Positions 1-48,985 of a DNA stretch of 48,985 bases are shown in pieces. Source of the DNA: Arthrobacter sp. H20 (GTDB taxonomy: Bacteria > Actinomycetota > Actinomycetes > Actinomycetales > Micrococcaceae). The DNA is taken from assembly GCF_000520515.1 (NCBI RefSeq), contig NZ_KI914713.1, forward strand, positions 1 through 48,985. The letters run 5' to 3'. The translations under genes and the position numbers were made by a program. Below the pieces are notes generated by a model that saw only the letters and a program-made list of their open reading frames with translations, was not told where the DNA came from and searched no databases. Each line of letters starts with the position of its first letter. Positions within the stretch are counted from its first letter, which is position 1.

Positions 1-3000
1 GAGGAGATCCAGGTGCGTATCCTGCCGGCGCAGCAGAACGGTGACGACGACTCCTACGGTGCCGAAGCCGTTCCGCAGGGCAGCATTTGGCCGCACGTCG
101 AAGAGAAGATCGTCGACCTGATTCAGGCCAACCGCTCAACGATCGTGTTCGCCAACTCGCGCCGCCTCGCTGAACGCCTCACCGCCCGCCTGAACGAGAT
201 CCATTCCGAACGGCTGGAGACAGCCGCGCTGCGAAACTCTCCTGAGATTGACCCACCTCAGGGCCCCCCCGCCCAGCTGATGGGCCAGTCGGGTCAGAGC
301 GACGGCGCGGAGCCACTGCTGGCGCGTGCCCACCATGGGTCAGTATCGAAAGATCAGCGGGCCCTGATCGAGGATGATCTCAAGTCCGGGCGCCTGCGCT
401 GCGTGGTCGCCACCTCGTCGCTGGAGCTCGGAATTGATATGGGGGCTGTTGACCTGGTGGTTCAGGTGGAGTCTCCCTACTCGGTGGCCAGCGGTTTGCA
501 GCGCGTGGGGCGGGCAGGGCACCAGGTGGGCGAGGTGTCCCAGGGTGTGCTCTTCCCCAAGCACCGCGGCGATCTGGTAAACACAGCCGTCACTGTTGAG
601 CGCATGCTCGCCGGGAAGATCGAGCCGCTGTACATTCCCGCCAACCCACTGGACATTCTGGCGCAGCAGACGGTCGCGGCGGCGGCCCTGGGCACCATCG
701 ACGTCGAGGAGTGGTTCTACGTCGTCCGCCGCTCGGCACCCTTTGCGAGCCTGCCGCGTTCGGCGTTCGACGCGACCCTTGACCTGTTGGCGGGGCGCTA
801 CCCCTCCGACGAGTTCGCGGAGCTGAGGCCGCGGATCATCTGGGACCGGGTGGAAGGCACCATCACCGGGCGGCCCGGGGCCCAGCGCCTGGCCGTCACC
901 TCCGGCGGCACCATCCCCGATCGCGGGCTCTTCGGCGTTTTCCTGGTGGGCTCAGCTGAACCCGGCACCGGAGGCAAACAGGGTGGACGGCGCGTCGGGG
1001 AGCTCGACGAGGAGATGGTCTACGAATCCCGGGTTGGCGATGTATTTGCCCTGGGCGCCACCAGCTGGCGGATCGAGGACATCACCCACGACCGGGTGCT
1101 CGTCTCCCCCGCGTTCGGCCAACCCGGGCGGCTGCCGTTCTGGAAGGGCGACTCCCTGGGCCGGCCCGTCGAACTGGGCCGCGCTGTCGGCGCATTTGTC
1201 CGCGAAACCTCTGCGGCTACCCCCGAGGATGCTCAGGCGCGATGCCAGGCGATTGGCCTGGATGACTGGGCGGCGGGGAACCTGCTGACCTACCTCTCCG
1301 AGCAGCGGGCTGCCACCGAGATAGTCCCCAACGATCGCACCCTGGTGGTTGAACGCTTCCATGACGAGCTCGGCGACTGGCGCGTGATCCTGCACAGCCC
1401 GTTTGGCATGCCGGTGCATGCACCGTGGGCGCTAGCTGTTGGCGCGCGCCTCGAGCAGCGGTATGGCATGGATGGGTCGGCGATGGCGTCCGACGACGGA
1501 ATCGTCCTGCGGGTTCCCCTGATGGACGATGAACCCCCCGGGGCTGAGTTGTTTCTCTTCGATGCCGAGGAGCTTGATGGCATTGTCACGACCGAGGTGG
1601 GAGGTTCAGCGCTTTTCGCCTCAAGATTCCGTGAATGCGCTGCACGTGCCCTGCTCCTGCCCCGCCAGAACCCCGGGAAGCGCTCTCCACTGTGGCAGCA
1701 ACGGCAACGCTCGGCGCAGTTGCTCGACGTCGCCCGTAAATACCCGACCTTCCCGATCGTTCTTGAGACAGTCCGCGAGTGCCTGCAGGACGTCTATGAC
1801 CTGCCCGCCCTGAAGGAGATCGCAGCCAGCATTGAGCGCCGGGAGCTGCGGATCGTCGAGACGACGACGCCTCAGCCGTCACCGTTCGCCCGCTCCATGC
1901 TGTTCGGCTATGTGGCGTCGTTCCTCTACGAAGGAGATTCCCCCCTCGCCGAACGGCGAGCAGCCGCCCTCTCGTTGGACCCCACCCTGCTCAACGAACT
2001 GCTCGGCCGCGCCGAGCTTCGTGAGCTGCTGGACCCTCAGGTAATCGCCTCGACCGAACGCGAACTGCAGCGGCTGGCACCGGACCGGACCGTCCGCGGC
2101 GTCGAGGGTGTGGCGGACTTGCTGCGACTGCTGGGTCCGCTCACCACGCAGGAAGTGGCCGACCGCTTCCAGATGCCTGAGGAGCCAAGCGACATCCCAG
2201 CCGTCGACGAGGTGGTTCCGCTTCTCACCCAACTGGTCCAGGCGAACCGGGCGTTGCTGGTCTTCGTGGCAGGAGAAGAACGCTGGTCAGCCGTCGAAGA
2301 CGCCGCCCGGCTGCGCGACGCACTGGGCGTTCCGCTCCCGATGGGCATCCCGCTGGCCTTCATCGAGCCCGTAGCGGATCCCCTCGGAGACCTGGTGGGA
2401 CGCTACGCGCGCACGCACGGCCCGTTCACCGCCGTCGAAACGGCCGAGCGGCTGGGGCTTGGGGTAGCGGTGGTGCTGACCTCCCTGCAACGGCTCGCCG
2501 CCGACGGCCGGGTGGTGGAGGGCGAGTTCCGCCCTGTTGCTTCCCTTCCTGAAGACTCAGTCGAGGCTCAACGCCATACCGCGGCGCCCAGCGAGTGGTG
2601 CGACGTCGAGGTGCTGCGCAGGCTGCGCCGCCGGTCCCTGGCCGCACTCCGGCAGGAGGTAGAACCGGTAGAACCTGCCGCCTACGGCAGGTTCCTTCCG
2701 TCCTGGCAGCATGTGGGCTCCACTCTGCGAGGACTTGACGGCGTGGCAACGGTGGTCGATCAGCTGTCGGGGGTACCCATTCCGGCGTCGGCGTGGGAAC
2801 CGCTCATCCTCGGGTCCCGGGTGGCCAACTACACTCCGGCGATGCTCGATGAACTTACAGCTACCGGTGAGGTGGTGTGGTCCGGAGCGGGTTCGCTGCC
2901 GGGTAACGACGGGTGGATCGCTCTGCACCTGGCGGAAAACGCACCATTGACCCTCCGGCCGGACCCGGTATTCGACCCGTCCGCCCTGCAGTTGAATCTG

Positions 3001-4014
3001 CTGGAACTGCTGGACCGGGGCGGAGCCTACTTCTTCAGGCAGTTGGCCGAGTCGCTGGACTCCGAGGCGCCGCGAAACGACTCCGAGGTGGTCAACGCCC
3101 TGTGGGAACTGGTGTGGGCTGGACGGATCGGCAACGACACCTTCACACCGGTGCGCAGCCTGCTCTCAGGCGGCAAGACCGCCCACAAGCAGCGCGCTGC
3201 ACCACCGCGGGCCCGGTCGTCACGCGTCGGTAGGCTCGGACGCACCCCCGGGGCCTCGTTAACTGGGTCTTCCCTGCGGATCTCGGGTACCGACGACGGC
3301 GTACGCGGCTACCAGCGCAGCACCCCTCCGATGGCCGCCGGTCGATGGGCCGTGCTGCCGCAGGTCGAAGCGGAAACCACCGTCCACGCCCATGCCACAG
3401 CCGAACTGCTTCTGGACCGGTACGGAGTAGTCACCCGCGGATCGGTGGCCAGCGAAGGCACCCCCGGCGGTTTCGGTCTGCAATACAAGGTCCTGGCCCG
3501 GCTCGAAGAAATGGGCAGGTGCCGGCGAGGGTACTTCATTGAGCACCTGGGCGCCGCCCAGTTCGCGGTGCCAGCCACTGTGGACCGCCTGCGCTCGTTC
3601 GGCGCCGACGCTCAGCAGGAGCGCCGCCCGGGTGAGGATTCCGGCGTCGTCCGGTTTTCAATTGCCCTAGCCGCTACCGACCCGGCCAACCCCTACGGCG
3701 CCGCCCTGGCCTGGCCTGCCTCCGACGGTGGGCACAGACCCGGCCGGAAGGCTGGCGCCATGGTGATCCTGCAGGACGGCCATCTGGCCCTCTATGTGGA
3801 ACGCGGTGGCAAAACAGTGCTCGCCTTCACTGATGATGCGGCGGCTCTGAATGCAGCAGCCGTTGCGCTGGTAGCTGTAATCCGCAGGGGTGCAGCCGAA
3901 AAGATGGCGATCGAAAAGGTTAACGGAGAACCGGTACTGGACTCGGAGGTGGGCCGGGCCCTGACCGCCGCAGGGTTCTACTCCACTCCACGGGGGCTGA
4001 GGATTCGTGCCTGA
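1..4014 (+). CDS. lhr: ATP-dependent helicase Lhr, C-terminal part (5' end outside window)
   Basis: Large superfamily 2 DNA helicase (Lhr, 3'-5' translocase implicated in DNA repair). The reading frame is open from the first base, so the GTG at 13 is not the true start and the N-terminal RecA domain with Walker A and DExH lies upstream. Visible early: the second RecA-like domain (IVFANSRRLAERL), HHGSVSKDQR, ATSSLELGIDMG and the motif VI region QRVGRAGHQ, then the Lhr-specific winged-helix and long C-terminal domains. About 1,337 residues are seen, and family members are usually about 1,500-1,700. The stop overlaps the start of the Nei-type glycosylase by 8 nt, so the two are translationally coupled. 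The same pairing is known in mycobacteria (lhr with nei2), which supports a joint role in DNA damage repair. Confidence 0.95.
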   Translation, partial: EEIQVRILPAQQNGDDDSYGAEAVPQGSIWPHVEEKIVDLIQANRSTIVFANSRRLAERLTARLNEIHSERLETAALRNSPEIDPPQGPPAQLMGQSGQSDGAEPLLARAHHGSVSKDQRALIEDDLKSGRLRCVVATSSLELGIDMGAVDLVVQVESPYSVASGLQRVGRAGHQVGEVSQGVLFPKHRGDLVNTAVTVERMLAGKIEPLYIPANPLDILAQQTVAAAALGTIDVEEWFYVVRRSAPFASLPRSAFDATLDLLAGRYPSDEFAELRPRIIWDRVEGTITGRPGAQRLAVTSGGTIPDRGLFGVFLVGSAEPGTGGKQGGRRVGELDEEMVYESRVGDVFALGATSWRIEDITHDRVLVSPAFGQPGRLPFWKGDSLGRPVELGRAVGAFVRETSAATPEDAQARCQAIGLDDWAAGNLLTYLSEQRAATEIVPNDRTLVVERFHDELGDWRVILHSPFGMPVHAPWALAVGARLEQRYGMDGSAMASDDGIVLRVPLMDDEPPGAELFLFDAEELDGIVTTEVGGSALFASRFRECAARALLLPRQNPGKRSPLWQQRQRSAQLLDVARKYPTFPIVLETVRECLQDVYDLPALKEIAASIERRELRIVETTTPQPSPFARSMLFGYVASFLYEGDSPLAERRAAALSLDPTLLNELLGRAELRELLDPQVIASTERELQRLAPDRTVRGVEGVADLLRLLGPLTTQEVADRFQMPEEPSDIPAVDEVVPLLTQLVQANRALLVFVAGEERWSAVEDAARLRDALGVPLPMGIPLAFIEPVADPLGDLVGRYARTHGPFTAVETAERLGLGVAVVLTSLQRLAADGRVVEGEFRPVASLPEDSVEAQRHTAAPSEWCDVEVLRRLRRRSLAALRQEVEPVEPAAYGRFLPSWQHVGSTLRGLDGVATVVDQLSGVPIPASAWEPLILGSRVANYTPAMLDELTATGEVVWSGAGSLPGNDGWIALHLAENAPLTLRPDPVFDPSALQLNLLELLDRGGAYFFRQLAESLDSEAPRNDSEVVNALWELVWAGRIGNDTFTPVRSLLSGGKTAHKQRAAPPRARSSRVGRLGRTPGASLTGSSLRISGTDDGVRGYQRSTPPMAAGRWAVLPQVEAETTVHAHATAELLLDRYGVVTRGSVASEGTPGGFGLQYKVLARLEEMGRCRRGYFIEHLGAAQFAVPATVDRLRSFGADAQQERRPGEDSGVVRFSIALAATDPANPYGAALAWPASDGGHRPGRKAGAMVILQDGHLALYVERGGKTVLAFTDDAAALNAAAVALVAVIRRGAAEKMAIEKVNGEPVLDSEVGRALTAAGFYSTPRGLRIRA

Positions 4015-4813
4015 GGGGGATACCGTCTGGCGGGCCGCCCGCGAACTCAATGCCGCCCTGGCTGGCCGGACCCTGACACGCTGCGATATCAGGGTGCCCC
4101 GCTTCGCTACTGTAGACCTCACCGGCGAGACGGTGCAGGACGTCGTTGCGCGGGGAAAGCATCTGCTGATCCGGGTGGGCGGCGACGACGGGTGGATCGT
4201 TCACTCCCACCTGCTGATGGAGGGGATCTGGCACATTTACGCCACAGGGGCCAAATGGCGGCGACCCGCGTTCAAGGCACGATGCATCCTGGCAACTTCT
4301 GACGCGACGGCTGTGGGTTTTGAACTTGGTTTCCTGAAGATCCTTCCCCGGTCCGCCGAGGAGGAGGCGGTGGGTTACCTGGGCCCTGACCTTCTGGGAC
4401 CCGGTTGGGATCCCGAGGAAGCGCTGCGGCGCCTACTCTCTCAGCCGGACCGGCCAATTGGGCTCGCCTTGCTGGATCAGCGGAACCTTGCGGGGATCGG
4501 AAACGTGTATCGGTGTGAGTTGTGTTTCCTCGCCGGAGTGCATCCCCTGACCCCGGTTGCCGGCGTCAGGGACTTGCCGCGAATGGTGGCCCTGGCCAAG
4601 AAACTCCTGGAAGCCAACAAGGCACGGTCCACCCGCACCACCACAGGAAATCTGAGGGGTGACACGCTCTGGGTCTATGGCAGGGAGCATCGCGGTTGCC
4701 TGCGCTGTGGGACCCGGGTGACGCTGGAGCAGCTCGGGGACAACGAACTCGAATTGCGGGACCTGTACTACTGTCCGTATTGTCAGCCTGCCAGTCCGGC
4801 GCCAGCCGAATGA
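4007..4813 (+). CDS. nei: Fpg/Nei-family DNA glycosylase (endonuclease VIII-like)
   Basis: Base-excision DNA glycosylase/AP lyase that removes oxidised bases. The GTG start at 4007 gives MPEGD, so the mature enzyme has the catalytic Pro2 and Glu3 of the Fpg/Nei family. A conserved lysine region (ARGKHLLIRV) follows. The helix-two-turn-helix region contains DQRNLAGIGNVYRCELCF. The C-terminus has a CxxC...CxxC zinc finger (GCLRCG and YYCPYCQ). Its 268 residues are normal for the family. It overlaps lhr by 8 nt, so co-expression with the helicase is expected. MPEGDTV and the mycobacterial-like context favour Nei (oxidised pyrimidines) over Fpg (8-oxoguanine), but substrate preference cannot be read from sequence. 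Confidence 0.94.
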   Translation: MPEGDTVWRAARELNAALAGRTLTRCDIRVPRFATVDLTGETVQDVVARGKHLLIRVGGDDGWIVHSHLLMEGIWHIYATGAKWRRPAFKARCILATSDATAVGFELGFLKILPRSAEEEAVGYLGPDLLGPGWDPEEALRRLLSQPDRPIGLALLDQRNLAGIGNVYRCELCFLAGVHPLTPVAGVRDLPRMVALAKKLLEANKARSTRTTTGNLRGDTLWVYGREHRGCLRCGTRVTLEQLGDNELELRDLYYCPYCQPASPAPAE

Positions 4814-4835
4814 GAACCACTACCCGAGGGGGCCT

Positions 4836-6785
4836 ATGAGTTGGACGGAGACCGTCCCCGCCTTTGTGGTAGCTATCGCGGTGGTGTTCGGTCCTGGTCT
4901 GGCCTGGGGCGCAACCCTGGGGTTGCGACGCCTGACCCTGCTGGCTTTGGCTGGACCGTTCAGCGTGAGCGCGGTGGTGATATCGGCCGAGGTAGCCGCG
5001 TTCGCCGGCGTCGGATGGTCGCTGTTGCCTGTCCTGGCCGTCACGGTGGTAGTGGCGGGTGCGTTGTGGGCGCTGCGGCGTCGATTCGGACACCTGATCC
5101 ATGGCAAACCGATCAAGGACGAGCCCCTGGCCCGCTGGCGGCCAGTTCTTCTCGCCTGGGCTGTCGCCGCCGTCCCAGTGGCGGCGGTAATGTTCTGGAT
5201 GTTCGGCGTTCCCGAGAACATCGCGCAGTCCCACGACAACATCTTTCACCTCAACGCCCTGCGCTACATCATCGAGACTTCCAACTCATCCTCACTGACT
5301 CTCGGGTATCTCGGAACCCGTGAGGGTACGTTCTATCCGGCCGGCTGGCACGCTGTCGTCTCGCTCGTCATCGCCACAGCCGGCATTCCCCTCACTGCAG
5401 CAATCAATGTGACCAACCTGGTGCTGATCACCGGAATCTGGAGCGTCGGCTGCCTTTTTCTTGTCAGCCGACTCACCGGCGAGCGCACGCTGCCCCTCCT
5501 GGTCGCGGGCGTCCTTTCCACCGCCTCCAGCTCGTTTCCCTACCTGCTGCTGGAATTTGGGGTGGTCTACCCGTTCATGCTGTCCATCGCGATCCTCCCA
5601 GCGGCCCTGGGGCTCGCGATTCAGCTGGTCGGGGCGGGCACTGATGTGCCGCTGAGGCGTTTCGGCAGCGTCCTTCTGTTGGCGGGACTCCTGCCCGGGC
5701 TGTTGCTCGCGCACCCGTCGTCGCTGCTCGGGCTGCTCGCCCTGGCCGCACCGGCCGTGATCGCTGTGGCGTACACCCGGTTCCGGGCTACCAGCGGCCG
5801 GCGACGGCTGGCTGCCGCGTCCAGCGCCGGCGCCTTCCTGGTACTTTCGGCAGTGCTCTGGATGACCGTCCGACCTGCACTGAGCAGCGCCGACAACTGG
5901 GCGCAAATGGGCGACGCCGGTGGCGCGATCCTAGGGGTGGTCTTCCACGGCCCCCTTGGCCGCCCCGTAGCTCTCTTACTCACTGTGCTCACCGCTGTGG
6001 GTGCCGCAGTTGTCCTGTACTTGCGCAGCCACCGGTGGGTGATCGCAATGTATCTTGTGGCGGGCACCCTGTTTGTGGTTGGCAGCTGGCAGGAGGTGCC
6101 AACCCTGCGGTGGGTCGTTGCGGGCCCCTGGTACAACGACTATTTCCGGATCAGCGCCATGCTGGCCCCAGCGGTCATGCTCGTGGCAAGTATCGGTGGC
6201 GTTGCGCTGGCGGGTTCGCTGCTCAAGGGGTTGCAGAATGCCCGTGCACTGCGTGGCACCCCCGAGCCTGCCTGGTTCCTGCCGTCTGCAGGGGCGGTAC
6301 TCGTGGTGATCTCTCTGGCGGTGGCCCCATTGTTTGCCGTGCAGCGCGGGGTCAGCGAGGCTGCTTTCCACTACCGTTACACCGCTGACTCGCGGCTCCT
6401 GACCTCAGACGAGCTTCAGTTGCTGGAGCGCCTCCCGGATCACGTGCCACCGGATGAGGTGGTAGCGGGCGATCCTCTGACTGGTACCTCACTCTCCTAT
6501 GCCTTCGCTGGCAGGGAGGCGTTGCTGCCGCACGGTACCAACCCGCCGACGGCGGAGGCCAGGCTGATCTTCAGTGAGCTGGACACCATGGTGCGGAATC
6601 CGGCTGTCTGTGACGCGGTGCGGAGCACCAATACGGCCTTTGTGCTCGACTTCGGAACCGCTTCGGTCCACGGCGGCGAGGCTCGGGTGTTCGCCGGCTT
6701 GGACGACCTCTCGCCAGAAGCAGGCTTTGAGCTGGTGGACCGGGAAGGCGATGCGTCACTGTACCGGATTGTGGGCTGCGGCTAG
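4836..6785 (+). CDS. large polytopic membrane protein, DUF6541-like
   Basis: A 649-residue integral membrane protein with roughly a dozen hydrophobic segments and a C-terminal soluble domain from about residue 505. The central extracytoplasmic-looking stretch (HDNIFHLNALRYI, then YPAGWHAVVSL) resembles actinobacterial DUF6541 proteins, which have a GT-C-glycosyltransferase-like layout. A cell-envelope glycan role would be inference from that resemblance only. The ATG at 4836 follows a GAGGGGG ribosome-binding sequence. It lies 22 nt after nei and is probably co-transcribed with it, although the functions look unrelated. Family assignment is from memory of the pattern, not a search. Confidence 0.75.
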   Translation: MSWTETVPAFVVAIAVVFGPGLAWGATLGLRRLTLLALAGPFSVSAVVISAEVAAFAGVGWSLLPVLAVTVVVAGALWALRRRFGHLIHGKPIKDEPLARWRPVLLAWAVAAVPVAAVMFWMFGVPENIAQSHDNIFHLNALRYIIETSNSSSLTLGYLGTREGTFYPAGWHAVVSLVIATAGIPLTAAINVTNLVLITGIWSVGCLFLVSRLTGERTLPLLVAGVLSTASSSFPYLLLEFGVVYPFMLSIAILPAALGLAIQLVGAGTDVPLRRFGSVLLLAGLLPGLLLAHPSSLLGLLALAAPAVIAVAYTRFRATSGRRRLAAASSAGAFLVLSAVLWMTVRPALSSADNWAQMGDAGGAILGVVFHGPLGRPVALLLTVLTAVGAAVVLYLRSHRWVIAMYLVAGTLFVVGSWQEVPTLRWVVAGPWYNDYFRISAMLAPAVMLVASIGGVALAGSLLKGLQNARALRGTPEPAWFLPSAGAVLVVISLAVAPLFAVQRGVSEAAFHYRYTADSRLLTSDELQLLERLPDHVPPDEVVAGDPLTGTSLSYAFAGREALLPHGTNPPTAEARLIFSELDTMVRNPAVCDAVRSTNTAFVLDFGTASVHGGEARVFAGLDDLSPEAGFELVDREGDASLYRIVGCG

Positions 6786-6814
6786 CCTCCAGTGTGCCGG
6801 CCAACTGGGACGCG

Positions 6815-6820
6815 TACCCT
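6815..6820 (+). promoter_or_regulatory. -10-like hexamer TACCCT, six bases before a GTG start
   Basis: TACCCT fits the TANNNT pattern of actinobacterial -10 elements. It ends exactly 6 nt before the GTG at 6827, so transcription would begin at or next to the start codon (leaderless mRNA). No Shine-Dalgarno sequence is seen in the gap. Confidence 0.45.
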
Positions 6821-6826
6821 TGATAG

Positions 6827-7738
6827 GTGATGCAATCCCCCCTTCCCGTCCGCAACGGCGTTAACGCCACCCGGCTGCGCCTGCCCTCCGAGGGCCCCTG
6901 GGGGACAGCGCTCGACTACATTCTGGACCGCTGGAACCATGTCGATCCTGAAGGCATCGCCGCCCGCTTCGACAGGGGCGAGGTGGTGGCGCTGAACGGT
7001 GACCAGCTCACCCGGAGCACCCCGCTCACCGCTCATACCTTTGTCTGGTATTACCGGGAGTTGCCGATCGAGGAACGTCTCCCCGTCGAGGTCAGCATCC
7101 TTCACCAGGACGATCATCTTCTAGTGGTGGACAAACCCCATTTCCTGCCCACAACTCCGGGCGGCCGCTATGTGGCCGAGTCTGCGTTGGTCCGGCTGCG
7201 TGTTCAGCTGGATCTGCCGGACTTGATCCCCATGCATCGTCTGGATCGGTTGACAGCTGGGATTCTTCTGTTCTCCACTAACCCTGCCACCCGGGGAAAC
7301 TACCAGCTTCTGTTCGAGAACCGCCTGATCTCCAAGGAGTACGAGGCGGCCGCCCCGGTGAACCACAGCCTGGACCTGATGGACCATCCCCGCGTGGTCC
7401 GCAGCCGAATCGTCAAGAGCCGCACCTATCTGCTCGCCCAGGAGATGGAGGGGGAACCCAACACGGAAACCCTGGTGAGCCTGGTGGAGGAACGACTGGG
7501 CCGCGGCCGCTACCGGCTGATCCCCCACACCGGCAAGACCCATCAGTTGCGGCTGCACATGGCAGGGCTGGGGCTGGGGATTATCAATGACCCGTTTTAC
7601 CCAGTGCTGCATGCCCAGGCGCCGGACGACTACAGCAAGCCGCTCCAGTTGCTGGCGAAAAGCATCGCGTTCACCGACCCGCTCAGCGACCTCCCCCGCC
7701 GTTTTGACAGTCAGTTGCAGCTGCAGGACTTTCCCTAG
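6827..7738 (+). CDS. RluA-family RNA pseudouridine synthase
   Basis: Isomerises uridine to pseudouridine in rRNA or tRNA. The catalytic signature HRLDRLTAG (family HRLDxxTSG, Asp nucleophile) is at about residues 144-152, followed by LLFENRLISKEYEA, a typical RluA sequence. A C-terminal HTGKTHQLRLHMA motif (family TGRTHQIRVH) is also present. Its 303 residues are normal for a single-domain RluA protein. The N-terminal 80 residues are S4-like but poorly conserved. GTG at 6827 is immediately followed by ATG, so the exact first codon is uncertain by one. The target RNA cannot be assigned. Confidence 0.92.
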   Translation: MMQSPLPVRNGVNATRLRLPSEGPWGTALDYILDRWNHVDPEGIAARFDRGEVVALNGDQLTRSTPLTAHTFVWYYRELPIEERLPVEVSILHQDDHLLVVDKPHFLPTTPGGRYVAESALVRLRVQLDLPDLIPMHRLDRLTAGILLFSTNPATRGNYQLLFENRLISKEYEAAAPVNHSLDLMDHPRVVRSRIVKSRTYLLAQEMEGEPNTETLVSLVEERLGRGRYRLIPHTGKTHQLRLHMAGLGLGIINDPFYPVLHAQAPDDYSKPLQLLAKSIAFTDPLSDLPRRFDSQLQLQDFP

Positions 7739-7778
7739 CAGGTTCCCCACCCCTAGACCGCACCCCGTTGGGCCCCTG

Positions 7779-7784
7779 TAGATT
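7779..7784 (+). promoter_or_regulatory. -10-like hexamer TAGATT, six bases before a GTG start
   Basis: TAGATT ends 6 nt before the dedA GTG at 7791, as at several other genes in this window, and suggests a leaderless transcript. The GGAG inside the 6-nt gap is too close to the start to work as a normal ribosome-binding site. Confidence 0.5.
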
Positions 7785-7790
7785 GGAGCG

Positions 7791-8438
7791 GTGGACCTTA
7801 CCGATTTCGGAGCATGGTCGCCGCTGTTCCATCCCCTGACCTTCCTCGTCGTCGTCATTGACGTGTTCATTCCTGCGGTGCCGTCCGAATTCCTGGTGAT
7901 CGCGTCCGGCACCATGGCCTCCGAGGGGACACTGCTTCTGCCAGTGGCGCTGCTGACGGCGAGCCTGGGGAGTTGGCTGGGCGACATCATTTTGTACCTG
8001 CTGTTCCGCAACCGATTGACGTCATGGTTGGACAAGTACAGGTGGGGGCGCTTTATCCACCGAAGTATCCGAACTGCTGTAACTAAGGCAGGGAAGTCGC
8101 CCACCTACGCGGGACTCATCGCCCTGCGGTTCCTTCCGGCAGGGCGAACGGCAGGTGTCGCTGCGGCCGGCATCGCCAACCTTCCGCTCCGCCCCTTCCT
8201 GGCGTCCGCCGCCGTCGGCGGCATCCTCTGGGGCTCCTGGCTCGTCATGCTGGGCTACATCACCGACGTGACCACTGGGTTCCCGTTGTGGGTCAGTGCC
8301 CTGTTGGGAATGGGTGTGGGTACGCTGGTGGGACTTGTAATTGCTGCATTCCTCGCGCTCAAGCAACACCGGAAGGCTAAAACTACCGATGAGCACCCCG
8401 ACGCCGCCCACCCCCCGGCTGCCGAACGAACCGACTAG
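7791..8438 (+). CDS. DedA-family membrane protein
   Basis: DedA/SNARE-associated family inner-membrane protein of 215 residues with about five hydrophobic segments. Family landmarks are the N-terminal re-entrant region (FIPAVPSEFLVIASG), an acidic GSWLGDIILYLLFR segment, and the conserved RFLPAGRT motif before the last helices. DedA proteins move or flip phospholipids and undecaprenyl phosphate and help maintain the membrane potential; which of these applies here is unknown. The charged tail from about residue 190 is hydrophilic. The next gene begins inside its 3' end in another frame. Confidence 0.9.
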   Translation: MDLTDFGAWSPLFHPLTFLVVVIDVFIPAVPSEFLVIASGTMASEGTLLLPVALLTASLGSWLGDIILYLLFRNRLTSWLDKYRWGRFIHRSIRTAVTKAGKSPTYAGLIALRFLPAGRTAGVAAAGIANLPLRPFLASAAVGGILWGSWLVMLGYITDVTTGFPLWVSALLGMGVGTLVGLVIAAFLALKQHRKAKTTDEHPDAAHPPAAERTD

Positions 8439-9585
8439 TTCGCCGGCTGTCGCATCGGAATCCCTAGGGCACAACCCGCCATCAGACGGTGGGGCCCATC
8501 AGTCGCCCTCGCCCGTGCTGGAGCGGCTTCGGGCCGGTCGACCCAACGGTGGTGCGTCCAAGGGAACGACGCCGGACGACAGTACTGCAGCTACCGTGCG
8601 GCCCTCAGCATCCGAGACCAGTCGGCCAGTGACCCCCGCTGCAGCGCCAGGAAGCGCAGCGAGGGTGGCCACAGGTCGGGCCGGGGAGACGGGTTCAGCA
8701 ATTCTCAGGGGTGTCCGTTCCTGGGACCCCGATCTGGTCCGGCGGATTGTGGTGACAGTGGTCGTGATCGGTGCGACCCTGGGTACTGTCAACGCCGCCG
8801 GCGCCTTCGGCGGACAAGATATCCGGGAGACCCCAATCGGGACCTTCGATCCCGGCGCCACTTTGCTCTCCGTCGCCGCCCCCGCGCCGTACCTGTGGCC
8901 GGTGATCGGCGTCGGTTTGCTTGCGTACACGACCCACCAGTGGTTGCCGTCCCAGCGGCGCAGCCCCCGGCATCGCGGGCTTGGCTGGATAGTTGTGGCC
9001 GCCCTGCTCGTGACACTGGGGTGGGTTCTAGCCGTCCAGCAGGCCATGCCGACGGCGAGCCTGGCGATGATCGGGGTGCTGGTGGTCCTGCTGCTGGGAT
9101 CCCTCCGGTGGCTCAACCACTACCCAGCGCAGACCAGAACGGAAGGCCGTCTCGTGGATGCGCCGCTCGGATTGTTTCTGGGTTGGGCCGGGGTCACCTT
9201 CGCCGTTCACACGGCAGCGGTCCTGACCGTCCGCGACGTCGACTGGCTGGGATGGGGCGCTCAACGATGGGCTCTCATCGCGGTGGTGCTGCTCACCCTG
9301 GCCGCGATGGCCGTGTGCATGACCGATCGGGGGCGGATTGCCGTCGCCGTCGCGGTCGTCTGGGGATTGGCCTGCATGGTGCCCGAGCGCCTCATCGGTG
9401 ACCTGCAGTCGAACCCGGTGGCGTTCGCTGCCGGGCTGGGAGCGTTTGTCCTCATCATCTCTGCTGGATCGAGGCGGCATCGGGTGGACCATGCTTATCG
9501 CCGAGAGCTACGGGCACGTCAGATGGCTACAGTCGCTCCCATCGATTTCCACGACGACGGAGAACCCGCAGAGACCCGACTGTAG
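8389..9585 (+). CDS. predicted membrane protein with disordered N-terminus
   Basis: I do not recognise a firm family. The first ~90 residues are Pro/Ser/Thr/Ala-rich and look disordered and cytoplasmic, followed by about seven hydrophobic segments. Total size from the ATG at 8389 is 398 residues; the frame is open upstream to 8341, but the ATG followed by STPTPPTPR is the more natural start. That start lies 50 nt inside dedA. The spacing and loop pattern (an extended loop after helix 1, then four evenly spaced helices) recall TspO/MBR-like proteins, as a weak impression only. Its 3' end overlaps the convergent small gene at 9527-9832. Confidence 0.6.
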   Translation: MSTPTPPTPRLPNEPTSSPAVASESLGHNPPSDGGAHQSPSPVLERLRAGRPNGGASKGTTPDDSTAATVRPSASETSRPVTPAAAPGSAARVATGRAGETGSAILRGVRSWDPDLVRRIVVTVVVIGATLGTVNAAGAFGGQDIRETPIGTFDPGATLLSVAAPAPYLWPVIGVGLLAYTTHQWLPSQRRSPRHRGLGWIVVAALLVTLGWVLAVQQAMPTASLAMIGVLVVLLLGSLRWLNHYPAQTRTEGRLVDAPLGLFLGWAGVTFAVHTAAVLTVRDVDWLGWGAQRWALIAVVLLTLAAMAVCMTDRGRIAVAVAVVWGLACMVPERLIGDLQSNPVAFAAGLGAFVLIISAGSRRHRVDHAYRRELRARQMATVAPIDFHDDGEPAETRL

Positions 9586-9832
9586 CCACCCGCTCAACCG
9601 CGTGCCGCATATTCATCGCAGCGCTGATAGCGTGCCGGGCACCTGTCTCGCCATCGGTTTCCTCGACCAGGAACCGGAGGGTGATCCGCGGGACCCCCGC
9701 CACCACATCGAGCTGCTTTGCCTCCACCAGGTGCGCTGAGCTGAGCGCCGCTTCGGCGGCATCCATGACGGCCTCAGGAGGATGCCCTGGAAGCAATCCA
9801 GTGATGTCGAGTTGTGCGCGGAAAGAGGGCAT
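9527..9832 (-). CDS. small conserved hypothetical protein
   Basis: A 101-residue protein, unrecognised. Its sequence reads like a real mixed alpha/beta domain (MPSFRAQLDITGLLPG, then LRFLVEETDGETGARHA), with balanced composition rather than the Arg/Pro/Ser excess of shadow frames. It starts 29 nt downstream of the DUF2254 gene on the same strand, so it is probably the last gene of that unit. Its 3' end overlaps the convergent membrane-protein gene by 59 nt, which suggests convergent antisense transcripts. Confidence 0.6.
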   Translation of the reverse strand: MPSFRAQLDITGLLPGHPPEAVMDAAEAALSSAHLVEAKQLDVVAGVPRITLRFLVEETDGETGARHAISAAMNMRHAVERVATVGSLRVLRRRGNRWERL

Positions 9833-9861
9833 CCCACCAGTCTGCCATCGCCGTCCTGTCC

Positions 9862-11139
9862 TCAGCCGCGTTCTTCGTGCGGGGCAGTAACGAGGTCATC
9901 GGCCGAGCCAATCCCCGATACATCGGGGACAACCGCCGCTTTCGCGTCCGCTGTGGAGGATGCAACGTCGCGAGCGCTGGAATCGAGCGACTCCAGCTGG
10001 TACTCCAGCGGCTGGAGCCTCTCGGCGGGGGCGACCGCCATCAGGTCATCAAGTGCCAACCTCAACCGTCTGGTCACCTGCGGCGATCCGGACCCCGCCA
10101 AACGAACTTCGTCGAAACCGAGCCGCACGTACCCTTCCCAGAGCATGGTGGGCATCGTCAACCTGAGGACGCCGGCGTCGTCGTCGTGGTGCCCCGAATG
10201 CAGTGGACGGCGGCAGATTTGGCGGAGGATGTCGTGAATCCGGTCGATAGCCTGGACTGCTGTGGTGGGATCTTCGAATGGCCCCGATGACAGGGAACGA
10301 ATAGCAATGTCTACCAACATCCTGATGCCATAGGCTACGTCCTGGTTCATGGTGCGTTCGGGGCCGATGGCTACGGCCTTGACGACGTCGGATTCTGAGA
10401 GCCCGCCCGGGTTGCCCACGATCCGGAATAGAGCTGAACCGGTCGGAATGTAATCTCCGACTGCCCAGAGCAGCTCCAAGCGGCAGCCAGCGCGCTCGGC
10501 GAGGACGACGAGTCTCCGATGGTCAACGGCAAACATCACCCCGGACTTGGGCGCAACGACCAGCTCCGAACCGAGATCAGGGGCAGGACCGGGGTCGGGA
10601 TAGACGTGGTTCAAAGTCTTCATGGTGTCGTTGGCAACCCATCCCACCAGGGCAGCGACGCGCAGAGATTGCCCGATGTGGTTCAGGTACCACACCAGGG
10701 TGCCGATGCAGCTCAAGACCAGGACCATGGCCGTAACAACCGCCAATCCCGGCACAGTCCCGCCGTCGGTGGTGGTCTGAACTGAACGCATAGACAGCAT
10801 GGAGTGCGCGAACGTCCCAGCGAACAAACCGATAGCGGACTGGCTCGGCCGGTCCTGGAGAATTTGACGAACAATGCGCGGCGAAAAGACTCCCATGGCA
10901 AGCTGGACCACTACAACCACCAGCGACAGCACCAGGCCAGTAAGGGTCAACATAGCGAAGGAAATCAGGTAGAGAATCTGCAGGGCCGCGTTGGCGTCCC
11001 CGCTCACGCTTTGCGGGATCAGCGTTCCATCATCGATCGACGTAGTGATGAGGGAGGTCGCTACGCCACCGAGAATGAAGAGAACCGGTATGACCCACAA
11101 GCTCGTTTTGAGGTAATGCCCTATCCGGAAACGTTTGAT
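9862..11139 (-). CDS. DUF2254 membrane protein, probable ATC start
   Basis: DUF2254 family, with N-terminal hydrophobic segments (SLWVIPVLFILGGVATSL and later SFAMLTLTGLVLSLVVVVVQ) and a soluble C-terminal half; function unknown. A TTG at 11100 would give 412 residues but would begin inside the conserved SLWVIP motif. Upstream in frame lies KRFRIGHYLKTS, which matches the usual family N-terminus, and then a stop at 11152-11154. The only well-placed initiator in that stretch is an ATC at 11139-11137, 5 nt after a perfect AGGAGG (11150-11145). I therefore extend the gene to ATC (425 residues). Confidence is high for the gene and moderate for the start. Confidence 0.85.
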   Translation of the reverse strand: MKRFRIGHYLKTSLWVIPVLFILGGVATSLITTSIDDGTLIPQSVSGDANAALQILYLISFAMLTLTGLVLSLVVVVVQLAMGVFSPRIVRQILQDRPSQSAIGLFAGTFAHSMLSMRSVQTTTDGGTVPGLAVVTAMVLVLSCIGTLVWYLNHIGQSLRVAALVGWVANDTMKTLNHVYPDPGPAPDLGSELVVAPKSGVMFAVDHRRLVVLAERAGCRLELLWAVGDYIPTGSALFRIVGNPGGLSESDVVKAVAIGPERTMNQDVAYGIRMLVDIAIRSLSSGPFEDPTTAVQAIDRIHDILRQICRRPLHSGHHDDDAGVLRLTMPTMLWEGYVRLGFDEVRLAGSGSPQVTRRLRLALDDLMAVAPAERLQPLEYQLESLDSSARDVASSTADAKAAVVPDVSGIGSADDLVTAPHEERG

Positions 11140-11144
11140 TGGGG

Positions 11145-11150
11145 CCTCCT
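11145..11150 (-). promoter_or_regulatory. Shine-Dalgarno AGGAGG preceding an ATC codon
   Basis: On the minus strand AGGAGG is followed by five bases and then ATC. It is the only strong ribosome-binding site between the in-frame stop and the TTG at 11100, and it decides the start of the DUF2254 gene. Confidence 0.6.
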
Positions 11151-11254
11151 CTCAGCCAGCGGGCGACATCTGGAACCCGCAGGTAAAAGCACGCTGCTCC
11201 GATCTCGACGGTAACCTAGAATATACCGCTCCATTACGGGAGAGAGAGAACGCC

Positions 11255-11270
11255 TCAACTGATCAGTTGA
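11255..11270. repeat. 16-bp perfect palindrome over the acyl-CoA dehydrogenase stop codon
   Basis: TCAACTGATCAGTTGA is a perfect 16-bp palindrome. It includes the last codons and stop (TGA at 11265-11263) of the acyl-CoA dehydrogenase gene. It has no T tract and no loop spacer, so it looks more like a protein-binding site than a terminator. Confidence 0.5.
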
Positions 11271-12426
11271 TCGCTGACAGCCCGGTGATGGCTCGTCCGA
11301 CAATGAGGGTGTTGATCTCATAAGAGCCTTCGTAGGTGTAGACGGCTTCCGCATCGGCGAAGATCTTCGCCATCCGGAAATCGGTGGTGATCCCGTTGCC
11401 GCCGAGCATGCCACGGCCCAGCGCGACGGTTTCGCGCATTCGGGCAGTGGTGTATGCCTTGGCGAGTGCCGCCTGGGGCATGTCCCCTCCGCCGCCTTCC
11501 TGCAGCTGAGCCATCCTTGCCATCATGCCCAGGCTCGCTGTCGTATTGCCGAGCATGCGCACCAGTTGCTCCTGCACCAACTGGAATCCCCCGATGGGGC
11601 GGCCAAACTGGTGGCGTTCCACTGCGTACTGGCGGGCGACATCAAACGCGGCCAGCTGCTGGCCAACGGCCTGCCACCCGACGAGGATCCGTGACCCGCG
11701 CAGCAACCGGCGCGTATCGGCGAAGGTATTGATACCGGCGAACCGGTCCGACTCGGGGACGCGGACATGGTCGAGCACAATGTCCGCGTTCTGAACTGTG
11801 CGCAACGCGATCTTGTTTTCGATCCTGGTCCGGGTTACTCCCGGCAGGGTCGCGTCGAGGATGAAGCCCCTGATGCTCCCATCGGCGGTGTCTCTCGCCC
11901 ACAACAGCATGTAGTCGCAGAAGGTCCCGTTGCCAATCCAGCGTTTGGCGCCGTTCAGGATCCAGCTGTCGCCGTCGCGCGTTGCGGTGGTGGACAGACC
12001 GCCAGCCACGTCGGAACCGTGCAGTGGCTCAGTGAGCGCGAACGCCCCAGTGATCCGTAGATCCATGGCGTCCTGCAGCAGCCGTGCCTTTTGGTCTTCG
12101 GATCCGAACTCATGCAGCGCTTCGACAAAGAGATCGTGGTGGACCATGAAGAACGTGGCAAGTGAAGTGTCGGCGCGGGTCATTTCAGCGATGACCATGC
12201 CGCCAAACAGGTAGCTATACCCCTGCTGGACCGGAGTGCTCAGGTTCAGGGCGGCGAGTTTGGGCAGCACCTCGATAGGGAATTCGGCCCGGTTCCACCA
12301 TTCCCCGGCCGACGGCGCCACCTCCTTGTCGAGGAAATCGCGGACGTCGTCGAGCTTGGCCCGCTCAACGGGGCTGAGAAGGGATTCAAAGCCCATGAAA
12401 TCGGCGGAGGGGAGGGTGCTCTCCAT
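11263..12426 (-). CDS. acyl-CoA dehydrogenase, glutaryl-CoA dehydrogenase-like
   Basis: FAD-dependent acyl-CoA dehydrogenase of 387 residues, a normal length. The three family domains are visible: an N-terminal helical domain; a middle beta domain with FALTEPLHGSD (family A-L-T-E-P) and GAKRWIGNGTFCD; and a C-terminal helical domain with RHQFGRPIGGFQLVQ and GMLGGNGITTDF. Near the end YTYEGSYEINTLIVGRAITG matches the glutaryl-CoA dehydrogenase type, with Glu366 as the expected catalytic base. It is 33 nt downstream of an SDR resembling 3-hydroxyacyl-CoA dehydrogenase type 2, so the pair suggests breakdown of short or branched acyl-CoAs. Glutaryl-CoA is possible, but the substrate is unproven. 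Confidence 0.92.
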   Translation of the reverse strand: MESTLPSADFMGFESLLSPVERAKLDDVRDFLDKEVAPSAGEWWNRAEFPIEVLPKLAALNLSTPVQQGYSYLFGGMVIAEMTRADTSLATFFMVHHDLFVEALHEFGSEDQKARLLQDAMDLRITGAFALTEPLHGSDVAGGLSTTATRDGDSWILNGAKRWIGNGTFCDYMLLWARDTADGSIRGFILDATLPGVTRTRIENKIALRTVQNADIVLDHVRVPESDRFAGINTFADTRRLLRGSRILVGWQAVGQQLAAFDVARQYAVERHQFGRPIGGFQLVQEQLVRMLGNTTASLGMMARMAQLQEGGGGDMPQAALAKAYTTARMRETVALGRGMLGGNGITTDFRMAKIFADAEAVYTYEGSYEINTLIVGRAITGLSAIN

Positions 12427-12459
12427 TGAGCTGTTCCTTTCTGATGCTGCTGTTGGCAG

Positions 12460-13236
12460 CTATTTCGGTGCCATCCGGATGGCACCGTCGAGGCGGATCG
12501 TTTCGCCGTTGAGCATCTGGTTGTGCACAATGTGGGAGACCAGCGCGGCGTACTCGTGGGGCTTGCCGAGCCGGGAGGGATGAGGGACCTGGGCGCCCAG
12601 AGAATCCTGCGCCTCCTGGGGTAGTCCGGCCATCATGGGGGTTTCGAAGATTCCGGGAGCTATAGTCACCACCCTGATCAGCGAGCGGGCCAGTTCGCGC
12701 GCAATCGGCAGGGTCATGGCTGCGACCGCACCCTTGGAAGCGGAGTAGGCCGGCTGCCCAATCTGACCATCAAACGCCGCGACGGAGGCGGTGTTGACAA
12801 TGACCCCCCGCTCGGCTGAGCCGTCGGCGGGGCTGACCGGATCGGTTGCCGCCATGGCCGCGGCGGAGAGCCGAATCACGTTGAAGGTGCCGATCAGATT
12901 GATATTGATGACCCTGGCAAACTGTTCCAGCGGGAGCACGCCATCCCGGCCAAGCACCTTGCCGGGGGTGGCGACCCCCGCACAGTTGACCACGATGCGC
13001 AGCGGGCCCAGCGCAGCCGCGACATCGACGGCGGCCTGCATCTGAGCAGGGTCGGTGACGTCAGCTGGAGCGAACACGGCGCGATCACCGAGCGCAGCTG
13101 CGAACTCGGCGCCCGCCGACTGCGGCAGATCAACGAGGACTACTGTCGCACCCTCGCCGTGGAGTTTCGTGGCGGTAGCCTGTCCCAAACCCGAGGCGCC
13201 CCCGGTGATCAGGGCAACAGTGTTGGTGATATCCAT
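12460..13236 (-). CDS. SDR dehydrogenase, 3-hydroxyacyl-CoA dehydrogenase type 2-like
   Basis: Classical short-chain dehydrogenase of 258 residues from the ATG at 13236, which follows a GGAGACACC-type ribosome-binding site; the upstream in-frame extension to 13311 is not credible. The NAD-binding TGGASGLG is at residues 11-18, NCAG at about 84-87, and the catalytic Ser151, Tyr164 and Lys168 (AYSASKGA). It closely resembles HSD17B10-type 3-hydroxyacyl-CoA dehydrogenases, including [13 protein letters not shown] near the C-terminus. With the downstream acyl-CoA dehydrogenase it would perform two oxidation steps of a beta-oxidation-like route. No hydratase or thiolase is next to it in this window. 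Confidence 0.92.
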
Positions 13237-13394
13237 GGTGTCTCCTTCAGCTGGCCGGGGTTGGGCGATCTGTCGACAATGTGAGCTCAGGCGGGACCTG
13301 ATGCCAACCAAACACTACTGTGACGCAGCCCATACTGCATCCGGGCGACTGTTCAGTTGGCAGATTGCTCAATCCCAGCCACGGGTTCTCCGGC

Positions 13395-13400
13395 TAGGGT
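13395..13400 (+). promoter_or_regulatory. -10-like hexamer TAGGGT, six bases before ATG
   Basis: TAGGGT ends 6 nt before the ATG at 13407 and predicts a leaderless mRNA for the GH76-like gene. It lies in the 170-nt divergent interval 13237-13406, where I see no strong palindrome. Confidence 0.5.
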
Positions 13401-13406
13401 GGATTT

Positions 13407-14528
13407 ATGCTCACTTCGCGCCAGGAACACCCGATCCGTCGGGCAGCTTCGAGGGCGGGGGCCGCCGCGGACTCGGTCCAGTCCCGATTCGGCCATCGAC
13501 TGTTCGGGCTCCCGGGGACCCACCTTGGCGCTGTGCATAACCCCCGCGAGCGCATCGGCTCGCCCTGGCACTACTGGTGGCAAGCCCATTATCTTGACGC
13601 GCTGATTGACGCTGCGCTGCGGGAATCGGATGAGCGTGAATCCAGGCGGCTGGCCATGACCGCCCGGCGCTTACTGCGCGGGATCCATCTGCGCAACGGA
13701 CTGCGCTGGACCAACTCCTACTACGACGACATGGCATGGCTGGCCCTGGCAACCGATCGGCTGACCCTGCTGGGACTGGGTGGCAGCCGCGCGATTCCGC
13801 CACTGGAACGGGCCCTCCGCTCCGCGCATACGCCGGAGGCCGGTGGCGGGCTGTACTGGAATATGGGCCGGGACTTCAAGAACACCCCCGCCACAGCACC
13901 TGCGGCCCTGCTCTTCGCCCGGCGGGGCGACCCAGCCCAGGCACAGCAGCTGCTGGACTGGCTGCGTCAGCGACTGCGGAATTCGCACACCGGGCTGCTT
14001 CAAGACGGTATTCGGCTCGATAAGGGGCGAGAGACGCTAGTACCAGACGTGTACACCTATAACCAGGGTCCGATCCTCGGCGCCCTGCTGGAAATGGGTG
14101 GACCACGGCACCTCGTTGATGCTGCCAGCCTGATCACCGCCGTCGACGAGCACCTGGCACGTGACGGGGTGCTGACAACCCATGGGTCCGGCGACGGCGG
14201 CCTGTTCACCGGAATTCTTGCCCGGTACCTGGCCCTCGCAGCGCTCACGCCTGCGCTCCCGGCCACCGTTCAGCGCACAGCCGCGACCCTGGTGACCACC
14301 ACCGCCGAGGCACTGTGGGCCGGGCGAATCGAGGCGCCACCCGCTGGGCGGGGCGGCCGTCGTCGTTCTCACCGGACCGGCCAGCTGGCGTTCGCCGCCG
14401 GAACCGGCGACGACGCACTCACCGACGGGGCCGAACTGTCCACGCAGCTGCAGGCGTGGATGATCCTGGAAGCCGCCTACCGCGTGGACACCGGCGCAAT
14501 CGGCGACGACGCTGAACCGTCGGAGTAG
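13407..14528 (+). CDS. glycoside hydrolase family 76-like protein
   Basis: A 373-residue all-alpha protein resembling GH76 endo-alpha-1,6-mannanases. The central motif SYYDDMAWLALA carries the Asp-Asp pair (Asp107, Asp108) expected for nucleophile and acid/base. The N-terminal aromatic segment SPWHYWWQAHYLDALIDAA and the later TYNQGPILGALLEM also match the (alpha/alpha)6 barrel pattern. There is no signal peptide or membrane segment, so it is predicted to be cytoplasmic, which is unusual for an enzyme of wall or environmental mannan. It could act on an imported oligosaccharide or an internal glycan. It is not obviously in an operon; the iron ABC genes converge on its 3' end with a short overlap. 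Confidence 0.82.
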   Translation: MLTSRQEHPIRRAASRAGAAADSVQSRFGHRLFGLPGTHLGAVHNPRERIGSPWHYWWQAHYLDALIDAALRESDERESRRLAMTARRLLRGIHLRNGLRWTNSYYDDMAWLALATDRLTLLGLGGSRAIPPLERALRSAHTPEAGGGLYWNMGRDFKNTPATAPAALLFARRGDPAQAQQLLDWLRQRLRNSHTGLLQDGIRLDKGRETLVPDVYTYNQGPILGALLEMGGPRHLVDAASLITAVDEHLARDGVLTTHGSGDGGLFTGILARYLALAALTPALPATVQRTAATLVTTTAEALWAGRIEAPPAGRGGRRRSHRTGQLAFAAGTGDDALTDGAELSTQLQAWMILEAAYRVDTGAIGDDAEPSE

Positions 14529-15547
14529 GCGAGCGCCCGGTGTCTGATACCCAGCGAAACCTGGTCCCCCCTGCTGGGCAGATCGGGTGCGGCGACTCGG
14601 GCACGCACCGTTGTTCCGGACGGCAGTTCCACACCGACGAGGGCGTCATGGCCAGCGTAGGCCACCGAGGTAACTGTCCCGTCGGTTCCGCCAGCCCGCA
14701 CACTCAGCCACTCCGGGCGAAGCATCACGCAGACCGGTGAGCCGTCCTGCGGTTCGCTACCATCGGCCATCTCGGCCTCCACCAGCCCAAGTGCGCATTG
14801 CACCTGCCCGCCGGAAAAGTAGCCGTTCAGTTCCACCGTGTCTCCAACAAATGCCGCCACCCACCGACTGACCGGCCGCTCATACACTTCGCGGGGTGTT
14901 CCCCACTGGAGGATAGCGCCGTTCCGCATCACCGCAACGTAGTCGGCGAGGGACAGCGCCTCCTCCTGATCGTGGGTGACCAGGAGGCTGGTGTTGCTCT
15001 GCCCACGCAGGAGTTCAGCGACTTCCCGCCGCAGGGTTGAGCGCAACTGAGGATCAAGCGCGGCGAACGGCTCGTCGAGGAGGATCAGGTCCGGCCGTGG
15101 CGCAAGCGAGCGGGCCAGTGCCACCCGCTGGGCCTGCCCGCCGGAGAGCTGGGAGGGTGCGCGGTCAATCAACTCTTCGAGGCCCACCATTTCCGCGAGG
15201 TCGGAAATCCGTGCCGGCCGGTCAGCGTTCCGTTTCAATCCGAACCCGATGTTCTCCCCGACCGACAGGTGAGGAAACAGCGACGCGTCCTGGGGCACCC
15301 ACCCGACACCCCGTTTCTCGGGAGCGATCTGGACGGTGGGCGAGGAGAGGAGCTTCTCCCCCACGCTGATGGTGCCGCCGGCCGCCGGGAGTAACCCGGC
15401 GATGGCGCGCAGCAAAGTGGTCTTGCCGCACCCGCTCGGACCCAGCACAGCGGTCAGGGACCCCCGGGGAATCTCCAGGTGGACGCCCTCGAGCACCGTC
15501 GTACCCCCATAGGCAACCCTCAGCTCGTCAATGACCACCCAGCTCAC
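14477..15547 (-). CDS. fbpC: iron(III) ABC transporter ATP-binding protein
   Basis: ATPase of a ferric-iron importer, 356 residues. Walker [17 protein letters not shown], signature [15 protein letters not shown], Walker [14 protein letters not shown] and the switch histidine ([16 protein letters not shown]) are all present. The last ~120 residues form a TOBE-like domain. I take the GTG at 15547, not the upstream ORF start: it follows AAGGAGG and overlaps the permease stop as GTGA, a classic translational coupling. The last 52 bases overlap the convergent GH76 gene. The iron assignment rests on the operon order (binding protein, permease, ATPase) and the iron-box-like upstream palindrome; thiamine or spermidine uptake ATPases look similar. 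Confidence 0.9.
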
Positions 15548-17127
15548 AATTCCTCCTTCGCGACGCCTCGGAAACCGGAGAGCACCACCGCCGGGACGGC
15601 GGCGAGCAACACCAGAGTCGCCGCGTAGGGTGCGGCAGCCCCGAACTCGAACACTGTGGTTCTTGACCACAGCTCAGTCGCGAGGGTGGCCGTGCCGGTG
15701 GGGCGCAGCAGCAGCGTCGCAGGTAATTCTTTCATGACTGAGATGGCGACCAGTAGCGCGCTGACGCCGATGCCGGGGAGGGCAAGGCGGGCAGTGACCC
15801 GCCACCATGATTGCAGGGGGGACAGGCCCAGCATTCGTGAGACGTCAACCAGGTTCCCGGGTACCGCCGCGATACCGCTGCGCATGGTGCCGATCGCCTT
15901 GGGCATGAACAGGACTGCATATCCGAAGATCAGCACCACTACGGTCTGGTACAGGGCCGGGACAACAGCCAGCGCGAAAAACACCAGCGCCAGGCCTACC
16001 ACGATGCCTGGTAGCGCATGCCCCAGGAACCCGACGGCCTCTATCGCTGCGACCAGCCGTCCCCGGTAGCGTGCTGCCAACACTGCTATTGGCAGGGCCA
16101 GCACCACGGCGGCGAGCGCGCCAGCAACGGCGAGGCCCAGTGTCGCTCCAATCGCCTCGGCAAGTCGGACGCCGTCGATCTCACGCAGCGTCTCCGCGTC
16201 GAGGAGGCGGCTGGTGAGCCCACCCACGGGAACGACAACGCTGATCAGCGGGGCGCTGAGCACCAGGGCCAGCGTGGGACCAAGCCACCGTCCGGGCGAG
16301 ATCAAGGGTATTCTGCCGCGGCTGGCTCCCGGACCGGTCTGACCGCGAAAGCGCTTCTCCCCGGCCACCACTGTGAGCGCCAGGACCACGAGCATCAGCG
16401 CCAGCAGCGCGGCCTGGTTACGGTCGAAACTCGCGCCGTAGGCCGAATTGATGCCCCAGGTAAGTGTTTGATACCGCAACATGGACACCAGCCCGAAGTC
16501 GGACAGCGTGTAGAGGGCCACGAGGAGGGCTCCAGCTGCGGCGGCAGGCCTGACCCGAGGCCACGTTGCCGCGCGGAAGGCCCCCCACGGCCCGCGGTCC
16601 AGGGTGCGGGCCACAGCCTCAAGGTCTCCTGACGCGCCACGCAGAGCTGCGGCAACCGGCAAGGTGACATACGGGGTGCAGACCGCCGTCATGATCAACC
16701 AACTCGCAAGGAATCCATCGAGGGCCGGCAGCCAAACCAGCCAGCCGTACGCGGCGAGGTAGGACGGGACCGCAAGCGGCAGCGCGGAAATCAGCAACAT
16801 GGCCCGCGGGGCCGGGATGCGGACCCGGGTCAAAACCCAGGCGGATGCAGTTCCCAGTACCAGACAAGTGCCAGTGACTGCTGCCGCCAGCAGCACTGAG
16901 TTCACGGCGAGCTGCAGCACCCTCGCGCGCAGGAGGGTGTCAACCAGTTCGGCAAACCCGGCGTCGAACGTCCGCACGAGAAGATAGACCAACGGGATGG
17001 CCGCCGCCGAGGCGCACACCACTGACACCGCCACCAGCCAGACAGGGGGCCTGCCCCCAGGGACCGCTGGCGCGCGAACTGAACGCGGCAGCGCATCGCT
17101 GGCACGTTCAGTTCGGGCGAGGGTCAT
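15544..17127 (-). CDS. fbpB: iron(III) ABC transporter permease (fused double permease)
   Basis: A 527-residue membrane protein with about 12 hydrophobic segments, made of two permease halves in one chain as in FbpB/SfuB. Each half has an EAA-like cytoplasmic loop before its last helices (first half around SGDLEAVARTLDRGPW, second around VPGNLVDVSRMLGLSP). It follows the binding protein by 20 nt and overlaps the ATPase by 4 nt. It forms the transmembrane channel that takes iron from the lipoprotein using ATP hydrolysed by the partner. Confidence 0.92.
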   Translation of the reverse strand: MTLARTERASDALPRSVRAPAVPGGRPPVWLVAVSVVCASAAAIPLVYLLVRTFDAGFAELVDTLLRARVLQLAVNSVLLAAAVTGTCLVLGTASAWVLTRVRIPAPRAMLLISALPLAVPSYLAAYGWLVWLPALDGFLASWLIMTAVCTPYVTLPVAAALRGASGDLEAVARTLDRGPWGAFRAATWPRVRPAAAAGALLVALYTLSDFGLVSMLRYQTLTWGINSAYGASFDRNQAALLALMLVVLALTVVAGEKRFRGQTGPGASRGRIPLISPGRWLGPTLALVLSAPLISVVVPVGGLTSRLLDAETLREIDGVRLAEAIGATLGLAVAGALAAVVLALPIAVLAARYRGRLVAAIEAVGFLGHALPGIVVGLALVFFALAVVPALYQTVVVLIFGYAVLFMPKAIGTMRSGIAAVPGNLVDVSRMLGLSPLQSWWRVTARLALPGIGVSALLVAISVMKELPATLLLRPTGTATLATELWSRTTVFEFGAAAPYAATLVLLAAVPAVVLSGFRGVAKEEL

Positions 17128-17147
17128 TCGGGTGTCACCGGCTCCTT

Positions 17148-18203
17148 CTAGATCAGGCCATACTTGGTGAGCAGTTCCTGGGTCGCCTCAAGGGACTCCA
17201 GGTCGGAGAGATCAAGATCCGGGTTGACCAGAGAGTCGAGAGCGGGCAGGCCCTCGGGAGCTTCGATGCCCTCGGCGAGGGGGTATTCGAACGTTTCCTC
17301 AACGAAGTACTGCTGGGCGTCGGCCGAGACCAGGAACTCGACAAATTTCAGGGCGTCGGCATCCTGCGCCGCATTGGAGAGAATCCCTGCCCCCGTCACA
17401 TTGACAATGGAGCCTGGGTCGCCAGCTTCGGGGTAGGAGAGCTGGGCACGCATGTTGTCCTCGCCAGCCTCTGCGGCCTGTCTGAACCAGTAGTAGTGGT
17501 TGATCAGCCCGGTCTCGACGACGCCGTCGTTCACAGCGGTCAGGACAGCACCGTTGTTCTCGAAGATCTGGGGGTCATTGGCGGCGAATGCTGCCACCCA
17601 TTCATCGGCTGCTTCTTCGCCCTTCAGCACCCGGTAGGCGGTAATGAAGGCCTGGAAGCTGGCGTTCGATGGAGCAAATCCCACCCGTGAGGACCACTGC
17701 GGTTCGGTGAGCTCATCCACCGATACGGGGACCTCATCGGCAGTCAGCTCTTCGCCGTCGTACACGAGGACGCGGGCACGCCCGGTGACACCTACCCAGC
17801 TGTCATCGGTGGAGGTGAACCCATCAGGAACCGTGGCGGCGAGGTCTTCGGGGAGAGTGGTGAACAGGCCAGCGCTGCTGAGCGCACCGAGCGCTCCTGC
17901 GTCCTGGGAAAGGAAGACCTGGGCGGGAGTCTGCTCGCCTTCTTCGAGTAACAGCGCACCAAGCTCGGCCGTATTGCCGTACCGCACGTCTACCTTAATC
18001 CCACTGCTTTCCTCGAACATGTCGATGAGCGGCTGGACCAACGCTTCGTCTCGGCCGGAGTAGAGGGTGAACGCGTTATCCGCCTCCAGTTCCGCGGCCG
18101 GCGCAGAACCGTCCTGCTCCGCTGCTGGCTCAGTTGTGGTCCCGCAGCCCATGAGAGCGAGGATCGTGGCACCGGCTGCTAGGGCGGCAAATCTACTAGT
18201 CAT
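17148..18203 (-). CDS. fbpA: iron(III) ABC transporter substrate-binding lipoprotein
   Basis: Extracellular ferric-iron-binding protein, 351 residues. The start at ATG 18203 gives a short signal peptide (MTSRFAALAAGATILALMGC) with a lipobox, so Cys20 is expected to be lipid-anchored. The mature part matches the FbpA family: FTLYSGRDEALVQPLIDMFEESSG at the beginning, AQVFLSQDAGALGAL, LINHYYWFRQA near the iron-binding tyrosines, and EYPLAEGI late in the chain. It is the first gene of the operon with the permease and ATPase. A perfect 16-bp palindrome resembling an IdeR/DmdR iron box lies 32 nt upstream, so iron repression is likely. Confidence 0.92.
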   Translation of the reverse strand: MTSRFAALAAGATILALMGCGTTTEPAAEQDGSAPAAELEADNAFTLYSGRDEALVQPLIDMFEESSGIKVDVRYGNTAELGALLLEEGEQTPAQVFLSQDAGALGALSSAGLFTTLPEDLAATVPDGFTSTDDSWVGVTGRARVLVYDGEELTADEVPVSVDELTEPQWSSRVGFAPSNASFQAFITAYRVLKGEEAADEWVAAFAANDPQIFENNGAVLTAVNDGVVETGLINHYYWFRQAAEAGEDNMRAQLSYPEAGDPGSIVNVTGAGILSNAAQDADALKFVEFLVSADAQQYFVEETFEYPLAEGIEAPEGLPALDSLVNPDLDLSDLESLEATQELLTKYGLI

Positions 18204-18235
18204 GTGTGATATCTCCGAGTAAGTTCCGAAAGTTG

Positions 18236-18251
18236 GTAAGGATAACCTTAC
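18236..18251. promoter_or_regulatory. iron-box-like palindrome upstream of the iron ABC operon
   Basis: GTAAGGATAACCTTAC is a perfect 6-4-6 inverted repeat ending 32 nt before the binding-protein ATG. Placed on the 19-base DtxR/IdeR consensus (TTAGGTTAGCCTAACCTAA), 13 of 19 positions agree by my count. An iron-dependent repressor site is the natural reading. Confidence 0.65.
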
Positions 18252-18270
18252 ACGGAATAAATCCGAATTA

Positions 18271-18286
18271 GTCACAAAAGTGTGAC
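18271..18286. promoter_or_regulatory. second perfect palindrome in the same intergenic region
   Basis: GTCACAAAAGTGTGAC is another perfect 6-4-6 inverted repeat, 35 bp from the iron-box-like one. It lies between the end of the YdeI-like gene and the iron operon. It could be a second operator or a weak hairpin; there is no long T tract on either side. An 8-bp TAGGCCTA palindrome follows at 18291-18298. Confidence 0.45.
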
Positions 18287-18306
18287 CTAATAGGCCTAGC
18301 GGTCGA

Positions 18307-18897
18307 TCAGGGGCGCTTCCGCTGGGGGTAGAGAGTCTCGTGCCGGGCCAGCATTGCAACGAATTTTGCCATATTGCGTTCCCTGGCCGCGTCGGTCTTG
18401 AGCTGGCCCAGGCGGAAGATCAGCGCATATCTGTTCTGCGACGTCAGTACATCGAACATCGCCTGCGCCTCTGGCTCAGCTGAAATTGCCGCGGCCAGGT
18501 CGGCGGGAACTTCAGTCGTCGCCGGTCCAGCGTAGGCCCGCTCCCACCTGCCGTCGGCTTTCGCGGAGGCGACGGCGTCCTCGCCAGCCCGCGTCATCCG
18601 GCCTTCCGAAGCAAGCCGTTCAATGTAACCGATGTTGCGCAAGGACCAGATGCTGCGCGGACCCCGTGGCGTGAATCGCTGGAAAGTGCTTTCGTCGTCT
18701 CGCCGTCGTGCCTGGCCGTCGATCCAACCCACGCAGAGTGCCTCATCCAACGCCGCCGCGTACGTCAGGTCGGTCACTGACCCGCCCTTTTTGTGCAGGA
18801 TCAGCCAGACGCCTGGGGAGGTGGGGTGGTTGGACTCGAGCCATTCCCTCCACTCAGTGGCATGGAACACCACCAGTTCGGGCAGTTCAGCCTTCAT
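18307..18897 (-). CDS. YdeI/OmpD-associated family protein
   Basis: A 196-residue protein from the ATG at 18897; the longer frame to 18960 would run to the divergent gene. The N-terminal part (FHATEWREWLESNHPTSPGVWLILHKKG) and LDEALCVGWIDGQARRRDD are characteristic of the YdeI family (bacteriocin-protection/OmpD-associated). The C-terminal half with LTSQNRYALIFRLGQLKT is the usual second helical domain. The biochemical role is not established in this family. It is divergent from the VOC-like gene. Confidence 0.85.
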   Translation of the reverse strand: MKAELPELVVFHATEWREWLESNHPTSPGVWLILHKKGGSVTDLTYAAALDEALCVGWIDGQARRRDDESTFQRFTPRGPRSIWSLRNIGYIERLASEGRMTRAGEDAVASAKADGRWERAYAGPATTEVPADLAAAISAEPEAQAMFDVLTSQNRYALIFRLGQLKTDAARERNMAKFVAMLARHETLYPQRKRP

Positions 18898-18959
18898 GAA
18901 GCTACTGTAATCCCCTATGCTCCCCTGAGCTCCCCGACCCACGAATCTGGAGACACCCA

Positions 18960-19646
18960 ATGCTGCGGGTCCGCCTCACCCTATTCACTGCAGACCCAGC
19001 TCAAGCGGCCGCCCTGTTGCAGGCTCTGGGTCTGATTTCCGGGGAAGCAACTGCTGATCAGCGGCTTTTTGACGCCAGCGGAGGTCGGATCGCTGTCCAC
19101 AAAGCTGGAGCTGGCACCCACGGGCTCGTCATTCTCGGTTTCGAAGCAGGCGTTCTGGACGAGTTTGCCCGCCGCACGCGGGAGAGCGGTACAGCTGCTG
19201 AGGTAGTCAGCGGGCCCGACGGCGAGCCGACAGCCCGCGTCACCATGCCGGGACTAACATTCACCGTCGATCGAGGAGAGCGGGAGCTCAGTACCGGCGT
19301 CCACCCGCACCTGACCGTTGTGTGCGTCTGGCACACGCCGGCCACGACATCGGCGGCTCGCGCGCTGAGGGACATCGGGGCGCGGCCCCGCACGGGCGAG
19401 ACATCAGGTCCGCTGGATTTCGCTGCCAAGAACGGCGGTCTGGTGTCAGTCCGCCCCGCGGAGCAGCAGCGCTTCGAGCTGGGCTTTGAGTACGCCGGCG
19501 CGTTGAGTGAGCTCCTCTCTCGTGTCCAGAACGCTGGCTTCCCGGCAGAACTGGTGGACATTGGCGCCGACCGTTTCCTGCGTGTGCCACTGCCTACTGG
19601 CCGGTACCTCATCATCGCGGTGCGCCGCGAGGAACCTGGACCGTGA
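18960..19646 (+). CDS. VOC/glyoxalase-like two-domain protein
   Basis: A 228-residue soluble protein with two similar halves, each starting like a VOC (vicinal oxygen chelate) betaalphabetabetabeta unit: LRVRLTLFTADPAQAAALLQALG and LTVVCVWHTPATTSAARALRDIG. No clear metal-ligand triad (His, Glu) can be assigned, and no substrate is evident. It is divergent from the YdeI-like gene with a 62-nt gap. Confidence is good for a real gene and modest for the fold. Confidence 0.7.
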   Translation: MLRVRLTLFTADPAQAAALLQALGLISGEATADQRLFDASGGRIAVHKAGAGTHGLVILGFEAGVLDEFARRTRESGTAAEVVSGPDGEPTARVTMPGLTFTVDRGERELSTGVHPHLTVVCVWHTPATTSAARALRDIGARPRTGETSGPLDFAAKNGGLVSVRPAEQQRFELGFEYAGALSELLSRVQNAGFPAELVDIGADRFLRVPLPTGRYLIIAVRREEPGP

Positions 19647-19745
19647 CCGTGGCATTCAACACCTGAGGCACAGTCAGGTGGAAAACTCGAGATTCAGCCA
19701 ATGGCCGAAGCGCAGCGCGCCGCCCGCAGTCGCAGCCTTGTCTGC

Positions 19746-19751
19746 TATAAA
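19746..19751 (+). promoter_or_regulatory. -10-like hexamer TATAAA, seven bases before ATG
   Basis: TATAAA stands out in GC-rich surroundings and ends 7 nt before the ATG at 19759. It supports both the chosen start of the NUDIX gene and a leaderless mRNA. Confidence 0.55.
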
Positions 19752-19758
19752 ACAAAGT

Positions 19759-20298
19759 ATGAACGTTCGCACCCCAGACCCCAATCCCGGGTGGCTTTCG
19801 GAAGATGACCTCTCCGAAGCCCGCCGTCGCCTCCCTATGGTTTACGTTGAGGCCATCCCGGTGCGATGTGACTCGCTGGGGTACGTCACCGAGGTCGGGC
19901 TGCTACTGCAGGCCAACGAGCAGGGCGAGATGGTCAGGACGTTCGTCTCTGGGCGGGTGATGTACCGGGAAACCATCCGGGCCGCACTGGTCCGCCACCT
20001 GGAAAAGGACCTGGGCCCGTTTGCCCTTCCACAGCTGCCGCCCTGCCCAGTGCCATTCACCATTGCCGAGTATTTCCCCTCGCCCTCCGAGACCGGAATG
20101 ACTGATGACCGGCAGCACGCCGTCGCCCTCGCCTACCTGATTCCCGTCACCGGCGAATGCGAGCCCCGGCAGGACGCGCTGGAACTATCCTGGATGACCC
20201 CCGACGATGCCCTGAGCCCAGGCGTTCAGTCAGAGTTCTCCGGCGGGCGCGGAGGGCTGCTCCGCCAGGCGCTGGCCTACGCAGGCTGGGGACGTTAG
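19759..20298 (+). CDS. NUDIX-type hydrolase, DUF4916-like
   Basis: A 179-residue protein matching a conserved actinobacterial NUDIX-fold family (DUF4916): WLSEDDLSEARRRLPMVYVEAIPV, then GYVTEVGLLLQA. A standard NUDIX box (GX5EX7REUXEEXGU) is not recognisable; the equivalent region is SGRVMYRETIRAALVRHLEKDLG, which keeps the RE and a late acidic residue only. Hydrolase activity is therefore uncertain. The ATG at 19759, close behind a TATAAA hexamer, is preferred to the long upstream open frame. The next gene starts 4 nt after its stop. Confidence 0.82.
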   Translation: MNVRTPDPNPGWLSEDDLSEARRRLPMVYVEAIPVRCDSLGYVTEVGLLLQANEQGEMVRTFVSGRVMYRETIRAALVRHLEKDLGPFALPQLPPCPVPFTIAEYFPSPSETGMTDDRQHAVALAYLIPVTGECEPRQDALELSWMTPDDALSPGVQSEFSGGRGGLLRQALAYAGWGR

Positions 20299-20301
20299 CC
20301 A

Positions 20302-21150
20302 GTGACCGGGGACCATTCACCGCCGCGCGTGCGAAGGGTCAGCGCTGAGGCTGTCGCCGCCGGTCACCACATCATCGGTCCGGCCGGGACGGAGCCCACC
20401 AAGGTGGTGGAAACCGATATCGAGACCGATGATTTCGGCACCCCCGCCGTCGTCGTTGCCACGCTCGATTCCGGTGCAACCCTTCGGATCGCCACCGGTT
20501 CGCAGGTCCAGGTTGCAGTTGACGGTCGCGAGGCGTCCGGGTCCATTCCCGCCCAGGACGGAACTCCTGAGGCAGTGATCGCCCACGCTGTCTCAGTCCA
20601 CCCGGAAAGCGTCCAGCTGCAAGCCATCGCTGAACGTCTCGGCAGGGGGGTGAACGTCAAATCCGGCGCCCATCTGCAGGACGTCCACGACCTGGCGCTG
20701 AGCCTGCTGGTCGATTTCGCCGACACAGCAAACGCACTCCGGGTCTGCGACCTACTCACCCAACTGCCCTACGACGGCAATTTTGGCCGTTGGAAATGGA
20801 TCGAGGGAGTGCTGGCGCTCGCATCCTATCTGGCCTACGACGGCGGTGACATCACCCGCGCAGCTGCCTATTCGGTATCGCTACGCACTGCCGATGATGG
20901 CGAAACCGACCCGTTGAAAGCCAAACTGGCCGCGGCGGTCCGGCAACGCCAGCTCAACGACCCGAATCTCTACGACCCTGAGATCAGCCGCGCCGCCGCT
21001 GCCGCAGACGCTGCTGCGGAGAAGGACTGGCGAGTGGTCCGGCTCACGGCGCTGCTCTACCTGCGATCCCACGGTGGTTCCGAGACCCTGGCCACTGAGG
21101 AATTGAACCGCCGGATCCACAACGAGCTGCTTGCGATTCGTGCCGTGTAG
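20302..21150 (+). CDS. conserved hypothetical protein, DUF6707-like C-terminal domain
   Basis: A 282-residue soluble protein starting at GTG 20302, 3 nt after the NUDIX gene. The first ~100 residues are beta-rich (SGATLRIATGSQVQVAVDG). The remainder is all-helical (LQDVHDLALSLLVDFADTANALRVCDLL, then FGRWKWIEGVLALASYL) and resembles TPR-like DUF6707 proteins, as I recall them. No catalytic motif is seen and I assign no function. Tight spacing suggests it is expressed with the NUDIX protein. Confidence 0.6.
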   Translation: MTGDHSPPRVRRVSAEAVAAGHHIIGPAGTEPTKVVETDIETDDFGTPAVVVATLDSGATLRIATGSQVQVAVDGREASGSIPAQDGTPEAVIAHAVSVHPESVQLQAIAERLGRGVNVKSGAHLQDVHDLALSLLVDFADTANALRVCDLLTQLPYDGNFGRWKWIEGVLALASYLAYDGGDITRAAAYSVSLRTADDGETDPLKAKLAAAVRQRQLNDPNLYDPEISRAAAAADAAAEKDWRVVRLTALLYLRSHGGSETLATEELNRRIHNELLAIRAV

Positions 21151-21178
21151 GACTCTGGAGCACTTGCTGCGACGGGAG

Positions 21179-21184
21179 TAGAGT
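21179..21184 (+). promoter_or_regulatory. -10-like hexamer TAGAGT, six bases before ATG
   Basis: TAGAGT ends 6 nt before the ATG at 21191. This is the same spacing as at 6827, 7791, 13407, 22017 and 47124, so a leaderless start is likely. Confidence 0.5.
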
Positions 21185-21190
21185 GTCGCC

Positions 21191-23261
<2,071 letters not shown>

Positions 23262-23274
23262 CCCGGCCCCTTCC

Positions 23275-23315
23275 CGCTCCGGCTTCCCCGCTCCGGCTTC
23301 CCTGCTCCGCGTCGC
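23275..23315. repeat. imperfect 14-bp tandem repeat after tgt
   Basis: Two exact copies and one degenerate copy of a CCGCTCCGGCTTCC-like unit follow the tgt stop and run straight into the 8-bp repeat. No coding frame of its own is supported. Confidence 0.5.
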
Positions 23316-23325
23316 TCCCGTCCGG

Positions 23326-23397
23326 GCGTCCCAGCGTCCCAGCGTCCCAGCGTCCCAGCGTCCCAGCGTCCCGGCGTCCCGGCGTCCCGGCGTCCCG
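23326..23397. repeat. 8-bp tandem repeat, nine copies
   Basis: Nine uninterrupted copies of GCGTCCCR: the first five end in A and the last four end in G. The array ends exactly where the palindromic element at 23397 begins. It lies in the 320-nt gene-free interval 23262-23581 between tgt and the DUF559 gene. An array this uniform is likely to vary in copy number between strains. Confidence 0.9.
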
Positions 23398-23459
23398 GAA
23401 AAGTGGTGGACCCGCAGCCAAGTGGTGGGGCAACAACGATCCTGCGGGTGCGCCACTTT
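23397..23459. repeat. palindromic element, copy 1 (upstream of the DUF559 gene)
   Basis: Outer arms AAAGTGG (23400-23406) and CCACTTT (23453-23459), and inner arms CCCGCAG (23411-23417) and CTGCGGG (23442-23448), form a two-tier imperfect hairpin. The left 35 bases match copy 2 (from 24525) at 26 of 35 positions in the same orientation, and the right arm region is also conserved. Confidence 0.7.
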
Positions 23460-23581
23460 CTGGCGGATGCAGTTGCACTCGGACGGGTCACACCTCCTCC
23501 ACAGCCACCCGTTTGGCTCGGGTTGCCCACATAACGGACTCGGCCTGACCGTGGCCACCCGGATCGGCGCATGCTGGCTGC

Positions 23582-24538
23582 ATGAATATCCAGTGCCCCT
23601 CCTGGCTGAAGGCCTCTGACATTCCCTGGACCACCGAGGAACTCGCTGAGCGACACGTCGGTGATCGGCAGGTCGCCCAGCTCGTGGCATCGGGTGACCT
23701 GGTCCGTCTGCGACGCGGCTGCTACCTTTCCGGCCAGCTGTGGCAGCAGCAGTCGCCTGAGACGCGGGCGCTGCAACGCATCCATGCCCACCATCATGCA
23801 CTTCTGCGGGTCTCTCGAGGCGGGATGGTTTACAGCCACACGTCGGCGGCCCGCGTGCATGGCCTGCACCTGTGGAAGGTGGATGACCTCATCCACCTCA
23901 CCCAGGGATTCCCGACCACGCCGCACGGACATGGCCCTGACGTCCGCGCCCATTGCTCACGGCTGGCACCGCAGGATATAACCTCCCGGGGAGGCCTGCG
24001 GATCACGTCCCTGGAACGCACAGTCGTGGATTGTGCCCGAGTTCTCCCCTACCGCAAGGCGCTCATTGTCGCCGATCACGCCCTACGGGCCGGCGGAAAC
24101 CAACCGCTGATGCAAAACCTTACCCATCAGCTCTCTGGCCACAAAGGCGTTGCCAACGCTCGAAAGGTTACCGTTCACGCCAGCGGGTTGGCCGAGTCTC
24201 CAGGCGAAACGCTGACCAGGCACTTCCTCCACCGGATGAGGCTACCGATGCCCGAGGAACAAGTGCCCGTCCGAAGCAGGTACGGCGAGCACCGGCTCGA
24301 CTTCGCCTGGCGGGAACTCCTGCTTGCCCTCGAGTTCGACGGACGGACCAAGTATTTCGCGTATGCGCCCACCGATGAAGTGCTATTCCAGGAACGCCGC
24401 CGGGAGAAGGCCCTGATGGAGGACGGCTGGCAGTTTGTCCGCATCGAGTGGGCAGATCTGTTCCGTGAGCCGGAGTTGAAGGCGCGGATCGTCGCGGCCC
24501 TGCACCGGGCGTGCCGGATCCACCGGAAAAGTGCTTGA
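23582..24538 (+). CDS. AbiEi-like/DUF559 (VSR-type nuclease fold) protein
   Basis: A 318-residue two-domain protein. Residues ~16-60 form an AbiEi_4-like winged helix (TTEELAERHVGDRQVAQLV...LVRLRRGCYL). Residues ~205-310 form a DUF559 PD-(D/E)XK-like domain: Glu209, Asp240 in HRLDFAW, Glu251-Phe-Asp253 in LALEFDG, and ERRREKALMEDGWQFVRIEW. Such proteins are often labelled type IV antitoxins, but no AbiEii toxin gene is adjacent, and the second domain looks like a nuclease. The last codons and the stop lie inside the left arm of a hairpin, and a related hairpin precedes the gene. It sits between tgt and yhhQ and looks inserted. Function is unknown. Confidence 0.85.
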   Translation: MNIQCPSWLKASDIPWTTEELAERHVGDRQVAQLVASGDLVRLRRGCYLSGQLWQQQSPETRALQRIHAHHHALLRVSRGGMVYSHTSAARVHGLHLWKVDDLIHLTQGFPTTPHGHGPDVRAHCSRLAPQDITSRGGLRITSLERTVVDCARVLPYRKALIVADHALRAGGNQPLMQNLTHQLSGHKGVANARKVTVHASGLAESPGETLTRHFLHRMRLPMPEEQVPVRSRYGEHRLDFAWRELLLALEFDGRTKYFAYAPTDEVLFQERRREKALMEDGWQFVRIEWADLFREPELKARIVAALHRACRIHRKSA

Positions 24539-24590
24539 CCTGCAGACGAGTGGCCGCCCCACCACTCGTCTGCGGCTCCGGCACTTTTCC
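24525..24590. repeat. palindromic element, copy 2 (3' end of the DUF559 gene)
   Basis: Outer arms GGAAAAGTGC (24525-24534) and GCACTTTTCC (24581-24590), and inner arms GCAGACGAGTGG (24542-24553) and CCACTCGTCTGC (24562-24573), are perfect. The loop is short. The first arm encodes the end of the DUF559 protein, with the stop at 24536-24538. It may also end transcription of that gene, although no clear T tract follows. Confidence 0.85.
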
Positions 24591-24632
24591 AGGCGGGCCG
24601 GGCCGAGGAAGTCGCTAGGACCTCAGGAGACG

Positions 24633-25355
24633 CTAGGACGCTGCATAGCTCGGTTCGCGCTTCTTGATCCACCCGATCACCACTGCGGTCAGTGGCACAA
24701 AGAGGACCTCGATCAGGGTTTTGTACAGGAATCCGAAGAGCAGATAATTCAGGAATCCCCCGAAGGTGGTGATGCCGATAACCGATGCGGCGATGGCGCA
24801 GAAGATCAGGGTGTCGGCGAACTCGCCGACCACTGTAGACCCGAGTAGTCGACCCACCAGGCCGCGCTCGCCTAGACGGGTCTTCATCCGGACCAGAACC
24901 CATGAGTTGAGGGTCTGTCCCACGGCGAAGGCCAATAAGGAGGCCAGAACAATAAGCGGGACCGGTCCAAGCGCTCCTTCAAGGGCGGCCTGCTTCACCG
25001 TGCCGAAATCGTCTTCGAAGCCTGGCAGCGCGATGATAATCAGGTAGCAGAGCGACGCGAACGCCGATAGCAGGAAGGTGACCGCAATGGCCAACCGCGC
25101 CGCTTTGAAGCCGTAGACCTCACTGATCACATCACCCAGGATGTAGGCAATGGGAAAGAGGAAGAAACCGCCGTCAGTGATGATACTGAAATCGCCGGCG
25201 ATCGGTCCGATCGCCACTCCCTTGGAAGCACCGATGTTGGAGAGGAGCACGACGACGGCGAGGGTCGCGAGCATGATCGCAAAGTATGTACTCCCGGAGG
25301 CGGCAAATTTTGCGCGGGCTTTTTCCTGCAGTTGAGTCAACGTCTTCTCATTCAT
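24633..25355 (-). CDS. queuosine precursor transporter, YhhQ family
   Basis: A 240-residue membrane protein with about six hydrophobic segments, matching YhhQ/QPTR (formerly DUF165), importers of preQ0/preQ1 or queuine. Family landmarks are LSNIGASKGVAIG, FFLFPIAYILGDVISEVYGFKAARLAI, VGQTLNSWVLVRMK and VGEFADTLIFCAIA. The ATG at 25355 (MNEKTLTQ) is chosen over the long upstream frame. With tgt nearby and no queC, queD, queE or queF in the window, it points to salvage rather than synthesis of the queuosine base. Only the DUF559 gene and its repeats separate it from tgt. Confidence 0.92.
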   Translation of the reverse strand: MNEKTLTQLQEKARAKFAASGSTYFAIMLATLAVVVLLSNIGASKGVAIGPIAGDFSIITDGGFFLFPIAYILGDVISEVYGFKAARLAIAVTFLLSAFASLCYLIIIALPGFEDDFGTVKQAALEGALGPVPLIVLASLLAFAVGQTLNSWVLVRMKTRLGERGLVGRLLGSTVVGEFADTLIFCAIAASVIGITTFGGFLNYLLFGFLYKTLIEVLFVPLTAVVIGWIKKREPSYAAS

Positions 25356-25492
25356 CGAAGTGGTTCGCGGACACGTGTGCGCCCGCTGTATTAGCACTGA
25401 TGCCCGGCTGCCCCCGGGCAGTTCAATTCTGCCATGCCCCGTCGGGGCGTCCCGAACTGGCCGCACCGACCGAAAATGGGCACACTAGAGAA

Positions 25493-26317
25493 ATGTCCCT
25501 AACTAATCCCGCCCCCGCAGTGACCCTCACCATCGCCGGATCCGAAGCTACCGGTGGCGCAGGCGCCCAAGCGGACCTCAGGACCTTCCAGGAGCTAGGG
25601 GTCTACGGTATTGCGGCCCTGACGTGCATTGTGTCCTTCGACCCGAAGGACAGCTGGAACCATCGCTTCGTGCCGGTCGAACCTCAGGTCATCGCCGATC
25701 AGTTGGAGGCCATCCAGACGTGCTACCCGCTGGAGACAGTCAAGATCGGCATGCTCGGAACTCCAGCAACCATCGACACTGTGGCAACGGCGCTGAAAAG
25801 CCAGCAGTGGCGGAACATCGTGCTTGACCCGGTGTTGATCTGCAAAGGCCAGGAGCCCGGAGCTGCACTCGACACGGATCAGGCGTTGAAGGCGCAGATC
25901 CTTCAGTTGGCCACCGTAGTCACTCCCAATCACTTTGAGGCAGAGTCGCTCTCCGGCATGTCGATCAGCAGTATCGAAGACCTCCAGGAGGCCGCCAAGC
26001 GGATCCATCAGATCAGCGGCGCCATCGTCGTCGCTAAGGGTGGCATCCGGTTGGAGGGCCAGAACGCCGTCGACGTCTACTTCGACGGCACAACACTCGA
26101 GTTGCTGTCTGCACCGAAGGTCGGCGAGGTGGCCGTCAGCGGGGCCGGGTGCACCCTGGCCGCCGCCATCACCGCCGAACTCGCCAAGGGCGCCACTGCC
26201 CTGGAGGCAGCACGCACCGCCAAAGCATTCGTGACCGAGGCAATTCGCAACCGGGTGTCCTCAGCAGCACCGTTCGACGCCGTGTGGCAGGGCGGCGCCT
26301 CCGGTACCTCAGCATGA
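25493..26317 (+). CDS. pdxK: pyridoxal kinase, PdxK (ThiD-like) type
   Basis: ATP-dependent kinase making pyridoxal phosphate (vitamin B6 salvage), 274 residues from the ATG at 25493. It is of the Bacillus PdxK type, which is ThiD-like: TIAGSEATGGAGAQADLRTFQELGVYG, SFDPKDSWNHRFVPV, DPVLICKG and VSGAGCTLAAAITAELAKGA. Cys117 (CKG) and Cys220 (GAGC, in place of the usual catalytic Asp) correspond to the two cysteines of dual-cysteine pyridoxal kinases. This argues against a plain hydroxymethylpyrimidine kinase. The stop overlaps the next start as ATGA. Confidence 0.92.
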   Translation: MSLTNPAPAVTLTIAGSEATGGAGAQADLRTFQELGVYGIAALTCIVSFDPKDSWNHRFVPVEPQVIADQLEAIQTCYPLETVKIGMLGTPATIDTVATALKSQQWRNIVLDPVLICKGQEPGAALDTDQALKAQILQLATVVTPNHFEAESLSGMSISSIEDLQEAAKRIHQISGAIVVAKGGIRLEGQNAVDVYFDGTTLELLSAPKVGEVAVSGAGCTLAAAITAELAKGATALEAARTAKAFVTEAIRNRVSSAAPFDAVWQGGASGTSA

Positions 26318-27810
26318 GGGTAGCGATTCTCGGCGATATTGGGCAGCGCGTCTACCACGTCGGCGATGACGCGATGACGCACGCAGCGGTGGACGAGCTC
26401 GCTGCGCGCGGCATCACTGACGTCGTGTTGCTCAGCCGCAACGTGGCTGACACCGTTCACCGGTTCGGGGCCGATGCCGTCCCGACCATCGAATTCCCCT
26501 GGCCGTATGCCGAGTATCAGCAGTATCTGTCCGACATACGTTCGTTGCTTGCCGGGCAGCCACACGGGCTGGTGGAGGAGGACCAGGTGCACCGCCTCAT
26601 CGAGACGATCGGCGGGTGCGAGGCAGTGCTGATCGCTGGGGGCGGCAATATGAACTCGGTCTACGGCTGGCTCCTGTACGAACGCGCAGCGGTCGTCGAG
26701 ATCGCCCGGCACCTCGGCAAGCGGGTGGTTATCTCTGGCCAGACCTTCGGCCCCCTGCTGTACGGCGCGGACCGCGGCGTCGCGTCACGGATGCTCTCCC
26801 TCGCCGCGTTGGCAGGAGCGCGGGAGAACAGTTCGCTCGCACTCGGCAGGGAGTTGGCTGGCTCCACAGTGGTTCCGTGCCTCGATGATGCCTCGTTCCT
26901 CGCCGCCGGCACCGGCAGAGAAACCAACACCTCAGTTCCCGCCGCTGGCCGCGGCCTGGATCGGCAGGACGACTCGCCTCCACCGGGCTCCTACATCGTC
27001 GGTACTTTCGCTGGCAACACCGGCGCCTGCCCCCGTGACCAATTCATCACTGCGGTCGCAGCGGCCCTCGATGCCGCCGGCGAACTCACCGGACTGCCCG
27101 TCCTGCTCCTGCCCCACATGGCAGTCGAGGGCGAAGGCGGCGTCGACGAGGCCATGCATGCGGAGATAGCTGCTGCGATGACGTCACCGGTCGATGCGCG
27201 GCCGATCGCTTCGGCGCGGGACACAGCGGCCCTGACCTCGAGGGCTGCGTTGGTGGTGACCTCCCGCTACCATCCAGTGGTTTTTGCGCTCGACGGTGGC
27301 GTCCCGACAGTGGCGCTGTCACTCGATGAGTACAGCGATGTCCGGCTACGGGGAGCGCTCGCCAATTGGGGGCTCGCGGACTTCGCTCTCCCGCTACCAT
27401 CCCTGCTGGACGGCACGGCACGGCTGGCTATCGGGGAAGCCTGGCAGCGCCGCGAGACCATCGGCGATCATGTGCGGGCCCTCCGCCCCCGAAAGGTCAG
27501 TGAATCAGCCGCCTGGTGGGACCTCGTCGTCAACGCCCTTCAGGGCAAGCGGGTGACAGCCGGTACTCCAGCCTCCCACCAGCAGCTCGCTCCGGAGGGT
27601 ATGTGGGCCGCGGCGGCGGCCTCCGCCCGCGTTGTATTCCTCCCGATGTCAGCTGAACTCGCTGACCTTCGGAAAGCCCGGGAACATTTCGAGGGCGAAG
27701 CAGCAGCTTCGAGGGCTGAGCTGCAAGGCTGGTTCGACTCCTCCAGTTTCAGGCTGGTCCGCAAACTCGCCTCACTAAGAACGCGGCTGCGACCGCGCAA
27801 AGCCATCTAA
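26314..27810 (+). CDS. polysaccharide pyruvyl transferase family protein
   Basis: A 498-residue protein of the CsaB/WcaK-like polysaccharide pyruvyl transferase family. It starts MRVAILGDIGQRVYHVGDDAMTHAAVDEL, with IAGGGNMNSVYGWLLYERA, VISGQTFGPL and, in the second half, VVTSRYHPVVFAL. The last ~50 residues form a charged helix (LADLRKAREHFEGEAAASRAELQGW) followed by a basic tail, as in wall-polymer glycosyltransferases. The true start is the ATG overlapping the pdxK stop; the longer frame runs inside pdxK. It is followed 9 nt later by a GT2 enzyme and then an SLH-domain protease. It probably adds a pyruvate ketal to a cell-wall glycan. Confidence 0.85.
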   Translation: MRVAILGDIGQRVYHVGDDAMTHAAVDELAARGITDVVLLSRNVADTVHRFGADAVPTIEFPWPYAEYQQYLSDIRSLLAGQPHGLVEEDQVHRLIETIGGCEAVLIAGGGNMNSVYGWLLYERAAVVEIARHLGKRVVISGQTFGPLLYGADRGVASRMLSLAALAGARENSSLALGRELAGSTVVPCLDDASFLAAGTGRETNTSVPAAGRGLDRQDDSPPPGSYIVGTFAGNTGACPRDQFITAVAAALDAAGELTGLPVLLLPHMAVEGEGGVDEAMHAEIAAAMTSPVDARPIASARDTAALTSRAALVVTSRYHPVVFALDGGVPTVALSLDEYSDVRLRGALANWGLADFALPLPSLLDGTARLAIGEAWQRRETIGDHVRALRPRKVSESAAWWDLVVNALQGKRVTAGTPASHQQLAPEGMWAAAAASARVVFLPMSAELADLRKAREHFEGEAAASRAELQGWFDSSSFRLVRKLASLRTRLRPRKAI

Positions 27811-27819
27811 GGACTGTCA

Positions 27820-28809
27820 GTGACTACCGCTCCCCCACCACCAGTCGCCATCATCATGCGGTCCCGGAACCGCTCACTGCTGTTGGACCGTGCACTGCGG
27901 GATGTCCTCGGCCAGACGGTGACGGGGTGGACCCTCGTCGTCGTCAATGACGGCGGCAATCGCGATGAAGTGGACCCGGTAGTGGACCGCTACCGTTCAC
28001 AGTTGGGCGACCGGATCCAGGTCATCCACCACGACACATCCCTCGGGATGGAGGCCGCCTCCAACGCCGGCATCCGCGCGTCGGATTCCGAATTCATCGC
28101 CATTCACGACGACGATGACGAGTGGCACCCAGCCTTTCTCGAGCGCACTCTCGCCCACCTGGCGCAGCACGACGACGCCGGCGTGGCAGTCCGGACCGAG
28201 TTGGTCTTCGAGCGGATCACCAGCGGAAGAATCGAGGAGGTCAGCAGGGAGATTTTCCAGCCCGAATTGCAGGCAGTGACCCTTTTCGACACCCTCCGCC
28301 ACAACCGCTGTGTCCCCATTTCGATACTTTATCGCCGATCGGTTCACGAGCAGATCGGCTACTATGACGAATCCCTCTCGGTTGTCGGCGACTGGGAATT
28401 TCAGCTCCGCCTGCTCCAGCGGCACACACTGGGCTTTCTTGGCGAGGAACCGCTGGCGTACTGGAACCAGCGGACGGAAGCTACCGGAGACCTGGGAAAC
28501 AGCGTGATCATTGGGGACGCCGAGCATAAACGCCTGGACAAACAGGTGCGCGAGAACCATCTCAGGGATCACGTTGGCCAGGCTGGATTGGGGGCACTCC
28601 TTTACCAGACTGCCTATCAGCAGCGAGAATATGACCTGCTGCACGATCGGCACGCCTATTCGGACGACCTTTTGCGCCAGATCCTTGATGCTAACCGCCA
28701 GCTCTCCGACCGGGTGCAGCTGCTGGAGGAAGCCGTCACCGATGCCAGCCTTGTGTCCCTGCTGAGGCGTCGTTACCGCCGGCTGAAGGACAGGGTTCTG
28801 CACCGATAA
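27820..28809 (+). CDS. family 2 glycosyltransferase
   Basis: A 329-residue GT-A glycosyltransferase starting at GTG 27820. The N-terminus is typical (PVAIIMRSRNRSLLLDRALRDVLGQT, TLVVVNDGG), with the acceptor-sugar/metal motif region HDDDDEWHPAFLERTL and the later DESLSVVGDWEFQLRLL. The C-terminus has a helical extension (LLRQILDANRQLSDRVQLLEEAV) and a basic tail much like that of the preceding pyruvyl transferase. No membrane segment is present. The close spacing indicates a two-gene unit that builds and pyruvylates one glycan. Confidence 0.92.
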   Translation: MTTAPPPPVAIIMRSRNRSLLLDRALRDVLGQTVTGWTLVVVNDGGNRDEVDPVVDRYRSQLGDRIQVIHHDTSLGMEAASNAGIRASDSEFIAIHDDDDEWHPAFLERTLAHLAQHDDAGVAVRTELVFERITSGRIEEVSREIFQPELQAVTLFDTLRHNRCVPISILYRRSVHEQIGYYDESLSVVGDWEFQLRLLQRHTLGFLGEEPLAYWNQRTEATGDLGNSVIIGDAEHKRLDKQVRENHLRDHVGQAGLGALLYQTAYQQREYDLLHDRHAYSDDLLRQILDANRQLSDRVQLLEEAVTDASLVSLLRRRYRRLKDRVLHR

Positions 28810-29108
28810 GGCCCAACCAATAGTCACCGATTCCACCTCGGCCCACCATTCTCAGCAAATTATCAGGAGATTGCCTAACTTAACTAAGTTTTTTGTGTGG
28901 TAGCGGTTGACTTGTGACTCACCACACAGAAAAGTGGGTACGGTGCAGGCGGTTGGGTAGCCGACGTCGACGCATCAACTACTGCTGACGCAACTTGTTC
29001 ACACCAGGAATGTCACTCTCATCTGTCACGGCCGTGTCAGCAGTACTTGCGGGGAGCTAATCGAAGGTCTCAGCGGGTGGCCATGACCGAGCCTCACTAA
29101 GGAGAAGT
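28810..29108 (+). other. intergenic region upstream of the SLH protease
   Basis: A 299-nt gene-free stretch. It holds an AT-rich palindrome AACTTAACTAAGTT (28877-28890) running into a T tract, possibly a weak terminator for the GT2 gene; an 8-bp stem TGTGTGGT/ACCACACA (28894-28901 and 28921-28928) whose loop contains a TTGACT -35-like hexamer (28907-28912); and a clear TAAGGAG ribosome-binding site at 29098-29104 before the protease ATG. No convincing -10 element is seen at normal spacing. Confidence 0.4.
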
Positions 29109-32100
29109 ATGAGCAAGTCATACCACCGGAATACGGGGAAGGCTGTGTTGGCATCGCTAACCGGCCTTGTTCTGGCTTCCAGCATGTGGGCGCCTGCTTC
29201 GGCCATTGAATCACCGTCATCCGGTGAACCAACGGCTGAGGGAATTGAGCTCCAGGCAGTACCTGACCTCAAAGTCAGCAGGGACCTAACGGACCGTACC
29301 GGTCCAACGGCGGCCTACATCCAGTTCGCAGGCAAGGGCGCCTTCGAACAGACCCAGTCAGCTGAGGTTCGCAGCGGCATCCAGTCACCGGTCGATCGGA
29401 CCAGCGACGTCCTGAACATCAGGTCAGGTATCCAGGCGCAGGCTGACGAGGTTGCGGCCGAGGCTTCAGCTTCCCAGCTCTACACCACCACCAATACCAT
29501 CCCCGGTGTGGCCATCCAGGGTGACGCAGAGGCAATCAAGGCACTTGCTGCCCGGCCCGACGTCGTAAAGATCACCGGGATCGTACCGAAGACCGCTACC
29601 AACAAGGGCGCCGACATCGATACCCGCGCGCTTGACGCCTGGACGGCACGGGACCAGACCGGCGAGGGAGTCACCATCGCGGTGCTCGATACCGGTCTCG
29701 ATTACACCCACTCGGGATTTGGCGGCCCGGGAACCATCGAAGCATTCGAGCAGGCACAGGCGGACCTGGTTCCTGACCCCGCTCTCTTTGACGCAGCCAA
29801 ATATGTTGGCGGCTACGACCTGGTGGGTGACGACTACGACGCTGGCGACCCGGACAATGACATTCCCAAGCCAGACCTCAACCCCCTCGACTGCCAGAGC
29901 CACGGCTCCCACGTCGCTGGCACCGCTGCTGGCTACGGCGTCAACGACGACGGCGCCACCTTCGAAGGCGACTACGGCACCCTCGACGCCGCTGGCGTCA
30001 ATGCGATGCGGATCGGTCCCGGTTCGGCTCCCGAAGCCCAGCTGGTTGCCCTTCGGGTCTTCGGCTGCACCGGTTCCAGTTCGGTAGTTGGATCAGCCCT
30101 CGACTTCGTACTCGACCCCAACGGCGACGGAAACTTCGACGACCGCGCTCAGGTTGTCAACATGTCACTGGGTTCCTCCTTCCCAGCCTATGACGACCCC
30201 GAAAACGACATCGTTAACGCACTCACCGCGCAGGGTGTCCTGTCGGTTGTGTCCTCCGGTAACGACGGCGATGTCTACGACATCGGCGGCTCCCCCGGCA
30301 GCTCCGAATCAGCTCTGACAGTTGCCGCGAGCGTCGGCTCGCAGGTCACTCTGGACCGCGCGGATGTTCTTGCGCCGTCCGACGTGGCAGGACAAGCCGC
30401 TGGCCAGTACAGTGCCAACTATGACTATTCCGCCGCCACTGAGGAAGAACTCACGGGCACAGTGGTCAAGGCTGACCCAGCGAACGCCTTCGGTTGCAAC
30501 GCCTTCCCGGCAGGATCCTTTGACGGCGAATGGGTTTGGCTGCAGTGGGAAAATGGTGATGCTCCCCTCCCCTGCGGCTCGACCGTCCGATTCAACAACG
30601 TCGAAGCGGCCGGCGGAGCAGGTGTGGTCCTCGATTCGACGGATTCCGTCTTTGACGGAGGTATTGCCGGCAACCCGGCCCCAGTGAAACCGATCAGCCC
30701 TAAGGGAATCCCCGGCATTCAGTTCAACGCTGAATTCTCTGAGCAGCTGGAACCAGCTGCAGCAGCTGGAACCCTAGAGATTCGCCTCGACTCCGCATAT
30801 CAGGCAACTGCTGGCGCAAGCTCGGAAGCACTTGACACACTGGCGTCCTTCTCCTCCCGTGGGCTTCACGGCTCCAACGGGGTAGTCAAGCCCGACGTTG
30901 CGGCACCGGGCGTCTCAACTGGTTCAGTCCAGGTTGGAACGGGAACCGGCGCATCGGTGAAGAGCGGTACCTCGATGGCTGCCCCTCATGTGGCTGGCAT
31001 CGCCGCGCTGCTCTACGCTGAGACGAACTACAACCCGTACGAGATCAAATCCATGATCATGAACACGGCCATCGCTGACCTGGTCACCGCTGATGGAGTC
31101 GAATACGCTCCGAACCGTGTGGGTTCCGGGCGCGTGGACGCCGTTCTGGCACTCGACACCCCCGTTCTCGCTTACGCCACAGAACAGCCATCGCTCACCT
31201 CGGTGAACTTCGGCGTTCTGGAACTGGGCACCGAGGCCATGACCATGACCAAGCAGATCACCGTTGAGAACAAGTCAGACAATGTGATTCGCTACAGCGC
31301 CTCCTACCTGGAAGCGTCAACCATGCCGGGCGTCGAGATTGCAGTAGTCCCGCAGGAACTCGCTCCGGCTACGCTGACCAACGCGTTTGATGTTCCGGCC
31401 AATGGCACTGCGACTGTCGATGTCGTCATGACCATCGATGACCCCGCCGCCCTGGCAAAGACCATCGATCCGGCGGCCGAGGAACTTCAGTTCGGCGTTG
31501 CCCGGCAGTACCTTGCTGACGTGTCAGGCCGCGTGCAGTTCGCCAGCGAAGTGAACACACTTCGTGTTCCTGTCTACTCGGCACCGAAGCCAACCTCGGA
31601 GATTTCGGCTGGCGCGAAGATCATGTTCGAGAACGCCTCAACCCTTGAGAGCTCAGTAACGCTCGAGGGCCGTGGGCTGCTGCAGGGTGGAGAAGATTCG
31701 ACCTATGCGTCAATCGTTTCCCCGCTGGTACTCGGCGCCGAAAGCCCCCGGGCCGACGAGCGTCCGCTCGAATCCCTGTACTCTCTCGACCTCCGTTCGG
31801 TTGGAGCCGCTTCAACGGTTCCTGCGGTTCTGGCCGCCGGTGGCAACCCTGAGGGCGATCCGGACGCAGATCCTGTACAAGCGCCCGCTGTCCTGAACCT
31901 GGGCATCAGCACCTGGCAGAACTGGTCGCAGCTGGCCGGCAACAATCAGGTTGCGGTTGAACTGGATGTCGATGGGGATAGCGAAACCGACATGGCCGTC
32001 CTCACACTGCGTCTTCCGGACCTGGACATGATCGTGTTCGAGGTTGCGCCGATCCTTGAAGATGGCTCACTCGGCCAGGGCGAGAACCTGTACTTCGCCA

Positions 32101-33071
32101 ACGGTGCTGACGGCAGCCTGGACACGAACACCTTCGATACCAACGTCATCACTCTGCCGGTTCCTGTCACCGAGCTGGGACTTGATCTGAGCGCTTCAGC
32201 TCCGATCCAGTACCGCGTCTCAACGGCAAGCCCGTTCAACGTGAACGAAGATGGCGAATCAGGCCCGGTTGATGAGACTGACTGGATCGACTTCAACGTC
32301 ACCGAGCCCGAGCTGTGGTTCGAGGGCGATACCCCTGATGCAGCGTTCATTGCAGCTGAGGGTGCGACCATCGGCGTAAACCGCCAGGAAGGCGTCACCG
32401 ACGCCCGCGCGTTCTTCATTCACCACCACAACGCAACTGGCCTGAAGGATGAGATCGTCGACCTCCAGGTTGACCAGCTTCGATTCCCGGATGTTGCGGG
32501 CAACTTGCATGAAGAGGCAATCAACTGGCTGGCCGATCAGGGCCTGACCACCGGCTACCCGGACGGCACCTACCGGCCACTGGCATCGATCAACCGCGAT
32601 GCCATGGCGGCGTTCCTCTACCGCCTGGCGGGCGAACCTGCCTACGCAGAGCCAGCAGTGTCTCCATTCGATGACATCAAACCCGGCACTAAGTTCTATA
32701 AGGAGATGTCGTGGATGGCTGAGACCGGCCTGTCGACCGGCTACGAGGAGGGCAACGGCGTCGTCACCTACCGCCCGCTGGCTCCCGTCAACCGTGACGC
32801 CATGGCTGCCTTCATGAACCGCTTCGCCGGCGAGTACTGCAACATCGGCGACGCAGCGGATTACGATGCACCTCAGGTAGCACCGTTCCCGGATGTTCCG
32901 GTGAATGATCAGTTCCACCGGGAAATCTCCTGGATGGCCGAGAATGAAATCACCCAAGGCTTCCCGGACGGCGAGTACAAGCGCCTTCAGCCGGTGGCCC
33001 GTGACGCCATGGCAGCATTCATCCAGCGTCTCGATGGTTACAATGAAAACAACGGCGGTTGCAACCCGTAA
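29109..33071 (+). CDS. secreted subtilisin-like (S8) protease with three SLH repeats
   Basis: A 1,320-residue exported serine protease. A Sec signal peptide (about residues 1-32, ending WAPASA) is followed by an inhibitor-I9-like propeptide, then the S8 domain with Asp194 (AVLDTGLDYTH), His265 (SHGSHVAGTAAG) and Ser622 (SGTSMAAPHVAG). The long stretch between His and Ser contains a PA-like insert (around FNNVEAAGGAGVVL). Beta-rich domains fill residues ~700-1120. Three SLH-type repeats close the protein (from about 1128), each with a shared RDAMAAF motif (NRDAMAAFLYRLAG, NRDAMAAFMNRFAG, ARDAMAAFIQRLDG). They should anchor it non-covalently to a wall polymer, and the upstream pyruvyl transferase and GT2 could make that ligand. 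A strong terminator follows. Confidence 0.95.
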   Translation: MSKSYHRNTGKAVLASLTGLVLASSMWAPASAIESPSSGEPTAEGIELQAVPDLKVSRDLTDRTGPTAAYIQFAGKGAFEQTQSAEVRSGIQSPVDRTSDVLNIRSGIQAQADEVAAEASASQLYTTTNTIPGVAIQGDAEAIKALAARPDVVKITGIVPKTATNKGADIDTRALDAWTARDQTGEGVTIAVLDTGLDYTHSGFGGPGTIEAFEQAQADLVPDPALFDAAKYVGGYDLVGDDYDAGDPDNDIPKPDLNPLDCQSHGSHVAGTAAGYGVNDDGATFEGDYGTLDAAGVNAMRIGPGSAPEAQLVALRVFGCTGSSSVVGSALDFVLDPNGDGNFDDRAQVVNMSLGSSFPAYDDPENDIVNALTAQGVLSVVSSGNDGDVYDIGGSPGSSESALTVAASVGSQVTLDRADVLAPSDVAGQAAGQYSANYDYSAATEEELTGTVVKADPANAFGCNAFPAGSFDGEWVWLQWENGDAPLPCGSTVRFNNVEAAGGAGVVLDSTDSVFDGGIAGNPAPVKPISPKGIPGIQFNAEFSEQLEPAAAAGTLEIRLDSAYQATAGASSEALDTLASFSSRGLHGSNGVVKPDVAAPGVSTGSVQVGTGTGASVKSGTSMAAPHVAGIAALLYAETNYNPYEIKSMIMNTAIADLVTADGVEYAPNRVGSGRVDAVLALDTPVLAYATEQPSLTSVNFGVLELGTEAMTMTKQITVENKSDNVIRYSASYLEASTMPGVEIAVVPQELAPATLTNAFDVPANGTATVDVVMTIDDPAALAKTIDPAAEELQFGVARQYLADVSGRVQFASEVNTLRVPVYSAPKPTSEISAGAKIMFENASTLESSVTLEGRGLLQGGEDSTYASIVSPLVLGAESPRADERPLESLYSLDLRSVGAASTVPAVLAAGGNPEGDPDADPVQAPAVLNLGISTWQNWSQLAGNNQVAVELDVDGDSETDMAVLTLRLPDLDMIVFEVAPILEDGSLGQGENLYFANGADGSLDTNTFDTNVITLPVPVTELGLDLSASAPIQYRVSTASPFNVNEDGESGPVDETDWIDFNVTEPELWFEGDTPDAAFIAAEGATIGVNRQEGVTDARAFFIHHHNATGLKDEIVDLQVDQLRFPDVAGNLHEEAINWLADQGLTTGYPDGTYRPLASINRDAMAAFLYRLAGEPAYAEPAVSPFDDIKPGTKFYKEMSWMAETGLSTGYEEGNGVVTYRPLAPVNRDAMAAFMNRFAGEYCNIGDAADYDAPQVAPFPDVPVNDQFHREISWMAENEITQGFPDGEYKRLQPVARDAMAAFIQRLDGYNENNGGCNP

Positions 33072-33096
33072 CCACGGTTAGCAACAGCTAGACACT

Positions 33097-33138
33097 AAAA
33101 AGTGGTGGCCACCCGGCAACGGGTGGCCACCACTTTTT
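33097..33138. terminator. strong bidirectional intrinsic terminator
   Basis: A perfect 19-bp stem (33097-33115 and 33120-33138) with loop GCAA, with A5 at one foot and T5 at the other, so it reads as a rho-independent terminator on both strands. It serves the SLH protease (plus) and the convergent rraA (minus). Its arm shares AAAAGTGGTGG with palindromic element copy 1 at 23399. Confidence 0.92.
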
Positions 33139-33147
33139 GCTGCCAGG

Positions 33148-33624
33148 CTACGGTGCTTGCTCCAGCACGAGAATTCCATCCTCATCGGCATGCACCATCG
33201 CCCCTGGGCTGAAAATGATCCCGCCGATAGCGACGGGGACGTCCACCTCCCCGGCTCCCTCTTTGGCGCTCTTGCGGGGGTTGCTGCCAAGAGCTTTAAC
33301 CCCCAGCGGGAGGGTGGCGAGCACTGCACGGTCACGGATTGCACCGTAAATGATGACGCCGCTCCAATTGTTCGTCAGGGCTATCTCCGCGATCATGTCG
33401 CCCATCAGGGCACGATCCAGTGATCCTCCACCGTCTACAACGAGGACTGCACCGTCGCCAGGGGTGGAAAGAACAGATTTCAGCACCACATTGTCGTGGT
33501 AACACTTCACTGTCCTCACGCGTCCACTGAACATCTTCTTTCCGCCCAGATTTTGGAACTGAGTCGAGACTGATTGAACCGACTCCCCGAGTTCGTCGTA
33601 GAGGTCTGCAGTAGAAATTTCCAT
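33148..33624 (-). CDS. rraA: RraA-family protein (RNase E inhibitor / HMG aldolase fold)
   Basis: A 158-residue protein of the RraA family: STADLYDELGESVQSV, TVKCYHDNVVLKSVLS, VLVVDGGGSLDRALMGDMIAEIA, GVIIYGAIRDRAVLATLPLGVKALG and GAMVHADEDGILVL are close to canonical. In proteobacteria RraA inhibits RNase E; many homologues are 4-hydroxy-4-methyl-2-oxoglutarate aldolases or oxaloacetate decarboxylases with the same GGxxxR and D motifs, also present here (GGGSLDRALMGD). Which activity applies cannot be told. It lies 37 nt downstream of ramB and may be co-transcribed. Confidence 0.92.
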   Translation of the reverse strand: MEISTADLYDELGESVQSVSTQFQNLGGKKMFSGRVRTVKCYHDNVVLKSVLSTPGDGAVLVVDGGGSLDRALMGDMIAEIALTNNWSGVIIYGAIRDRAVLATLPLGVKALGSNPRKSAKEGAGEVDVPVAIGGIIFSPGAMVHADEDGILVLEQAP

Positions 33625-33661
33625 GGATACTCCCAGCTAGGTGTTGACAGCCACTGACCAG

Positions 33662-35167
33662 TTAGCGCGAATGGGCTTCCAGGAAGGTATAGACCTCCGT
33701 CTCGTCCACCCCGGGAAAGGCGCCGGGCGGCATCGCTGCCAGCAAGTGCGAGTGCGCCCGGGCGCTGGGCCAGGCATGACCAGCCCAGTTCTCAGCCAAC
33801 GACGACGGCGGCCGCCTGCAGCACGCTTCATCAGGACAGAAGGACTTCTCCCGCATGGTGGTGTCCCTGCCCCTGAACCATTTCACGTGCGCGTACGGCA
33901 CCCCGATGCTCAGCGAGAACTCGCCGTTCGCTGACCGTTCGGTCCTGGCCGTGCACCAGTAGGTACCGTTCGGCGTATCCGTGTACTGGTTGTAGGCGCG
34001 AAACTTGTCGGCCACCTCAAACACCACCCGCGACGTCCACCGTTTACAGGAGGGCTGGCCCTCAATAGCGCCGGTATGATCCTGCGGGAATGTGACGCCG
34101 TCGTTTTCGTAGGCCTTGTAGATGATTCCGCTCTCATGGGTCTTCTGAAAGTGGGTCGGGATGCCAAGGTGCTCGGTAGCAAGATTGGTGAACCGGTGCG
34201 CCGCAGTCTCATAGGAGACAGCAAAGGCGTCGCGGATGTCCTCCACTGCGATCTCCTTGGCGGCCTTCGACCGCTGCAGGTATTCCACCGCTGGCTTCTC
34301 CGGCAGCAACAGAGCCGCAGCGAAGTAGTTGGTGGCAACACGCTGTCTGAGAAATTCGCGATAGTTTTCGGGGGTCTGATGATCCAACACGTAGTGCCCA
34401 AGGGCCTGCAGCAAGACCGAGCGGGGATCGTGGTCAGTCCGCTGGGACTGGGTCAGGTAGATCCGCCGGTTCTTCAGGTCGGTCACTGAGCGGGTGGAGT
34501 GCGGTAGGTCTCCCACATGGTGCAGGGTAAATCCCAGATGCGCGGCGATATCGGCGATCAGGTGCTGCGACATGGGACCGCTGGTGTGCCCCACGGAGTC
34601 CAGCACCTTCTGCGCCTCAGCCTCGAGCTCCGGAAAGTAGTTGTTTTGGCGGCGCATCTCACCCCGCAACTCGGCGTTGGCCCGGCGTGCCTCTTCAGGG
34701 GTGGCCACCTGCTCGTTAAGCCGGCGCTCGAGCTCCCCCTGGAGACCAACGAGCGATTCCAGTACCTCCATCGGCAGCCGCGACGAAATGCGCACCTTCG
34801 GCAAGCCGAGCGACCCGTACAGCGGGCCACGCTGGGCCCTTTCCAGTTCGATCTCAAGGGCTGCCCTACGGCTCGGCGGCTCAGAGCCCAGCAGTTGGTC
34901 TATTCCCACCCCGAGCGCTGAGGCAAGGCCCTGGAGCATGCCGAGCTTGGGTTCCCGCTTGCCGTTCTCGATCAGCGAGAGCTGGGACGCAACGGTTCCC
35001 ACCACTGCACCAAGATCGTCAAGGGTCATCCCCTTCGCCTTTCGGAGATGACGGATCCGTCGCCCCAGGCTGATCGCATCAAGATCCCCCAGACCCGTAG
35101 GTGTGACCTCAGCGGTCCCGCCCGCTCCGGGGCGGTTCCACGTTGAACTGGTCGGAAGAGTAGTCAT
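33662..35167 (-). CDS. ramB: RamB-type transcriptional regulator (XRE HTH + IrrE-like + DUF2083)
   Basis: A 501-residue regulator of the ScfR/RamB family. An XRE helix-turn-helix spans about residues 33-92 (LGRRIRHLRKAKGMTLDDLGAVVGTVASQLSLIENGKREPK). A middle ImmA/IrrE-like domain contains LLQALGHYVLDHQ where the metalloprotease HExxH motif would be, so zinc binding is probably lost. The C-terminal DUF2083-like part is Cys-rich (SFCPDEACCRRP). In Corynebacterium RamB represses the glyoxylate-cycle genes aceA and aceB, and the Mycobacterium homologue acts similarly. Here it is divergent from aceA with aceB next, the arrangement expected for direct control. Confidence 0.92.
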   Translation of the reverse strand: MTTLPTSSTWNRPGAGGTAEVTPTGLGDLDAISLGRRIRHLRKAKGMTLDDLGAVVGTVASQLSLIENGKREPKLGMLQGLASALGVGIDQLLGSEPPSRRAALEIELERAQRGPLYGSLGLPKVRISSRLPMEVLESLVGLQGELERRLNEQVATPEEARRANAELRGEMRRQNNYFPELEAEAQKVLDSVGHTSGPMSQHLIADIAAHLGFTLHHVGDLPHSTRSVTDLKNRRIYLTQSQRTDHDPRSVLLQALGHYVLDHQTPENYREFLRQRVATNYFAAALLLPEKPAVEYLQRSKAAKEIAVEDIRDAFAVSYETAAHRFTNLATEHLGIPTHFQKTHESGIIYKAYENDGVTFPQDHTGAIEGQPSCKRWTSRVVFEVADKFRAYNQYTDTPNGTYWCTARTERSANGEFSLSIGVPYAHVKWFRGRDTTMREKSFCPDEACCRRPPSSLAENWAGHAWPSARAHSHLLAAMPPGAFPGVDETEVYTFLEAHSR

Positions 35168-35183
35168 TTATTGAGTTTATGCG

Positions 35184-35199
35184 AAGAACTGCATTTCTT
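35184..35199. promoter_or_regulatory. candidate RamB operator between ramB and aceA
   Basis: AAGAACTGCATTTCTT is an inverted repeat (5-bp arms AAGAA/TTCTT around CTGCAT) 16 nt from the ramB start, in the 129-nt divergent region 35168-35296. It is the most symmetric sequence there. I cannot confirm a match to a published RamB box. The aceA ribosome-binding site AAGGAG is at 35285-35290. Confidence 0.4.
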
Positions 35200-35296
35200 G
35201 CCAGTATCTTCGACTAGTAACCCCGTTGAAATGCCAGAAAGATTGAATTTACGAAGCCAGACGTGCCAAGGCTGAGGGAATTCAAAGGAGAATGCA

Positions 35297-36643
35297 ATGA
35301 CACAGGACCAGACCACCCCACCTGCAAACGAAGCATCGACTGGTAGCAACCAGGGCTCCGCGGGATCGGCAGAGCGGGCGCTGGAACTCGAATGGGCAGC
35401 TAGCCCGCGCTGGGAGAACGTCCGACGCGATTACTCAGCTACCGACGTCGTGCGCCTCCGCGGTCGGGTCCAGGAGGAGCACACCCTGGCCAGGCGCGGC
35501 GCCGAGAAGCTCTGGACTCAGCTGACCAGTCAGGCGCAGACCGGCGAGTACACTCACTCGCTCGGTGCACTGACCGGCAACCAGGCGGTACAACAGGTCA
35601 AAGCAGGCCTGAAGGCTATTTATCTGTCCGGCTGGCAGGTCGCCGCCGACGCCAACAATTCGGGGCACACTTATCCCGACCAGTCCCTTTACCCGGCCAA
35701 CTCGGTGCCCACGGTGGTGCGGCGCATCAACAACGCGCTGCTGCGCGCCGACCAGATCGACTTCGCCGAGGGCATTCAGACGGTCGAGGACTACCTGGTA
35801 CCCATTATCGCCGACGCCGAGGCCGGCTTCGGCGGCCCGCTCAACGCGTACGAACTGATGAAGTCGATGATTCAGGCGGGCGCGGCTGGCGTTCACTGGG
35901 AAGATCAGCTCGCCTCAGAAAAGAAGTGCGGACACCTTGGCGGGAAGGTACTCATCCCGACGCAGCAGCACATTCGCACCCTCAACGCTGCCCGGCTCGC
36001 GGCCGACGTCTCCGGTGCACCCTCAGTGGTGGTGGCGCGGACCGATGCTGAGGCGGCAACGCTGATCACCTCCGACGTTGACGAGCGGGACCAGCCGTTC
36101 ATCACCGGCGAGCGCACGCCCGAGGGCTTCTACACGGTGCGCAACGGGCTCGAGGCCTGCATCGCTAGGGGCCGGGCGTATGCCCCGTACGCCGACCTGT
36201 TGTGGATGGAAACCGGGACACCCGATCTGGACCTGGCACGGAAGTTCGCCGAGGGTATCAAGTCGGAGCACCCGGACCAGATGCTGGCCTACAACTGCTC
36301 GCCGTCGTTCAACTGGAAGAAGCATCTGGATGATGCCACCATCGCTAAGTTCCAGCGGGAACTCGGCGCCATGGGCTTCACCTTCCAGTTCATCACGCTG
36401 GCTGGCTTCCACGCGCTCAACTACTCGATGTTCGATCTGGCCGAGGGCTACGCCCGCGACGGCATGAGCGCCTACGTCGAGTTGCAGGAGCGCGAGTTCG
36501 CTGCAGAGTCCCGCGGCTACACCGCCACCAAACACCAGCGTGAGGTGGGAACCGGGTACTTCGACCAGGTTGCCACAGCCCTCAACCCGAATGGCAGCAC
36601 CCTTGCCCTGGCCGGGTCCACGGAGGCCCAACAGTTCCACTAA
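35297..36643 (+). CDS. aceA: isocitrate lyase
   Basis: Cleaves isocitrate to glyoxylate and succinate, the first step of the glyoxylate shunt used on acetate and fatty acids. The 448-residue protein has the signature KKCGH (residues 209-213) with catalytic Cys211, the metal site region [12 protein letters not shown], and [14 protein letters not shown] and [20 protein letters not shown] near the end. Length fits the bacterial ~430-residue class. The start ATG follows AAGGAG. It is divergent from ramB and 137 nt upstream of aceB. Confidence 0.98.
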
Positions 36644-36683
36644 ACCACTTCCCCACCCCCGGTACCACCCCGGTCCCACCCCC

Positions 36684-36747
36684 GGATCGAGTCGACACAA
36701 ATGACCATTTTTCGACCCGGAATCGGTCATATGTGTTGACTCGATCC
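36684..36747. repeat. long inverted repeat between aceA and aceB
   Basis: Two 23-nt arms (36684-36706 and 36725-36747) are complementary at 21 of 23 positions, separated by an 18-nt T-containing loop. It is preceded by three CCACCCC-type direct repeats (36650-36685). A hairpin here could attenuate or process the aceA-aceB transcript, or be a dispersed palindromic repeat. No T tract directly follows the right arm. Confidence 0.85.
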
Positions 36748-36780
36748 CAGAGGGGGACCCATTTTTCCAGGAGGCACACC

Positions 36781-38400
36781 ATGAACAACCTGATTACTCT
36801 CAACGGCGTTACCCTGACGGCGCCGGCCGTGCGTCGCCAGGACGAAATTCTCACCCCCGAGGCCCTCGAGTTCCTGCGCCGGCTGCACCAGTCCACCGCC
36901 AGTCGCCGGCAGGAACTTCTGCAGCTGCGGCAGCAGTCACGCGCCAGGATCTCCAACGGCACTGACCCACGTTTTCTCCCCGAGACAAAACACATTAGGG
37001 ACGACGCCGGGTGGCGGGTTGCGCCAGTCGCTCCCGGATTGGAGGACCGCCGGGTAGAGATCACCGGGCCGGTGGACCGGAAGATGACCATAAACGCACT
37101 CAACTCGGGTGCCAAGGTATGGCTCGCTGACATGGAGGACTCGTCAACTCCCAGCTGGTCCAACGTCATCAACGGCCAGCTCAACCTGCGCGATGCCCTG
37201 GCGAACCGGATTGATTTCACCTCGCCAGAGGGCAAGGAGTATCATCTTGGTGCCGACCGGCCGACCATCGTGGTGCGGCCCCGCGGGTGGCACCTTCCAG
37301 AGAAGCACCTGCTGATCAACAACACCCCGATCGCCGGGGGACTGGTGGATTTCGGCCTGTATTTCTTCCATAACGCCCGCACCCTCATTGCGCAGGGCAA
37401 GGGTCCCTACTTCTACCTGCCGAAGATTGAGAACCACCTGGAGGCGCGGCTGTGGAATGACATCTTCGTCCAGGCCCAGCAGCTCCTTGGCCTGCCGCAG
37501 GGCACCATCCGCGCCACGGTACTGATCGAAACCATCACTGCCGCTTTCGAGATGGAGGAGATCCTCTACGAGCTGCGCGAACACGCCGCGGGCCTGAATG
37601 CGGGCCGGTGGGACTACATCTTCTCGGTGATCAAGAACTTCAGGACCCGCGGTCCGCGCTTCGTCCTCCCCGACCGTTCGATGGTGACCATGACCGCCCC
37701 GTTCATGCGTTCCTATACCGAGCAGTTAGTGCGGATCTGTCATCGCCGCGGTGCCCACGCGATCGGTGGCATGGCCGCCAACATCCCGAACCGCCGCGAT
37801 GAGGCAGCCAACGCCGTCGCACTCGAAAAAGTGCGGGCAGACAAGACGCGCGAAGCCAATGACGGTTTCGATGGCTCGTGGGTAGCCCACCCGGACCTGG
37901 TTCCGGTGGCCATGGAGGTCTTCGACGGGGTCCTCGGCACGGAGCCAAACCAGCTGACCAAGCTGCGCGACGACGTCGTCCCCGATGACAAGGCGCTCCT
38001 GAATATTGCTGGCACCCCCGGGGTTATCACCGAAGCTGGGGTGCGCGGCAATCTGGAGGTGGGCGTGAGGTACATCGAGTCGTGGTTGCGCGGCAACGGT
38101 GCTGCTGCCATCAACTCGCTGATGGAGGACGCGGCCACGGCTGAGATTTCGCGGTCGCAGATCTGGCAGTGGATCTATTCGGGTGCGGTCACCGACGAGG
38201 GTGAGATGATCACCCACGGCTGGGTCGCTGAACTGCTGGACGAGGAGTTCGAGCGGATGGAGCGCTTCGACGGAGACCGGTTCGTTGACGCCCGTGCAAT
38301 CTTCGAGGAGGTGGCCCTGGGCGAGGAGTTCCCCACCTTCCTCACCGTCCCCGCCTATGCACGCTACCTTCACGAGAGCAGGGAACTGGCCCCGGCCTGA
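36781..38400 (+). CDS. aceB: malate synthase A
   Basis: Condenses glyoxylate with acetyl-CoA to malate, the second glyoxylate-shunt enzyme. It has 539 residues from the ATG at 36781, which follows a perfect AGGAGG (36769-36774); the in-frame codons from 36733 lie inside the inverted repeat and are not used. Malate synthase A landmarks are [80 protein letters not shown] and [16 protein letters not shown]. It follows aceA in the same orientation and is probably under RamB control. Confidence 0.98.
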
Positions 38401-38423
38401 GCCCGCCTGAGCCTGCCACGCCC

Positions 38424-38498
38424 GGACGCGCCCGCAGAAAGTGTTCAGCTAAGGCAGCTAGCCACCGCTTTTTCCGCACACCCTCTGTGGGCGCGTCC
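38424..38498. repeat. long imperfect palindrome downstream of aceB
   Basis: Arms at 38424-38438 and 38484-38498 match at 14 of 15 positions. The interior holds a smaller AGCT-containing symmetry and a CTTTTT run (38468-38473). It lies in the 135-nt gap between aceB and the frnE-like gene, so it may terminate the ace transcript, but the two-tier layout also recalls the elements around the DUF559 gene. Confidence 0.65.
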
Positions 38499-38535
38499 CG
38501 TTGGTGCGGGAATACCCCACCGCTGGCGGCGCGTT

Positions 38536-39261
38536 ATGCCGGATATGCAGATTGAGATTTGGTCAGACGTCAAGTGCCCATGGTGTTTCGTCGGCAAGCG
38601 CCGGTTCGAGAAGGCACTTGCGGGTTTCGACCACCGGGACCACGTTACAGTGACCTGGAAAAGTTTCCAGCTGGACCCGGATCTCCCGGACCACTATGAC
38701 GGCACCGAGCAGCAGTACCTCGCCGAACGTAAGGGTATCTCCGAAGATCGCATCCGCCAGATGTGGGACAGCCTCTCCGCTTCGGCTGCAGGCGAAGGAC
38801 TGGACTTCCGCTTCGAGGACGTGGTGGTAGGCAACAGCTTCACCGCCCACCGGTTCCTGCACCTGGCCAAATCACAGGGTCTCGGCGACGCCGCCAAGGA
38901 AGCCATTTTGTCCGCCCACTTTGAACAGGGCAAGGACACCTCTGATACTGAATTTTTGGTGAGCCTCGGCCGCGAGATTGGTCTTCCGGAGCTGGATGTG
39001 CGGGACACCCTTGGCACTGACCGCTTCGCCGACGACGTGCGGCACGACATCGCCGAGGCCCAGAATCTTGGCATTAGCGGAGTGCCGTTTTTCGTCATCG
39101 ACCGCAAGTACGGTATCTCCGGTGCGCAGCCCACCGAGCTGTTCGCCGAGGCGCTCGACACCGCATGGAAAGAAGCGAATCCGCTCACTCTCGTGAATCC
39201 CGCGGGTTCGGGTACACAGTCGGCCGACGGCGAAGTGTGCGGCCCAGACGGTTGTAACTAG
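38536..39261 (+). CDS. DsbA-family oxidoreductase, FrnE type
   Basis: Cytoplasmic thioredoxin-fold protein of 241 residues. MQIEIWSDVKCPWCFVGKRRFEKAL carries the CPWC active site (Cys14, Cys17). A helical insertion follows, then GISGVPFFVIDRKYGISGAQP with the cis-proline loop, as in FrnE/2-hydroxychromene isomerase-like DsbA proteins. There is no signal peptide. The C-terminal tail has an extra CGPDGC motif, common in this family. The start may be ATG 38536 or 38545. The stop overlaps the stop of the convergent LytR_C gene (CTAA). Confidence 0.92.
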   Translation: MPDMQIEIWSDVKCPWCFVGKRRFEKALAGFDHRDHVTVTWKSFQLDPDLPDHYDGTEQQYLAERKGISEDRIRQMWDSLSASAAGEGLDFRFEDVVVGNSFTAHRFLHLAKSQGLGDAAKEAILSAHFEQGKDTSDTEFLVSLGREIGLPELDVRDTLGTDRFADDVRHDIAEAQNLGISGVPFFVIDRKYGISGAQPTELFAEALDTAWKEANPLTLVNPAGSGTQSADGEVCGPDGCN

Positions 39262-39965
39262 GGGGCCGCCGGTGTCGATGACGGCGTACTCGATGTCGAC
39301 TCGGCCTCGGCGGACTCTGCCGTTGGGTCGGCGCAGACTAGCCCTGCCGGCGTGGCGTCCAGCTCTTCCTCTGCGATGAGAGCTCCATACCCCGAACCGA
39401 CGACGACGTCGACGGTTGCGTCAGTGCGCTCGTCCTCGACGAAGGTGGTTCCGGGGATCTGGCGCTGCACCGTGAACGCGTTCGAGTAACCGTTAGGACC
39501 GGCCACCACGATAGCTGTCATGCCGACCCGGTTCACCGTGCGGTTGCCGATCTCACCGACCACAAAGGCCCGCTCCCGTAGGCTTTCGCCGACGGTGCCC
39601 GCCAGGCCGGAGACAGTGGTGCTGTTGTACAGGTTGATGGTGACGGCCGAGGGTGACTGCACTTCGAATGGACCCGCAGGGCAGGTATATGTCGGTTCGG
39701 GGTCGGGCTCCAGTGCAGCGATCCGGATGTCCCCACGGTTGATGCCGACTGCAACGAACACCGCCGCCACCAGAAGGGCGACCAGGACCACCAGCACTAT
39801 CCCGTGGCGGAGTCGACGCATGTAGATGTGGGGGCGTTCAACGTCCCCGGTATCGGCGAACACGTTGTCCAGGTCGTTTTCAGTGACAATCCGGTGGCCG
39901 TGCCACTCAATGGGGTTCTTCTTCGACCTTTTGGTCTGGTGCCGGCGCGGGGGCTGGTCAGTCAT
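39258..39965 (-). CDS. membrane-anchored LytR C-terminal-domain protein
   Basis: A 235-residue protein with a basic cytoplasmic N-terminus, one transmembrane helix (about residues 52-74, HGIVLVVLVALLVAAVFVAVG) and an extracytoplasmic LytR_C (PF13399-type) domain with INLYNSTTVSGLAGTVGESLRERAFVVGEIGN and TVDVVVGSGYGAL. The tail is Ser/Thr/Pro-rich. LytR_C domains accompany LCP enzymes that attach glycopolymers to peptidoglycan, but no LCP catalytic domain is present here, so an accessory envelope role is inferred. It overlaps the upstream small gene by 8 nt. Confidence 0.9.
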   Translation of the reverse strand: MTDQPPRRHQTKRSKKNPIEWHGHRIVTENDLDNVFADTGDVERPHIYMRRLRHGIVLVVLVALLVAAVFVAVGINRGDIRIAALEPDPEPTYTCPAGPFEVQSPSAVTINLYNSTTVSGLAGTVGESLRERAFVVGEIGNRTVNRVGMTAIVVAGPNGYSNAFTVQRQIPGTTFVEDERTDATVDVVVGSGYGALIAEEELDATPAGLVCADPTAESAEAESTSSTPSSTPAAP

Positions 39966-40260
39966 CGATCACCAGCACGCGCGCGTGCAAAATGGTTCGC
40001 TGATGAAGTGCGGTCCGGACGGCTCGGTGAAGGCCGTCTTCGAGGTAAAGCGTCTCGTTCCACTGGACCACGTGCGGGAACAGATCGCCGAAGAAGGTGG
40101 AGTCCTCAGCCAGCAGCGCCTCTAGGTCAAGGGTGGTCTTGGTGGTCACCAGTTCGTCGAGGCGGACCTGCCGGGGCGCGACGCCGGCCCAGTCCTTGGG
40201 GCTCACGTAACCATGGTCGGGGTAGGGGCGTCCGGCGCTTACGGCTTTGAAGATCACCAC
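39958..40260 (-). CDS. small conserved actinobacterial protein (sometimes labelled VapB-like)
   Basis: A 100-residue protein starting at GTG 40260: MVIFKAVSAGRPYPDHG, VAPRQVRLDELVTTKTTLDLEALLAEDSTFFGDLFPHVVQW. It resembles a small conserved protein that pipelines sometimes call a VapB-family antitoxin. No PIN-domain toxin is adjacent, so I would not treat it as a toxin-antitoxin gene. It is translationally coupled to the LytR_C gene (8-nt overlap), which is better evidence for a shared envelope-related role. Confidence 0.75.
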   Translation of the reverse strand: MVIFKAVSAGRPYPDHGYVSPKDWAGVAPRQVRLDELVTTKTTLDLEALLAEDSTFFGDLFPHVVQWNETLYLEDGLHRAVRTALHQRTILHARVLVIDD

Positions 40261-40344
40261 TAAAGACTAGAGAAGATCAGCAGGCAATGAAACATGAGCC
40301 ACGCCCAGCGGCATGTAGTGGCCTAAAGGTTACGTGCCGACGGA

Positions 40345-41694
40345 TCAGGTCACAATGATCGGAACCGTCCGTACAGCCAGTGTCGCGCCAGTAATCCAGT
40401 CCTCCCACTCGACTCTCAGTTCGTACCGGCCGGAAGCTCGAGGCATTAGCATCACGTCGTAACGTTCTGCGGCGCCGAATGCCAGCACACTGGTGAGCAG
40501 GGGATAGCCGGCCGCCGAGCAGGTGGGAGCCGGCACCCCCGGAATAGACGTGTCTCTGAAGGGCCTCCCATCATGAGCAATGATCTCGGCAATCCGCGCA
40601 GGGTGCCCCGCCGCATCGGTGAAGTACATCCGGTTTGGTAGATAGTTTGCGTTCACTATCCGCAGAAGCGTTGGCTTGCGCGCCCCAGACACCACGTTGG
40701 CGGAGATGGATGAGAGACTCCACGCGCGGTCGTCCGTGTCACCCCGGTTGGACAACTGGCCGCCCAGCAGATAGAAGTGCTTGGGCTCAAACCGGTTTAA
40801 ACCGACATCCTCACCGGACAACCCGGCCGCATGGTTCATTTCATGCCAGCGCGGGTCCACCGAGTACGGAACTAGGATGGTTTCCGACTCGATGTCGTAC
40901 TCGGGTCCGTCAACGAAGGCTCTGCGCGCGCCTGGGCTCACCGGACAGCTGGGATGCACTACGGGGTCCACCACCAGTGCCCCAAACATACCCATCTGTG
41001 CGTGCAGGACGGTGTTGACATGGCAGTGATAGAAGTATGTGCCCGCCGCCCCATAGTTGGGATCACCGGGCCTGCCTGGCTCGGCCTGCCACTGGTAGGT
41101 ATAGGTATTCCCGATTTCAAAGGAAGTGTGCCCTACTCCGTCATTGCGTGGATCGGGTTCCATGCCGTGCCAGTGGATGGTGTGCGCGCCCTTACCTGGA
41201 GTAAACGTCGCATGAAAAATCTCGCCTTCCTTGGGGCGCAGTGTCGGCCCCGGCAGGCTCCGGCCGGACGCCTCTGTCTGGAAACTCCAGATCTCGATTT
41301 TTTTGCCATCATCAAATGCAAGATCGCGGGAAAAGAAGTCCAGGACCACAGCTGTTTGCGGCGTCTGCAGAAATTCCGTTCCAGGGTTATCAAGGTCAAG
41401 CTGTTCTGAACTGAAGTCCACCTGGCTGCGAAACCGGTGGTTCGGGACTCCAGCGTGGTCGTCATCAGGGTCGGGTAGGGGGATGGGCGCCAGTGTCGGC
41501 GTTGGCGTTGGCGTTGGAACCAGGGTTGGTGTCGCAGAACGTCTCGGCTTGGGCGTCGGCTTAGCAGTCGTCGACTTCGGCTTCGGCGTGGGGGTGGGCG
41601 TCGGCTTCGGCTTCGCGGTCTTGCGCTCGGCTTCTGTGCGCTTGGACCAGGGGAACCGCCGCTCCATGCTGGCGGGAACCTTGCCGTTGCTCAC
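40345..41694 (-). CDS. multicopper oxidase-like protein B (domains 1+2, Pro/Thr-rich N-terminus)
   Basis: A 449-residue cupredoxin protein. Residues 28-80 form a K/P/T-rich linker with PTPTPTP runs. Cupredoxin domain 1 has His171-x2-His174-Trp-His176-Gly and His223-Cys-His225...His231...Met234/Met236. Domain 2 (LLRIVNANYLPNRMYF, IAEIIAHDGRPF) ends the chain. The third cupredoxin domain of a classical three-domain oxidase, which carries HxxHxH and the final HCH, is absent. There is no signal peptide or membrane segment, although copper oxidases normally work outside the cytoplasm. It overlaps the partner gene by 4 nt (ATGA). It could pair with that partner to complete the copper sites. Confidence 0.88.
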   Translation of the reverse strand: MSNGKVPASMERRFPWSKRTEAERKTAKPKPTPTPTPKPKSTTAKPTPKPRRSATPTLVPTPTPTPTLAPIPLPDPDDDHAGVPNHRFRSQVDFSSEQLDLDNPGTEFLQTPQTAVVLDFFSRDLAFDDGKKIEIWSFQTEASGRSLPGPTLRPKEGEIFHATFTPGKGAHTIHWHGMEPDPRNDGVGHTSFEIGNTYTYQWQAEPGRPGDPNYGAAGTYFYHCHVNTVLHAQMGMFGALVVDPVVHPSCPVSPGARRAFVDGPEYDIESETILVPYSVDPRWHEMNHAAGLSGEDVGLNRFEPKHFYLLGGQLSNRGDTDDRAWSLSSISANVVSGARKPTLLRIVNANYLPNRMYFTDAAGHPARIAEIIAHDGRPFRDTSIPGVPAPTCSAAGYPLLTSVLAFGAAERYDVMLMPRASGRYELRVEWEDWITGATLAVRTVPIIVT

Positions 41695-43124
41695 AATGCC
41701 GCTCCTGTGATCGGTGCTTTCAGGGTCCAGTGAGCAACCAGCCCACCCGGATACAACCCTCCGGCAGCTGTCTGCGAGGGCTCAGCGTGACAGTGCATGG
41801 GGTATTCCCAGTCTGTTTTTCGGGCGGCCCAGACGGCGTCGACGGCATCCGGGGGCCGCTTGATGGGGATGATGCAGTCCTTGCGGTCCATGGGTTCCAG
41901 TTCAACCACGTCCTCCCATTGCTGAACCACAACGTGACCCTCGGGATCCACGAAGCCGTCACTGCGCGGCCAATTGTAATTGTTGCGTCCTACGGTCCAC
42001 AGGTGGTTTCCATGAAAGTGCATCTGGTGGAACACGATTCCAGGGTTGACCATTCGGACAAGCTGCCCTCCGCGCAGCGTTCCCAACTCGGTGCCCTCGC
42101 CGAACTGACGGACGTCCAGCTGTCGCGGATACCCGGAAATGAGCGTCTGTTCTTTTTGCGCCAGATTCAACTGATCGTTGGTGGTGATGCCGAGGGATTC
42201 GAATCCGCTGCGTCCGTTCAGCAAAAAGTACCGCGGGACGGCCTTCGTCCTACGTGGGTCGACGGTTCCTCCGGACGCCTCGATCCCGGCCCAGACCGAG
42301 TCAACGTCATGACAGATCCATAGCCACTGGCGCTCGAATGAAGCGAGGTTCTCCCCGACGGCCCACTGATGGTCCGGATGCACAACCAGCAGCACCCCAA
42401 AGAGGCCCAATACCCGCTCAACCGGATTGTTGGTCGGGTCGGTGTAGATGTACGTCCCGGGTGCGGTCGCATCAATTTCCAGCATTGCGGTTCCCGCTGG
42501 ATCGATGACGCCGGTGCCCACGTCGCTCTTGCCGGGACCGACCCCGTGCAGGGTGAACTGATGCGGCTTGGACAGCCGGTTGTGAACACGTATCCGGATC
42601 CTGCCCCCCACTTCAGCAATAATGGTGCGCTCCGGAAAATAGCTCGCCCAGTAGTTGCGGCGGATATAATACTGCCCGGGGTTGGCAGGGTCCGGCCCGT
42701 AGGGCTGCGGCGTTCCGTGCGGGGGCAGCGGGGCGCCCAATGGGTAGCTCCGGCTCTCCACCAGTTGCCCGCTCGCGGTGAACACCTTCGGGGCAATTGC
42801 AAGGCTAGGGCGGAAGTCGTCAACATTCGTTGGACGGTCCCCAAATCCACGGTGATAGATCAACGAGCCGTCAACCATTTTCAGGTAGCCCTCATTGATA
42901 TAGAGGTCCAGTACGCCTGGGATTGGACTGACAGCCATCGGCTGGCTCGATGCCACCACTCGGCCCTGGGTGCGCTTGAGTGGCTGCTGATGAACCAGTG
43001 CAGCCACTCCCACCCCCGCGGCGGCTCCATACCTGAGGAAGTCCCACCGGCCCAGCTGCCCGGCCGCAGCCACAAGATCGGTAGCTTCCGCAACATCCTG
43101 CGGCCCATTATCGATATCAGTCAT
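41691..43124 (-). CDS. multicopper oxidase-like protein A (degenerate domain 1, intact C-terminal HxH motifs)
   Basis: A 477-residue multicopper-oxidase-like protein. A degenerate Tat-like stretch is seen at 25-45 (GRWDFLRYGAAAGVG; only one arginine). Domain 1 retains His188-x4-His193-Gly but has YIYTDPTNN where a Y-H-x-H motif is expected. The C-terminal domain has His366-x2-His369-Phe-His371-Gly and His444-Cys445-His446, but Ser450 replaces the type-1 copper His normally four residues later. Two trinuclear-type HxH motifs therefore remain. It is coupled by 4-nt overlaps to genes on both sides. The degenerate sites and the complementary set in the next protein suggest a heteromer. Confidence 0.88.
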   Translation of the reverse strand: MTDIDNGPQDVAEATDLVAAAGQLGRWDFLRYGAAAGVGVAALVHQQPLKRTQGRVVASSQPMAVSPIPGVLDLYINEGYLKMVDGSLIYHRGFGDRPTNVDDFRPSLAIAPKVFTASGQLVESRSYPLGAPLPPHGTPQPYGPDPANPGQYYIRRNYWASYFPERTIIAEVGGRIRIRVHNRLSKPHQFTLHGVGPGKSDVGTGVIDPAGTAMLEIDATAPGTYIYTDPTNNPVERVLGLFGVLLVVHPDHQWAVGENLASFERQWLWICHDVDSVWAGIEASGGTVDPRRTKAVPRYFLLNGRSGFESLGITTNDQLNLAQKEQTLISGYPRQLDVRQFGEGTELGTLRGGQLVRMVNPGIVFHQMHFHGNHLWTVGRNNYNWPRSDGFVDPEGHVVVQQWEDVVELEPMDRKDCIIPIKRPPDAVDAVWAARKTDWEYPMHCHAEPSQTAAGGLYPGGLVAHWTLKAPITGAAL

Positions 43125-43813
43125 GATTTCGACAACCAGCCCGGCCGGTTGAGCACCGAAGGCATCTCAAGCGGCAGAGGTTCGCCGTGGCTCCAGGGAT
43201 CGGTGAACTCAGCAAAGAGTCTTTTCGCATCGGAGGGCACCAGGAAGTTGATCCAAAAATAGCTTGTCGATTGCGCTGCCAATGGGCCCGTTACCGCTTC
43301 CGCGTCCCTGTTAGTCACTGTGGGTCCGTCCGCCCCGATCTGCAAGCGCAGTTGACCCGGGGCAAAGAGCACTGGACGGTCGGTATGGTTACGAACCTCG
43401 AGCCGAAGTGCGAGATGTTCTCCCCAGGTGCTATTGGCCGGTTGACCCGAGTTACCTACACCCACCGTTCCATGACCGCTGTGGGCCGGACCGGACTTCA
43501 TCAGGTCACCAATACCGCCTGGCCCGTTCGCCGGGGGGAACCTTAGCTGGCGCTCGGCCTCGCTCAGGCGAACGCTGCCAAAAGAAGTTTTCACTCCCGA
43601 CACGGTGGTGAGAGTACCGCTGGTCAAACCAACGGCCACGAGGCCACCCATGCTCACTGTGCCGGCTGCCGTGACACCGATCAGCACCCCGAATACCCTG
43701 CGTGTCAGGCCAGGCTTGTCCGCTGGCCTGATATCCGTGCAAACGGTGGGCTGCACAACCTCCCCCAATAATGTGGTCATCGGCTCATCCGCTCTTATTT
43801 GTAGACTTAGCAT
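43121..43813 (-). CDS. membrane-anchored/Tat-like exported protein, first gene of the cupredoxin operon
   Basis: A 230-residue protein; an internal ATG at 43780 would give 219. Residues 36-64 read LTRRVFGVLIGVTAAG..., a TRRVF twin-arginine-type motif followed by a hydrophobic helix, so it is predicted to be a Tat substrate or a Tat-type membrane anchor. The exported part (from about 66) is beta-rich (LALRLEVRNHTDRPVLFAPGQLRLQI), like DUF4352/Ig-type domains, and contains HSGHG (111-115), a possible metal site. It is the promoter-proximal gene and overlaps the oxidase-like gene A by 4 nt (ATGA). I infer that it exports or anchors the two oxidase-like proteins. Confidence 0.75.
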   Translation of the reverse strand: MLSLQIRADEPMTTLLGEVVQPTVCTDIRPADKPGLTRRVFGVLIGVTAAGTVSMGGLVAVGLTSGTLTTVSGVKTSFGSVRLSEAERQLRFPPANGPGGIGDLMKSGPAHSGHGTVGVGNSGQPANSTWGEHLALRLEVRNHTDRPVLFAPGQLRLQIGADGPTVTNRDAEAVTGPLAAQSTSYFWINFLVPSDAKRLFAEFTDPWSHGEPLPLEMPSVLNRPGWLSKS

Positions 43814-43866
43814 CTCCCTAGAAATTGTTACTTCGACACCTTGTAGAAATCTTGGAGACGTGACCT

Positions 43867-44769
43867 ATGCCTGACACCGATTCGCGCCCTGAGCTGACCG
43901 GACTCCTGCTGGATGTCGATGGACCGATCGCGAGTCCCGTCTCGCGGACAGTGCGTCAGGAGATCATCGGCGACTTAGTGACCCTTGCCGCCGCGGGCTG
44001 GCCCGTCATCTTCAATACCGGGAGGTCCGACACGTTCATCCGGGACGAAGTCATGACGCCGATGCAGGCGGCAGGCATTCCGGAGGGGGTGGTGTTCCAC
44101 GCTATCTGCGAAAAGGGCGGGGTATGGTTCAGCTTCGACAGATCAGGGGCTGGCGAACTGCACATTGATCAATCGCTGGCGCTGCCGAAGGAGTTCGGCG
44201 CCGGCATCCGTGACCTCGTGGCGGAAAAGTACTCGGAACACATGTTCTTCGATGAAACCAAGCACGCAATGGTCTCTGTGGAGCAGCACGTGGACGTGGA
44301 CAACACCGATTATCTTGCTGAGCAGGAGGGGTTCGACGCCGACGCGCTGGCCCTGATGCGCTCCCATGACATGGGAGTCTGCCGGCTTGCCCACCACTCG
44401 CCGGACAGTGATGACAACATCGACTACCGGATTGACCCGACCATCATCTCCACCGATATTGAGTCGGTCCGTCTGGGCAAGGATCTCGGCGCCGAGCGGG
44501 CGCTGAGCCTCCTCGACGCTCGCATTCCCTCACGCTGGCGGACTGTTGGGGATTCACGCACCGACTACGCGATGGCCGATTACCTGCACGAACACGGTTA
44601 CGACGTCGCCCACGTCGATGTGCGGCCCGCCGATGGGGTCCCGGAGACGCCGTATCCAGTTCACACCGAGGACGACCTGACCAACGACGACGCCGGGGCG
44701 GCCTTTCTGGCGCGCTGCGTGCTGTCGCTGACGCCGGGCAGTCACATCGGGCAGATCACTGGCGAGTAG
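43867..44769 (+). CDS. HAD-superfamily hydrolase
   Basis: A 300-residue HAD phosphatase. Motif I is LLLDVDGPIASP (DxD), motif II FNTGRSDTF, and motif IV GDSRTDYAMADYL. The cap region between them, about 130 residues with FFDETKHAMVSVEQH, resembles the C2-capped sucrose- or mannosyl-phosphate phosphatase/Cof group. Substrate is unknown. It is divergent from the cupredoxin operon with a 53-nt gap, in which TAGAAAT occurs twice (43819-43825 and 43844-43850). Confidence 0.85.
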   Translation: MPDTDSRPELTGLLLDVDGPIASPVSRTVRQEIIGDLVTLAAAGWPVIFNTGRSDTFIRDEVMTPMQAAGIPEGVVFHAICEKGGVWFSFDRSGAGELHIDQSLALPKEFGAGIRDLVAEKYSEHMFFDETKHAMVSVEQHVDVDNTDYLAEQEGFDADALALMRSHDMGVCRLAHHSPDSDDNIDYRIDPTIISTDIESVRLGKDLGAERALSLLDARIPSRWRTVGDSRTDYAMADYLHEHGYDVAHVDVRPADGVPETPYPVHTEDDLTNDDAGAAFLARCVLSLTPGSHIGQITGE

Positions 44770-44825
44770 CTGAGCATCAGCGTCGATCCGGCCGCCGGCA
44801 GGCGCGATTCACGCTCACTCGATGG

Positions 44826-45797
44826 TCACGGTGCGGCGTCATGTCCCGCGTGCGGCAGGACCACGAGGTTCCCAATCTTCCGGCCAGTGTCAATCAGTCG
44901 ATGCGCTTCCTGCACTGACTCAAGCCCGGAGAGGACCTCCGTTAACGGGTCGAGCTGTCCACCGGCCACAAGGTTCAGGAGGAGGGCGAAGTGCTCGCGC
45001 CGCTCCGGAGCCGGGCCCGCGAACACCTGGCCCCTCGCGCGGATGGTATCGATCAGGCTCGCAACCGCCAGAATGAGCGATCCCCCCGGAACGAGTAACC
45101 GCAAGCCATCGTCGCGGGAGACGTTACCCACCGCGTCGAAGACGATGTCGAAGCGGTCCTCAAGCATCGCAACCGGCGTTTTCGCATAGTCGATAACCCG
45201 GTCCGCGCCCAGGCGAACCGCAAGGTCCGCATTGCGCTCGCTCGTGACCGCAGTCACAGTGGCGCCGAAGTGCTTGGCGAGCTGCACTGCGGCGGACCCG
45301 ACTGCTCCCGACGCGCCGTTGACGAGCACCGTATTTCCCGCTGTCACGTGGGCTCGATCGCTGAGGAAGTGCAGGGCCGTTGTGCCGCCGAAGAGTATGC
45401 CCGCAGCATCCGTGTGGGGCACCTCCGCGGGCTTGCGCACCAGCGTCGCGGCCCGGGCTCTAACGTACTCAGCATGCGCCCCCAGACGCGCACCGGTCAT
45501 CCCCACCACCTCGTCGCCGGGGGAGAACTGGGTGACATCAGCGGCGATGTGCTCCACCTTGCCCGAAAACGCTGCACCCAGGACACGGGCCCTTGGACCA
45601 CTGACACCGATAGCTGCGCGAGCGAGCACGCCGAACCCTTTCGGGAATCGTCCGGCGCGGATACGTGCATCGCCAGCCGTCACCGCGGCGGCCTCCACGC
45701 GGACCACCACCTCCCCTGCACGCGCCTCGGGCATCGGCGCCTCTGACACGACGGCATTTTCTGGTGGTCCGTAGTGGTTTACAAGCACGACTCGCAT
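44826..45797 (-). CDS. MDR-superfamily NADPH:quinone-type oxidoreductase
   Basis: A 323-residue medium-chain dehydrogenase/reductase. An N-terminal GroES-like domain (VVVRVEAAAVTAGDARIRAG, FSPGDEVVGMTG) and a Rossmann domain with NGASGAVGSAAVQLAKHFGATVTAV are seen. Cysteine zinc ligands are absent, which places it with zinc-free quinone oxidoreductase/crotonyl-reductase-like MDRs. It starts 8 nt from a perfect operator palindrome and is divergent from a TetR gene, so it is very probably the regulated target. The inducing compound is unknown. Confidence 0.92.
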   Translation of the reverse strand: MRVVLVNHYGPPENAVVSEAPMPEARAGEVVVRVEAAAVTAGDARIRAGRFPKGFGVLARAAIGVSGPRARVLGAAFSGKVEHIAADVTQFSPGDEVVGMTGARLGAHAEYVRARAATLVRKPAEVPHTDAAGILFGGTTALHFLSDRAHVTAGNTVLVNGASGAVGSAAVQLAKHFGATVTAVTSERNADLAVRLGADRVIDYAKTPVAMLEDRFDIVFDAVGNVSRDDGLRLLVPGGSLILAVASLIDTIRARGQVFAGPAPERREHFALLLNLVAGGQLDPLTEVLSGLESVQEAHRLIDTGRKIGNLVVLPHAGHDAAP

Positions 45798-45805
45798 GAC
45801 ATCCC

Positions 45806-45819
45806 CTTACATGTGTAAG
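45806..45819. promoter_or_regulatory. TetR-type operator 1
   Basis: CTTACATGTGTAAG, a perfect 6-2-6 palindrome, 8 nt upstream of the MDR start. It is identical to operator 2 except for the two central bases. Confidence 0.85.
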
Positions 45820-45838
45820 CTGTTTCTGGAATAGTAGG

Positions 45839-45852
45839 CTTACAGGTGTAAG
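45839..45852. promoter_or_regulatory. TetR-type operator 2
   Basis: CTTACAGGTGTAAG, a perfect 6-2-6 palindrome, centred 33 bp (about three helical turns) from operator 1 and 19 nt upstream of the chosen TetR start. The two sites cover both divergent promoters. Confidence 0.85.
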
Positions 45853-45871
45853 AATGCAAGAGGGGATTGAA

Positions 45872-46561
45872 ATGGCCGAACGGGCCCCGCTCAGCGGGCA
45901 GCGCGTCATCGAGGCTGCGGTGGCGGTTGCCGATCGCGGTGGGCTCGCCGCGGTCAGCATGCGCAACGTTGGCAGTGAACTCGGCGTCGAGGCGATGTCG
46001 ATCTATCACCACATCGCCAACAAGGAAGCGCTGCTCGACGGGCTGGCAGACTGGATCTTTACTCGGATCGAACTACCCGTTCAGGAATCTTCGTGGCGAC
46101 CGGGAATGCTGCTGCGGGCGGCGTCCGCGCGGGATATCCTCTCAAGTCATCCGTGGGCGCTGGCGCTGATCGAGTCACGGGCGAACCCCGGTCCAGCGCT
46201 GATGCGCCACCACAATGCGGTCGTTGGATGCCTGCGACGCGGGGGTTTCCCGGTAGTCCTGGCGTCGCAAGCGTTCTCAGTCATCGACGCCTACGTCTAC
46301 GGGTTCGTCCTGACAGAGCAGAACCTACCTTTCGAAGCGTCCTCCGGTGCCGCGGACTTCGCGGCCACCATTGCGCCACCACCCGATGAGTATCCATACC
46401 TCGCTGAACTAGTTGACGAACTCACCGCCGGTGGCAATTACTCGTTCGCCGCTGAGTTCGACTACGGGCTCGGAGTCATCCTTGACGAACTTGAACGACG
46501 GCTAGCGAAAAACACTTCCCGGCCCAACCTCCACAGTGGAGAAGCTAAGCCGCCCGGCTAG
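45872..46561 (+). CDS. TetR-family transcriptional repressor
   Basis: A 229-residue regulator. The helix-turn-helix is near the N-terminus (RVIEAAVAVADRGGLAAVSMRNVGSELGVEAMSIYHHIANKEALLDGLADW), and the C-terminal helical domain resembles TetR_C regulators of the tetracycline-repressor class (DAYVYGFVLTEQNLPF). I choose ATG 45872, which has a GAGGGG ribosome-binding site, over ATG 45854, which lies immediately after operator 2. It is divergent from the MDR oxidoreductase with two shared operators, so it probably represses both itself and that gene. Confidence 0.92.
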   Translation: MAERAPLSGQRVIEAAVAVADRGGLAAVSMRNVGSELGVEAMSIYHHIANKEALLDGLADWIFTRIELPVQESSWRPGMLLRAASARDILSSHPWALALIESRANPGPALMRHHNAVVGCLRRGGFPVVLASQAFSVIDAYVYGFVLTEQNLPFEASSGAADFAATIAPPPDEYPYLAELVDELTAGGNYSFAAEFDYGLGVILDELERRLAKNTSRPNLHSGEAKPPG

Positions 46562-47048
46562 CAATTGCACTTTCGATAGCCGCAACTACCTCGTCTGATT
46601 CGGGCTCGACGGTAGGGGCGAAACGCGCCACCACCGAGCCCTGATCGTTCACCAGGAACTTCTCGAAGTTCCACTTCACCAGTCCCGGCAGCATCCCGTT
46701 CTTGAACTTGGTCAACTCCGAGTACAGCGGGTGCTGATTCTTGCCGCGCACGTCAGCTTTTTTGGTCAGCGGGAAGGTGACGTCGTAAGTGGTCGAGCAG
46801 AAGGCCTGAATGTCCTCATCGGCGCCTGGCTCCTGGCTCATGAACTGGTTGCAGGGCACACCGACAACCACGAATCCCTGATCCCGATACTTTTTGTACA
46901 GGTTCTCCAGGCCGCCGTACTGGGGGGTGTAGCCGCACTTCGACGCAACATTCACCACCATCACCGTCTTGCCCGAGAAGTCCCCGAACGACGCCTCTGT
47001 GCCGTCGTTCATGGTCAGAGGGATGGAATGCAAATTCGTTCGTGACAT
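46545..47048 (-). CDS. glutathione peroxidase-like thiol peroxidase
   Basis: A 167-residue peroxidase starting at ATG 47048 behind GGGAG. The active-site cysteine Cys38 lies in VVNVASKCGYTPQYGGLENLY, with PCNQFMSQEPG (Gln) and VKWNFEKFLV (Trp, Asn) completing the usual tetrad. It is the Cys, not Sec, form. In actinobacteria these enzymes normally use thioredoxin or mycothiol rather than glutathione. It converges on the TetR gene with a 17-nt overlap. Confidence 0.95.
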   Translation of the reverse strand: MSRTNLHSIPLTMNDGTEASFGDFSGKTVMVVNVASKCGYTPQYGGLENLYKKYRDQGFVVVGVPCNQFMSQEPGADEDIQAFCSTTYDVTFPLTKKADVRGKNQHPLYSELTKFKNGMLPGLVKWNFEKFLVNDQGSVVARFAPTVEPESDEVVAAIESAIASRAA

Positions 47049-47111
47049 GGTTACTCCCAATAGGCGACTGCTTTTCATTCGTACGGTAGCAGCCAGTGGA
47101 TGGGCCTGAGC

Positions 47112-47117
47112 AATAAT
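47112..47117 (+). promoter_or_regulatory. -10-like hexamer AATAAT, six bases before a GTG start
   Basis: AATAAT ends 6 nt before the GTG at 47124, in the 75-nt divergent gap with the peroxidase gene. It fits a leaderless transcript. Confidence 0.45.
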
Positions 47118-47123
47118 GAGTGA

Positions 47124-48059
47124 GTGGCCTCACTGATTAATACCTGGCGAACGCAGCTCCGCAAGACCTTTACGGCTAACGCGGAGGCCCCTCCGTCCTG
47201 GGCTGAGAAACTGGACGAGGGCGACGACGTCGGGTACTTCCCGCCGTCGTCAGCTGCCTGGGCGGTGCACAGCTCCATGACTCCCCTGGTGGGAGGCATC
47301 CGCGCCCTCCTCCTGCAGGCCCTGCATCCGGGAGCCATGGCGGGTGTGCATGACTTCTCCCGGTACCGTGAGGATCCGCTAGGCCGTTTGGCCGGCACCA
47401 TCCAGTGGATCTTCACCGTGACGTACGGATCCGCGGAGGCGGCCAAGGGTGGATCGGCCTGGGTGCAGCGGCTGCATCAGCGGGTCACCGGAACGTATGT
47501 CGATAGCAAGGGCGTCACCCAGGCTTACTCGGCAGCCTCGCCCGACCTGTTGCGCTGGGTGCATCTGGCGTTCACCGACGCCTTCCGCGCCTCCCACCTG
47601 GCCTACGGGTCCGCGATCCCCGGCGGCGCTGACAGCTACGTAGCGGAATGGGCGCAGGCCGGCCGGCTCATGGGGGTAACAGATCCGCCGGAGTCAGCGG
47701 CACAGCTCGCCGCCCAATTGGCAGCGTTCGACGATGAACTGGTGTGCGGACCGCAGGTCACCGAAGCGCTCCGCTATATCAAGCGGCCACCGCTGCCGGT
47801 GTCACAGCGCTTCGGCTATCAGGTGCTGTTTGCGGGTGCCGTGGCAACCCTTGAGCCGCGGCACCGGGAGCTGCTCGGGCTCCGCGTTCCGTCGCTGGGG
47901 CCTATCCCGCTGCCGGTACGCACGGCGACCCGCGTGGTCATGTTCATCGTCCGCCTCGGCCTGGGCCCTGAGGGCCCGAGTGAGGCAGCTGCCAAACGTA
48001 GGCTCGCGCGGCTGAAGGGAACAGCAGCGGAAGCCAACCCACCCCGGCCGGGGATATGA
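47124..48059 (+). CDS. oxygenase MpaB-family protein (DUF2236)
   Basis: A 311-residue soluble, helix-rich protein of the DUF2236/MpaB family: SSMTPLVGGIRALLLQALHPGAMAGVHDFSRYREDPLGRL with the conserved HPGAMAGV histidine, then RVTGTYVDSKGVTQAYSAASPDLLRWVHLAFTDAF (His in WVHLAF) and a late YQVLFAGAVATLEPRHRELLG. Known relatives (latex-clearing protein Lcp, MpaB) are heme b proteins. The substrate here is unknown. It starts at GTG 47124 behind a -10-like hexamer. Confidence 0.9.
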   Translation: MASLINTWRTQLRKTFTANAEAPPSWAEKLDEGDDVGYFPPSSAAWAVHSSMTPLVGGIRALLLQALHPGAMAGVHDFSRYREDPLGRLAGTIQWIFTVTYGSAEAAKGGSAWVQRLHQRVTGTYVDSKGVTQAYSAASPDLLRWVHLAFTDAFRASHLAYGSAIPGGADSYVAEWAQAGRLMGVTDPPESAAQLAAQLAAFDDELVCGPQVTEALRYIKRPPLPVSQRFGYQVLFAGAVATLEPRHRELLGLRVPSLGPIPLPVRTATRVVMFIVRLGLGPEGPSEAAAKRRLARLKGTAAEANPPRPGI

Positions 48060-48148
48060 CCTCCCGCAAAGGGCACGGCTGCTGAATCGGGTGCGCTTTC
48101 CCAGTGAACAGTCACAGTGAGTGGGAAGTATTGCGGAACCAGGATCGC

Positions 48149-48198
48149 CAAAAGAAAAAGCGGTTCTGACCGGCACAATGCCTTGCCAGAACCGCTTT
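48149..48198 (-). terminator. intrinsic terminator downstream of tRNA-Ser
   Basis: A 12-bp perfect stem (48157-48168 with 48187-48198; AAAGCGGTTCTG and its complement) contains a nested GGCA/TGCC hairpin. Read on the minus strand it is followed by TTTTTCTTTT, so it terminates the tRNA-Ser transcript. Confidence 0.85.
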
Positions 48199-48206
48199 CC
48201 AGTGTG

Positions 48207-48291
48207 CGGAGGATGGGGGATTTGAACCCCCGAGGGCGTTAACCCAACACGCGTTCCAGGCGTGCGCCATAGGCCGCTAGGCGAATCCTCC
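48207..48291 (-). tRNA. tRNA-Ser (anticodon GGA)
   Basis: An 85-nt class II tRNA. The acceptor stem is GGAGGAT/ATCCTCC with discriminator G; the anticodon stem-loop is CACGC CTGGAAC GCGTG with anticodon GGA (reads UCC and UCU); a long variable arm (TGTTGGGTTAACGC region) follows; the T arm contains GGTTCAAATCC. CCA is not encoded. The tRNA-Ser/4.5S RNA neighbourhood is common in actinobacteria. Confidence 0.96.
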
Positions 48292-48484
48292 TAGTTTGGA
48301 GCAGATACCAGAATACCCAACGGGCAACGATCTAACGAATCGCCGCTAACCGGACATCGCCGCTGCCCTGTCAGCGGCGATGTCCGCACGGCCCGCAGGC
48401 CAGTATTTGCCGGACATTTCGGTGCCTCGATCGGCACTTTACCCGGTTCGAACCCGACCCCCGGATTCCTGTAGACTATTTCCC

Positions 48485-48571
48485 GGCCCCTCATGCGGTG
48501 TCACCCTGTGAACTCCCCCAGGACCGGAAGGTAGCAAGGGTAAGCGGGCTCTGACAGGTGCATGGGGGGTC
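48485..48571 (+). ncRNA. ffs: 4.5S (small SRP) RNA
   Basis: The signal-recognition-particle RNA core is clear: the apical domain CAGGACCGGAAGGTAGCAAG with the GGAA tetraloop and the AGCA internal-loop side, flanked by CCCCC/GGGGG-rich stem strands. The 5' strand GGCCCCTCATGC (48485-48496) pairs with 48560-48571. The ends are set by that pairing and could be off by several bases. It binds Ffh to target membrane proteins. Confidence 0.92.
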
Positions 48572-48601
48572 TTCTCATCCCCTGACGCTGCAGGAGCACC
48601 G

Positions 48602-48985
48602 ATGAACAACCCCGGCGCCGGCCGCTTTGCCCCCAGCCCATCGGGGGAACTGCATCTGGGGAATCTCCGCACTGCCATCTTTGCCTGGTTGTTTGCGCGC
48701 AGCACCTCACGGGCGTTCCTGCTGCGGATCGAAGACCTGGACCGGACCCGTTCCGGAGCCGGAAACGCCCAGCTCACCGAGCTTGCCGCCGTCGGAATCG
48801 ACTGGGATGGCACGCCAGTCCGCCAAAGTGAGCGGCTAGCTCTGTACCAGGATGCCATTGAGTCATTGCGCAACGCAGGCCTGCTGTACGAGTGTTTCTG
48901 CTCCCGCCGCGACATCGCCGAAGCCGTCAGCGCCCCGCATTCCCTGCCGGGGTCCTACCCTGGCACCTGCCGCAACCTGACGACG
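48602..48985 (+). CDS. gluQRS: glutamyl-Q tRNA(Asp) synthetase, N-terminal part (3' end outside window)
   Basis: A truncated GluRS paralogue that attaches glutamate to the queuosine base in tRNA-Asp. The visible 128 residues begin MNNPGAGRFAPSPSGELHLGNLRTAIFAW, the class I HIGH-type motif (HLGN), then LLRIEDLDRTR and ELAAVGIDWDG. The zinc motif C-x-C...Y-x3-C (CFCSRRD, then YPGTC) distinguishes GluQRS from ordinary bacterial GluRS. The frame is open to the window edge. Its substrate requires Tgt, encoded 25 kb away in the same window. It lies 30 nt after the 4.5S RNA. Confidence 0.93.
   Translation, partial: MNNPGAGRFAPSPSGELHLGNLRTAIFAWLFARSTSRAFLLRIEDLDRTRSGAGNAQLTELAAVGIDWDGTPVRQSERLALYQDAIESLRNAGLLYECFCSRRDIAEAVSAPHSLPGSYPGTCRNLTT

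Follow-up and report, generated by a model that had tools for sequence, protein, structure and literature searches.

A bacterial copper oxidase that appears to be split between two proteins, with half of the active site on each

In the soil actinobacterium Arthrobacter sp. H20, the genes C, A and B form a minus-strand operon in the order C, A, B within the window, the whole stretch of 48,985 nucleotides analysed (Table 1). A and B appear to be the two parts of a split copper oxidase, half an active site per protein, that occurs in many bacterial phyla, and a single signal probably serves to export both. The reading that we consider likely is a heteromeric oxidase in which A and B form the trinuclear cluster where they meet and are co-exported on a single Tat signal, which has here shifted from A to C; the geometry, copper binding and export are inferred. 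Both gene junctions are 4-nt overlaps, as the original prediction stated, but only C/A has the ATGA claimed for the operon, since A/B is joined by GTGA with a GTG start. Comparable ATGA or GTGA overlaps of A and B were found in 20 of 48 split loci, and 18 of the 38 C-containing loci have a C/A overlap of a similar kind.

Table 1. Positions of the genes, motifs and junctions in the window.
Feature	Position	Strand	Description or basis
Gene C	43121..43813	-	230 aa; N-terminus with TRRVF, resembling a signal anchor, then a linker with His and an Ig-like beta-sandwich; Tat carrier by proposal
C TRRVF twin-arginine motif, residues 37-41	43691..43705	-	sequence and C alignment
Gene A	41691..43124	-	477 aa; two cupredoxin domains, no type-1 site
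A HFH 369-371, proposed part of trinuclear site	42012..42020	-	both His in 83/83 rows
A HCH 444-446, proposed part of trinuclear site	41787..41795	-	both His in 83/83 rows, Cys in 66/83
Gene B	40345..41694	-	449 aa; Pro/Thr/Ser-rich N-terminal linker, then two cupredoxin domains
B HWH 174-176	41167..41175	-	78/78 rows, one further row truncated
B HCH 223-225; C224 is the type-1 Cys	41020..41028	-	79/79 rows
B H231, type-1 ligand	41002-41004	-	79/79 rows
B M236, axial type-1 ligand	40987-40989	-	M in 58 rows, L in 21
A stop / B start overlap, 4-nt GTGA	41691..41694	-	sequence
C stop / A start overlap, 4-nt ATGA	43121..43124	-	sequence

A and B each match the Pfam families Cu-oxidase_3 and Cu-oxidase_2 above the curated cut-offs. 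The first domain of A contains no copper HxH motif and the second contains HFH and HCH; in B the first domain contains the HWH and HCH motifs together with a complete type-1 site (H171, C224, H231, M236), and the second no HxH. The predicted positions of all four motifs were confirmed in the translated open reading frames. A complete cluster within one protein would have contradicted the prediction, and neither A nor B has one, each having only two HxH motifs. The four HxH motifs and the type-1 His-Cys-His-Met/Leu set are thus supplied by A and B together and by neither alone, copper binding itself being inferred. H171, just upstream of HWH, is the expected first type-1 ligand.

In the alignments the cluster histidines were invariant in A (83/83 rows) and in B (78/78 for HWH, 79/79 for HCH). 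The invariance of HFH in A is partly a product of selection, because one of the two patterns used in the genome scan contained HxHGNH, the first motif of A. Cys445 of A was kept in 66 of 83 rows and missing in 17. Position 450, the place of the type-1 histidine, was Ser in all 83 rows, which bears out the claim that A lacks this ligand after HCH. The claim had overlooked the complete site in B (H171 in 78/78 rows, C224 and H231 in 79/79), owing to which A needs none of its own. The same layout was seen throughout 83 A and 79 B rows and so is not due to chance. Three ordinary oxidases with four HxH motifs (L243, L244 and L245) were included for comparison.

A total of 80 A loci were taken from a scan of species genomes with the two patterns. 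A and B were fused in 28, B lay next to A in 48, its frame opening no more than 270 nt from the end of A, and no B was seen in four. According to record titles the 48 split pairs belong to about nine phyla. The fused state required 4 changes on the tree; an initial quick tree had given a long-branch warning, and the careful tree was built without a mixture model. Among 147 relatives, A was found in 20 genomes, every one of which contained B and C as well, so the co-occurrence of the three genes that had been suggested as a check held in each A-bearing genome. Matches were found in 3 of 345 genomes of a class-wide sample and in 2 of 296 of a phylum-wide sample, both including the genome of H20 itself. 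Fused forms within the same family could suggest that an ordinary fused gene has merely been broken by a frameshift or by an error in sequencing. This is refuted, and in our judgement practically impossible, given 48 split loci of 80 in about nine phyla, of which 20 have overlapping stop and start codons; a single split locus (L137) resembles an interrupted fusion.

The fused homologue L138 (781 residues) was modelled with a pLDDT of 89.6 and a pTM of 0.91. The alignment used for modelling (A7, 76 rows) left out distant non-actinobacterial A rows and some distant B rows, and a joint alignment of fused, A and B proteins (A6), in which distant A rows aligned onto the B half, was not used. Full-length Foldseek matches to this model were the Mnx complex chain 9bxa_A, ceruloplasmin and factors V/VIII (TMq 0.41-0.49), all of them loose over the whole chain (rmsd 9-17 Å); 9bxa was the second of these (TMq 0.49, rmsd 10.6 Å), reported without residue ranges. 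The B part matched the two-domain oxidases 2zwn and 3g5w, which we take to be of type C, with Z 24.6 over 255-256 residues. The VIA-align rows cover only the B half, so nothing was concluded from them about A.

The prediction that A and B are complementary halves is supported by the conserved division of the ligands, by the finding that A and B are neighbors or fused at 76 of 80 loci, by co-occurrence and by a natural fusion that models confidently. A different hypothesis is that they are independent two-domain cupredoxins, for example homotrimers, which merely share an operon, each having lost half of its copper ligands and neither amounting to a complete oxidase. The sequence of each protein alone does resemble those of nitrite reductases or two-domain oxidases, and single copies of either exist: A without an intact B nearby at L145, at L154 and on plasmid pTC1, and lone extra copies of B in two genomes. 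Frequent copies of this kind had been named beforehand as grounds for refutation; of the 80 A loci, 4 showed no B. We regard independence as very improbable, since the ligands that remain in each protein are complementary and conserved, and fusions occur in 28 of 80 loci with 4 tree changes and one confident model.

Several known oxidases share parts of this arrangement. The trinuclear site of two-domain oxidases is common to two protomers (PMC13151041). In type C enzymes the type-1 site is in domain 1, as in B (H171, C224, H231, M/L236). There, however, one gene gives both halves within a homotrimer and the trinuclear ligands are found in both domains of one polypeptide, whereas A and B are two genes with one half each, the ligands being confined to domain 2 of A and domain 1 of B. 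A three-domain oxidase has four HxH motifs and the type-1 site in one chain, while A and B have two HxH motifs each. Heterodimeric fungal laccases with a small subunit consist, like A/B, of two different polypeptides; in these, as far as is known, the large subunit holds all copper ligands.

The trinuclear site of MnxG is reported between domains 2 and 3 (PMC3600357), and MnxE and MnxF are accessory proteins required in the MnxEFG complex (PMC5622069). By motif position, domains 2 and 3 of MnxG would correspond to A domain 2 and B domain 1; the mononuclear site of MnxG is reported in domain 2, whereas the type-1 site of the A/B pair is in the domain-3 counterpart, B. MnxG is one chain of six cupredoxin domains, whereas A and B match two Cu-oxidase families each and the fused form has 781 residues; in A/B the break between the chains falls between the two domains proposed to form the cluster, where MnxG is continuous. 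The Mnx chain was absent among the best 60 sequence matches. Interface trinuclear clusters are known from homotrimers, and two genes with half each are the differing case. A literature search returned no two-gene oxidase of this kind among the matches listed, subscription papers being mostly outside its scope.

We propose that A and B would be two obligate subunits of one multicopper oxidase. B domain 1 would contribute the type-1 copper and two HxH motifs, and A domain 2 the other two, and the O2-reducing trinuclear cluster would arise only when these domains pack against each other, in the manner of the protomers of homotrimeric two-domain oxidases or of domains 2 and 3 of MnxG. The type-1 copper of B would take up the electrons, which would reach the cluster by way of the Cys-His link. 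That A and B fold and assemble in the cytoplasm is inferred, as is the interface geometry of the window pair; the complex may then leave through the Tat system on a single signal, situated on A in most lineages and on the added subunit C here.

The twin-arginine motif was present on A in 30/30 loci outside Micrococcaceae and Microbacteriaceae and in 0/50 inside this clade. Of the 51 clade loci, 50 were scored; L173 (Phycisphaerae) and L182 are truncated and were left unscored. The automatic call missed L109, L110 and L114 and falsely accepted L166 and L179, and these five were set by reading. The loss on A within the clade is not clean: L157, inside the clade, has RR shifted by one residue, and a broken A copy of the same family outside the scored set (L050) keeps RR (RRDALK). 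The motif changed once on the tree for the 81 scored rows, twice with L050, and three times with L157 scored as RR. The prediction had stated that neither A nor B has a normal signal peptide. This holds for B, as no signal-like N-terminus was seen in the 50 examined or in window B. For A it needs refining, as residues 25-44 (GRWDFLRYGAAAGVGVAALV) look like a Tat signal minus one of its two Arg. The form R-x-x-[FLVAM]-[LV]-[KR]-x-G is kept in 20 of 24 split clade A proteins, whereas 0/27 fused clade proteins have either a twin-arginine motif or this single-Arg helix.

In C, the predicted TRRVF and the hydrophobic stretch were confirmed in the sequence. The twin arginine was found in 35 of 38 C proteins by pattern and in two more by reading, and in the 38-row alignment both Arg are kept in at least 90%. 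C falls below the Pfam gathering score for DUF4352 (E 0.12, 13.2 bits vs 25.9), its model has a pLDDT of 72.6 and a pTM of 0.58, and its fold is weakly like YjhA 3cfu (E 5.4e-4). C is missing from 16 of the 51 clade loci. Among genomes whose A locus lacks C, 10 of 11 checked encode it elsewhere, in five of these beside another A copy; no C was found in one 3.1-Mb bin.

One subunit with a twin-arginine signal and a partner B without it describes the system as a whole, with the signal on A outside the clade and on C inside. The predicted hitch-hiking of A and B on C has only indirect support from this, export and the role of C as carrier being inferred; the ten genomes with C elsewhere strengthen it, and the five with C beside another A copy weaken it. 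A comparable idea has been put forward for the nitrite oxidoreductase NxrAB, in which a signal-less subunit is proposed to be co-exported on the twin-arginine signal of its partner (PMC3578206). NxrAB is not a multicopper oxidase, however, and in A-B-C the signal is on different subunits in different lineages.

Since 20 split clade members retain the FLK-like part together with one Arg, the A helix may still be used. It is conceivable, though we think it unlikely, that the A-B oxidase of Micrococcaceae is exported through this helix or stays in the cytoplasm, C being a separate membrane protein for, e.g., copper delivery or anchoring. RR in L157 and the broken L050 would fit this, as would some fused loci without adjacent C and, for a separate role, the His-containing linker. 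C is, however, present in all 20 A-bearing relatives and, where the A locus has no C, in 10 of the 11 genomes checked, and the fused clade proteins have neither form of signal whereas C has RR. We therefore retain co-export on C as the preferred reading.

Whether the pairs make up a class of multicopper oxidases that is ancient, widespread and obligately heteromeric seems to us evenly balanced. In such a class the gene boundary would run through the active site, O2 chemistry would occur only in assembled A-B, and a single Tat signal would be movable, passing in actinobacteria from A to a new anchor C before a signal-less A-B fusion arose. The class would also include more distant pairs, with HxH and HDH in A and HCHRNT in B, of which a Nitrospirae genome can have as many as three. 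A system in which two genes provide half of the site each would show how a copper oxidase can be divided, regulated through its assembly and joined again. The series runs from a signal on A alone, through one on both A and C and one on C beside a one-Arg A helix, to a fusion with none, and is a natural experiment on Tat co-export.

A substrate can only be inferred. NRAMP Mn transporters are encoded near A on two Micrococcaceae plasmids. Mn oxidation was not adopted as the likely activity; an NRAMP search of the open reading frames at other loci gave one distant match (L150). Six loci (L110, L111, L117, L123, L124 and L128) have a CCP_MauG-like gene adjacent to the pair or close by, called by Pfam for L117 only and by similarity for the other five; SCO1 is near the pair at L113 and CopC/CopD at L127. 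These neighbors show a copper and redox context only. On three plasmid records A is annotated as 'Tat domain protein', 'multicopper oxidase domain-containing protein' and 'hypothetical protein', differences that make the A-B pairing easy to miss.

The genes C, A and B lie consecutively, head to tail, on the minus strand, and both junctions are 4-nt overlaps. The original prediction had given both as ATGA; the length was correct for each, the motif for C/A only. Pfam recognised Cu-oxidase stretches in A and in B and gave only a sub-threshold DUF4352 match for C, and no NCBIfam family scored above cut-off. The HxH positions claimed in A (369-371 and 444-446) and B (174-176 and 223-225) proved exact when the sequence was re-read. 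Domain 1 of B also holds H171, C224, H231 and M236, the residues expected of a type-1 site, which explains why A can do without one.

Homologues were aligned for A (83 rows: the window, 80 loci and two from Indioceanicola) and B (79 rows, one of them truncated, leaving 78 for the first motif). Rows were not independent, as many are close relatives. His369, 371, 444 and 446 of A were invariant in 83/83 rows, as were H171, H174, H176, H223, C224, H225 and H231 of B in theirs. The predicted complementary sets, two HxH motifs in each protein, are thus supported by all eight histidines. Position 445 of A held Cys in 66 rows, Gly in 9 and Asp in 8. Where a type-1 His would stand, which A had been said to lack, Ser occurred in 83/83 rows; the axial residue of B was Met in 58 of 79 rows and Leu in the other 21. 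Such a pattern would be expected were A to require its four cluster histidines without a type-1 site, and B to require both. Distant A/B-like pairs from Nitrospirae and Chloroflexi genomes (see table), three of them in a single Nitrospirae genome (L236 and L237), had the same ligand division. Their A proteins carry HxH, HDH and an RR motif, and their B proteins HTIHWHG and HCHRNT, often with a longer C-terminus.

Coordinates of features in the window and in compared loci
Feature	Locus	Positions	Remarks
C/A overlap	window		ATGA, 4 nt, minus strand
A/B overlap	window		GTGA, 4 nt, minus strand
Low-complexity linker	window	41470-41613	start of B
Subtilase-like protein	window	29109-33071	1320 aa
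Decayed A-B fragments	L026	2134-3263	plasmid pTC1
Second C-A-B locus	L050	6841-10214	genome G071
NRAMP Mn transporter	L026	7390-8640	Micrococcaceae plasmid, near A
NRAMP Mn transporter	L027	6592-7842	Micrococcaceae plasmid, near A
Distant A/B-like pairs	L236	4103-12074	
Distant A/B-like pairs	L237	4321-7619	
Distant A/B-like pairs	L238	3073-6575	
Distant A/B-like pairs	L239	3247-6560	
Distant A/B-like pairs	L240	2896-6690	

Of 147 related genomes, 20 had A, 22 had B and 21 had C. The proposed co-occurrence was borne out, with B and C both present in 20/20 A genomes. The two B matches without A (G073, G110) were partial and weak (E about 1e-11 to 1e-13). In the extra C genome, G059, what follows C matches no more of B than its last 51 aa, and from sequence this locus looks decayed. 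A and B share one open frame of 741-875 codons in 6/20 A genomes, interrupted within B in one of them (G006).

A species-genome collection was scanned with an A profile, and the best 80 of 88 confirmed stretches were kept. Because the scan relied on two short peptide patterns, one of which was built on HxHGNH, its coverage is not complete and is biased towards that motif. Judged by record titles, the 80 loci, many of them metagenome bins, come from Pseudomonadota, Bdellovibrio, Nitrospirae, Armatimonadetes, Desulfuromonadales, Chloroflexi, Actinomycetota, Bacillus and Phycisphaerae. These best 80 comprised 28 fused A-B genes, 48 loci in which B follows, one of them (L137) resembling an interrupted fusion, and 4 without visible B. 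Frequent occurrence of A alone, which would have refuted the pairing, was not found in this set: two of the four B-less contigs stop 20 and 114 nt past A. The remaining two, L145 and L154, are genuine copies of A alone; by title, their strains also have A-B copies (L147 and L150; L148). A and B also adjoin on two plasmids of the alphaproteobacterium Indioceanicola. On plasmid pTC1 an intact A has C upstream and no B, and decayed A-B fragments lie ~7 kb away. B of the window starts with a low-complexity linker (Pro/Thr/Lys). Most split Micrococcaceae have a long, variable region here, often after an Arg/Glu/Ala-rich stretch; the fused group and three loci (L165, L179, L185) have none.

The modelled protein was a natural fusion, L138 (781 aa), a homologue and not the window's own pair; from 76 rows it gave pLDDT 89.6 and pTM 0.91. 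Only segments 387-392 and 405-417 fell under 50 pLDDT, the latter at the A-B linker. Whole-length Foldseek matches were factor V, ceruloplasmin, factor VIII and 9bxa chain A (Mnx complex, 1217 residues; taken to be MnxG) at TMq 0.41-0.49, and shorter factor V/VIII chains (4bdv, 9mot) gave TMt 0.53-0.56; these matches were loose (rmsd 9-17 A). The B half matched two-domain oxidases closely (Z 24.6, 255-256 residues, 2.3-2.4 A). In bacterial six-domain oxidases, according to the accessible part of PMC3600357, the trinuclear site lies between domains 2 and 3, to which domain 2 of A and domain 1 of B would correspond; no His distances were taken from the model. No multicopper oxidase with trinuclear ligands divided between two genes was among the matches listed from the open PMC literature. 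The nearest relatives, in the portions available, hold both halves within one gene (PMC13151041, PMC3600357, PMC5622069), whereas the A/B system uses two; within those limits we therefore rate it a variation on known oxidases.

Outside the Micrococcaceae/Microbacteriaceae clade, A carried a twin-arginine motif followed by a hydrophobic stretch in 30/30 scorable loci (two from one species), including L133, the sole fused protein there; inside, it did so in 0/50. This loss is one change on the tree of scored rows. Two exceptions, L157, with RR one residue further upstream, and L050, a broken A copy of the same family outside the 80, raise the number to 2 or 3. L050 is the second C-A-B locus of its genome, with A interrupted and RRDALK still present. 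A one-arginine helix, R-x-x-[FLVAM]-[LV]-[KR]-x-G, was found in 20/24 split clade A proteins and in 0/27 fused ones. The claim that A has no normal signal holds in part: A of the window lacks the twin arginine and keeps a signal-like helix with one of the two arginines. For B it was upheld: none of 50 examined had a signal-like N-terminus, and an uncharged 13-mer >1.2 on the hydropathy scale occurred in 3/50, all well inside the N-terminal region. A comparable case is nitrite oxidoreductase: the available part of PMC3578206 proposes co-export of its signal-less subunit with the partner and states that this has been observed in related enzymes.

C was present in 35/51 loci of the clade; three basal actinobacterial loci whose A still has RR (L133, L134, L183) also have it. 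The pattern search found a twin arginine in 35/38 C rows and reading added two (L134 SRRSAF, L166 SRRVF); the C of L183 is at a contig edge. For 13 of 16 loci without adjacent C, in 11 genomes, C was encoded elsewhere in 10/11, the eleventh being a 3.1-Mb bin. It adjoins another A copy in 5 of those 10 and a 40-aa stretch of A in one. No A or B lay in the 1.5-kb flanks of C in G149, G150 and G151 (for the strain of G150, also 8 kb); G148 has two C, one close to the end of a contig, the other with neither A nor B next to it. The implied order is that C was gained first, A then lost its second Arg, and the rest of the A signal was lost last, in the fused group. The model of C, an Ig-like sandwich of low-to-medium confidence (pLDDT 72.6, pTM 0.58), matches YjhA weakly. 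In the C alignment a linker containing His is common. Copper delivery by C cannot be excluded. A Tat carrier and anchor remains the best reading of C, a role inferred without export data.

Informative neighbours of A/B were copper- or redox-related (CopC/CopD, SCO1, CCP_MauG, CHRD proteins), with a CCP_MauG-like gene beside or near the pair in six loci of Desulfuromonadales, Armatimonadetes and Phycisphaerae (L110, L111, L117, L123, L124, L128). One of the two plasmids with an NRAMP transporter has a metal-dependent regulator alongside. From the superfamily we infer an ordinary oxidase reaction of phenols, Cu(I), Mn(II) or Fe(II) with O2, without being able to name a specific substrate. Elsewhere in the window, the subtilase-like secreted protein, read by eye, seemingly ends in SLH-like repeats.
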